From positions 1 to 42,149 of the forward strand of contig JAGDMK010000007.1 of the NCBI GenBank assembly GCA_017860635.1: a stretch of DNA of 42,149 bases, in the 5' to 3' direction. The notes beneath the pieces are model-generated. The model was not told the origin of the DNA. It saw nothing but the letters and a program-made list of their open reading frames with translations, and did no database searches. Both the position numbers and the translations under genes were made by a program. Below are positions 1-42,149 of the stretch, in pieces; the first letter of the stretch is position 1; every line of letters begins with the position of its first letter. Source of the DNA: Bacteroidota bacterium (GTDB lineage: Bacteria > Bacteroidota > Ignavibacteria > UBA10030 > UBA6906).

Positions 1-309
1 CGACAGGCCTGTGCCATTTCATCAATGTGCGCGGTGTTCGCGGAAACCGAAATCATCGGCTTGCTCCATCAGGGTGTGCCGGTGGAAGAGGTCCTCCGGG
101 GTGTCTTTGACGCGGTGGCACGCCGGGTCATCGGAATGGCCGGGAGGATCGGATTGACCGACCCGGTTGTGTTCACCGGCGGCGTCGCCCGCAATGTAGG
201 TATCGTGCAAGCGCTCGAACGTGTAACAGGTCACATGATGCACGTGCCGGACGAACCAGAGTTTACCGGCGCTCTCGGGGCCGCCCTCCTTGCCGCACGA
301 GCGGCATGA
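1..309 (+). CDS. BadF/BadG/BcrA/BcrD-type ATPase, C-terminal part (5' truncated)
   Basis: Open from the first base of the window, so only the last 102 residues are visible. They contain the C-terminal signature of the acyl-CoA dehydratase activase (ASKHA) family: a CAVFAETE segment, then VVFTGGVARNVG, then a TGALGAALLA end. Members hydrolyse ATP to drive electron transfer from a bridging 4Fe-4S cluster into 2-hydroxyacyl-CoA dehydratase or benzoyl-CoA reductase. The Cys in CAVFAETE is the usual cluster ligand region. The gene ends 53 bp before the chosen selD start on the same strand, so cotranscription is likely. A different substrate system within the family is possible, since the partner subunits are outside the window. 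Confidence 0.85.
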   Translation, partial: RQACAISSMCAVFAETEIIGLLHQGVPVEEVLRGVFDAVARRVIGMAGRIGLTDPVVFTGGVARNVGIVQALERVTGHMMHVPDEPEFTGALGAALLAARAA

Positions 310-362
310 ATGCACATACACTCTAAAAGAAAGGATCCATGGAAGGCTTCCAGGAATTCAAT

Positions 363-1445
363 ATGCGACCGAAGGCAACGGACGGTAAGGAGATACGCCT
401 CCTTGCCTACGCTGCCTGTGCTGGCTGAGCGGGGAAAGTGAGTCCGGCCAGGCTGGCCGGCATTCTGCAGAAGCTTCCGCGCGTCATCACGCCTGACCTG
501 CTTGTCGACATGGATACCATGGACGACGCCGGAGTATTCCGTCTTTCTCCGGATCTGGCGCTGGTTCAGACTGTGGATTTCTTCCCACCGATCGTGAACG
601 ATCCGAAGACGTTCGGACGTATCGTTGCCGCGAACAGCCTGTCGGACGTCTGGGCCATGGGTGGGACGGCATTGACCGCGATGAATGTTCTGGCCTATCC
701 TTCGCGCAGGCTTCCGGCAGAGGCGGTTGAGCAACTCCTCATTGGGGCCTCGGAGAAACTCCAGGAGGCCGGCGTTGCTCTTGTTGGCGGCCACACGATG
801 GATCAGCAGGAGTTGTTCTACGGACTGAGTGTTACAGGAACTGTGCACCCGGGAAAAATCCTGACCAATGCGCGTGCGCGGGTCGGTCATCATCTGATTC
901 TGACGAAGCCGCTCGGTGTTGGCGTGTACAGCGACGCCTTTGCGAAGGATGGCCTGACAGCCGCACAGTACGGCGAATGGGTCGCGAGCATGGAGCGGCT
1001 CAACCTTTATGCATCCAGGGTCCTGGGCGGTTATAGCGTGAGCGCCATGACAGACGTTACCGGTTTCGGGCTGCTCGGCCATGCTCTGGCGATTGCGCGG
1101 AACGCCGGTGTGACACTGAGGTTCTTTGCGGATGCCGTTCCGTCGTTCAGCGGCGTCTACGAGTTGATGGGACGTTTTGCTGCTCCCAGGATTTCGGAGC
1201 CGCGTCAGTACGTGCAGCCATTCGTTCGGCGCAGTCCTGATCTTTCGGATCTTCAGTATGATCTGCTTGTGGAACCGCAGACGTCAGGCGGTCTGCTGGC
1301 GGCCATACCCGCAGGCGAGTCAGCACGTGCGGTTTCAGAGCTGAAGTCGGTTGGCGACTCAAGCTCGGCTGTGATCGGTGAAGTTATCCCGTTGCAGCAC
1401 GGTGAGAATGGCGATCCCTTGTATTTGTCGGTTGTGGTTGCGTAA
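363..1445 (+). CDS. selD: Selenide, water dikinase (selenophosphate synthetase), itself a selenoprotein
   Basis: Makes selenophosphate from selenide and ATP, the selenium donor for Sec-tRNA. The reading frame contains an in-frame UGA at 426-428 (residue 22) in the context C-A-G-U-A-G-K-V-S-P. This lines up with GAGCGCKISP of E. coli SelD, placing U on catalytic Cys17 and K on the essential Lys. Downstream family motifs are intact: DVWAMGG, LVGGHT, MTDVTGFGLLGH, PQTSGGLL. The start at 363 follows AGGAA by 6 nt and gives 360 residues, normal for SelD; ATG at 339 (AGGA only 3 nt upstream) is an alternative. A caller treating UGA as stop would start at GTG 438 and lose the catalytic residue. The tRNA-Sec gene follows directly. 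Confidence 0.95.
444..460 (+). promoter_or_regulatory. Candidate SECIS hairpin of selD
   Basis: A perfect 6-bp stem, CCGGCC/GGCCGG, closes a pentaloop AGGCT (450-454) whose A and U can also pair. The loop begins 22 nt after the last base of the Sec UGA. Bacterial SECIS elements lie within the coding sequence just 3' of the UGA, with a G-containing apical loop bound by SelB; geometry and loop fit. Confidence 0.75.
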
Positions 1446-1482
1446 CATGCTGTTGTATGGAGTTTGCTATCGCGATGTGTTT

Positions 1483-1578
1483 GGGGATGAATGGGGACCT
1501 GGTGGCCCCCGCGGTCTTCAAAACCGTTGTCCCGGGCCGAGAGGTTCGGGAGGTGGGTTCGATTCCCACCCGTCCCCG
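1483..1578 (+). tRNA. selC: tRNA-Sec, anticodon UCA
   Basis: Folds as a selenocysteine tRNA of 96 nt. The acceptor stem is GGGGATG (1483-1489) with CGTCCCC (1571-1577, one G-U pair). The anticodon arm is GCGGT-CTTCAAA-ACCGT with TCA at the centre. The long variable arm CCCGGGCC-GAGA-GGTTCGGG has 8 pairs including two G-U. The T arm is GTGGG-TTCGATT-CCCAC. The discriminator is G as in E. coli selC; CCA is not encoded. Long variable arm plus UCA anticodon separates it from a serine tRNA or a plain UGA suppressor. It lies 37 bp after selD on the same strand, a recurring arrangement for selenium genes. Confidence 0.95.
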
Positions 1579-1683
1579 CTAGAGATGTGAGTTCCGTATC
1601 AGGCAGACACGAACGCGGAATGATCCATATGACACATCGTCCTCTCTACGGTTAACGCCTGAACCAACCCCAAGGAGACTCTC

Positions 1684-2958
1684 ATGAGAGCGCACCTCTG
1701 CATCGCTGCCGTGCTGGTGGGATCGTTGCTCATTTCTCCCAACTCTCCCGCGCAGTCAGGATGGAAGCCGGACACCATCAAGATCGGAACCATCAGCAAT
1801 CTCTGGGATGTAAAGTTCATCGACGAGAACAGAGGGGTTGTCGTTGGGGATACCGCAGTGAAGACCACAGATGGTGGCAAGACCTGGCAACCTCTCGCAA
1901 ATGCTTATGGATTCAACGGAGAACGATATCTCTTCACGTCTATCCACTGTTTCGATGCAAATCGATGGGTTGCCGTGACGTACGGAACAAGCTTCTACAC
2001 GGTTGATGCCGGCCTGACATGGAAGTGGGACTCAGTCAGGGTTCCACTTGTGAACTTTCGGGGCATTGCCGCGATCCCTGGCGGCCCCTGCATCGCCGTG
2101 GGAATGTATTCCGCCATAGCGCAGTCATTTGACCAGGGAGTGCAGTGGAGCACTGTTTCGTATGTCTTTGACCCTTATGGCCCAAATTACTTCTGTGTTG
2201 CTCCCGTCACCCCGACGAGCTGGGTTGTGGGAGGGGGAAATACTCTGCGAACTGTCAATCCCGGTGTGATCATCCGATCAGTGAACAGCGGCGCAACGTG
2301 GGACACCGTTCGTTTCGCCGCAAGGGTGATCACAGCGGTCTCATTCCCGACTTCTTCAATCGGCTATGCAGCGGGGGATTCTATCTACCGCACGTCCGAC
2401 GGCGGAGCAACGTGGAGCGGGATGTCCCCCATACCGGCATCGGTCCAAGGTATGTCCTTCAAAGATCCTGACGTCGGCACCATCGTCTGCTCCGTTGGAA
2501 AAGTGTTTCGCACAAGAGATGGCGCGAAAACCTGGATACAACAGCAGAGCAATACCAATCTGGATCTGCGTGCAGTCAGTTTTATTGACACGAGCAGAGG
2601 ATGGGCGGTTGGATACCGCGGGATAACCATTCGCACCACGAACGGAGGATGGGGACCGCTGGTATCTGCACCTGAAGTGCCACGAGAGATCCCTCAGGAG
2701 ACATATCTGCACCAGAATTATCCCAACCCTTTCAATCCAGGCACGACCATCGCGTACGAGTTGGCACAGACATCCCACGTGACCCTTACCGTGTACGATC
2801 TGCTCGGTCGCGAAGTGTCAGTGCTTGTGGATGAAGTGATGGGCGCAGGCCGTCACGAGTCGAAGTTCGATGCACGAGCATTGTCGACCGGTGTGTACAT
2901 CTGTCGATTACGCGCCGGCAGCAGTACGGCGTTGAAGACGATGGTGATGCTGAAGTGA
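1684..2958 (+). CDS. Secreted YCF48/BNR-repeat protein with T9SS sorting domain
   Basis: 424 residues starting after a good AAGGAG site (7 nt). An N-terminal signal peptide (residues 1-23, ending SPAQ) precedes repeated beta-propeller blades with the K/RTxDGGxTW Asp-box pattern (KTTDGGKTW, YRTSDGGATW, FRTRDGAKTW), as in YCF48/Hcf136-like and sortilin-like propellers. The last 80 or so residues form a type A T9SS C-terminal domain: NYPNPFNPGTTI, YDLLGREV, LSTGVYICRLRAG. It should therefore be exported by Sec, moved across the outer membrane by the type IX system and cleaved or anchored at the surface. No catalytic residues are apparent; substrate or ligand is unknown. Confidence 0.85.
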   Translation: MRAHLCIAAVLVGSLLISPNSPAQSGWKPDTIKIGTISNLWDVKFIDENRGVVVGDTAVKTTDGGKTWQPLANAYGFNGERYLFTSIHCFDANRWVAVTYGTSFYTVDAGLTWKWDSVRVPLVNFRGIAAIPGGPCIAVGMYSAIAQSFDQGVQWSTVSYVFDPYGPNYFCVAPVTPTSWVVGGGNTLRTVNPGVIIRSVNSGATWDTVRFAARVITAVSFPTSSIGYAAGDSIYRTSDGGATWSGMSPIPASVQGMSFKDPDVGTIVCSVGKVFRTRDGAKTWIQQQSNTNLDLRAVSFIDTSRGWAVGYRGITIRTTNGGWGPLVSAPEVPREIPQETYLHQNYPNPFNPGTTIAYELAQTSHVTLTVYDLLGREVSVLVDEVMGAGRHESKFDARALSTGVYICRLRAGSSTALKTMVMLK

Positions 2959-3056
2959 GAATCTGTTGATTCTGGGTGTGCTATCGGGTACCTTGTCTTA
3001 GCACTGGCATCAACTCCCTTTGGGATGAAACCGCACCTGGACGAGGAATTCAGCCC

Positions 3057-4664
3057 ATGCGCATTCATTGTATTCTCATGATGTTGGTTTTCGGGTTCAT
3101 CACGACACCCGCTCAGACGGGGTTGCAAGCCCTCGTGGCAATCGAGCTCGGGCCGGAGACGAACCAACGAGTGCCCCCACAGCTGCAAATCCCTGTGTTC
3201 CATCAGTTCGACGACGTCCTTATCGCTGCGCTTAGCCCGGAGCAACAGCAGTACTTGACTGATGCCGGGGTCCGATTGACGGTTCTGGACGACCCGCTTG
3301 CTCGGGGAGGATACCTCCTGCTTTCGAAAAAGGAAGGCGCGATGCGCGCCGCCGAAGCCGACGGTTGCGTCGTGCTCTACGAGAAGCAAGGGACGTACAT
3401 TGTCCGCGGGACGGAAGGCGATCAGGTCCGGCTTGCAGCCCGGAACATAAGGAGTGCGGCGCTCCGTGCGACGATGCGGTCACTCGAGGACAATGATGTT
3501 CTGAAGCAGCCGGTTAAAAGTGCGCTTGTCGACAGTCTCATCGCGGTGTTGACAACCAACGTGAATCCGGACACGGTGCGTTGGTTCATCGAAGGACTGA
3601 CAAGCTTCGGCTCGCACCACTACAGGTCAGCGAACCGGCATGCGGTTGCGGAGTGGATTCAAGCCGCTTTCCGGAGAATGGGCTTTGCCGATGTCGTTCT
3701 GGACACATTCATGGCGAACGGCTATGAGCAGACCAATGTTATTGCGACACTTCCATCTTCTTCCGCCACAGAGGATGTCATTGTAATTGGCGGTCACCAT
3801 GACACGGTGGGCTGGAGGGACTCGACCGGTATCTACCCCGGAGCGGATGACAACTCGAGTGGAACCGCCGCCGTCCTCGAGTCTGCACGTGCGCTGACTC
3901 GGGCAGGCTACAAGCCCCGAATGACACTCCGGTTTATCACATTTGCCGCAGAAGAGGCGGGGCTGCTCGGAAGCCGCAGCTACGCGCAGAGGGCATCCCA
4001 GAGTGGTATGAAGATCCGCCTGATGATAAACCACGACATGATTGCTAACTCATCTCTTCAATTGGAGGACGACACCGTTCGGGTGTACTACTATACCGGC
4101 GCGGAATCCTACCGCGAGCTGGCAAAGACGATGACGCAAGAATACACCATGCTCACCCCTGTGGATGGAAACAAGAATTCCGGCGGATCGGACAGCTATT
4201 CCTTTTATTCGGTGGGATACCCCGCAGTGTATTTCTTTGAAAAGACGTTCAGTCCCTGGTACCATTCGACGTCTGATATCATTGCGAACTGCAATATCCC
4301 GTACTGTGCAGAAATCATCCGGGCCTCTGTGGCAACCCTGTTGTATACGGATATTGCCGGACCGGTCACAGGTGTCGATGCTTCCGCTCCCATAACGCCG
4401 GTGTCGCACGCGCTGCTGCAGAACTTCCCAAATCCGTTCAATCCAAGTACAACGATCACATACGAGCTGCCCCGTGCATCACACGTGACGCTGGGAGTCT
4501 ATGATGTGCTAGGCCGTCAGGTCGAGGTATTGGTGAATGATGTGAGGGATGCAGGGCGTCACGAAGTCAGGTTCGACGGGACTGGACTATCGAGCGGAGT
4601 GTATTTCTATCGGTTGCAGACAGATGGTTTTTTGTCTACCAGGAGGATGCTGTTGACGAAGTAG
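3057..4664 (+). CDS. Secreted M28-family zinc aminopeptidase with T9SS sorting domain
   Basis: 535 residues. The start at 3057 follows GAGGAA and gives a clean signal peptide (MRIHC... ending TPAQT); an in-frame ATG at 2976 would put 27 non-signal residues in front. A prodomain-like segment of about 170 residues precedes the M28 catalytic domain, with the co-catalytic zinc ligands visible: H247 and D249 (GGHHDTVG), D264 (PGADDNSSG), E299/E300 (AAEEAGL), D327 (NHDM) and H403 (WYHSTSD). The C-terminal 85 residues are a T9SS type A sorting domain (NFPNPFNPSTTI ... LSSGVYFYRL). Likely role: extracellular removal of N-terminal residues from peptides. It follows the previous T9SS gene by 98 bp, same strand. 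Confidence 0.92.
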   Translation: MRIHCILMMLVFGFITTPAQTGLQALVAIELGPETNQRVPPQLQIPVFHQFDDVLIAALSPEQQQYLTDAGVRLTVLDDPLARGGYLLLSKKEGAMRAAEADGCVVLYEKQGTYIVRGTEGDQVRLAARNIRSAALRATMRSLEDNDVLKQPVKSALVDSLIAVLTTNVNPDTVRWFIEGLTSFGSHHYRSANRHAVAEWIQAAFRRMGFADVVLDTFMANGYEQTNVIATLPSSSATEDVIVIGGHHDTVGWRDSTGIYPGADDNSSGTAAVLESARALTRAGYKPRMTLRFITFAAEEAGLLGSRSYAQRASQSGMKIRLMINHDMIANSSLQLEDDTVRVYYYTGAESYRELAKTMTQEYTMLTPVDGNKNSGGSDSYSFYSVGYPAVYFFEKTFSPWYHSTSDIIANCNIPYCAEIIRASVATLLYTDIAGPVTGVDASAPITPVSHALLQNFPNPFNPSTTITYELPRASHVTLGVYDVLGRQVEVLVNDVRDAGRHEVRFDGTGLSSGVYFYRLQTDGFLSTRRMLLTK

Positions 4665-4824
4665 CCGGTTGGATCTCACGCTGAACGCGACACGGCTGTC
4701 GCGATCGATGAGAATGGCGCAGGCCGGGCAGTGATACCCGAAAATTCTGAGCGCCCGGAGCGAAAGGGTGGGTAGGGCTCAGGTTCTTATGGCACTTAAG
4801 GAGCAGTGGACGAGGAGGAAACGT

Positions 4825-5052
4825 ATGGCCCCTGAACATCCAGATGAAGCCGTGGTCCGGGTGAAAAATTTCCCAAACAGGGCACTGGCTGAGGCTGCGC
4901 TGGCGTTTCTGAAAGAGCGCGGCATTGAAGCCATCGTCCAGGGATCCGATATTGCCGGGACGGGAATGCCGCAGGGTTTTGACCTGTACGTCCAGGCACA
5001 GGAGAGCAAGACCGCTCACGAGCTTTTGGAAATGCTGTACGATGGGATTTGA
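4825..5052 (+). CDS. DUF2007-like small protein
   Basis: 75 residues beginning at ATG 4825 after a strong AGGAGG; an in-frame GTG at 4768 would add 19 residues with no ribosome site. The pattern VVRVKNFPNRALAEAALAFLKERGIEAIVQGSD followed by FDLYVQAQESKTAHELLEML matches the DUF2007 fold (putative PII-like signal-transducing domain), in which a strand-helix-strand unit is followed by a short second half. Function in this family is not established. No signal peptide, so cytoplasmic. It stands alone upstream of the selenoprotein operon and need not be part of it. Confidence 0.7.
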   Translation: MAPEHPDEAVVRVKNFPNRALAEAALAFLKERGIEAIVQGSDIAGTGMPQGFDLYVQAQESKTAHELLEMLYDGI

Positions 5053-5251
5053 TTGCTCTGTGGCGTCGGGAACCTTCCTGCAGAGCAGGATCGGCATCCT
5101 GACCGGACCCGGAGCGATTTAGGAGTGCCCCCTGGAATCAAAGCCGCGATACCTCCGGGTTGACTGACACAATCTGGATCTCTCATTTGTCGATGGATGC
5201 GGAGTAGAAAAATGCCCAAAACAGCACAGAAAGAGCCCATTTCCCTGCTCT

Positions 5252-5282
5252 ATTGACAATGCCTATGCGCTGCCGTATTTTG
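5252..5282 (+). promoter_or_regulatory. Candidate promoter of the selenoprotein operon
   Basis: ATTG (5252-5255), 20 nt, then TATTTTG (5276-5282) approximates the Bacteroidota primary-sigma pattern TTTG-N19-21-TAnnTTTG. The same stretch also reads TTGACA-N17-TATTTT. A start near 5289 would give a leader of roughly 38 nt before ATG 5327, similar to the spacing at the Bat operon promoter. The rest of the 274-bp gap shows nothing clear. Confidence 0.35.
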
Positions 5283-5326
5283 CCAGCACAAGCAGCGACC
5301 ATTCTGGGTCAAAGGCCCGCACGACT

Positions 5327-5560
5327 ATGGTCAGCAGTTGGCTTCAGAAATCCCGCACCCCCACAGCATCTCTCCTTGTTGTTGCTCTTCTTCTTGCTTT
5401 CCTGAGTGGTTGCGTCTCCACGAAACAGGCGCTCCTTCTTGAGAGGCGCGCAAACTGCCCGTTGATGAAGGGCATCCAGGACAATGACGAAGACATTGTC
5501 CAGATCGAAGATGGAACCGGTGCCGTAGGGGAGGCTGCCGCCTGCCCTACCTGAGGGTAG
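5327..5560 (+). CDS. Small DUF4266-like lipoprotein, probable C-terminal selenocysteine (CPTU tail)
   Basis: Signal peptide with lipobox FLSGC (Cys29) gives an acylated small lipoprotein. The mature part has the DUF4266 layout as I remember it: an ER-x(3)-C/D-P-x-M segment (ERRANCPLM), an acidic middle, a Gly-containing tail (EDGTGAVGEAAAC), and a Cys pair at the extreme C-terminus (usually GGGCGCN). Stopping at the UGA at 5552-5554 leaves only one tail Cys. Reading UGA as Sec gives C73-P-T-U76-G and a UAG stop at 5558-5560, 77 residues in all. The tail would be a C-x-x-U redox or metal site analogous to the Cys pair. A 4-bp hairpin with a GTT-containing loop (5571-5584) is a weak SECIS candidate. 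First gene of the operon. UGA as a true stop is the alternative. Confidence 0.55.
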
Positions 5561-5563
5561 GGC
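5544..5563 (+). promoter_or_regulatory. Hairpin enclosing the UGA codon of the small lipoprotein
   Basis: A perfect 7-bp stem GCCCTAC/GTAGGGC with hexaloop CTGAGG. The in-frame UGA lies in the loop and the UAG stop in the 3' arm. No T-tract follows, so it is not a standard terminator. It could affect termination/readthrough at the UGA or translation of the next gene. Confidence 0.5.
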
Positions 5564-5570
5564 CATGCTT

Positions 5571-5584
5571 CAGGTGTTCTCCTG
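5571..5584 (+). promoter_or_regulatory. Weak SECIS candidate after the lipoprotein UGA
   Basis: CAGG-TGTTCT-CCTG: a 4-bp stem with a six-base loop containing GTT, loop starting 21 nt after the UGA. The distance fits the other elements in this window but the stem is short and lies 3' of the UAG stop, so it is only suggestive. Confidence 0.25.
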
Positions 5585-5629
5585 TATTCAGGCGCGGCGT
5601 CAGCGCAAGGCTACGACGACGCATTCGAG

Positions 5630-6541
5630 ATGAAGAACAAGCTGAAGGTGGAAGTGCAGTACGCCGACTACGGTGAGTACGAGTATCCCGAGCCAATCCT
5701 CTACCATTACAGTGTCTCCTCTTATCAGAAGATCCAGCCCTTCATCGTCAACTTCCCCGAACTCCGTTCACTTGTGAAGTTCGTGCGCCTGGTCGACTGG
5801 CGCACAGCTCTCGGGATCAAGTATCAGTATTCCGATCTCAAAGAAGATGCTGCGCAGCACTTCGCTGAACTGCGGGTCACCAGGAATCTCTCTGAATCGG
5901 TGATCGGTCTGGGAATGGTGCAGTTCGTCCACGATACGCGCGGCTTCAGCTCCATCCAGGGAGGCGTGGGAGGACAGTGGGACATCAACGTTCTGACGTC
6001 GTTGCAGGGTGATATGCAGTACTATGCGAGGGGATCAGGTGCCACGGCGGTGGGTGGGAGCATGGGCACTTGGAATCTCCGGATCAAAGCGCGGCGTGTG
6101 ATCACGATCTCAACCGCCCTCCAGGGAGAGTACATTTATTACAATGCCAGCGGCGACAACATCTCGTTCCGTTCGCACACTGCGGGGATCTGGATCAGCC
6201 AGTACCTCCCAACGGAAAGCGCTGTGCATCTGCATTTCCGGTATTACACGAATTCCATGGGAATCCACTCCATTGCGCCTTCGCTCGAAATCGCACACTA
6301 CCTGGACTATGCGACGGTGCTGTCCCTGAAGCTCCGGTATTATGAAAACAAGAGTGACAACGTCAGTCTGGGTGAGAGCGATGTGATTATTCCCGATGGA
6401 CTTCGCTCGCGGTCATTAAGCCTCCAGCTGAACAGGGAGTTCGGCAACTCGGTTCTGGCGTACCTGAAGTACAGGTACTATACCAGCTCCCTGGATGTCC
6501 AGATGAACACGTATATGATCGGTGCCGTGTATTCGTTCTAG
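5630..6541 (+). CDS. Outer-membrane beta-barrel protein (start uncertain)
   Basis: 303 residues from ATG 5630, rich in alternating amphipathic strands with many Tyr/aromatics (LRYYENKS, LKYRYYTS) and ending in Phe, the usual BAM signal of an outer-membrane barrel. No family was recognised with certainty; its place after a DUF4266-like lipoprotein and beside thioredoxins resembles clusters carrying DUF3570 barrels, but the sequence match is not convincing. The annotated ATG has no ribosome site and no signal peptide. The frame is open back to 5561 and reads SGAASAQGYDDAFE, which looks like the end of a signal peptide (A-S-A/Q), yet contains no ATG, GTG or TTG. A CTG at 5582, or a missing base that would link ATG 5565 to this frame, could supply the start. 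Confidence 0.7.
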   Translation: MKNKLKVEVQYADYGEYEYPEPILYHYSVSSYQKIQPFIVNFPELRSLVKFVRLVDWRTALGIKYQYSDLKEDAAQHFAELRVTRNLSESVIGLGMVQFVHDTRGFSSIQGGVGGQWDINVLTSLQGDMQYYARGSGATAVGGSMGTWNLRIKARRVITISTALQGEYIYYNASGDNISFRSHTAGIWISQYLPTESAVHLHFRYYTNSMGIHSIAPSLEIAHYLDYATVLSLKLRYYENKSDNVSLGESDVIIPDGLRSRSLSLQLNREFGNSVLAYLKYRYYTSSLDVQMNTYMIGAVYSF

Positions 6542-6566
6542 AGGATGGGATATCCCGGGTCCAATC

Positions 6567-6638
6567 CCTGAGGGGCAGAATATGGTGATGCCGGAGGGGC
6601 AGAAGACGACGATTCCGGAGAGGAGAAGATGACGGCAA
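6567..6638 (+). repeat. Three 24-nt tandem repeats carrying Shine-Dalgarno motifs
   Basis: Imperfect units at 6567-6590, 6591-6614 and 6615-6638. Each begins CCKGAG and contains a GGGG/GGAG purine block followed by AGAA. The third unit supplies the GGAGAGGAGAAG ribosome site and the ATG of the next gene. Confidence 0.75.
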
Positions 6639-7417
6639 AACGGTTCAGGTCGGTTCTTCTTGCGGGACTTGTGATAGGCGCGAGCCTTCTGATCTTGCGG
6701 TGCGGGGATCCTCCGACGGCTGCGCCGGATCAGTACATGGGATCCCTTCGCGTAGCGGCTCTCGACACGCTGACTATCGACTCGATCAGCATTGATCTTG
6801 ACGATGTGAGGATCGGCCGGTTCCGCAATCCCACTCTGCTCGGTGATGTCGTGGCCGGAATCCACAAGGTCCTGGTGTCGAACACACCCGCCGTCACAGC
6901 GTCGCGTACGGTAGAAATATTTCGGGGACGGCGGACGGACCTGTTCGTCCAGCTTCAGACCAGCGGTCCGTATGTGGGCGGCACTGCACCCCTCTTTACT
7001 GCCCGGGCTGTAAACGGCGACACTATCGCGATTGCGAAGTTGAAAGGCAAGGCCATCTTCCTCGCCTTCTTCGAGCACACCTGAACAGACTGCATCTGGA
7101 CGGAGTTGCCGTCCTTCCAATGGGAGTTGCGACCCGCGGTTTCGCCGGACAGCCTTGTCATTGCGGCCATCAACAACACATCATCAACATCGTGGCTGAA
7201 CACGTACAGAGGATCACGGGGTATCACCTATCCCCTGGTCTATGATTCCACGAGCCAGATCTTTCAGGCATACCAGGTGGGGACGCAGTACGGCAATGCT
7301 CCGCCCACGTACATTATCATTGATACAAAAGGTGTTATTCAGTACCGGGTGGATGACAAATTCAACCGTACGTCCGAGATTATTGCCAAGGTCAGGGATG
7401 TACTGAAGAACCCGTAA
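6629..7417 (+). CDS. PEGA/thioredoxin-like lipoprotein with selenocysteine (UxxC)
   Basis: 262 residues read through UGA at 7082-7084 (residue 152). Signal peptide with lipobox LILRC (Cys25); residues about 35-110 look like a PEGA-type beta domain (GDVVAGIHKVLV ... FRGRRTDLFVQL). From 112 on it is a thioredoxin fold of the TlpA/AhpC type: TAPLFTARAVNGDTIAI, LKGKAIFLAFFEHT-U-T-D-C-IWTELPSF, and cis-Pro in NAPPTYIIID. U replaces the attacking Cys and C155 is the resolving Cys. Both halves are needed for the fold, and the second half has no credible start. A strong SECIS-like hairpin follows. Expected location: periplasmic face of a membrane, as a thiol/selenol oxidoreductase. Strong GAGGAG ribosome site. 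Normal genes here also end in UGA, so this is not a code change. Confidence 0.9.
7098..7114 (+). promoter_or_regulatory. SECIS hairpin of the thioredoxin-like lipoprotein gene
   Basis: A perfect 6-bp stem GGACGG/CCGTCC closes pentaloop AGTTG (7104-7108), loop beginning 20 nt after the UGA. Compared with the hairpin at 9943-9959, loop and three closing pairs are the same, while two stem pairs differ by compensating changes (A-T for G-C, G-C for A-T). Confidence 0.75.
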
Positions 7418-7448
7418 CGAGTGGTCAAACCAGGAAGGAGGTGGCGGC

Positions 7449-9719
7449 ATGAGAAGAAGAGTGTTGCGGACCTGCTCCATCTGGTTGTTGCTTCTGATTC
7501 CGTGGATGGCGCAGGCGCAGTGGCAGTGGATCGGTCCGTCGGGAGGGATGCTCGCGGGATTCGCCCAGTCGCCGTCGAGCCCGAACATTCTCTATGCGGC
7601 ATCACAAGTCTACCCTGCCGGTGTCTACAAGACAACCAATCGGGGAGATTTGTGGACGAGGGTCGGCTCGATTTCAACATACCCGTATGCGATTGCGGTT
7701 CATCCGACGACTCCGTCAACGGTATACATCGCAGCAGGCTATCAGGTCTGCAAGAGCACGGATGGAGGTGTCAACTGGACAAGCGTCAATTTGGAGACGT
7801 CGCACTATGCCCGTTCGATTAGCCTGCAACCGGGCAATCCTTCAATTCTGCACTGCTCAGCGTACTATTATAATACAACTACGCAAGTACCTAATCTCGC
7901 GTATCTAAAGAGCACCAATGCAGGATTGACGTGGTCTGCCAAGATTGTTTCATCGGACTACGGCTTTGGGTACGCTGCAGTGGGAGATCCCACAAACGCG
8001 AATATCGTCTACGTGTGCGGGTATTGTGAGTCCGGGGGCATGTACCTGGGCAAGGTCTACAAGAGTACAAATGGCGGGACTGATTTTATTGATCAGACCG
8101 GTACCATAACAGGGTATGTCTACGATCTGGCTCACGATCCGGCTGTAGCGGGAAAGATCTATGCAGCCTCGTCGGCGGGAGTCTACCGTTCAACGGACGG
8201 GGGGAGTACTTGGACGCAGAGCACTGGGGTGTACAGCGTGGAGCACATCGCCATTTGCCCGGGCAATACATCGATGCTCTATAGCGGAACATCGAGCGGG
8301 CAAGTGTACAAGAGCACTGATGGAGGGAGCAACTGGTCAGTGGCACCGACAGGCCTGACGGGCTTGAGCAGCATGGGATTGGCTGTCGAGACTGCGTCAA
8401 CTGTGTTCCATGCAACTGTTGCCGGCGTATTCAGGACAACGAATGGCGGAACGCTGTGGACACCGGTGAACACGGGGATCTCTGCGGCTCACATTACATG
8501 CGTGCGTCATGCGCCCTCCAACCCTTCTGTCGTCTATGCGGGAGTGAGCGGCGACGCGGTGTACAAAACTACAACGGCAGGTCAGGCGACAGTGACCTGG
8601 TCAAGGATACCGGACTTCTATTCGTGCACGGAGGTGTCGGATATCATCATCTCGCCGACCAGCCCGGATATCCTGTATGCCCTGGAAGGGGGCACATGAG
8701 GGAACTCAGGGCTCTATAAGAGCACAAGTGGCGGGTCCACTTGGTCCGAAATTGACAATGTCATCAGCGACGGATTTGCCCTGGCGTTTGGTTCTCTCTA
8801 TGAAGCAGGAAGTTGGTACGATGGCGTAAGCCAGCTCAACCGTATGGCCGTCTGCAAGAGCACGAATGAGGGTACTTCCTGGTCCCGTACGTTCCTGAGC
8901 ACAGACGCGGGTCAGGTCAACAGCATGCAACCTCAGCCCGGCAACAACAATGTTCTCCTGGCCGGAGGGTTCACGATGACCAGTGGGTCGTACACACGGT
9001 ACTGCAAACTGTACCGGTCAACTGATGCGGGGTCATCATGGAATCAGGTCGGGGCTTCCGTATTGTCTGCATCGGATGAATATGTCAATGCGATTGCATG
9101 GGATCCAAACAGCGCAAATCATGTCCTGGTCGGCAGCAGTCGAGGCGTTTATGCCAGCACGGATGCAGGAGCGACATGGTCGGTGCTGACGAACACGTAC
9201 TCCCCATATGATATTATTGCAGATCCCGGTAGATCGAACTGCTTCTACCTGGGATACTACAACGGGGTGTATGTGACAACGAACGGAGGAACCAGTTGGA
9301 CCGCGATGAACACCGGTCTGAACACGCTCGATATCCGACGTCTGACACTCGATCCAACCAACCGGCGGCTGTTCGCTGGGACATATGGAGATGGGATTTA
9401 CCGTATCAGCGTGCTCACTGATGTGCCCGGCAACGAAGTACCCGGGACTCCGCCGCTGCAGTTTGCGCTGAATCAGAACTACCCTAATCCGTTCAATCCC
9501 GCAACGACGATAACATTCACTGTCCCGGAAAGCGACGTGTACCAACTAGCAGTGTACGACATGCTCGGGCAGGTTGTTGCGGTGCTGCTGGATGGCCGGC
9601 TGGAAGCGGGGAATCACACTGTTGCGTTCGACGGTGCGACACTGGCTTCCGGTACGTACTTCTGCAGGCTGACAGGCCATGCGGGAACCCTGGTGCGCAC
9701 TATGGCACTCATCAGATAG
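7449..9719 (+). CDS. Large secreted BNR-repeat protein with T9SS sorting domain, interrupted by in-frame UGA
   Basis: 756 residues if UGA at 8697-8699 (residue 417) is read. Strong AAGGAGG ribosome site, signal peptide ending AQAQ, then many Asp-box propeller blades (YKSTNGGTDF, YRSTDGGSTW, YKSTDGGSNW, YRSTDAGSSW) and a T9SS type A tail (NYPNPFNPATTI ... LASGTYFCRL). The frame continues unchanged after the UGA (EGGT-U-GNSGLYKSTSGGSTW), with the next blade complete and no start codon near, so the two halves were one gene. Explanations: selenocysteine (it lies between two selenoprotein genes; a 7-bp hairpin follows), a TGG-to-TGA nonsense change (Trp would fit), or a sequence error. There is no Cys within a few residues of U. 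Spacing: 31 bp after the previous gene, 12 bp before the next. Confidence 0.85.
8725..8743 (+). promoter_or_regulatory. Possible SECIS hairpin in the BNR-repeat gene
   Basis: CAAGTGG/CCACTTG, a perfect 7-bp stem with pentaloop CGGGT, loop starting 33 nt after the UGA. A second small hairpin GCTCT-ATA-AGAGC (8711-8723) lies closer. Neither has the AG loop of the three strong elements, and this sequence is part of a recurring Asp-box codon pattern, so support is weak. Confidence 0.3.
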
Positions 9720-9731
9720 GAACCGTGCTTT

Positions 9732-10226
9732 ATGATCCACACCCGAACAGGGATTACTGCCCTTCTCCTTCTTCTCTTCTGTATCGCCGGGGTGTTCGCA
9801 CAGGAGGGACTGAAATCCGGCCTCAAGGCACCGGACTTCAAGCTCCCTACTGTGGGTGGAAAGCGGAACGTGACCCTGCGGGAGTTCAACGGGAAGGGTG
9901 TGGTAATCCTCCATTTCTGGAAGTCGCGCTGAAGGGAATGTCAGGCGGAGTTTCCGCCTTTGCAGAAGATCTTCAGCGAGTTCAAGAACGTCACGATCCT
10001 CTCCATCAATCCGATTGATATGGAAGGGAAGGTGGCGTCCGACGCCAAGTCCTTCAAGCTTCCGTACACCGTGCTTGTGGGGCGTGATTCGGATGTGATC
10101 GAGAAATACAAGATCACAAAGCTCCCGCGTCTGGTGATTGTGAAAAAGAATGGTGTGATTGCGGCGACGGAGAAGTTCATGAAACTGGACCCCCTCCGCG
10201 CGCAGGTCAAGCTTGCGTTGAAGTAA
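9732..10226 (+). CDS. TlpA/ResA-like thioredoxin with selenocysteine (UxxC)
   Basis: 164 residues read through UGA at 9930-9932 (residue 67). Signal peptide (ALLLLLFCIAGVFAQ) then a TlpA-like fold: LKAPDFKLPTVGGKRNVTL, VVILHFWKSR-U-R-E-C-QAEFPPLQ, ITKLPRLVIVKKNG with the cis-Pro. This aligns with the family motif WASWCPPCRAExPxLQ, so U67 takes the place of the nucleophilic Cys and C70 is the resolving Cys. The upstream half alone would lack the active site; the downstream half lacks a signal and start. A perfect SECIS-like hairpin follows the UGA. Expected to act outside the cytoplasmic membrane as a reductase or peroxidase-type selenol enzyme. Last gene of the operon, 12 bp after the T9SS gene, followed by a terminator. 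Confidence 0.92.
9943..9959 (+). promoter_or_regulatory. SECIS hairpin of the TlpA-like gene
   Basis: AGGCGG/CCGCCT 6-bp stem with loop AGTTT (9949-9953), loop starting 17 nt after the UGA. The core CGGAGTT-N-CCG is shared with the element at 7098-7114. Part of the sharing follows from the conserved E-[LF]-P codons, but the differing stem pairs still match. Confidence 0.75.
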
Positions 10227-10259
10227 CGTGACGTTCAGTTGTTGGACGAGTGAAACAGC

Positions 10260-10298
10260 AACGCCGTGTCTGCTTGTGCAGGCACGGCGTTTGCATTT
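10260..10298 (+). terminator. Terminator of the selenoprotein operon
   Basis: AACGCCGTG/CACGGCGTT (9 bp, 10260-10268 with 10283-10291) with an inner CTGC-TTGT-GCAG stem, followed by TTGCATTT. Lies 34 bp after the last selenoprotein gene. Confidence 0.7.
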
Positions 10299-10359
10299 GT
10301 ACGAACGTGTCAACGGACATTGCCTCGCATCAGTCCTGACGGAGGAGATTCCGGATCTT

Positions 10360-10439
10360 CCTCAGGCGTTGTGCACCTCAGGTCTCATGCGCCTCAGGCT
10401 TCGTGCACCCCAGGCCTTGTGCACCTCAGGCCTTGTTGG
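10360..10439 (-). repeat. Five 16-nt tandem repeats overlapping the fba stop codon
   Basis: Units of exactly 16 nt starting CCTCAGG (one CCCCAGG) at 10360, 10376, 10392, 10408 and 10424. The last unit contains the final codons and stop of the aldolase gene on the minus strand, so the array appears to be copies of the gene end extended into its 3' flank. Confidence 0.85.
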
Positions 10440-11418
10440 CGCTTCCCAGCACGTTGACGATCTTGTGCTTGTAGAGCGCCTTAAGCTGGTCGCGCGCCGG
10501 ACCGAGGTACTTCCGCGGGTCAAACTCGGCCGGACTGTCGACGAAGACCTTGCGGACTGCAGCGGTCATGGCAAGGCGCCCGTCGGAGTCGATGTTGATC
10601 TTGCACACCGCTGATGCTGCAGCGCGACGCAGCTGGTCCTCAGGAATTCCAACCGCATCCTTCAGCTTTCCCCCGTTGCTGTTGATGATCTTGACAAGGT
10701 CGGGCGGCACCGACGAGGCGCCATGCAGCACGATCGGGAAACCGGGGATACGCCGTTCCACTTCCTCAAGAATGTCAAAACGCAGGGGCGGCGGGACCAG
10801 TACTCCATCCGCGTTACGTGTGCACTGCTCCGGCTTGAACTTGTTCGCGCCATGTGATGTGCCAATGGAGATCGCCAGCGAGTCCACACCGGTCTTCTTC
10901 ACGAAGTCCTCCACTTCCTCGGGCCGGGTGTAGTGGGTGACTGCGCTGGACACTTCATCTTCAATTCCGGCCAGCACTCCCAGCTCGCCTTCAACGGAGA
11001 CGTCGTACTTGTGTGCGTATTCCACTACCTGGCGCGTGAGCTCCGCATTTTTGTCGTAGGGCAGGTGCGAGCCGTCAATCATCACTGATGAGAACCCGGA
11101 TTCGATGCATGACTTGCAGAGCTCGAACGTGTCGCCGTGATCAAGATGGAGGACGATCGGAATCGGATATCCCAGTTCGCGTGCGTAATCCACCGCCCCC
11201 TTGGCAAGATGTTTCAACAGCGTCTGGTTCGCGTACTTCCGGGCACCACTGGACACCTGGAGAAGTACGGGTGACTTGGTCTCCACGCAGGCGCCGATAA
11301 TGGCCTGCAGTTGCTCCAGATTATTGAAGTTGAACGCAGGGATAGCATACTTGCCCTCCATGGCCTTCCGGAACAGCTCTTTGGAATTGACAAGTCCGAG
11401 TTCTTTGTAGTGTGTCAT
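10426..11418 (-). CDS. fba: Class II fructose-bisphosphate aldolase
   Basis: 330 residues, starting MTHYKELGLVNSKELF at 11418; an upstream in-frame start would add 51 unrelated residues. Zinc-dependent cleavage/condensation of fructose 1,6-bisphosphate in glycolysis and gluconeogenesis. Motifs: IPAFNFNNLEQ near the N-terminus, HLDHGD (catalytic Asp and zinc His), SVMIDGSHLPY, VEGELGVLAG, GTSHGANKF, and IVLHGASSVP with a zinc His followed by the phosphate-binding loop and KINIDSD. Length and motifs fit the class II A/B types used by many anaerobes. The 3' end is embedded in a tandem repeat array, but the reading frame is intact. Confidence 0.95.
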   Translation of the reverse strand: MTHYKELGLVNSKELFRKAMEGKYAIPAFNFNNLEQLQAIIGACVETKSPVLLQVSSGARKYANQTLLKHLAKGAVDYARELGYPIPIVLHLDHGDTFELCKSCIESGFSSVMIDGSHLPYDKNAELTRQVVEYAHKYDVSVEGELGVLAGIEDEVSSAVTHYTRPEEVEDFVKKTGVDSLAISIGTSHGANKFKPEQCTRNADGVLVPPPLRFDILEEVERRIPGFPIVLHGASSVPPDLVKIINSNGGKLKDAVGIPEDQLRRAAASAVCKINIDSDGRLAMTAAVRKVFVDSPAEFDPRKYLGPARDQLKALYKHKIVNVLGSANKA

Positions 11419-11640
11419 TGATGTAAGCGCCCTTCGTGATGGTATTGAAGATGTTATAAGATGCCAGATTTTTCCTCTCAAAGCAAGTGGAGGCGAAATT
11501 GTGCGCAGCGGCGGCAGTGCGGTGGAACAGCGGCCCAAAGATAGGAGGGCGAGCCTCATTACCCATGTCATGCGCAGAGTCCAGTTGAGGAGTTAACCTC
11601 ACTGCTTGCATCCTGTGGAATCTGGTAGCTACAAGGCAGT

Positions 11641-12063
11641 TCAGGATTCTCCCCACAGGGTAGCCACGATCCTTCTGCTGCCGCCATCCTCACGGTGTTC
11701 GCCCAGGTAGATCCCCTGCCACGTTCCGAGGTTAAGGTAGCCGTTTGTGACTGGAATTGTCAGCCCGCAGCCCAGAAGAGATGTCTTGAGGTGTGCGGTC
11801 ATATCGTCCGGCCCTTCCGTGTCGTGCGTGTAATGGCGGGCATCATCGGGAGCCATGAGCCGCAGGTGCTGCTCCATGTCCGTCCGCACGCTGGGATCCG
11901 CATTCTCATTGATCGTCAGTGAGGCGGACGTGTGCTTAATGAAGAGGTTGAGAAGGCCGTGGCGAATAGTCTCGATCTCGGGAAGGGATGCCAGGAGTTC
12001 CGTCGTCACGAGATGGAAGCCGCGCGAACGCGGCCTGAGCGTGAGTTCTTTCTGTATCCACAT
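11641..12063 (-). CDS. YjbQ/UPF0047 family protein
   Basis: 140 residues starting [20 protein letters not shown] at 12063, preceded by GGAG. Conserved signature of the family: [28 protein letters not shown] with His and Asn/Glu, then [35 protein letters not shown]. Family members form trimers and some have weak thiamin-phosphate synthase activity; the real role is uncertain. The in-frame start at 12165 would add 34 low-complexity polar residues and is less likely. It lies between a thioesterase gene and fba on the same strand, but gaps of 120 and 222 bp make an operon uncertain. Confidence 0.9.
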
Positions 12064-12183
12064 GGAGTGTGTGCTCCGGGTAGGACTCTGTTGTTGATGT
12101 GTCGATGGGCTCCTGTGTTTTCGTCCGTCGTTGGAATGCGCCGGTGCCTTGTGCGCAGAACTCATCAGGGAGAAGGGTCTTTC

Positions 12184-12666
12184 TCATCTCCGGCTTGCCA
12201 TGGTTCCAGGTATTGGCACTGCGATGACCTCCCCGGTGGCCGTGGTCTTGCCTGCGGCGGAAAGCTCGGTGACAACGACCACTTTTCTTGGCGAGAATGA
12301 CTGCACGTGACTGCGCAGCGTCAGCTCAGGACCGAGAGGTGTCGGCTGGAGGAAGCTGACATGCAATGCGGCAGTGACAAACCGCGGAGCCGGGGCCTCA
12401 CCGATCTTCCTTCCAGCTGCCCTTTCGGCCGCTGCCGCAGCGGTTGCCATGCTGTGGCAATCGATCAGCGAAGCAATCAGGCCACCATACACAAAACCGG
12501 GGATGGCTGTATGGTGGGCAAGGGGAACAAAGCGCGCAACAGTCTCTTCACCCTCAACATACGTCTTGATCCGGAGTCCGTGTGCATTCAACGATCCACA
12601 GCCGTAACAATGGGCGAAGTCTTCGGGGTAGAAATCCTGGACTGCAGCGCTGTGTTGACTGTTCAT
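12184..12666 (-). CDS. PaaI-like hotdog thioesterase
   Basis: 160 residues from MNSQHSAAVQDF (start 12666, GGGAG 5 nt upstream). Hotdog-fold features: HCYGCGSLNAHGLRIKTY near the N-terminus (a Cys pair often seen in the PaaI/DUF4442-like branch), IPGFVYGGLIASLIDCHSMATA with the active-site helix, RFVTAALHVSFLQPTPLGPELTLRSHV, and a final strand KTTATGEVIAVPIPG. Likely hydrolyses acyl-CoA thioesters in the cytoplasm; substrate not predictable. An alternative upstream start at 12801 would add 45 residues without family match. Confidence 0.85.
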   Translation of the reverse strand: MNSQHSAAVQDFYPEDFAHCYGCGSLNAHGLRIKTYVEGEETVARFVPLAHHTAIPGFVYGGLIASLIDCHSMATAAAAAERAAGRKIGEAPAPRFVTAALHVSFLQPTPLGPELTLRSHVQSFSPRKVVVVTELSAAGKTTATGEVIAVPIPGTMASRR

Positions 12667-12998
12667 GGCATCTCCCGGGGAGGAATCTTCAGATCGACCT
12701 ATTGCCATGCTCGGTGGCAGAGACAATATGGCAGGCTTTCGGCGGTTTGTCAACTCCCTCACCGCCTCGGCTGGCCTATGACTGATGACGGTTACGTTCA
12801 ACTACCCTGGAGGAAGAGTTCCTCTGGCACCAGTCGTGCGACATCAGATGACCTGTGAGAATGGCCGATGCACGGCAGCAGCATTCGTCCGTCACGCTGA
12901 CATTCGAGTGGGGGTTGTGCATCAAAGGCGTAATCGTGCAGGATGAGACCCTTGAGAACGCACCGCAGGCGAAAACAGTGCGGGCATCAGCCCCCTGG
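12667..12998. other. Intergenic region without recognised gene (332 bp)
   Basis: Between norB (ends 12999, minus) and the thioesterase gene. Open frames here are short and resemble no family; no strong hairpin or repeat was seen. It probably holds the norB 3' end and the thioesterase promoter. Confidence 0.5.
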
Positions 12999-15230
12999 TC
13001 AGGAGTTCTGTTTGTGCTTCTCTGTAAAGTACCCGAGCGCAAGACCCAGCACAAACACGACAAGGGCAACGGCGCCGAGGGCAAAGATCGTATCCCCGAA
13101 GACACGCGCCCATTTGATGTTCTGAAGGAGCGGAGTAGCCAGGAACTCTGCGCTGCGCGCATACCAGTATCCGTGCTTCACCGATGCCCAGGTCTGCAAG
13201 AGGCCAACCGGAAGAAGGCTTCCCACCACCATCATCATCAACCCGATGTTCAAGCCCCAGAACGAGTACTTCACCAACCGTTCTTTCCATGTGTGCTGGA
13301 TCCACATGACGCGAAGGCAGAAGAGCATCAGACCGATGCCAAGCATGCCATAGACGCCGAAGAGCGCGGCATGTCCGTGGACCGGCGTTGTGTTAAGTCC
13401 CTGCATATAATAGAGAGCTATGGGAGGGTTGATCATAAAGCCAAAGAGCCCGGCGCCGACCATGTTCCAGAACGCGACTGCGATGAAGAAATAGATCGGC
13501 CACTTGTACGTTGTCGTCCAGGATGTCGCCCGGGAGAGTTTCAGATTGTCCCAGGCTTCAAAGCCTGCCAGCACCAGCGGTACAACCTCCAGGGCGCTGA
13601 AGACCGCACCGAGGGCGAGGATCGGCGTTGGAGTTCCGGAGAAGTAAAGGTGATGGAGGGTCCCGATGATTCCTCCGGCCAGATAGACTGTGGAGGAGAG
13701 GATGACCGCCGTGTTGGCCGTGCGGACCCGGATGAGCTGGAGACGGGCGAACATGAAGATGATAATCACCGTTGCGAACACTTCAAAAAAGCCCTCGACC
13801 CAGAGATGGACCACCCACCAGCGCCAGTATTCCGCCACAGCCAGATTGGTGTGCTGTCCCCACATCAGACCGGCCATGTAGAAACCGCCAATGGCCACTG
13901 CGGAAATGAGGAAGAGCACGAGGAGCGATTTGTGTTCGTCGTTACGCCGGATCGCAACGAGGATGTTGCGTCCGACCAGATAGACCCAGAAGAGCAATCC
14001 CGCAGCAAGTGCAATCTGCCACACGCGCCCGAGGTCGACATACTCATATCCCTGATGGCCGAAGTAGAACCAGCTGTCACCCGACAGCTTGTGGTGAATG
14101 CTCAGGAGCTGACCGGCCATGGAGCCGAGCACGACAACCAGCAGTGCTCCGAACAGCACGTTGACCCCGAAGAGCTGACCCTTCATTTCTTTGCCGCTGA
14201 CCGCAGGCGCGATATATAGTCCGGATGCCAGCCAGGCGGTGGCAATCCAAAAGATGCCGAGCTGAACATGCCACGTACGGGTCAGAACATACGGGAGCCA
14301 GTCACTCAGCGGTATTCCATAGAATCCATTCCCCTCCACACCATAGTGGGCAGTGATGATACCCACCACGATCTGGAGGAGGATGAGACCGGAAACCACG
14401 TAGAAATATTTCAGCGTGGCCCATTGCGAAGGGGTGTGGGTACTGTCGAAGAGCGGATCAGAGGAGGGGACCATGGTCGGGAGCGATTCCGACTCGCGGG
14501 ATGCGTGGAACCACACCATGAAGCCGATACCGGCGAGCAGCAGGATTATGCTGACGCCTGTCCACACGACGGCGTCGGCTGTCGGACGGTTGTCGACGAG
14601 GTCTTCGTGTGGCCAGTTGCTGGTGTAGGTTATGTCATCTCCCGGTCTGTTTGTCGAGGCTGCCCAGGATGTCCAGAAAAAGAATGCCGCGAGATGGCGC
14701 AGCCGTTCGGGATCGCTTTGCGCACCGCGGGGAATAGAGTACGCGGTGTTGCCATTGGCAAACACGTCTGCGTAGTACGCAGCATTCGCGCTGAACGCTT
14801 CTGCCCGAACAGGATTCAGGGTCAGTCGGCCGGTAGCCGGGTCGAACGTGTTTGTACGCATAAGCGTGGAGAGGCGTGACTGCAGGGCGGCCTGCTCTTC
14901 TGCAGGGAGGGCTGCGAACTTGACTTCCCGGCGTTCCCGTGCCCAGGTATTGAGAATGTACTCGCACTCGCGGTGGAGCCAGTCTGCGGTCCAGTCGGGG
15001 GCAACGTAGCTGCCGTGTCCCCAGATGGAGCCCAGTTCCATGCCCCCCATGGCCTGCCAGACATTCTGGCCGCGGCTGATGTCTTCGCCGGTCATGACCT
15101 GCCGGCCGTCTGTCGTGACGACAGCGTCAGGAATGGGGGGCTTTTCCTGGTAGATACGCCAGCCCGCCCAGCCGAGCACGAGGAAACCGAGGACGACAAC
15201 CGTCACGAAGGCAATCCAGTAGGCTTTCAT
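12999..15230 (-). CDS. norZ: Quinol-dependent nitric oxide reductase (qNor)
   Basis: 743 residues, single-subunit fusion of NorC-like and NorB-like parts. N-terminal membrane helix (residues 5-28), a periplasmic domain of about 190 residues (GQNVWQAMGGMELGSIWGHGSYVAPDW), then about 12 further helices of the heme-copper oxidase type. Visible motifs include TWHVQLGIFWIATAWLASGLYIAP, WGQHTNLAVAEYWRWWVVHLWVEGFFEVFA with the active-site Glu region, and GTLHHLYFSGTP with the metal His pair. It reduces NO to N2O using menaquinol, as defence or as part of denitrification. There are no heme c CXXCH motifs, which separates it from cNor. CAGGAG lies 7 nt before the ATG. No nitrite reductase or regulator gene is near, which suggests a detoxification role. 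Confidence 0.93.
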   Translation of the reverse strand: MKAYWIAFVTVVVLGFLVLGWAGWRIYQEKPPIPDAVVTTDGRQVMTGEDISRGQNVWQAMGGMELGSIWGHGSYVAPDWTADWLHRECEYILNTWARERREVKFAALPAEEQAALQSRLSTLMRTNTFDPATGRLTLNPVRAEAFSANAAYYADVFANGNTAYSIPRGAQSDPERLRHLAAFFFWTSWAASTNRPGDDITYTSNWPHEDLVDNRPTADAVVWTGVSIILLLAGIGFMVWFHASRESESLPTMVPSSDPLFDSTHTPSQWATLKYFYVVSGLILLQIVVGIITAHYGVEGNGFYGIPLSDWLPYVLTRTWHVQLGIFWIATAWLASGLYIAPAVSGKEMKGQLFGVNVLFGALLVVVLGSMAGQLLSIHHKLSGDSWFYFGHQGYEYVDLGRVWQIALAAGLLFWVYLVGRNILVAIRRNDEHKSLLVLFLISAVAIGGFYMAGLMWGQHTNLAVAEYWRWWVVHLWVEGFFEVFATVIIIFMFARLQLIRVRTANTAVILSSTVYLAGGIIGTLHHLYFSGTPTPILALGAVFSALEVVPLVLAGFEAWDNLKLSRATSWTTTYKWPIYFFIAVAFWNMVGAGLFGFMINPPIALYYMQGLNTTPVHGHAALFGVYGMLGIGLMLFCLRVMWIQHTWKERLVKYSFWGLNIGLMMMVVGSLLPVGLLQTWASVKHGYWYARSAEFLATPLLQNIKWARVFGDTIFALGAVALVVFVLGLALGYFTEKHKQNS

Positions 15231-15259
15231 GATCTGCTCCTGCTTTGAATACGCTTTAT

Positions 15260-15279
15260 TTCAGACCACTTTGTCTGAA
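15260..15279. promoter_or_regulatory. Palindromic operator candidate upstream of qNor
   Basis: TTCAGAC-CACTTT-GTCTGAA, a perfect 7-bp inverted repeat with 6-nt spacer, 30 bp upstream of the qNor start in an AT-rich stretch. Position and symmetry suit a dimeric regulator such as an NO-responsive Rrf2 or Crp/Fnr-type protein, but the sequence is not the known NsrR or NnrR consensus. Confidence 0.5.
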
Positions 15280-15411
15280 TATAAGCTATTGGACTCATTC
15301 TGTCAAGAGGGAGGGTGTGGATAGCGTTGACTCTCTCATCAAAAAGCGGGATCATGTCCTAGCTGAAGGTAGCCCCACCGCCGACATATCCATGAGGAGG
15401 AGAACCGAACC

Positions 15412-15615
15412 ATGACACTTGACGAAGTGAAATCCGCAGTGCGGCTGATGACCCCGGAAGACCGGAGAAAAGTCGCCCTCTTTATACTCGAACTGGAGAA
15501 GGACCATTTTCAGGAGAATGTCGGTCCGCAAATCGCCGAAGACCTGAAAGGGTTCACCAAAGTCGTCCAGGAAACAGTCGACAAAATAAAGAAGAACCTA
15601 TGGCCCCCGACCTGA
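15412..15615 (+). CDS. Small hypothetical protein, translationally coupled to the next gene
   Basis: 67 residues after an AGGAGGAG site. Predicted mostly helical and charged: MTLDEVKSAVRLMTPEDRRKVALFILELEKD, then a second helix ending [12 protein letters not shown]. No signal peptide and no family recognised. Its 3' end overlaps the start of the transglutaminase-like gene by 16 nt, so the two are coupled; the region is divergent from the NO reductase gene. The small protein may be a cytoplasmic accessory to the membrane protein, but this rests only on gene order. Confidence 0.7.
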   Translation: MTLDEVKSAVRLMTPEDRRKVALFILELEKDHFQENVGPQIAEDLKGFTKVVQETVDKIKKNLWPPT

Positions 15616-16979
15616 CCCCGTACAAATGGAGCGTTCGTTTTGGCGCCCTCCTGTTCATCCTGCTGCTTGCCGCGAATCTGTATGTCTTCTTCGACCGCGA
15701 GTGGGAGTCTTCTTTCTATCCGACGTCGTATGCCACGCTGTACTATCCGCTTGATATCCCGACCATACGCGAATGGGAAGTCATTGACCGGAACCGGCTT
15801 CAGCTGAACCTGGAGGGGACGACGCCCGTCGCAGAGTGGCAGGTTTTCACCGATGGTGCAAGCCCGCAGACAGCGAGCGGCATGACCCCCTCGTTCCGCA
15901 TCGATACGACATTCAGCGAGCTGCATACATACCGTCTGGTCCCGGTTCCGCCCGAAACCGGTACTCCTGTGGAGATTTCCATACGCTTCTATTCTCAGGA
16001 ATTCTACGGATCGCTGGGGATGCACCACCCCGATGTGTACGTTGTCCGTTCAAGCGTGCCATGCGGGGAATTCGACCAGGTGAACGTACAGTACTGGGTC
16101 GATGACTACGCCTACGTTGGTCAGGAAGGGCTGGCAGAAACGGACCGGCTGTTGCGTGAAGAGGTTGGCCTCCGGGATGGGATGACAAGCTTCGAGCGTA
16201 TGGAGAAATTGACGCGCTATCTCCGCATCAAGCTGAAAGATGCCCGGGGTGTGCCCAAGGAAGAGGAACGGTGGATCAATCCCTGGCAGCTCTACACGGA
16301 AATGGTCAACGGCACCGGGAAGGGGTGGTGCACGCAGCATGCCCAGGTCTATGTATACTGGGCGAACCGCGCCGGCATTCCGACACGGTTCGTCTTCGGT
16401 GCGCGGACCCAGGACAACACCATCACGTACACCGGGCATGCATTTGCAGAGTCGTACATCAAAGAGCAGAACCGATGGGCGTTTGTGGATCTCTCCCATG
16501 CGCACATCTACATCACCGACAAGAACGGGCAGGTGCTCAACACCGCAGAGCTTTTCCATTTGAACCAGCACAATGCATTTGACAGTACAACTGCCCGCGT
16601 CTACGTCGACTGGGAGTGGCAGAAACCGTTTGACCTGTCGTCGGCCGATACGGTCGTGTCTGTGCCATTCACGCAGTGCAACGGCGTTGTGCAGAGCGAA
16701 TTCACAGCTCACTCCATCCTGAAGTACCGCCGTCCGCCGAACGTGGAAGATGTGCGGGACAATTACACGGGGTTCGTGAAGGACCGGACGTTTCTGGTGG
16801 GGAATCTGGAACGCTACATCTTCAAGCCTCAGCTCGCATATTCGTTCTATCCGACAGAGGGAGTCTGGACGTACTTCATCCGCCGTGTTCTCTTCTTCGG
16901 GATGATTGCGAGTCTGATTCTCTGGCTGTATCTGGCCGTGCGCAAGCGGAGGATCGAGCTCAGCACTCAACCACGTTGA
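15600..16979 (+). CDS. Membrane-anchored transglutaminase-like protein
   Basis: 459 residues. An N-terminal membrane helix (residues 10-31) and a C-terminal helix (about 425-448, [18 protein letters not shown]) flank an extracytoplasmic part. The core has a complete transglutaminase-type triad: Cys244 in [24 protein letters not shown], His280 in TGHAFAESY, and Asp297 in [12 protein letters not shown]. Proteins of this type are cysteine proteases or crosslinking/amidase enzymes acting on proteins or cell-wall peptides; the substrate cannot be told. Start overlaps the upstream small gene by 16 nt; the 3' end overlaps the convergent serine dehydratase gene by 20 bp. Confidence 0.85.
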
Positions 16980-18339
16980 CCGCCAGTCCGCCGAGCGACG
17001 TCTCTTTGTATTTGCTCTTCATGTCGAGTCCGGTCTGACGCATCGTGGCGATGACATCGTCCAGGGACACGACATGAAGCCCGTCGTCACGCAGCGCCAG
17101 CCGTGAGGCATTAATCGCTTTCACGGCGCCCATGGCATTGCGTTCGATGCAGGGGATCTGCACGAGTCCGCCGACGGGATCGCACGTGAGCCCCAGGTTG
17201 TGCTCCATGCCGATTTCCGCGGCCTCCTCGATCTGCGCATTGGATCCCCCGAGGGCGGCCGTCAGCCCGGCTGCGGCCATTGAGCACGCCACGCCGACCT
17301 CACCCTGGCATCCCACTTCCGCACCCGAGATAGACGCGTTCTTCTTATAGAGGATCGCAATGGCGCCGGCCGTAAGGAGGAAGTCAATGATGCCATTGTC
17401 ATCAGGGTGCGAGCAGAATCTCTGGTAGTAGTGGAGGACAGCGGGAACGACGCCCGCGGCACCATTGGTCGGCGCGGTGACCACCCGTCCGCCCGCAGCA
17501 TTCTCCTCGTTTACCGCAAACGCGTACAGGTTCACCCAATCCAGAATGCTCAGGGGATCTCTCAATGATTCTTCGGGCCGGTGCACAAGTGCGCGGTGAA
17601 TCTGCGGGGCCCGCCGCTCGACCTGGAGCTTTCCCGGAAGATATCCATCCTTTGCGATGCCTCGTTCAACGCACTTCTGCATGACGTCCCAGATGTTCAT
17701 CAGCGACGCGCGGATGTCAGCTCCGGAACGCCAGGCCTTCTCGTTTTCAAACACTATTTCCGGAATGCTCAGCGCCTGATCTTCGGCATGCTGAAGGAGC
17801 GCGCGCGCACTGTCAAACGGAAACGGAGCGGGAGACCGTCGTTCTGTGAGCGGACGGATTCCCTCCGCAGTCTCCTCGACCACGAACCCTCCGCCTACGG
17901 AATAGTACACGCCGGACTGCAGCGGTGAATCATCCGGACCGTTGGCGGTGAACCGCATGCCGTTTGTGTGGTAGGGAAGCTGCTCCTTTGTGCGGTTGAT
18001 GAGGTGCGTGTTCTCCCGGAACGGAATCGTGTGGCGGCCGAGAAGGGCAATCTCACCGCGTCTCCGGAAATCCTGAAGAAGAGTGTCGATGGAGTCCGGT
18101 TCGGTCTGCTCCGGAACTTCACCCAGGAGGCCGAGGAGGAGAGCCCGGGGTGTCCCATGTCCCGCTCCCGTCAGTGCTAATGATCCAAAGAGCTCGATCG
18201 ACACTGTTGTGGTGCGCTCGAGAAGACCTGCGGCATCAAGACCGAGAGCAAACAATCGAGCAGCCCGCATCGGTCCAACGACATGTGAGCTTGAGGGGCC
18301 GATACCAACAGTATAGATGTCAAAAACGCTCAGATCCAC
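16960..18339 (-). CDS. sdaA: L-serine ammonia-lyase (iron-sulfur type, single chain)
   Basis: 459 residues, fused beta and alpha domains. The N-terminal signature [27 protein letters not shown] and the alpha-domain motifs [33 protein letters not shown] and [23 protein letters not shown] are all present, with the cysteines that bind the catalytic 4Fe-4S cluster. Deaminates serine to pyruvate in the cytoplasm. Length is as expected for the one-chain form. Convergent with the transglutaminase-like gene, overlapping 20 bp at the 3' ends. Confidence 0.95.
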
Positions 18340-18380
18340 GGCATTCCCCGCATCATCATTCGAATTTCCTGCACCGACAC

Positions 18381-18430
18381 GCCAGATTCATTCCGGTACC
18401 GATAAGCCAGACTCATTCCTGTGCCGGAAA
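18381..18430. repeat. Two 25-nt direct repeats
   Basis: GCCAGATTCATTCCGGTACC... at 18381-18405 and GCCAGACTCATTCCTGTGCC... at 18406-18430, about three quarters identical, in the 104-bp gap between the serine dehydratase start and the M3 peptidase stop. Confidence 0.7.
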
Positions 18431-18443
18431 AGCTGCTGTGAAG

Positions 18444-20549
18444 CTACATCAATCCACGCTTCTTCAGCAACGGCTCAATCGTCGGTTTCTTTCCGCGGAA
18501 CCGTTCGTACAGGACCATTGGATCCTCGGTTCCACCGCGCTCGAGGATATTCCTGCGAAATGCCTCCGCTGTCTTCCGGTCGAACAGTCCGTTCTCCTTG
18601 AACGCCTCGAATGCATCCGCATCGAGGACTTCAGCCCAGATGTAGCTGTAGTATCCGGAACTGTAGCCGCCGCTGAAAATGTGGGCGAAGTAGGGACTCC
18701 GGTATCGGGAGACGATCTCCGGCATCAGACGGATGCGCGTGAATGTACTTTGCTCGAATGCGCCAGCATCCTGTTGCGTCGTGTCCGTCAGCGTGTGCCA
18801 ATCCATATCCAGGATTGATGCCGCGAGATATTCTACCGTGATGAAGCCCTGATTGAACCGTTCGCTCTTGACGATCTTCTGGATCAGCGCGTCTGGAATC
18901 GGCTCGTCACTTGCGTAATGACGTGCGTACGACCGGAGGACGTCAGGATGGAGCGCCCAGTTCTCCATGATCTGCGAGGGAAGCTCAATGCCGTCACGCG
19001 GCAGACCGATGTTGTGGTAGGTCCGCTGAGAAAGCAGGCCGGACAGCGCATGGCCGAATTCATGGAACAGGGTTTCCACCTCTTCGAGGCTGAGGAGTGC
19101 CGGTTTCCCGCCCGTGGGACCGGAGAAGTTCCCCACGTTGTAGACCACCGGTGTCACCGTGCTGTCGCCGATACGGCCGAACGAGCGAAGCGACCCCATC
19201 CAGGCCCCGGGCCTCTTCCCTCCCCGCAGGAAGTAGTCCGTGTAGATGATGCCGATGTGAGCGCCGTCCATCCCTTTCACTTCGAACACCGCCACATCAT
19301 CGGCATACTTTGGTATGTCCTTGCGTTCGATGAACTGGAGGCCGTAGAGTCGCGATGCCACGTCAAACGCGCCACGCCGGACGTTTTCCATTTTGAAGTA
19401 GGGACGCAACGCATCCTCGTCCAGATCATAGTCCGCCTTCTTCACCTTCTCGGCGTAGTACCACCAGTCCCATGATGCCAGAGGGAACGGCTTTTCCTCC
19501 TTGTTGATCATCGCCTGCATCGCATCGCGTTCCTGCTGCGCGACCTTCAGTGCCGGTTCCCAGAGCCGGCCAAGGAACTCATAGACTGTCGCGGGAGTCT
19601 TGGCCATGTTCTCTTCAAGGACATAGGCTGCGTGCGTGGGATAGCCGAGGAGGTTCGCCCGCGCGACACGGAGCGCGGCAATACGAGAGCTGATCGCCTT
19701 GTTGTCGAATGCGTTATTGTTGTCGCCCCGATTGCAGTAGGCCTTGTAAAGGGTCTCGCGGAGGGCTCTGTTCTTTGCGTATTGCAGGAACGGGATCCAG
19801 CTGGGTTTCTGCAGTGTGAACACCCATTTGCCGTCAAGCTTTGCCTTGCGGGCCGCCTCAGAAGCGGCGTCAATGACATCCTGGGGCAAGCCGTCCAGGT
19901 CTTCCTTCTTTTCCACGACTAGGCGGTACGTGTTGGTCTCCTTGAGAAGGTTCTGATTGAACTTCAGGGAGAGCATGGAAAGCTCATCATTGATGTTGCG
20001 CAGACGCTGTTTGTCCGGCTCCGACAGATTTGCTCCGCCGCGGACAAAGTCCTTGTATGTGTTGTCCAGCAGCATCGCCTGCTCTGGCGTCAGAGAGAGC
20101 TTCGACCGCATGTCATAGACAGCTTTGATGCGTGCGAAGAGCTGCGCGTTCAGAACAATGTCATTCCGATGGGCGGTCAGGAGAGGAGTGGCGATCGTGG
20201 CGATGCTGTCCAGCTGGTCATTGGTGATGGCACCACGCAGCGCACCGAACACGCCGGACACCCGTTGGAGCAATTCACCGCTCCGGTCGAGGGTGACAAT
20301 GGTATTCTCGAACGTCGGTGCGGAACGCACCATGGTGATGACCTGTATCTCCCGCTTCTGTTCTTCCATTGCCTTCTGGTATGCCGGCATGTAGTGCTCG
20401 GGACGTATCCGGTCAAACGGCGGTGTCTCGAACGGCGTGCTGTATGGAGCAAAGAATGGATTTACATCCGGCGTAGCACAGAATGCCGATGGTGAAGAGA
20501 AGCTCGAACAGATGAGCATGACAAGAACGGAGGAAAGGAATGTTCGCAT
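18444..20549 (-). CDS. M3-family metallopeptidase (oligopeptidase A/Dcp type), exported
   Basis: 701 residues from MRTFLSSVLVMLICSSFSSPSAF at 20549 (CAGGAG just upstream). The leader is a signal peptide, so the enzyme is probably periplasmic. The zinc site HEFGH lies at residues 496-500 (LFHEFGHALSGLLS), followed by the third-ligand region; the C-terminal segment FSGGYSSGYYSYIWAEVLDADAFEAF...NILERGGTEDPM is typical of Dcp/OpdA. Hydrolyses short peptides, often removing dipeptides from the C-terminus. Starting at 20819 instead would add 90 residues from a repeat-rich non-coding stretch and is rejected. Divergent from a C69 dipeptidase gene. Confidence 0.92.
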   Translation of the reverse strand: MRTFLSSVLVMLICSSFSSPSAFCATPDVNPFFAPYSTPFETPPFDRIRPEHYMPAYQKAMEEQKREIQVITMVRSAPTFENTIVTLDRSGELLQRVSGVFGALRGAITNDQLDSIATIATPLLTAHRNDIVLNAQLFARIKAVYDMRSKLSLTPEQAMLLDNTYKDFVRGGANLSEPDKQRLRNINDELSMLSLKFNQNLLKETNTYRLVVEKKEDLDGLPQDVIDAASEAARKAKLDGKWVFTLQKPSWIPFLQYAKNRALRETLYKAYCNRGDNNNAFDNKAISSRIAALRVARANLLGYPTHAAYVLEENMAKTPATVYEFLGRLWEPALKVAQQERDAMQAMINKEEKPFPLASWDWWYYAEKVKKADYDLDEDALRPYFKMENVRRGAFDVASRLYGLQFIERKDIPKYADDVAVFEVKGMDGAHIGIIYTDYFLRGGKRPGAWMGSLRSFGRIGDSTVTPVVYNVGNFSGPTGGKPALLSLEEVETLFHEFGHALSGLLSQRTYHNIGLPRDGIELPSQIMENWALHPDVLRSYARHYASDEPIPDALIQKIVKSERFNQGFITVEYLAASILDMDWHTLTDTTQQDAGAFEQSTFTRIRLMPEIVSRYRSPYFAHIFSGGYSSGYYSYIWAEVLDADAFEAFKENGLFDRKTAEAFRRNILERGGTEDPMVLYERFRGKKPTIEPLLKKRGLM

Positions 20550-20627
20550 AAGGCGCTCCTGGTGAACGATGTGCTTCAAGATACCAAAACGGCCGGCCTT
20601 TTGCCACAAACGGTGAACAGGTGCGCG

Positions 20628-20725
20628 TTGCGAAGGGGTGGAAACTCTGCAAACGGGTGCAACCATTGCGAACTGGTTCACGTTGCAGACGGGTGCAAAC
20701 CCCGCAACGAGTCTACTCTGGTTGC
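20628..20725. repeat. Degenerate ~19-nt repeats between M3 and C69 peptidase genes
   Basis: TTGC/CTGC-initiated units at 20628, 20647, 20666, 20683 and further, several sharing TGCAnACGGGTGCAA. They lie in the divergent promoter region of two peptidase genes. Degenerate, so copy number is uncertain. Confidence 0.55.
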
Positions 20726-20817
20726 ATATCAGTGGATCCTTGGTGATATTGTCTGCGATTTCATGATCGTTCCGTTCAACTCTCCGTGCTGAGATCAACA
20801 AACAAGGGTATACATCC

Positions 20818-22404
20818 ATGCTGAAGCACGTCCTCGTTCCGCTCGTGGTTGCAGTCCTCCTCGTTCTGACAAGCCTTCCGCTGTTGGCTCAGGAGAACCG
20901 TCCGGAAGGGTGCACGACTATAACCGTCGGAAAATCCGCGTCCGCAGACGGCTCGGTGATCACATCCCACACGCTTGATGACCATCGATCGTGGACGAAC
21001 ATCGACATCCAGCCGGCGCGCATGCACGCGGCAGGCGCAACTGTCCCCCTGTTCAAGGTGGGCAATGATGATACGGGAGCAATGCCGGCATACGCCAATA
21101 TCCCTCTTGGAGAGATCCCGCAGGTGCAGCGTACACACGGCTACATCAACACATCGTTGCCGTGCATGAACGACAGGCAGCTTGCTATAGGTGAATCCAC
21201 ATTCGGCGGCAGGGAATCGCTCGTTTCGGACGTGGGGCAGATCGATCTGTGGCGGCTGGTCAAGATCCTGATCGAGCGGTGTGCCACTGCACGGGAAGCA
21301 ATCCGGACGGCAGGCGAACTCACGGCCCGGTACGGCTGGCGCGATGCAGGGGAGTGCCTGACAATCGCTGACACAAAAGAGGTCTGGCATTTCGAGATCG
21401 TCGGTCCGGGAGCGGGCTGCGTCGGTTCCATCTGGGCTGCGCAGCGTGTTCCGGATGGCCACGTTGCCGTCAACGCCAACGCCAGCCGGATCAGGCAGAT
21501 CGATCTCAAAAACCGCGACTTCTTCATGGCGTCGGAGAACTGCATGATCGTAGCAAGGGACAGCGGCTGGTGGAACCCCGCCGACGGTCCGTTTGAGTTC
21601 TGCTATGCGTACGATCCCGAGGGAAGACAGTCGTTTGCGAGCCGCCGGCGCGAATGGCGTGTGCTGGATCTTCTGGCACCGTCGCTTCATCTGCACCCAA
21701 ACTCCGAGAACTACCCGTTCTCCGTGAAGCCGGACACGCTGGTGACGGTTGAAAAACTGGTGACGATCTTTCAGGACTACTATGAAGGAACAGATTTCAA
21801 CCCTGTCAAGAACATCACCTGGGTGAACCCACAGGGCAAGCCCGAGATTTCTCCGCTGGCCTGCCCGTTCATGCCATATGACATGCTGCAACTGTTCAAG
21901 GTGAACGGCGGTTGGGGATGGAGAGGGGAGCGGACCATTGCCCGGTGGTTCACGGTCTATGCTACAATCACGCAATCCCGCGGCTCGCTCCCCGACCCGA
22001 TTGGAGGCGTGGTGTGGCTGGCCTGGGACAATGCCGCAACTGCGCTGTACACGCCCGTCTATTGCGGTGTGACGGACCTGCCGAAATCGTTCAAGATCGA
22101 CGGACGTGTGACGGGTTACAATCGGGACTGTGCCTGGTGGGCATTCAACCACCTCTCGACACTCGCTTCTCAGCGGTGGGGTGATATGCGCCGGGATGTG
22201 GAAGCGGTGTGGAAACCGCTGCAAAAGGAGTTGTTTCAGAGCCAGGCCGGCACAGAGAAGCAGGCCCTAGAACTCTTCAAGCAGTCGCCTGCGGAAAGCC
22301 AGGCCTTTCTGACGCGGTACTCCATGCTCTGGGGGGAAAGGGCAGTGCAGGAAGCGTGGAAGCTGGGCGACAGACTTTGGACGAAGTACGATGAAAAGTT
22401 CTGA
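20818..22404 (+). CDS. C69-family dipeptidase (Ntn hydrolase), exported
   Basis: 528 residues with a signal peptide (LLVLTSLPLLAQ). The dipeptidase A motif EGCTTITVGKSASADGSVITSHTLDDH is present; Cys32, which becomes N-terminal after processing in the Ntn-hydrolase mechanism, directly follows the leader region. Further family features: GYINTSLPCMNDRQLAIGESTFGGR, GECLTIADTKEVWHFEIVG, and NCMIVARDSGWW. Cleaves a broad range of dipeptides, here probably in the periplasm, matching the neighbouring exported M3 peptidase transcribed the other way. Confidence 0.92.
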   Translation: MLKHVLVPLVVAVLLVLTSLPLLAQENRPEGCTTITVGKSASADGSVITSHTLDDHRSWTNIDIQPARMHAAGATVPLFKVGNDDTGAMPAYANIPLGEIPQVQRTHGYINTSLPCMNDRQLAIGESTFGGRESLVSDVGQIDLWRLVKILIERCATAREAIRTAGELTARYGWRDAGECLTIADTKEVWHFEIVGPGAGCVGSIWAAQRVPDGHVAVNANASRIRQIDLKNRDFFMASENCMIVARDSGWWNPADGPFEFCYAYDPEGRQSFASRRREWRVLDLLAPSLHLHPNSENYPFSVKPDTLVTVEKLVTIFQDYYEGTDFNPVKNITWVNPQGKPEISPLACPFMPYDMLQLFKVNGGWGWRGERTIARWFTVYATITQSRGSLPDPIGGVVWLAWDNAATALYTPVYCGVTDLPKSFKIDGRVTGYNRDCAWWAFNHLSTLASQRWGDMRRDVEAVWKPLQKELFQSQAGTEKQALELFKQSPAESQAFLTRYSMLWGERAVQEAWKLGDRLWTKYDEKF

Positions 22405-22410
22405 TCCGGC

Positions 22411-22428
22411 TGCATCAGTATCGATGCA
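22411..22428. terminator. Possible hairpin terminator
   Basis: TGCATC-AGTATC-GATGCA followed by ATTCTTC, just after the C69 dipeptidase stop and before the convergent anti-sigma gene. The T-run is poor. Confidence 0.4.
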
Positions 22429-22491
22429 ATTCTTCAATACATACGCGAAACGGGAGGAGCGTGATCCAGCGCCATCGCTGACGGATTTAGT

Positions 22492-23760
22492 CTACTTCAC
22501 CGGCATTGCAGCCTGCGACCCCATCCGATATCTGATCATCTGACCGGGCAGTACGACGACGATTGTATCTGCTGCCACCTGGTAGACCTGTGCCTGGCGC
22601 AGGTCACGCTCGCTCAATTGTGAATCAGGATACAGTGTCAGGCGCAGCGTGCTGTCTGTTTGCTGGATATTGGTAAGGACGGACTGAGCCTGTTGCCTGC
22701 GCTGTTGCTGGCGCAGAGCGGGGGCTTCAGCCAGGGGACGTTGCTCGATGGTGGCGTTGAGGTGTCTCATTGCTTGCGCGCTCCTGGCCTGTTCGGTTGC
22801 GGCCCGCAGCACATTCCCCGTTTCGTTCCTTGCAGTGTTGGCCCCTGCGTCCATCCTGATGTACGTGGTTTCTCCTTCGAGCCAGGTCCCTTTCTCGGCA
22901 AGCGCGGCACCGACCGTCGGTAGCGGCGGGGTAGCATCCTTTCGTCTTGACCGTCCTTCTGCCCTTGCATCAGCATCCGCCTCCGCCGCCTTCCTTGCCC
23001 GCATTTCTGCATCCGTCTCGTTTGTTGCCTTTGCCCTTACATCTGCACTCGTTGCCACTTCATCTGCCAATTGGGGCGCTTCCTGTTTCAGAACGTCGTA
23101 GCGCTCCGCTTCCTTCTTGGAGATGGCAGTTTCTGCAGCCGGCATCGTCGCCTGGTCACGGGTTGATGAGGGCGTGGCCTTTCGTGAACCGTCCACCCCT
23201 TCTTCCCTGTATGCTACGACCCCTTCTTCCTTGTGCGCGACAGATGGTTCACGCGATGATTTGTCTGCCTGCGCCGCAGGAGGGGTTGCTACAGCGATCT
23301 TCTGCTCTGATGATACTGTTTCGAGCGCGTCGCGGGACCACCAGCGGTTGAGAATCCCGATGCCGGTGACGATGACCACGCACGCTGCGGTGGCAGCCGC
23401 GTAGATCCAGCCTCGTCCTCGCCGAGGTGGTGTGACTGGCACGCGTGATTCATCCGCCTCCTTGCGGGAAGCTGAGCGGCTGTACGGTGCAGCCATCGCT
23501 TCTTCTGCAACCTTTCCAAGCACCGCTCCCTGCCGCTGGTGTTCGTCGATGCCCAGTCGCTCCCGCAAACGTGCTTTAAGTTCCTCTCTTCCGGCCCGTT
23601 GCACACCGGCAGCGAGAAGCTGCTCATCCTCCAGGCGCCTCCTGCATTCTGCGCAGGAAGCGAGGTGACTGGCGCATGCTTCGCGTCGGCTGTCAGAAAG
23701 CCGGCCGAGCACATACTCCGCCAGCAGTTCTTCATCCAGGGTCCAGTGTTCGTTTTGCAT
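22492..23760 (-). CDS. Transmembrane anti-sigma factor with zinc-binding domain
   Basis: 422 residues from MQNEHWTLDEELL at 23760. The N-terminal anti-sigma zinc domain has the H-x3-C-x2-C motif (H32, C36, C39: HLASCAEC). One membrane helix (about residues 130-150, YAAATAACVVIVTGIGIL) separates it from a long, charged, Ala/Glu/Arg-rich extracytoplasmic part and a C-terminal beta-type domain (TLRLTLYPDSQLSERDLRQAQVYQVAADTIVVVLPGQMIRYRM). Start codon and the stop of the sigma-factor gene share one base (TGATG), a classical coupled pair. Role: holds the ECF sigma factor inactive until an envelope signal. An in-frame start 42 nt upstream is unlikely. Confidence 0.9.
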   Translation of the reverse strand: MQNEHWTLDEELLAEYVLGRLSDSRREACASHLASCAECRRRLEDEQLLAAGVQRAGREELKARLRERLGIDEHQRQGAVLGKVAEEAMAAPYSRSASRKEADESRVPVTPPRRGRGWIYAAATAACVVIVTGIGILNRWWSRDALETVSSEQKIAVATPPAAQADKSSREPSVAHKEEGVVAYREEGVDGSRKATPSSTRDQATMPAAETAISKKEAERYDVLKQEAPQLADEVATSADVRAKATNETDAEMRARKAAEADADARAEGRSRRKDATPPLPTVGAALAEKGTWLEGETTYIRMDAGANTARNETGNVLRAATEQARSAQAMRHLNATIEQRPLAEAPALRQQQRRQQAQSVLTNIQQTDSTLRLTLYPDSQLSERDLRQAQVYQVAADTIVVVLPGQMIRYRMGSQAAMPVK

Positions 23761-24326
23761 CAGGCCACCTCTTTCAGCGCCCGTTCGAGGGCCTTTTTGC
23801 ACTGATACTTCTTTGCCTTTGCGGTGTCAGCATTGGCGAAGCCCAGTCGAGTAGCGATCTCTTCCATGGAGCGTTCCTCCCAGTAGAAGAGAAGGAGCAG
23901 CGTGCGGCATGGCTCGCCGATTCTGGAGAGCGCCTGTTGCACCTCTCCGGCCTGCTCGGTCTCCATGAGCGATTCGAGCGGGGACCCGCCGGGGTCGGCC
24001 AGATCATCCGGGTCCGTGTCACCCGTGAGTTCGCGTCGCTTTCGTGCCAGGCGGCGTGACCAGAGATTCTTGACGATTGCATAGAGAAATGTCGATGTCT
24101 TCGCTGTGTGTTCATACCTTCCGCTTCTCACACGTTCCCACAGAATCACCACTGCTTCCTGGAGCATATCATCCGCGTCCTCCTGGCTCCCGCTGTTGCG
24201 TAAGACATAGGCCGTGATGACGGCGCGGTTTTCCCCATAGAATTCAGCCAGGACTTCTTCATCCCCCTTCCGGAGGCGGTCCAGGAGCCGCGCATCCCTG
24301 TCAAAATAGAGCAGCGGTGAGGCCAT
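23760..24326 (-). CDS. ECF sigma factor
   Basis: 188 residues. Region 2: FYGENRAVITAYVLRNSGSQEDADDMLQEAVVILWERV, followed by TFLYAIVKNLWSRRLARKRR for -10 recognition. A linker rich in Asp/Pro/Gly leads to region 4: LSRIGEPCRTLLLLFYWEERSMEEIATRLGFANADTAKAKKYQCKKALE, the -35-binding helix-turn-helix. It is followed by its anti-sigma gene (1-bp overlap) and faces a secreted vWA gene across a 94-bp gap, which is probably its target or sensor. Subgroup not assigned. Confidence 0.93.
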   Translation of the reverse strand: MASPLLYFDRDARLLDRLRKGDEEVLAEFYGENRAVITAYVLRNSGSQEDADDMLQEAVVILWERVRSGRYEHTAKTSTFLYAIVKNLWSRRLARKRRELTGDTDPDDLADPGGSPLESLMETEQAGEVQQALSRIGEPCRTLLLLFYWEERSMEEIATRLGFANADTAKAKKYQCKKALERALKEVA

Positions 24327-24420
24327 TTACCTTTCACAGGTTGATGTCATTAACACGCAGAAGGTAAACAAAGGTACCGAATCACATTGCGGATTTCAAC
24401 ACACACAGGAGGAATCACCC

Positions 24421-25737
24421 ATGAGACTCGCCTCATTGTTCGTTCCCGTCATGCTTTCGGGGCTCACCACAGCCACCTGTGCGGGCCCGTCAGCAAAGAT
24501 CACTGCTCATCTGAATTCCCCGACCATTTTCGCGGACGGGGGACAGGTGTTCCTGCAGCTTTCGGTCCATGTGCCCGCTATGTCCACCCGTGACCGGCGC
24601 CCGATGAATCTGTCTGTGGTGCTCGACCGGAGCGGATCCATGGCGGACCAGGGCAAGCTGGAATATGCAAAACAGGCTCTCTGCACGCTGATTGATCAGC
24701 TCAAAGAGCAGGACATCTTTTCGATTGTCATGTACGATGACATTATCGATGTGCTGCGTCCGTCCGGCAGGGTTGGCGACAAAGAGAGGATCAAGCGGCT
24801 TGTCCGCAGCATTGAGCCCCGGAACTCCACCAACCTTGGAGGGGGGATGCTCGAAGGGTATCAGCAGGTCGAGCGAAACCTGCACCGGGAATATGTGAAC
24901 CGGGTGGTTCTGCTCTCGGATGGCCTTGCCAATGTCGGGATCACCGACGACCGGGAGTTGAGCCGGATTGCGCGGCGGTACCGCACCAAGGGCATCTCGC
25001 TAACGAGCATGGGCGTGGGACTCGATTACAACGAGAATCTCATGGTTGCGCTGTCGGAGAGCGGCGGCGGCAATTACTACTTCATCGAGAGCCCCCACGG
25101 CCTCGCGCATATCATGCGACGTGAGTTCGACATGCTGTCCACGATCTATGCCCACCACGCCTCGGTGCAAATCCACCTCGGAGCCAATGTGCGTGTATCG
25201 GACGTAATCGGTCACGAGTGGAGCGGAAACGAAGGGACATGCACCATTGAGCTGGGCGATCTGTACGGCGGCGACAACCGGGAGATCACCATCGAGATGG
25301 AGGTCCCCCGTGGCAAGGGCTCGGTGCAGGTTGCAGAGGGTATTCTGCAACACAAGACGGATGCGACTTCGGAAGAGCGTCTTGCCTCGTTCACTGCATT
25401 GGCGACATATTCAGCCGACAAGGCCGAAGTCGACAAGCGCAGGGATATGGATATCCAGGCCAAAGCGGACGTGGCCCTGTCGACACGCGCAGTGGAGAAA
25501 GCGACACAGGCGCTTGATGAAGGAAAAGATGAAGAGGCGCGAGCGATTCTGGGAGCCGCGGAAGTGAGGCTCAACGAGTCGGCGGCTGCCCCGTGTGCCG
25601 GTGCTGCTGGTGCTGCCGTGAGAGACCAGTCGCAGCGCCTGCAGGAGTACAAGGTGATGCTTGAACAGGAAACAGACGGTCGTCGCGCGAAGAAAGAGAT
25701 TCAATACAGGAACTATCAGACGCAGAAGAAGAAGTAA
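24421..25737 (+). CDS. Secreted von Willebrand factor A domain protein
   Basis: 438 residues after an AGGAGG site. Signal peptide (residues 1-21), a beta domain, then a vWA domain with the MIDAS motif DRSGSM (D69), later Thr (NSTNLGGG) and Asp (LLSDGLAN), so metal binding looks intact. A beta-sandwich of the YfbK/inter-alpha-inhibitor type follows (VSDVIGHEWSG ... TIEMEVPRGKGSVQVAEG), then a helical, charged C-terminus with coiled-coil character ending KKK. Divergent from an ECF sigma/anti-sigma pair, suggesting a shared envelope-stress circuit. Binding partner unknown. Confidence 0.88.
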   Translation: MRLASLFVPVMLSGLTTATCAGPSAKITAHLNSPTIFADGGQVFLQLSVHVPAMSTRDRRPMNLSVVLDRSGSMADQGKLEYAKQALCTLIDQLKEQDIFSIVMYDDIIDVLRPSGRVGDKERIKRLVRSIEPRNSTNLGGGMLEGYQQVERNLHREYVNRVVLLSDGLANVGITDDRELSRIARRYRTKGISLTSMGVGLDYNENLMVALSESGGGNYYFIESPHGLAHIMRREFDMLSTIYAHHASVQIHLGANVRVSDVIGHEWSGNEGTCTIELGDLYGGDNREITIEMEVPRGKGSVQVAEGILQHKTDATSEERLASFTALATYSADKAEVDKRRDMDIQAKADVALSTRAVEKATQALDEGKDEEARAILGAAEVRLNESAAAPCAGAAGAAVRDQSQRLQEYKVMLEQETDGRRAKKEIQYRNYQTQKKK

Positions 25738-25752
25738 GCCGACGCGGGGCAA

Positions 25753-25844
25753 GTCCACGATGTGAACGATCGGGGGGATTGTTCGTGGACTGTGAAGGGC
25801 CGCCTCTCCTCACCAGCCGTGTGGTGATGGATGAGCGGCCCTTC
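25753..25844. terminator. Two large adjacent hairpins between convergent genes
   Basis: First: GTCCACGA/TCGTGGAC (25753-25760 with 25783-25790) with an inner GAACGATC/GATTGTTC stem. Second: GAAGGGCCGC/GCGGCCCTTC (25794-25803 with 25835-25844), 10 bp, with an inner TCACCA-GCCGTG-TGGTGA stem. They fill the gap between convergent genes and probably terminate transcription both ways. Confidence 0.65.
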
Positions 25845-25879
25845 GCGATTATCCGGGAACAATTTCGATTGGCGCGGCG

Positions 25880-26740
25880 TCAGGGTTCAGCGATTGAGAA
25901 GGTATCGCCCTGGCGTATGTCGCCCGTCTCATAGCCGCGGCGGAACCACCGCGTGCGTTGTTCCGAACTGCCATGGGTGAATGCATCGGGGACCACGTAT
26001 CCCTGGGTCTGTTTCTGGATACGGTCATCACCGATGGCGGTCGCAGCATTCATCGCCTCTTCGATATCTCCTGGTTCGAGGATATTCTTGGTCCGGTCGG
26101 CATAGTGAGCCCACACCCCGGCAAAATAATCGGCCTGCAGTTCCAGGCGGACGGATAGATCGTTTGCCTCCCGCTGGCTGGCACGTTGCCGCAGGGCGTC
26201 CACTTTGTCCATGACCCCCAGCAGATTCTGCACGTGATGTCCGATTTCGTGAGCGATCACATATGCCTGGGCAAAATCACCGGAGGCGCCGAACTGCCGT
26301 TCAAGATCGCTGAAGAATTCCGTGTCCAGATAGACGCGTTGATCAGCGGAGCAGTAGAACGGTCCAACCGCCGCACTTGCATACCCACATGCCGACTGCG
26401 TGCTTCCGGAAAAGAGCACCAGCCGCGGTTCCTGGTAGGTGGCGCCGTTCTGGGCGAAGACCTGGCGCCAGACGTCCTCCGTCTCGCCAAGCACTGCTGC
26501 GACAAAATCGCGTGCCTGCGCATCAGCCTCTGACATCTGAGCCGGGTCTGTGGTCTGCGTGGTTTGCTGGGTTCCTGCGCCACCGATGGTCTCCAGCAGG
26601 GTAGCCGGATCACCACCGAGCAGCAATCCGACCAGGAGGATGACGACTGCCAAACCGCCGCCAATGACGGGTCCGGTAGCGATCCTGCTTCCTCGTTGGT
26701 CTTCAACGTTTTCACTGCGACGACTTTCTTGCCAGCGCAT
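25880..26740 (-). CDS. YpfJ-type neutral zinc metallopeptidase
   Basis: 286 residues from MRWQESRRSENVEDQRGSR (start 26740, GGAG 7 nt upstream). Typical family order: the MRW...S.N(V)EDxRG N-terminus, one membrane helix (GPVIGGGLAVVILLVGLLLGG), then the zinc domain with AYVIAHEIGHHVQNLLG (HExxH) and ELQADYFAGVWAHY providing the third ligand. Conserved end: RTRWFRRGYETGDIRQGDTF. Predicted membrane-anchored protease; substrate unknown. The frame is open to 26833 but the extra 31 residues are not family-like. Confidence 0.92.
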   Translation of the reverse strand: MRWQESRRSENVEDQRGSRIATGPVIGGGLAVVILLVGLLLGGDPATLLETIGGAGTQQTTQTTDPAQMSEADAQARDFVAAVLGETEDVWRQVFAQNGATYQEPRLVLFSGSTQSACGYASAAVGPFYCSADQRVYLDTEFFSDLERQFGASGDFAQAYVIAHEIGHHVQNLLGVMDKVDALRQRASQREANDLSVRLELQADYFAGVWAHYADRTKNILEPGDIEEAMNAATAIGDDRIQKQTQGYVVPDAFTHGSSEQRTRWFRRGYETGDIRQGDTFSIAEP

Positions 26741-26885
26741 TGGAAATCTCCAGATTGAGACACAAAGGAATGCTTGCGGGGAACAGCGGCGTGCACTTTG
26801 TGCAGCATCTGTCCTGCATACCGTAATGTACACACTTCATATGAAAAATGTGCGCCTTTGTGCCCATGTTTTTGTATGTTAGGAT

Positions 26886-27479
26886 ATGCCGCAACAGAAG
26901 AAAAATCGACGGCGGAAGAGCAATCCAGGGCGAAAGCCGGCCTCTCCTCCGGAGAGCGACGGAATGGATCTGGGGCAACAGCTTCTTGCTGAACACAGCC
27001 GGCAGAGCACCGACCGGATTGTCCGGTGGATAGGCGCCGATGCCTCACGTCTCGCGCAGCTCATGAACGTGTTTCTCGGGAGTGACTCGTTATTGACTCA
27101 GCGTTCCGCGTGGGTGGTCGGTGTCTTTGCTGATGTACATCCTGTGCTTCTGGAACCTTGGATAGCCAAGATGCTAAGAAAAATCCGGGAGCCGGGGGTC
27201 CATGATGCAGCGCGCCGGAATGTCGTCCGGGCACTTCAGTTTGTGGAAATATCCGAAAGGCTCCTCGGAAAAGTCGCGTCAGTCTGCTTTGACGAACTCT
27301 CATCCGGTACAAGTCCGATGGCCGTGAAAGCATGTGCGATGACGGTCCTTGCGCGTATTGCAGAGCGTGAACCCGATCTTGCGCGGGAGGTACGTCTTAT
27401 CATAGAGCAGCAACTCCCCTATGGTGCGCCGAGCTTTCACGCCCGGGCACGCCGAATTCTGAAATCTCTTCCAGGATAG
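26886..27479 (+). CDS. HEAT-repeat-like hypothetical protein
   Basis: 197 residues: a basic, disordered N-terminus (KKNRRRKSNPGRKP) then helical pairs resembling HEAT/armadillo units (RSAWVVGVFADVHPVLLEPWIAKMLRKI; ARRNVVRALQFVEI; AVKACAMTVLARIAEREPDLAREVRLIIEQQL). Such folds bind proteins; no enzyme motif. Short SD-like AGG before ATG. The stop is followed after one base by the start of the nuclease gene, so the two are probably cotranscribed, although one is cytoplasmic and the other secreted. Confidence 0.7.
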   Translation: MPQQKKNRRRKSNPGRKPASPPESDGMDLGQQLLAEHSRQSTDRIVRWIGADASRLAQLMNVFLGSDSLLTQRSAWVVGVFADVHPVLLEPWIAKMLRKIREPGVHDAARRNVVRALQFVEISERLLGKVASVCFDELSSGTSPMAVKACAMTVLARIAEREPDLAREVRLIIEQQLPYGAPSFHARARRILKSLPG

Positions 27480-27480
27480 C

Positions 27481-28614
27481 ATGAATCACTTTCCGAAGCT
27501 GGTCTGGTTTTTCTCCTGCCTGGTGCTCTCAGGATTTCTGAACAACCATGCGTTCGGATGGGGGAACACGGCGCACAAGATCATCAACCGGAATGCTGTC
27601 CGGCATCTTCCGTCCGCGATGCAACAACTGGCAAGCCAGCAGACATACCTCGCCGATCATGCAAGTGATGCCGACAACCGCAAATCAACGGACGCCTCCG
27701 AAGGACCCAGGCACTATCTGGATCTCGAAGCCTATCCGCCATCGGTTCAACTGCCGCGCGACCTGAACGTGCTTCTCCAGCAGTACGGGTGGGACGTAGT
27801 CAGCGCAAACGGCACGCTGCCGTGGGCGACGGTGCAGGCGCTGGACTCGCTGATCGCGCGGGCAGGCCGGGGGGACTGGCCCAATGCGTTTCAGTCCGCA
27901 GCGGACATCGGTCATTACGTTGGCGATGCGTACCAGCCTCTGCACTGCACCGTCAATTATGATGGACGGATGACGGGCAATGACGGCATCCACTCGCGGT
28001 ACGAATCGGGTCTGGTGAATCAATACCAATCGCTGCTCACTGTCATGGCGGATACTCTGGATCCGGTGACAGATCCGTATCTGTACATGCTTGACCGGAT
28101 TGTGCGATCGAACGCACTTGTGGATTCGATCATGAAGGGTGACAACGCGGCGAAGCTGGCTTCAGGCTGGACGGGTTCCGGGACACCTCCGCCGGCCTAC
28201 TATACTGCGTTGTGGGAAAAGACCGGGACCATGACCTCCCAGTTAATTCAGGATGCCACAGTCGCAGTCGCTTCTCTGTGGCAGTATGCGTGGACGCAAG
28301 CCGGTCTAATGACCCCGTTGACGGTGGCGCACACGCCGACCCTGCCGGACGCAGCAGCGCTTTTCCCGAACTACCCCAATCCTTTCAACTCCTCTACAAC
28401 AATCTCCTTCAGGGTTCCGGAGTCCGGACATGCACGTGTCACTGTGCACACGCTCCTCGGACAGGAGGTCGCTGTATTGTTCGACGGCGCTGCGGCAGGA
28501 GGAACAGTGTACCGCGTTCGCTTTGAGGCTCCACGCCTCGCGACGGGGATGTATGTGTGCAGACTGCAGAGCAACGGCCGGTCTGAAGTCCAGAGGCTCT
28601 CACTCATGAAGTGA
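27481..28614 (+). CDS. Secreted S1/P1-type nuclease with T9SS sorting domain
   Basis: 377 residues. Signal peptide cleaved before Trp27 would expose W-G-N-T-A-H, the N-terminal zinc ligand of S1/P1 nucleases and zinc phospholipases C. Other zinc ligands: H32, D in HASDADN, H in EGPRHYLDLE, and the ADIGHYVGDAYQPLHCTVNYDG cluster. The C-terminal 80 residues are a T9SS type A domain (NYPNPFNSSTTI, LLGQEVAVLFDG, LATGMYVCRL). Likely degrades extracellular single-stranded nucleic acid or 3'-nucleotides for scavenging. Phospholipase activity cannot be excluded from sequence. Confidence 0.9.
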   Translation: MNHFPKLVWFFSCLVLSGFLNNHAFGWGNTAHKIINRNAVRHLPSAMQQLASQQTYLADHASDADNRKSTDASEGPRHYLDLEAYPPSVQLPRDLNVLLQQYGWDVVSANGTLPWATVQALDSLIARAGRGDWPNAFQSAADIGHYVGDAYQPLHCTVNYDGRMTGNDGIHSRYESGLVNQYQSLLTVMADTLDPVTDPYLYMLDRIVRSNALVDSIMKGDNAAKLASGWTGSGTPPPAYYTALWEKTGTMTSQLIQDATVAVASLWQYAWTQAGLMTPLTVAHTPTLPDAAALFPNYPNPFNSSTTISFRVPESGHARVTVHTLLGQEVAVLFDGAAAGGTVYRVRFEAPRLATGMYVCRLQSNGRSEVQRLSLMK

Positions 28615-28615
28615 T

Positions 28616-28690
28616 CTGGTGCCTTCCGGCTGGTGGGTCAATCCGAGTTGCGCCTTCCGGGTGGCGCGGTTTCATCGGACAGCTTCAGAA
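28616..28690. repeat. Two imperfect ~35-nt repeats
   Basis: Two units sharing GCCTTCCGGSTGG and a later TCaTCCGag/TCATCGGA segment, in the gap between the convergent nuclease and YchF genes. Weak. Confidence 0.35.
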
Positions 28691-28776
28691 GGTGGGCATC
28701 AGCGAGCGACGCAGAGGTCCGCTGATTGCTGTTGAGAGGTGCTGCGCTGAGGTATCATGAGCCCCGGACAGGGGTG

Positions 28777-29862
28777 TTATGAGTGCCGCACCGAAATGAT
28801 GTCCCCGTCCTTTACGAGGTACTCTTTCCCTTCCAGCCTCCAGTGTCCGGTTTCTTTGGCCTTTGCGAAGGAACCATCATGCATCACAAAGTGGTCGTAG
28901 TGCACGACTTCTGCACGGATGAACTTGCTGAAGAAATCCGAGTGAATGACGCCTGCCGATTCCTGTGCATTCATCCCCTTCCGGATTGTCCAGGCTCTGC
29001 ATTCGTCTTCACCGACAGTAAAGAACGACTGGAGTCCGAGAAGAAGATATGCCTCACGAATGAGGGTGTCGAGCGCGGATTCCTTGATCCCGTACTCGGC
29101 CATGAACGCTTTCGCTTCTTCGACGGAAAGTTCGGACATCTCCATGTCGATCTTGCCGAAGAACGAGAGCACCTTGGTCTGGTGCCCTGCCCGCTGTGCT
29201 GACACTTTCGCAGTGACTTCCCCTGCAATGGGCTGCTGTGTTTCGTCGAGGTTCAGGGCGATCAGCATCGGCTTCAGCGTGAGGAGCTGATACGTCTTCA
29301 GCAGATGAAGCTCCTCCTTCGAAAAGGATTCGTTGCGCAGCGGCTTTTCCTGTTCAAGCAGGTGGTGGCACTTCTCCAGGAGCGGGAGTTCTCGTTTCAG
29401 TGCCTCCTCCGGTGTCTTGAGGATCTGTTTCTTGAGTCGGTCGATGCGGGTTTCAAGCATGGCAAGGTCTGCCAGGATGAATTCAGTGTCGAATGCTGCA
29501 ACGTCCCGCATCATGTCGACCGATCCGTCAGGATGGGGAACGGCATCATTTGCGAAGACCCGGACCACCTGGACGAGGGCATCATTATTCTTGACGTTGC
29601 CCAGGAAGTTGGTGGTGAACTGGGTAGAGCCCGATTCCCCCTTCTTCAGACCGATGACATCGACGAACTCGATGCTGGCGTGGACGGTCCGCTTGGGCGA
29701 GAAGAGCTGGGTGAGCTTGTCCAGCCGGGCATCGGGAACCTTGACCACTCCATGATGCGCTTCGGCGCGCGCCAGTGCGGCGGTATCGAGATGGGTGCGT
29801 GTAATGGCCTGGAACAATGTGGATTTCCCGGAGAAGGGGAGGCCGACTATGCCGATCTGCAT
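28777..29862 (-). CDS. ychF: YchF/OLA1-family P-loop ATPase/GTPase
   Basis: 361 residues. G1 is GLPFSGKST at residues 7-15, followed by the family's KVPDARLDKL and a G3 region FVDVIGLKKGES rather than a canonical DxxG. The nucleotide-specificity position reads ALNLDE, as in YchF (NxxE), which favours ATP over GTP. A coiled-coil insertion (IDRLKKQILKTPEEALKRELPLLEK) and a C-terminal TGS domain (CRAWTIRKGMNAQESAGVIHSDFFSKFIRAEVV) complete the family layout. Ribosome-associated; role in translation control and oxidative stress response. The family Cys/His switch was not checked. Confidence 0.95.
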   Translation of the reverse strand: MQIGIVGLPFSGKSTLFQAITRTHLDTAALARAEAHHGVVKVPDARLDKLTQLFSPKRTVHASIEFVDVIGLKKGESGSTQFTTNFLGNVKNNDALVQVVRVFANDAVPHPDGSVDMMRDVAAFDTEFILADLAMLETRIDRLKKQILKTPEEALKRELPLLEKCHHLLEQEKPLRNESFSKEELHLLKTYQLLTLKPMLIALNLDETQQPIAGEVTAKVSAQRAGHQTKVLSFFGKIDMEMSELSVEEAKAFMAEYGIKESALDTLIREAYLLLGLQSFFTVGEDECRAWTIRKGMNAQESAGVIHSDFFSKFIRAEVVHYDHFVMHDGSFAKAKETGHWRLEGKEYLVKDGDIISVRHS

Positions 29863-30042
29863 GAGGAGTTCTCGCTTTGTGGGGAGGAAACCGTTGCAAG
29901 ATACGAAATCCTACGGATTATTGCTGCCGGGCCGTTCTTTTTCCCGGGATGCCGGCAACTTTTCGGCATTGTTTGTCGTTAGACATTTTGTAATTTGATA
30001 AACCCCCGGGAGCTCAGCATAATCATCTCGTTTCCGGACAAT

Positions 30043-30175
30043 TCAGACTGCGCACGGCGGAGCCGCGTTGCTGTCAGACGAATCAGACTGCGCACGGCGG
30101 AGCCGCGTCGCTGTCGGGTGAATCAGGGTGCGCTCAGGGGAGTCGCGTTGTTATCGGACGAATCGGCCGGGGCTC
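30043..30175. repeat. Three 40-nt tandem repeats plus a partial copy
   Basis: Units at 30043-30082, 30083-30122 and 30123-30162, each exactly 40 nt, beginning TCAG and ending ..GACGAA or GGTGAA; the first two differ in few bases, the third is more diverged. A partial fourth begins at 30163. They occupy the 395-bp gap between ychF (minus) and the membrane-protein gene (plus). A TTTTGTAATTTGATA motif (29986-30000) lies just before them and could be a promoter. The rest of the gap shows nothing else. Confidence 0.85.
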
Positions 30176-30258
30176 AGTGCAGTGAAAGCGCTCCCGGTAC
30201 AGCCGCCGTGTTTTCCCAAACCGAACAATAACGATCCGGTCTCCAGGAGGTCTCCACC

Positions 30259-30942
30259 ATGTTTCTCGGTCATTTTGCGGTTGCGCTTGCCGCGAAGAAA
30301 GCGGCACCCAAAACTTCACTGGGCACGCTTGTCATCGGTGCTCAATTCATTGATCTGCTCTGGCCGATACTCCTGCTCTCCGGCGTAGAGAATGTCCGGC
30401 TGGATCCAGGCAATACGGTGGTTACACCTCTGGATTTCTACAACTACCCATTTTCTCACAGTCTGACCGGTGTGGTACTCTGGTCAGTGTTGGTAGGCGG
30501 TGTGTACTTTGCCTTCCGCCGCTACCGGCGCGGTGCGCTTGTGCTGGGGGCGATTGTGCTGAGTCACTGGGTGCTGGATCTTCTCACACACCGGCCCGAC
30601 CTTCCGCTCACATTTTCGGGCGATGCGCGAGCCGGTCTGGGTCTCTGGAATTCGCTTCCTCTCACACTCCTCGTTGAGTTGGGGATGTTTGCTGCGGGGG
30701 TGGTCTTCTATCTCCGGGCGACCAGTGCGAAGGACAGATGGGGGAGTTACGCTTTGTGGGCGCTGATTCTTGTCCTGGCGGGGATCTATCTGATGAACCT
30801 CTTCGGTCCTCCGCCCCCAAGCGTGGAAATGATCGGAATAGCAGGAAATGCGGCCTGGCTGTTCGTACTCTGGGCCTACTGGGTGGACCGGCACCGGAGT
30901 GCGGATTCAGATCCGCAACCCTCTTCACCCGCCCGTACTTGA
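30259..30942 (+). CDS. Integral membrane protein, YdjM-like
   Basis: 227 residues after AGGAGGT. About six membrane helices. It begins MFLGHFAVALAAKK and contains FIDLLWPILLL, YNYPFSHSLTGVVLWS and LSHWVLDLLTHRPDLPL, so several conserved His/Asp residues (GH, D, FSHS, HWVLD) sit near helix ends as in the YdjM/membrane-bound metal-dependent hydrolase group. Activity unproven. Stands alone with its own terminator. Confidence 0.7.
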   Translation: MFLGHFAVALAAKKAAPKTSLGTLVIGAQFIDLLWPILLLSGVENVRLDPGNTVVTPLDFYNYPFSHSLTGVVLWSVLVGGVYFAFRRYRRGALVLGAIVLSHWVLDLLTHRPDLPLTFSGDARAGLGLWNSLPLTLLVELGMFAAGVVFYLRATSAKDRWGSYALWALILVLAGIYLMNLFGPPPPSVEMIGIAGNAAWLFVLWAYWVDRHRSADSDPQPSSPART

Positions 30943-31005
30943 TTCCGATTCCGTCGAATCGTATCATACTGCACTTTGATCCGGAGATCCGGGCGCCTTG
31001 AAGAC

Positions 31006-31033
31006 AACCGTTTGGAAGAGACGGTTCTTTAAT
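31006..31033 (+). terminator. Rho-independent terminator
   Basis: AACCGT-TTGGAAGAG-ACGGTT (31006-31026) followed by CTTTAAT, 63 bp after the membrane-protein gene. Confidence 0.55.
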
Positions 31034-31100
31034 CCCTCTCATCATATACTTCGCCCCTTTTCCGGCAGGGGCATGAGTCACACCTGAAAGGACTTATCAG

Positions 31101-31652
31101 ATGAAACGCTTTGTGGCCTTTGCTGTGTTGGCAGGATTGCTGGTATTCGGCGGCTGCAAGAAGGATACAACAGGGTCTGCTGCGATCGGTGATCTGAAGG
31201 GGAGCGTTGCAGGCCTCACGTGGGGCGTTCCCGCGCGGTGGACGCAAGCTCCTGACCGCCCCATGCGCATCGCAACCTACGTGGTTCCAGCGACAGAAGG
31301 TGACACGGAAGGTGCCGAATGCAGCGTATCGTACTTTGGTCCGGATCAAGGAGGGGTGGTAGATGCGAATATCGACAGATGGGTCGGCCAGTTTGAACCC
31401 GTCGACAGGCCGCACAAATCGACCAAGACCGTTAGCGGTATGGACATCACGCTTGTGAAGATTGCCGGGACGTATCTGAGTCCCTCCGGACCGATGATGC
31501 AATCGATGGGTCGTAAAGAAGGGTTCCAGCTCCTGGGCGCCATTGTTCCCGGACCTGAGGGTGCGGTGTTCTTCAAGATGACCGGTCCTGCCAAAACGAT
31601 GGCTGCGGCCGAAGCGGAGTTCGATGCGATGATCGGGTCGCTGGGAAAGTAG
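31101..31652 (+). CDS. Lipoprotein of unknown function
   Basis: 183 residues. Signal peptide with lipobox VFGGC (Cys19) and +2 Lys. The mature part LKGSVAGLTWGVPARWTQAPDRPMRIATYVVP ... CSVSYFGPDQGGVVDANIDRWVGQF ... ILVKIAGTY-like strands resembles a PsbP/Mog1-type alpha-beta-alpha fold, in which a W-x-x-x-P strand and the IDRW helix recur. No catalytic motif. AAGGA ribosome site 8 nt upstream. Confidence 0.75.
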   Translation: MKRFVAFAVLAGLLVFGGCKKDTTGSAAIGDLKGSVAGLTWGVPARWTQAPDRPMRIATYVVPATEGDTEGAECSVSYFGPDQGGVVDANIDRWVGQFEPVDRPHKSTKTVSGMDITLVKIAGTYLSPSGPMMQSMGRKEGFQLLGAIVPGPEGAVFFKMTGPAKTMAAAEAEFDAMIGSLGK

Positions 31653-31733
31653 GTCCGGACAGGGCAGCTCGCAGCGAAACCGGAGCTGCTCTGATTCATT
31701 GTGCATGATTCCTCCGACCTCCAAACACACTCC

Positions 31734-33245
31734 ATGCCTATCCTCGCGGCAATAGATGTAGGCTCCAACGCCATGCGGCTGGCCATCGCCAGCGTTGATG
31801 CCGAACGGCACGTGACCCTCCTCGAAGTCCTTCGTGAACCGGTTCGTCTGGGACAGGATGTGTTCACGACAGGGACCATTGCCGAGCAGACCATCGAGAC
31901 TGCCATCGAGGCCTTCCTGCGCTTCCGCGAAGCGATTGATCGTCACGGAGCCCGCTGGACGCGGGCTGTTGCGACGAGCGCTGTGCGCGAAGCGCTCAAC
32001 CAGGAGCTGTTTCAGGACAAGATCGCCCAGGCTTCAGGCATCAACGTTGAAGCCATCGGGGCCGAAGAGGAAGCACGTCTCATTTATAGTGCTGTCAACG
32101 GGCGCGTGAACCTGCGGAACAAACTGGCGGTCCTCGTGGATATCGGCGGCGGGAGCACAGAGATCACCCTGGCGTCCGACGAAGGCATCCTTTCGACGGA
32201 AAGCTACCGGATGGGTGCTGTACGCCTTCTGCGCACACTGGGCGAAAACGCACAGGGCGAACAGCACATCCATCAGCTGATACAGGAATATGTCGATGCG
32301 ACCCAGCGAAGGATCCGGCGGGAACTGGGGAAACAGAAGATCGATCTGTGCATCGCGACCGGCGGCAGCATGGAATCGCTGGGCGATCTGCGGCGGGAGG
32401 AGCTGGGGCGGGACCGTGACACGGTGCTCCCTGCGGACGATCTGAAGACGCTGACCAAACGTCTCATGAGCCTGTCGTATGAAGAGCGTGTGCGTCAGCT
32501 TCACCTCCGGCCGGATCGGGCCGACGTGATCGTTCCTGCAGCCCTCATCATACAGAAAATCCTTCAGATAGCGGGAGTGGATGAGGTCACGGTCCCCCGG
32601 GTCGGACTGAAGGATGGGCTGCTCGCCGACATGGTCGAAGAGCTCTACGGGGAGCGGAAGACAACCCGGCGCGATCAGGTGGTGGCGTCCGCGCTGCAGA
32701 TTGGCCGGAAATACCAGTTCGATGAACCGCATGCCCTGATCGTCTCGAAGTGGGCCGTACAGTTGTTTGACCGGACGCGCGAGTTGCATCATCTCGGGCT
32801 CGAACACCGCCTGCTGCTGGAGGTCGCCGCGCTGGTGCACGATATCGGCGGGTTCATCGGGGCTGCCGATCACCACAAGCATTCCCAATACCTTCTGCTT
32901 GCCACGCCGATCGTTGGACTCACGCCCGATCAGGTTGCCATTGTCTCGAATGTCGCACGGTATCACCGCAAATCTCTCCCGAAGCCCCAGCATGATTTAT
33001 ACAAGGCTCTTTCCTCACGGGACAAGGTGGTGGTGTCGAAGCTGGCGGCGATTCTCCGGCTGGCCGATGCGATGGATAATGAGCATGCGTCAAAAGTCTC
33101 CGACTTTGAAATTGACTACCGGAAACCTCGTTTCACCATCAAGCTCTACGGAGAAGGGGATCTGTTGCTGGAGAAATGGGCGATGAACAAGAAAGCGCCG
33201 ATGTTTGAAGAGGTCTTCAGTGTGAGGTTTGCCATTGCAGAGTAG
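31734..33245 (+). CDS. Ppx/GppA phosphatase family protein with HD domain
   Basis: 503 residues from ATG 31734, just before the phosphate-1 motif AAIDVGSNAMRLAIA; GTG 31701 is an alternative adding 11 residues. ASKHA features: RAVATSAVREALN, the EAIGAEEEARLIYSAV catalytic Glu region, LVDIGGGSTEI, and IATGGSMESLG. The C-terminal part carries an HD-type helical domain (LEVAALVHDIGGFIGAADHHKHSQYLL). The family removes phosphate from polyphosphate ends or pppGpp. The CHAD gene that overlaps its 3' end argues for polyphosphate. Confidence 0.92.
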   Translation: MPILAAIDVGSNAMRLAIASVDAERHVTLLEVLREPVRLGQDVFTTGTIAEQTIETAIEAFLRFREAIDRHGARWTRAVATSAVREALNQELFQDKIAQASGINVEAIGAEEEARLIYSAVNGRVNLRNKLAVLVDIGGGSTEITLASDEGILSTESYRMGAVRLLRTLGENAQGEQHIHQLIQEYVDATQRRIRRELGKQKIDLCIATGGSMESLGDLRREELGRDRDTVLPADDLKTLTKRLMSLSYEERVRQLHLRPDRADVIVPAALIIQKILQIAGVDEVTVPRVGLKDGLLADMVEELYGERKTTRRDQVVASALQIGRKYQFDEPHALIVSKWAVQLFDRTRELHHLGLEHRLLLEVAALVHDIGGFIGAADHHKHSQYLLLATPIVGLTPDQVAIVSNVARYHRKSLPKPQHDLYKALSSRDKVVVSKLAAILRLADAMDNEHASKVSDFEIDYRKPRFTIKLYGEGDLLLEKWAMNKKAPMFEEVFSVRFAIAE

Positions 33246-34206
33246 ATCGAACAAGCAGAAGAAGGGGAGCAGTCGCGAAGGCCTGGGCATCCGGAAGATC
33301 GGCAGCCGGCCGGCCTCCGGTCGTCGATCACCGCGAAATGCTCTTGTGTCCCGGGCTGGAGAGGCTGCCGGGGTCTGCACGGTGTTGAGTCATGCGCTTG
33401 AGGATCGCCGCCAGATCTTTCTCCGCCAGCTGGCGCGCGCGCGCCGCCGTGCGAGCGAACCAGCAATTCACGATCTGCGCGTTGCGCTGCGGCGTCTCAT
33501 TGCAGCGCTTGATCTTGCCGCGGTGGTGGTTCCGGGAACCGGCATCCGGAATGTCCGGCGCTCCCTGCGAAGCTCCCTCAAGCAGTTCAACACACTCCGG
33601 GATGTGCACATTGCGCTGCTGGCGATGAGAGGCATGCGGACCGTCTCGCCGCCGGTGCGCAGTTACAGTGCGTCTTTGCGCGTAAGGGAACGATCTCTGC
33701 TCAGGGAGTGTGCAGGAACTCTGCGGAGCTTGGATGTGCGGGATCTTGACCGGGAGCTTGCCAGAATTCAGCAAACCTTGCTGACGCTGGGCACGGATCG
33801 GCATCTTGATGTCCTTACAGGCGCAATGATTAAGGGGAACTTCGCCCGAACCGTTGCCCGTGCACTTGTGCTGGAGCGGGCAGTTACCGCGGCTGACGCC
33901 TCCAGCGTGCACAGGCTCCGCGTGGCATTCAAGAGAGTGCGCTATGCGTCGGAGATCCTGGCCCCTCTGCTTCCCTGGATCACACGGCCACGACGCAAGT
34001 GGATGCAGGCCTATCAGACAATGATGGGGGAGGTCCAGGATTGCGAGGTCATGCTTGCGGGCGTACGGCGGTTTGCGGCCAGGCCATCAATACGCAACCG
34101 TATCTCGGTGCTTCCGCTGCAGGAGATGCTCGCCCGCCGGAAGCGTGAACGAATTGATGCGTTCATGCAGCACGCAGCAGAACTGGAAAAATTCTGGGAA
34201 GAGTAA
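33235..34206 (+). CDS. CHAD-domain protein
   Basis: 323 residues from a TTG at 33235, which follows GAGG by 7 nt; a TTG at 33229 is also possible. A basic, disordered N-terminus of about 45 residues precedes the CHAD domain: RASEPAIHDLRVALRRLIAALDL near the start and SSVHRLRVAFKRVRYASEIL with LGEVQDCEV-like (MMGEVQDCEVML) near the end, the two H-x-x-R-V-x-x-K/R-R histidine/arginine repeats that bind polyphosphate. Overlaps the Ppx/GppA gene by 11 bp, so they are coupled; CHAD proteins often target polyphosphate granules. Confidence 0.88.
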   Translation: MQSRSNKQKKGSSREGLGIRKIGSRPASGRRSPRNALVSRAGEAAGVCTVLSHALEDRRQIFLRQLARARRRASEPAIHDLRVALRRLIAALDLAAVVVPGTGIRNVRRSLRSSLKQFNTLRDVHIALLAMRGMRTVSPPVRSYSASLRVRERSLLRECAGTLRSLDVRDLDRELARIQQTLLTLGTDRHLDVLTGAMIKGNFARTVARALVLERAVTAADASSVHRLRVAFKRVRYASEILAPLLPWITRPRRKWMQAYQTMMGEVQDCEVMLAGVRRFAARPSIRNRISVLPLQEMLARRKRERIDAFMQHAAELEKFWEE

Positions 34207-34222
34207 TCCGGAACATCTCCAG

Positions 34223-34256
34223 TGGCCACGGCTCCCGTGTGAACAGTGCCGTGCCA
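34223..34256. terminator. Hairpin between convergent CHAD and ada genes
   Basis: TGG-C-CACGGC (34223-34232) pairs with GCCGTG-CCA (34248-34256) with one bulged C; loop 15 nt. No clear T-run on the plus side. Confidence 0.45.
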
Positions 34257-34336
34257 TCGTAATCCTTGAACTCTTGATGGTATTGCGCTCAGGAGGAACG
34301 TCTCTGCCTCTGGCGGATGCCCCTTGTTGTGTGATT

Positions 34337-35383
34337 TCATTTCTCCACCTGCTCCAGTTCAAGAAGCCGTTGTTTCCTCCAGAGCCCTCCGCCGTACCCG
34401 CCCAGCTTGCCTCCTTTGTTTACGACGCGGTGACAGGGAATCACAATTGCGATCCGGTTTGCTCCGTTTGCATGCCCGACTGCGCGCTGCGCATGGGGCG
34501 CTTTGATCCTGTCAGCCAGTTCTTCATAGGAAATCGTCTTTCCGTACGGGATCTTCAGAAGCCCATCCCACACCCGCTTCTGAAACTCAGTCCCCGGACA
34601 CTCAAGCGGAACCGTAAACTTCCGGAGCGTTCCGTTAAAGTAGGCTGACAGCTCCTCGCGTGCCTCGCGCAGCACGTTGTTGTCTCCCGGAACGATCGGG
34701 CGTTTGAAGACCCGCTGGAGCGTCACGAACTGGGCTTCCAGCATCCGTCGCTCTGTAAACTCCAGGAGCACCAGGTGTTTGTCAGTGGCTCCTGCAATAA
34801 GCGGTCCAAGAGGACTCTCTATCCATGTGACCAGGATGCAGTCCGTTGTCCTGGCTTTGCCGGGCGGCGTGCCGAACGTCCGGGCGAATGCGTCTCTGAA
34901 CCCGCTGTGAGATTCGTAACCGTGGCCCAACGTAACGTGGTCCAATTTCTCTCCTTTCCGTATCTGTGCAAGTGCACTCCCCAGCCTTCGCCCGCGGCAA
35001 TATGCCTGAAATGTCATGCCGTAGTTTCTCTTGAAATAGCGCCGTGCCCGGGCGGGATCGATACCAAGGCTGCGTATTGAAGTGTCCGAGATCCGCTGAT
35101 CGGGAGAGCGGTCGATGTGTGACAGCAGTTGCCGCACCCATTGCGGGGCTTCACCTGCAGCTCCCATTGGCTGACATCGTTTGCAGGGGCGGTAGCCGGC
35201 AAAGACGGCCTCCCGGGCTGTGGCAAAGAAGTCCACGTTCTTCGGCTGTGGTTTTCGGGCTCCGCACGATGGCCGGCAGAACACACCGGTCGACTGGACA
35301 GCGAGAACGAAGACCCCGTCGTACGCAGCGTCACTCTGAAGGTATGCGCGCTGCATCTCGGCGCGCGACGGAAGCATAGACAT
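34337..35383 (-). CDS. ada: Bifunctional Ada: methylphosphotriester sensor/activator and O6-methylguanine-DNA methyltransferase
   Basis: 348 residues from MSMLPSRAEMQRAYL (GAGGG 5 nt before 35383). N-Ada zinc site C36, C40, C67 and C70 (FCRPSC ... YRPCKRC); AraC-type helix-turn-helix (ISDTSIRSLGIDPARARRYFKRNYGMTFQAYCRGRRL); then the methyltransferase domain with Cys317 in IPCHRV and the helix FQKRVWDGLLKIPYGKTISYEEL. It transfers methyl groups from damaged DNA to itself and, once methylated at the N-terminal Cys, activates repair genes. All domains are complete, as in E. coli Ada. Confidence 0.96.
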   Translation of the reverse strand: MSMLPSRAEMQRAYLQSDAAYDGVFVLAVQSTGVFCRPSCGARKPQPKNVDFFATAREAVFAGYRPCKRCQPMGAAGEAPQWVRQLLSHIDRSPDQRISDTSIRSLGIDPARARRYFKRNYGMTFQAYCRGRRLGSALAQIRKGEKLDHVTLGHGYESHSGFRDAFARTFGTPPGKARTTDCILVTWIESPLGPLIAGATDKHLVLLEFTERRMLEAQFVTLQRVFKRPIVPGDNNVLREAREELSAYFNGTLRKFTVPLECPGTEFQKRVWDGLLKIPYGKTISYEELADRIKAPHAQRAVGHANGANRIAIVIPCHRVVNKGGKLGGYGGGLWRKQRLLELEQVEK

Positions 35384-35723
35384 ATGTCCCTCTTGAAACG
35401 GTGATGTCGGTTTTTTTAGATACGAAGTTGCGCATATATCGCCTGCCGGTCGGGTAATCGCAAGTGCCGGAGCTGAACCGAAATCGAATGGTCTGGACGC
35501 CGGCCCGATTCCAGGATAGGATTTACTCCTGCCAGAGTCCACCGAAAAATGTACAAAGATATGCAAAAGTGTACACCAATTCGTGGAATTGCGTGTCTAA
35601 TCCATGTAGTGGTGGATCAAATGAACATCCCGCACCGGCTGTGGCTTCTTTGATTTCACCCCCCGTTTTTGTAAATTTCATATTCGATTGCAGATCACGT
35701 ACTCAGTGACACCCGGAGGTTCC
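35384..35723. other. Intergenic region between ada and the Bat operon (340 bp)
   Basis: Divergent promoters. The plus-strand one is described separately; the ada side has a T7-run near 35411-35417 and no recognisable Ada box. No gene seen. Confidence 0.6.
35649..35679 (+). promoter_or_regulatory. Promoter of the Bat operon
   Basis: TTTG (35649-35652), 19 nt, TAAATTTC (35672-35679): close to the Bacteroidota primary-sigma consensus TTTG-N19-TAnnTTTG. It predicts a start near 35686 and a leader of about 38 nt before ATG 35724, which has GGAGG at 5-nt spacing. Confidence 0.6.
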
Positions 35724-36713
35724 ATGCCATTCGACATCAAGGCCATCAACGAGAAAATCCAGCGCGAAAGCGCGTTCGTCGACACTCTGCAGGCTGAACT
35801 CGGGAAGGTTATCGTCGGCCAGAAACATATGGTCGAGCGCCTTCTCGTCGGGTTGCTCTCAAACGGCCACATTCTTCTGGAAGGGGTTCCCGGCCTCGCT
35901 AAGACGCTCAGCGTGAAGACCCTTGCCGCTGCCATTCAGGCGAAGTTCCAGCGTATCCAGTTCACGCCGGATCTGCTCCCTGCCGACCTGGTCGGGACCA
36001 TGATCTTCAACCAGAAGGACGGATCTTTCCAGACCAAGAAAGGTCCTATCTTCGCGAACTTCATTCTGGCCGACGAGATCAACCGGTCGCCCGCGAAAGT
36101 GCAGAGCGCATTGCTGGAAGCCATGCAGGAACGCCAGGTGACCATCGGGGAAAACACCTACAAGCTGCCAGAACCATTTCTTGTCCTCGCAACGCAGAAC
36201 CCGATAGAGCAGGAGGGGACCTATCCTCTTCCCGAGGCGCAGGTGGACCGGTTCATGCTCAAGGTGAAAATCGGATATCCTTCGAAAGAGGAGGAGCTGC
36301 TGATCATGCGGGCGAATGTCGCCGGTTCGCTGCCCGAGCCCTCCCCCGTTGTCAGGACGGACGATATCATCCGGGCACGGTCTGCCGTGTCTGACATCTA
36401 CATGGATGAGAAGATCGAAAAGTACATTCTGGACATCGTTTTTGCCACCCGGTCTCCCAAGCAGTACAATCTGGCCAACCTCGCGCAGCTCATCAGCTAC
36501 GGAGCATCCCCGCGTGCGTCGATCAACCTCGCCCTTGGCGCAAAGGCCTATGCCTTCATCAAGCGGCGTGGCTATGTCATTCCGGAAGACGTCCGGGCCG
36601 TGAGCCTTGACGTGCTCCGGCACCGCGTAGCCGTGACGTACGAAGCGGAAGCAGAAGAGGTGACGTCAGAGCAGGTGGTGCAGGAAGTGCTGAATAAGAT
36701 CGAAGTGCCCTGA
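35724..36713 (+). CDS. moxR: MoxR-family AAA ATPase
   Basis: 329 residues. Walker A region GVPGLAKT, Walker B ILADEINRSP, sensor-1 LATQNPIEQEGTYPLPEAQVDRF (the MoxR signature) and a lid domain with SYGASPRASINL. MoxR ATPases act as chaperones that activate vWA proteins encoded next to them. First gene of the Bat operon; only 9 bp separate its stop from the next start. Confidence 0.95.
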   Translation: MPFDIKAINEKIQRESAFVDTLQAELGKVIVGQKHMVERLLVGLLSNGHILLEGVPGLAKTLSVKTLAAAIQAKFQRIQFTPDLLPADLVGTMIFNQKDGSFQTKKGPIFANFILADEINRSPAKVQSALLEAMQERQVTIGENTYKLPEPFLVLATQNPIEQEGTYPLPEAQVDRFMLKVKIGYPSKEEELLIMRANVAGSLPEPSPVVRTDDIIRARSAVSDIYMDEKIEKYILDIVFATRSPKQYNLANLAQLISYGASPRASINLALGAKAYAFIKRRGYVIPEDVRAVSLDVLRHRVAVTYEAEAEEVTSEQVVQEVLNKIEVP

Positions 36714-36722
36714 GAGGGCATC

Positions 36723-37598
36723 GTGGACACACGAGAACTTCTTAAGAAAGTCCGCCAGATCGAGATCAAGACCCGTGGTCTTGTGAATCAGATCTTCTCC
36801 GGCGAATACCACTCCGTCTTCAAAGGACGGGGGATGGAATTCTCCGAGGTGCGGGAGTACCAGTACGGTGATGACATCCGCACCATCGACTGGAATGTCT
36901 CGGCGCGGTTCAACCATCCCTTTGTCAAGATCTTTGAAGAAGAGCGCGAGCTGACGGTGATGCTGGTCGTGGACTTCAGCCGTTCGGGACAGTTCGGCTC
37001 GGTCCAGGCGATGAAGAATGAGATTGCGGCAGAAATCTGCGCCGTGCTCGCATTCTCGGCGATCAAGAACAATGACAAGGTCGGACTCATTCTGTTTACC
37101 GACCAGATCGAGAAATTTGTCCCGCCGAAAAAAGGACGTGCGCACATTCTCCGCATCATCCGTGAGCTGATATCCTTTGAACCCACAGGGACCGGCACCA
37201 ACATCCGCGGGGCGCTTGAGTACTTCAACCACGTGCACAAGAAACGGACTATCGCGTTTCTGATATCGGACTTCATCGACGATGGCTACGACCAGATTCT
37301 CAGGATCATCAGCCGGAAGCACGACGTGATTGCCGTGGAACTCGTGGATCCCCGGGAAGAGATGCTTCCGGACGTAGGGCTCGTTAAGTTCACGGATGCG
37401 GAAACCAAGAGCGAACGGTGGGTGGACACCTCGGACCAGAGTGTCCGGGCAGCGTTTGTGCAGTACTGGAAAGAGCGCAAAGAGAAGCGGCGCAGCCTGT
37501 TTGTCCGCAGCAAGGTGGATGCGATTCCCGTGCGGATCGACCGTCCGTATATCAAGCCGATCGTGGATTTCTTCAAGCTCCGGGAGAGCAGGTTGTGA
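36723..37598 (+). CDS. DUF58 protein of the Bat operon
   Basis: 291 residues, GTG start. DUF58 signature GRGMEFSEVREYQYGDDIRTIDWNVSARFNHPFVKIFEEEREL, then a vWA-like domain with DFSRSG (D-x-S-x-S) and LISDFIDDG. Cytoplasmic, without membrane helices; thought to work with MoxR on the membrane-bound Bat proteins. Stop and next start share one base (TGATG). Confidence 0.92.
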   Translation: MDTRELLKKVRQIEIKTRGLVNQIFSGEYHSVFKGRGMEFSEVREYQYGDDIRTIDWNVSARFNHPFVKIFEEERELTVMLVVDFSRSGQFGSVQAMKNEIAAEICAVLAFSAIKNNDKVGLILFTDQIEKFVPPKKGRAHILRIIRELISFEPTGTGTNIRGALEYFNHVHKKRTIAFLISDFIDDGYDQILRIISRKHDVIAVELVDPREEMLPDVGLVKFTDAETKSERWVDTSDQSVRAAFVQYWKERKEKRRSLFVRSKVDAIPVRIDRPYIKPIVDFFKLRESRL

Positions 37599-38572
37599 TG
37601 AAGACGGTTCAACTGAAGGCGGCACTCTGCTCAGCGGCACTGCTTCTGCTCCTCCCGATTGCTCCGCTCAATGCACAGGGGGTTTCGGCACGGGCACGTG
37701 TGGATTCCACGCACTATCTGCTCGGTGACCGGATCGGCGTGCGTGTGGAGCTGCGCCATTTGCGCGGGCTGACGATCCAGCCGCTTGTGGGCGATACCAT
37801 TGGCGGGTTCACGGTTCTGGATCAGTCCGGCATCCATCCCACCACGGATACCACCAGTGAGGTGGAGTTCGTTCTCGCGCGGTACGACTCCGGTGATGCC
37901 GTCATCCCGCAGCTTCCGTTTCTGTTCTTCCTGCCGGGCGACACCACCTCGCATGTTGCGTTGACCAATTCTCTCGTGGTCACCGTGCACACCGTGCCGC
38001 CGGACACGAGCGAGGACATCAAGGATGTGAAACCCGTGATGTCCCTGCCGCTTGCCTGGGAGGATATCCTGCTGTATGGGGGGATTCTGCTTGTGGTTGC
38101 CGGACTCGCGTACCTGGGCTACTGGTACTGGAAGAAGAAAAAGCGGAAGGCGGGAGACGAGGAATACGTCCCACCGGACCGTCCCCCCCACCTTATTGCA
38201 ATGGAGGAGCTCGGCCGCCTGAAGGCAAAGAAACTCTGGCAGCAGGGTCAGGTGAAGCAGTATTATTCCGAACTGACGGAAATCCTGAGGCGGTATTTCG
38301 AAAACCGGTACAAACTGCCCGCGCTGGAAGAAACCACGGATGAGATCATGATCGGCCTCAAGCGGCTCCGGCCGGGTAGCGAGCTCCTTTTCAGCACGGA
38401 GAAAGTGCTGCGCACAGCCGATCTCGTGAAATTTGCCAAGCACCAGCCAGGAGTGATGGAGCACGAGGAATCCCTGGCTGCGGTGTACACATTTGTGGAC
38501 CGGACAAAGATCGTAGAGATGACTCCGGTCGAAGCGCCGGCACAGAAGGACGCAACGCATGTGGCATCCTAA
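37598..38572 (+). CDS. Bat-operon membrane protein with periplasmic N-domain
   Basis: 324 residues from ATG 37598, which shares its A with the preceding stop. Signal peptide (ending LNAQG), a beta-rich periplasmic domain (RIGVRVELRHLRGL ... FVLARYDSGDAVIPQLPFLFF), one membrane helix (about residues 155-175, ILLYGGILLVVAGLAYLGYWYW), and a cytoplasmic helical domain (LKAKKLWQQGQVKQYYSELTEILRRYFENRYKLPALEETTDEI) like DUF4381-type partners. No enzyme motif. It corresponds in position to the small membrane gene between DUF58 and batA in other Bacteroidota. Confidence 0.8.
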   Translation: MKTVQLKAALCSAALLLLLPIAPLNAQGVSARARVDSTHYLLGDRIGVRVELRHLRGLTIQPLVGDTIGGFTVLDQSGIHPTTDTTSEVEFVLARYDSGDAVIPQLPFLFFLPGDTTSHVALTNSLVVTVHTVPPDTSEDIKDVKPVMSLPLAWEDILLYGGILLVVAGLAYLGYWYWKKKKRKAGDEEYVPPDRPPHLIAMEELGRLKAKKLWQQGQVKQYYSELTEILRRYFENRYKLPALEETTDEIMIGLKRLRPGSELLFSTEKVLRTADLVKFAKHQPGVMEHEESLAAVYTFVDRTKIVEMTPVEAPAQKDATHVAS

Positions 38573-39474
38573 CACCACATTCGCAAATCCGGAATTCCTC
38601 TGGGGGTTGCTCCTCATCCCTGTGCTCGTCTTCTGGTACATCCGCCGCCAGAAGCAGCTGGCCAGCGATCTCCGCTTCCCGACGCTCTCGGCTTTTGCCG
38701 CGGTGAAGCCGACATGGCGTGAACGGCTCCGGCATTTGCCGGCAGTGCTCCGCATGATCGTCATTGCTGCCGTTGTTGTGGCCCTTGCCCGCCCGCAGAC
38801 CAGCTCCCAGGGTGAAAATATCTACACGGAAGGAATCGACATTGCACTGCTGCTGGACATCAGCGGGAGTATGCTCGCAGAAGACTTCCACCCCAACCGC
38901 ATCGTGGCGGCAAAGGCGGTAGCCGAGGATTTTGTGAAAGGCCGGGCGCACGACCGGATCGGACTTGTCATCTTTGCCGGGCAGAGTTTCACGCAGTGTC
39001 CGATGACGCTTGACTACCGCGTGCTCACCGGGCTGCTGAAGCAGGTGAAACCGGGGATGGTCGAAGACGGCACGGCCATCGGGATGGCTATCGCCCAGGG
39101 GGTGAACCGGCTCAAGGAGAGCAACGCAGACATTTGGCATCCGGATCTACACGGTCGGCGTCGGAACCGTCGGCGAAGCGCCGTACCCCGTGCAGACTCC
39201 CTTTGGCATCCGCTATCAGAATGTGCCGGTGGACGTCGACGAGAAGACGCTCACCACCATTGCGGATCTGACCGGCGGGCAGTATTTCCGTGCTAAGAAC
39301 AATCAGGCCCTCAAGCAGATCTATGCGCAAATCGACCGCCTGGAGAAAACGCGCATCGAAGTGAAATCGTACCGGTCATACACGGAGCGGTTCTACGCCT
39401 GGACGTGGATCGGCCTGGCCGGCCTCCTGCTGGAGCTCCTTGCTCTGGGAACAATCCTGAGGAAGGTGCCCTGA
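38559..39474 (+). pseudogene. batA: batA (vWA membrane protein), internal deletion and frameshift
   Basis: The frame from 38559 reads a normal BatA: two N-terminal membrane helices, then a vWA domain with MIDAS DISGSM (D100), FAGQSFTQCPMTLDY and DGTAIGMAIAQGVNRLKESNA. At 39128 it runs out of homology. The +1 frame then continues with QTFGIRIYTVGVGTVGEAPYPV ... to the last membrane helix and TGA 39472-39474. The expected strand with ILLTDGxNN and the following helix (about 27 residues) is missing. The junction AACGCAGACA allows GCA/CAG overlap, as after a short-homology deletion. Either the gene is broken or the assembly lost about 80 bases. Overlaps the previous gene by 14 bp; the next start overlaps its stop. 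Confidence 0.88.
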
Positions 39475-40526
39475 TGGTACGGTTTGTCAACGAGGAATAT
39501 CTCACCCTGCTTCTGCTGATCCCCCTGCTCGTCCTCGTGGGGTGGTGGGTCTGGCGTGTCCGGAAGCGTGCCGCGGAACGGTTTGCCACGCCGTCCATGA
39601 TGCGGCGGCTTGCGCCCGAGGCGAGTGCGTTCAAACGCCCGGTGAAGTTCGGGTTGATGCTTCTTGCGCTGGCACTGGTCATCCTTGCGCTGGCTAATCC
39701 GCAGATCGGCACCCGGCTCCAGGAAGTAAAACAGGAAGGGGTGGACATCTTCATCGCGCTGGATCTTTCTCTCAGCATGAAGGCGGAAGACATCAAGCCG
39801 AACCGTCTCGAGAAGGCCAAGCTCGAAATCCGCAATCTGATTGAAAAGCTGGGGGGAGACCGGATCGGGCTCGTCGTGTTTGCGGGTGAAGCATACACGC
39901 AATTTCCTCTGACGAACGACTACAGTGCCGCCAATCTCTTCCTTGATGTGCTGGATGTCGATGCCGTCTCACTGCCCGGCACAGCCATCGGGATTGCCAT
40001 TGAACGCGCGACGGAGTCGTTCGATTTCAAAGAACAGACCAGCAAGGTCATCGTGATCATCACCGACGGGGAAAACACCGAAGGGGATGTGTTTGACGAT
40101 GCAGAGGCCGCGGCAGCCAAAGGTGTGCTGCTGTACACTGTCGGCATGGGCTCGCCCACGGGCGCTCCCATTCCCGTCTACGGCACGGGCGGGCGACAGA
40201 CAGATTTCAAGCGGGACCGGATGGGAAACGTGGTCGTTTCAAGACTGGATGAAGCAGCACTGGAGAAGATAGCGCTGATCGGAAAAGGCAAGTATTTCCG
40301 GGGGACCACATCGCAGGACGAACTTGATGCTATCTACAAGGATGTCAGCGCTCTTCAGAAGAAGGAATTCGGCGTGAAGCAGTTCACGGATTTTGAGGAC
40401 CGCTTCCAGTTCTTCCTCGCGCCCGTGCTCATCCTGCTGATTCTGGAATTCATTCTGTCGGAGAGGAAAACGCCGTGGCTCTCGCTCAACCGGCTGCTGC
40501 GCAAACAGGAGGGGGTGCAGGCATGA
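39474..40526 (+). CDS. batB: BatB, vWA membrane protein
   Basis: 350 residues from ATG 39474 (TGATG overlap with batA). Two N-terminal helices (LLLLIPLLVLVGWWVW; FGLMLLALALVILAL), then a complete vWA domain: MIDAS DLSLSM (D97), Thr in LPGTAIG, and IIITDGENTEGD (read VIVIITDGENTEG). A C-terminal helix (FFLAPVLILLILEFIL) anchors it again. The Bat system is linked to aerotolerance and envelope integrity in Bacteroidota; vWA partners may assemble with BatA. The intact MIDAS contrasts with broken batA. Confidence 0.94.
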   Translation: MVRFVNEEYLTLLLLIPLLVLVGWWVWRVRKRAAERFATPSMMRRLAPEASAFKRPVKFGLMLLALALVILALANPQIGTRLQEVKQEGVDIFIALDLSLSMKAEDIKPNRLEKAKLEIRNLIEKLGGDRIGLVVFAGEAYTQFPLTNDYSAANLFLDVLDVDAVSLPGTAIGIAIERATESFDFKEQTSKVIVIITDGENTEGDVFDDAEAAAAKGVLLYTVGMGSPTGAPIPVYGTGGRQTDFKRDRMGNVVVSRLDEAALEKIALIGKGKYFRGTTSQDELDAIYKDVSALQKKEFGVKQFTDFEDRFQFFLAPVLILLILEFILSERKTPWLSLNRLLRKQEGVQA

Positions 40527-41230
40527 TCCGTTGGTGCACACTCATCGTCATGGTCACTGCGCTCGCGCTGCAGAGCGCTCCGGCACAGTCTGTCCGTTCA
40601 CTGGTGAACAAAGGCAACGACAAGTACAAGGACAGGAATTTTGCAGATGCGGAGATCAACTACCGCAAGGCACTCGAGCAGGAGCAGCAGCTTGTCCAGG
40701 GGCATTTCAATCTGGGCAACGCCCTGTACAAGCAGGGGAAATATGACGAAGCTGTGCGGGCGTATGAGGCAGCACGTGAGGCGACAAAGGAACGTCGCAC
40801 CAGAGCCGATGCGTCCTACAATATCGGCAACGCCTATCTGAAAGCACAGGACCCGCAGAAAGCGATCACATCATACGTCGACGGATTGAAGCTCGATCCG
40901 GATGACCTCGAAGCGAAGTACAATCTCTCGGCTGCGCTCCGGATGCTCCAACAGCAGCAGCAACAGCAACAACAGAACAAGCAGCAGAAAAATCAGCAGA
41001 ACAAACAGGACAAGCAAGACCAGCAGCAGAATCAGCAGCAGAATCAGGATCAACAAGACCAGCAGAAACAGCAACAGCAGCGGCAACAACAACAGCAGCA
41101 ACAAAACCGGCAGATTTCAAAGGCCGAAGCGGAACGCATCCTGGATGTATTGAAGAACAGCGAGCGTGATATTCAGAAGAAGCGTCAGGTCAAACAGGCC
41201 GTGCGCGCGCGCACGGAAAAGGATTGGTGA
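40523..41230 (+). CDS. BatC/BatE-like TPR protein with Gln-rich tract
   Basis: 235 residues from ATG 40523, overlapping the batB stop by 4 bp (ATGA). Signal peptide (ALALQSAPAQS), three tetratricopeptide units (NKYKDRNFADAEINYRKAL; HFNLGNALYKQGKYDEAVRAYE; YNIGNAYLKAQDPQKAITSY), then about 60 residues of almost pure Gln with Asn/Lys/Asp (codons CAG and CAA mixed), and a charged helix at the end. TPRs mediate contacts within the Bat complex. The Gln-rich linker is commonly seen in this family. Confidence 0.88.
   Translation: MIRWCTLIVMVTALALQSAPAQSVRSLVNKGNDKYKDRNFADAEINYRKALEQEQQLVQGHFNLGNALYKQGKYDEAVRAYEAAREATKERRTRADASYNIGNAYLKAQDPQKAITSYVDGLKLDPDDLEAKYNLSAALRMLQQQQQQQQQNKQQKNQQNKQDKQDQQQNQQQNQDQQDQQKQQQQRQQQQQQQNRQISKAEAERILDVLKNSERDIQKKRQVKQAVRARTEKDW
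40950..41110 (+). repeat. CAG/CAA low-complexity tract coding for polyglutamine
   Basis: About 160 bases dominated by CAG, CAA, AAC, AAG and GAC codons within the TPR protein. Synonymous mixing of CAG and CAA argues for selection on the amino acid sequence. Confidence 0.8.
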
Positions 41231-41231
41231 G

Positions 41232-42149
41232 ATGAAAGCACGACTCCTCATAGCGGCCCTTGCGGCCTTCGTGCTTCTTGCGGCAAACGGGGCGGCGCAG
41301 AACGCGTCGTTTGAGGCTGCGGTCGACCGTCCAACGGTGGGATTGGGCGAACAATTCACCCTCTCGTTCACCGTCACCGCACAGTCGATGAGCGGCGGGA
41401 AGAATCTGCAACTGCCTGATCTCAGCAAGTTTCACATCATGTCCGGCCCGAACCAATCGAGCAGCATGCAGATTATCAATGGAGCAGTCTCCTCGTCGGT
41501 GACCTACAGCTATGTGCTTCAGCCGAAAGAGCTGGGCAAATTCACCATCGGCGCGGCCAGTATTGAGGCGGGAGGCGCCGTGCTCAAAAGCCAGCCTGTC
41601 GCGATTGAAATTGTGAAGGCCGCACCACGAAAGCCTCAGCAGGCCCAGGATGAGGCGGCCGTGCCGGCAGAGATGGGTGAGAATCTGTTCCTTCGCGCCG
41701 TCATCGACCGGTCACGGGTAACCCAGGGCGAGCAGATCAACCTGGTCTTCAAACTCTACACACGTGTTTCCGTCGTGAATTATGCCGTGACCAAGAATCC
41801 GGGAATGACCGGCTTCTGGAGCGAGGATGTGGAGATCCCCAAGAACATCACGTTGACGTCGGAGACCATCAACGGCAAATCATACCGAGTTGGAGTCATC
41901 AAACGTGTTGCACTGTTTCCGACACAATCGGGCCCTCTGGAAATCGGACCAATGGAAGTGCAGACCACCGTTCAGCTGCCACATGCCCGGTCGAATGACC
42001 CGTTTGAAGCGTTCTTCCGGGATCCGTTCGGGAGGAATGTCAATTATACAGCGACGAGCCCGGCGGTGAAAATTGTGGTGGATCCGCTCCCGTCCGGCGC
42101 ACCGTCGGATTTCAAAGGTGCCATCGGACAGTTTGCGATGAGCACTTCG
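41232..42149 (+). CDS. batD: BatD (3' truncated by window end)
   Basis: Starts one base after the preceding stop and runs out of the window; 306 residues visible. Signal peptide (LLAANGAAQN), then BatD-type beta-sandwich repeats: FEAAVDRPTVGLGEQFTLSFTV, LPDLSKFHIMSGPNQSSSMQIINGAVSSSVTYSYVLQPKELGKFTIGAASIE and a second LFLRAVIDRSRVTQGEQINLVFKLYT. The family is a periplasmic/membrane protein of the Bat complex with a C-terminal membrane helix, not visible here. Confidence 0.92.
   Translation, partial: MKARLLIAALAAFVLLAANGAAQNASFEAAVDRPTVGLGEQFTLSFTVTAQSMSGGKNLQLPDLSKFHIMSGPNQSSSMQIINGAVSSSVTYSYVLQPKELGKFTIGAASIEAGGAVLKSQPVAIEIVKAAPRKPQQAQDEAAVPAEMGENLFLRAVIDRSRVTQGEQINLVFKLYTRVSVVNYAVTKNPGMTGFWSEDVEIPKNITLTSETINGKSYRVGVIKRVALFPTQSGPLEIGPMEVQTTVQLPHARSNDPFEAFFRDPFGRNVNYTATSPAVKIVVDPLPSGAPSDFKGAIGQFAMSTS

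Follow-up and report, generated by a model that had tools for sequence, protein, structure and literature searches.

A conserved operon of four predicted selenoproteins and an outer-membrane barrel, proposed as part of an envelope redox system in Ignavibacteria

The stretch of DNA analysed here (42,149 nt; hereafter the window) spans contig C190 in full; the contig belongs to a MAG of the Ignavibacteria (G000; 3.94 Mb, 88% complete). Between positions 5327 and 10226 it carries five genes on the + strand (g1–g5), separated by gaps of 4, 87, 31 and 12 nt. In order, they encode a small lipoprotein (g1), an outer-membrane barrel (g2), a thioredoxin with a lipid anchor (g3), a BNR propeller carrying a T9SS sorting domain (g4) and a thioredoxin that is exported and soluble (g5). 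Four of the five genes contain an in-frame UGA (at 5552 in g1, 7082 in g3, 8697 in g4 and 9930 in g5), the barrel gene g2 being the exception. Upstream of the operon, and adjoining each other, are selD (363..1445, +; TIGR00476, E = 5.9e-100), encoding a selenide water dikinase that is itself a selenoprotein (ACAGUAGK, UGA at 426; C..U motif kept in four genomes), and a tRNA-Sec gene, selC (1483..1579, +), with anticodon UCA, recognized by Rfam model RF01852 (70.5 bits) and by ARAGORN. Another contig of the same genome (C287) encodes SelB (328 bits) adjoining a selA-like ORF, a 2-hydroxyglutaryl-CoA-dehydratase-like protein and a BadF-type activator, the last of which seems to run on into the window's first bases. 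The genome therefore holds tRNA-Sec, SelA, SelB and SelD, SelA being our reading of the 483-aa selA-like ORF beside selB.

Standard gene calling loses genes of this kind: here the UGAs cut short or split selD, g3, g4 and g5, and the table-11 ORF of selD starts only 3' of its UGA. The original prediction placed the five genes under one promoter and one terminator. Their common strand and short spacing stand, but the proposed signals are no better than chance, with three promoter-like sites against 3.5 expected and no terminator listed by the scan downstream of the operon. A G+C-rich hairpin with an imperfect T tail, read in the sequence 3' of g5 and absent from the scan list (10260..10291, +), is a possible terminator.

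Comparison with three further genomes (G090, of the same order but another family; G393, of L018, a third lineage; and G079) indicates that the UGAs are position-conserved wherever the gene is present. G090 has all four operon UGAs at matching positions and G393 has three of them, in proteins that have diverged to 29–64% identity across these lineages, and homology extends to both sides of the conserved UGA in g1, g3, g4, g5 and selD. The bSECIS model (PMC13188914) describes a small apical loop (G, then G or U, first) on a stem of at least 4 bp, 16–37 nt from the UGA. Hairpins of this kind, with loops AGUU, AGGU, AGGCU and CGGGU, occur 3' of each UGA; counted from its U, they begin at +19 to +35 (16–32 nt beyond the codon), g1 of the window conforming only with a 4-bp stem; that of selD (CCGGCCAGGCTGGCCGG; 444..460, +) lies at the same place in G090, G079 and G393. 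Of all TGA triplets in the window, 3.1% have a SECIS-like hairpin (stem of at least 6) behind them, versus four of the five Sec-UGAs of the locus. Identical residues use the same codon in 60 of 79 cases inside the hairpins versus 243 of 592 outside (Fisher p = 6e-9, the pairs not being independent); judged by this measure, codons in the hairpins are conserved beyond protein need.

The alternative, that the UGAs are real stops marking truncated proteins, pseudogenes or assembly errors, draws on the source being an 88%-complete MAG and on a small deletion in the barrel's signal region, which indicates that assembly or strain is imperfect here. We reject it as exceedingly improbable: the same codons recur in independent genomes with homology on both sides, the SECIS hairpins carry synonymous-site constraint, and the Sec machinery is present in the genome. 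On these comparative grounds the four UGAs are Sec codons and the locus is a genuine operon of four selenoproteins and a barrel, as originally predicted.

The first gene, g1 (5327..5560, +), encodes a 77-aa lipoprotein ending in ...EDGTGAVGEAAACPTUG-stop, with the UGA at 5552-5554 and a TAG at 5558-5560, and this CPTUG-stop is invariant in G090 and G393. In the three lineages the UGA is followed by one codon (GGG, GGG, GGC) and TAG; therefore Sec decoding would add exactly Sec-Gly. The arrangement recalls mammalian thioredoxin reductase, which has a C-terminal GCUG. A possible bSECIS with a 4-bp stem (CAGG-TGTTCT-CCTG; 5571..5584, +) follows, the 5-bp AGGT-loop hairpin of G090 being without its 3' arm here. 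Searches recovered the lipoprotein from the three barrel-bearing genomes and from no others; candidate relatives in G269, G304, G243 and G223 were rejected, the common part being the signal/lipobox region only.

The barrel gene, g2 (5561..6541, +; first in-frame ATG at 5630), has no UGA and encodes an outer-membrane protein of 16 predicted strands, the mature form of which is without Cys or Sec and has no redox residue. Its predicted structure is of low confidence (pLDDT 57) and matches generic outer-membrane barrels only. In the present assembly the signal peptide does not share the reading frame of the barrel, about 28 nt of the G090 sequence being missing after CAGGTG (near 5575). That one gap removes the signal frame of g2 and the 3' arm of the g1 hairpin together suggests an assembly or strain deletion. 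Export of all five proteins, as had been proposed, is thus predicted for the other four, while the barrel has lost its signal-peptide frame.

Both thioredoxins carry the AhpC-TSA/Redoxin domain and the CxxC-type motif of ResA/TlpA proteins, here in UxxC form. The lipid-anchored protein g3 (6629..7417, +; PF00578, E = 8.6e-15) is of the ResA/AhpC-TSA type, with the motif EHTUTDC; among four sequences its conserved Cys/Sec columns are the lipid Cys25, Sec152 and Cys155, and no others. The lipobox is non-canonical in the window (LRC); its Cys is conserved. The bSECIS of g3 (GGACGG-AGTTG-CCGTCC; 7098..7114, +) shows a compensatory G-C to A-U change in G090. The exported, ResA-like g5 (9732..10226, +; PF00578, E = 1.5e-18) has the motif WKSRUREC, Sec67 and Cys70 being invariant in four genomes with no other invariant Cys or Sec, and a hairpin of the SECIS model (AGGCGGA-GTT-TCCGCCT; 9943..9959, +). 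Fold family and motif position are common to g3, g5 and the ResA/TlpA oxidoreductases, Sec UxxC forms included; unlike ResA/TlpA generally, the two are fixed members of an operon, and g3 is lipid-anchored with an additional domain at its N-terminus.

The g3 protein matches peroxiredoxins about as well as ResA, and thiol oxidoreductases or proteins with redox motifs make up most of the catalogued selenoproteins (PMC13188914). Both points favour a role in envelope repair or peroxide defence, in which the Sec-TlpA proteins would act as peroxidases, or as reductants of oxidized outer-membrane proteins and T9SS cargo, beside an ordinary porin. We consider this unlikely: the motifs are UxxC and not the peroxidase motif PxxxTxxU, and the association of barrel, lipoprotein and propeller across lineages would not be explained by a porin alone.

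The remaining gene, g4 (7449..9719, +; PF15902, PF18962), encodes a secreted BNR (Asp-box) propeller with Sec417 in GGTUGNSGLY. Its C-terminal sorting domain scores above the cut-offs that define T9SS cargo (PF18962, 34.1 versus 27 bits; TIGR04183, 40.1 versus 23 bits). The UGA is kept in G090 as GGGUGTSGLY, and the conserved Cys and Sec residues are C393, U417 and C739 only. The bSECIS (CAAGTGG-CGGGT-CCACTTG; 8725..8743, +) is identical in G090, a 19-nt identity between two propellers only 43% identical in protein. Confidence in the predicted structure (pLDDT 64; Sec loop <50) is too low to place Cys393 relative to Sec417. No Cys form of this selenoprotein was found, the nearest relative having Gly at that position. 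The UxxC thioredoxins, CPTU tail, barrel and T9SS protein of the original prediction are thus all present and conserved. Neither the CPTUG lipoprotein nor the propeller appears in the 119-family catalogue of May 2026, and NCBIfam 20.0 has no selenoprotein model for either; they are apparently two undescribed selenoprotein families.

Related loci vary in how much of this set they hold together. One close relative of the locus was recovered from another Ignavibacteria MAG, which falls in the same order. In G090 the genes run selD, tRNA-Sec, CPTUG-stop lipoprotein, barrel, thioredoxin (GUGGGC), thioredoxin lipoprotein (EHTULDC) and BNR. A second G090 contig carries a paralogous set (barrel end, GUGGGC, EHTULTC, BNR with GGGUGTSGLY, WKSKUREC), in which the order barrel, TlpA lipoprotein, BNR, TlpA recurs; the two contigs could represent two strains instead of two paralogous operons. 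The G393 cluster comprises selD, barrel, LDTUSSC lipoprotein, WKSKUREC, tRNA-Sec and a TPR-thioredoxin with KPGUGAC; it has no BNR gene, and the CPTUG lipoprotein is on another contig, near its end.

A related type of cluster, taken in the original prediction to be uncharacterized, has already been described: DsbD-linked clusters of DUF3570, DUF4266, thioredoxin-like protein and ApbE were reported in 2021 in eLife, with the demonstration that ApbE flavinylates DUF3570; DUF4266 in these clusters ends in CxC (PMC8238504). Same-family relatives carry Cys clusters (DUF4266 ending GGGCGCAK, DUF3570 with TGAT, a CAPC thioredoxin), and these belong to that system. The operon resembles it in having a lipoprotein with a C-terminal redox pair, then an outer-membrane-type beta protein, together with a thioredoxin, and in sequence through the barrel weakly and the lipoprotein marginally. 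Against DUF3570 (PF12094), g2 scores E = 0.031 and 13.5 bits versus a gathering score of 25; hhalign gives E = 7e-4 (probability 26%), a weak, repeated similarity in one segment. Among 396 genomes of the phylum, the g2 HMM independently matched DUF3570 inside a DUF4266-DUF3570-ApbE cluster (E = 1.3e-4). The lipoprotein, which had been called DUF4266-like, is not recognizable as such: g1 gives no PF14086 match at E<=1 (nor was one found in G000), its tail is CPTUG and not CxC, and hhalign against four DUF4266 sequences finds marginal similarity (E = 0.0019, probability 14%) spanning the signal peptide and DPIM/CPLM. Filing g1 and g2 directly under these families was rejected, the cut-offs being unmet. 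Because the similarity is weak and repeated for one and marginal for the other, g2 is probably a distant homologue of DUF3570, as judged from sequence, and g1 possibly a distant relative of DUF4266.

The window barrel has an SGAT that resembles the flavinylation motif [ST]GA[ST], which, with the distant DUF3570 similarity, would suit a true flavinylated electron conduit of the DUF3570 type, the barrel carrying FMN bound by ApbE. The motif is, however, absent from the G090 and G393 barrels, and no apbE was found in G000; we therefore reject flavinylation as the mechanism of this branch and regard such a conduit as very improbable here. The operon further differs from the described clusters in having Sec for Cys, CPTUG for CxC, a T9SS propeller selenoprotein, selD/selC linkage and extreme rarity. 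Within the DUF3570/DUF4266 envelope redox clusters, the barrel probably and the lipoprotein possibly belong to a branch that has diverged far and does not depend on flavin.

Two other kinds of system invite comparison. The SAO and Tso operons likewise bring together several unrelated selenoproteins, thioredoxin-like ones among them (as summarized in PMC13188914, which with the NCBIfam models was our basis for comparison); here, by contrast, the products are exported proteins of the envelope, a barrel and a T9SS cargo protein among them, and no NCBIfam SAO or Tso model matched them. An ABC transporter precedes the G393 cluster; its best NCBIfam matches, below cut-off, are SaoX, SaoP and SaoA of the organometallic SAO system. 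Metal or metalloid handling might be considered, with the barrel importing a soft metal or metalloid (Cu, Hg, As, Se oxyanions) that the C-x-x-Sec tail and Sec thioredoxins would bind or reduce: CPTUG and UREC would be good soft-metal ligands, and the selD linkage could mean selenium supply. This seems doubtful to us, as the operon has no metal-binding family, the motifs are the standard thioredoxin UxxC of ResA-like proteins, and the SaoX, SaoP and SaoA matches are far under cut-off in ORFs without a UGA. The likeness to porin-cytochrome (Mtr-type) conduits, which also combine barrel, lipoprotein and surface protein, is one of analogy only, the five operon proteins having no haem motif CxxCH.

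The reading we prefer, to which we give an even chance, is that the operon encodes a thiol/selenol redox system of the periplasm and outer membrane, a relay fed by DsbD/CcdA. DsbD/CcdA, which usually supplies the periplasm with reductant, was found in G000, G090, G393 and G079. The Sec codons, conserved Cys/Sec pairs, export signals or lipid anchors, T9SS tail, operon order and selD/selC linkage are read directly from the sequences; relay partners, direction, outer-membrane passage and final substrate we infer, drawing the chain by analogy with the ResA/TlpA and DsbD families. DsbD/CcdA, the inner-membrane exporter of reductant, would reduce the soluble UREC thioredoxin g5, which would hand electrons to the lipid-anchored UxxC thioredoxin g3 and so to the flexible C-terminal CPTUG tail of lipoprotein g1. 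The latter may sit at the barrel g2, a putative scaffold or gate, and make reducing equivalents available on or close to the surface; there the propeller g4, secreted by the T9SS and equipped with its own Cys393/Sec417 pair, would be the outermost partner. Points against the relay are that DsbD lies outside the operon, that the barrel lacks a redox residue, and that in G393 the lipoprotein is unlinked and the propeller missing from the cluster. Of the earlier proposal that electrons or a substrate cross the envelope via selenols, envelope redox survives as the best reading, with passage over the outer membrane entering by inference. A haem-free and flavin-free conduit, in which selenol/thiol exchange would run across the outer membrane from Sec-thioredoxins to a CxxU tail in the barrel to a Sec surface propeller, we hold to be improbable. 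The relay, should it work as proposed, would put thiol/selenol chemistry at the outer membrane in the part that haems play in porin-cytochrome conduits, and would give a handle on the uncharacterized DUF3570/DUF4266 clusters.

The distribution of the set is narrow. A scan of 84,980 species genomes yielded two further loci, barrel matches occur in two of 391 genomes of the class, and the barrel search of the 396 phylum genomes returned the genome's own protein and one DUF3570 protein, nothing else; viral contigs and plasmids held no barrel relatives. Only five of the 391 class genomes have a clear tRNA-Sec (93-95 nt, scoring at least about 59 bits), and two of these five have the barrel. The operon set is thus very rare and kept mostly beside Sec machinery genes, a rare case of several exported selenoproteins maintained as a unit. 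The locus of G079, where the barrel search found no barrel, consists of selD, tRNA-Sec and WKSKUREC only; this counts against the relay, since a UREC thioredoxin kept alone next to selC can work when the other operon proteins are missing.

With the related operon of G090 (a genome of the same order and another family) as the reference, approximately 28 nt are missing after the barrel start ATGCTTCAGGTG at 5565–5615. This gap, likely an assembly or strain deletion, puts the barrel signal peptide out of frame and also costs the lipoprotein SECIS hairpin its 3′ arm. In G090 the lipoprotein directly follows tRNA-Sec, whereas in the window two T9SS genes, encoding a BNR protein and an M28 peptidase (1684–4664), intervene between tRNA-Sec and the operon. 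Beyond the TlpA gene of the second G090 operon (L014, contig G090:C158, minus strand) come genes for a multihaem cytochrome and for a molybdopterin-type oxidoreductase, which by eye resemble ActA/ActB of alternative complex III.

In the genome of the window (G000), in G090, in G079 and in G393, which represents a third lineage, selD has two neighbours in common, a 2-hydroxyglutaryl-CoA-dehydratase D-type protein and the BadF-type activator that goes with it; in G000 they are found at 1–360 of the window and on the selB-carrying contig L034 (G000:C287). The G393 dehydratase-like proteins show a weak match to the double-cubane reductase model. G393 also has, upstream of selD, an ABC transporter and then another barrel (L018:4917–8510), the three transporter subunits having SaoX, SaoP and SaoA as their top NCBIfam matches, all below cut-off. 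After tRNA-Sec in the same locus comes a TPR protein whose C-terminal domain is a Sec thioredoxin (KPGUGAC; L018:12601–14424) and which has a SECIS hairpin of its own.

Elsewhere in the window, the minus strand encodes a qNor-type nitric oxide reductase subunit B (13002–15230; PF22085 and COX1), so that the organism probably uses NO in respiration or detoxifies it.
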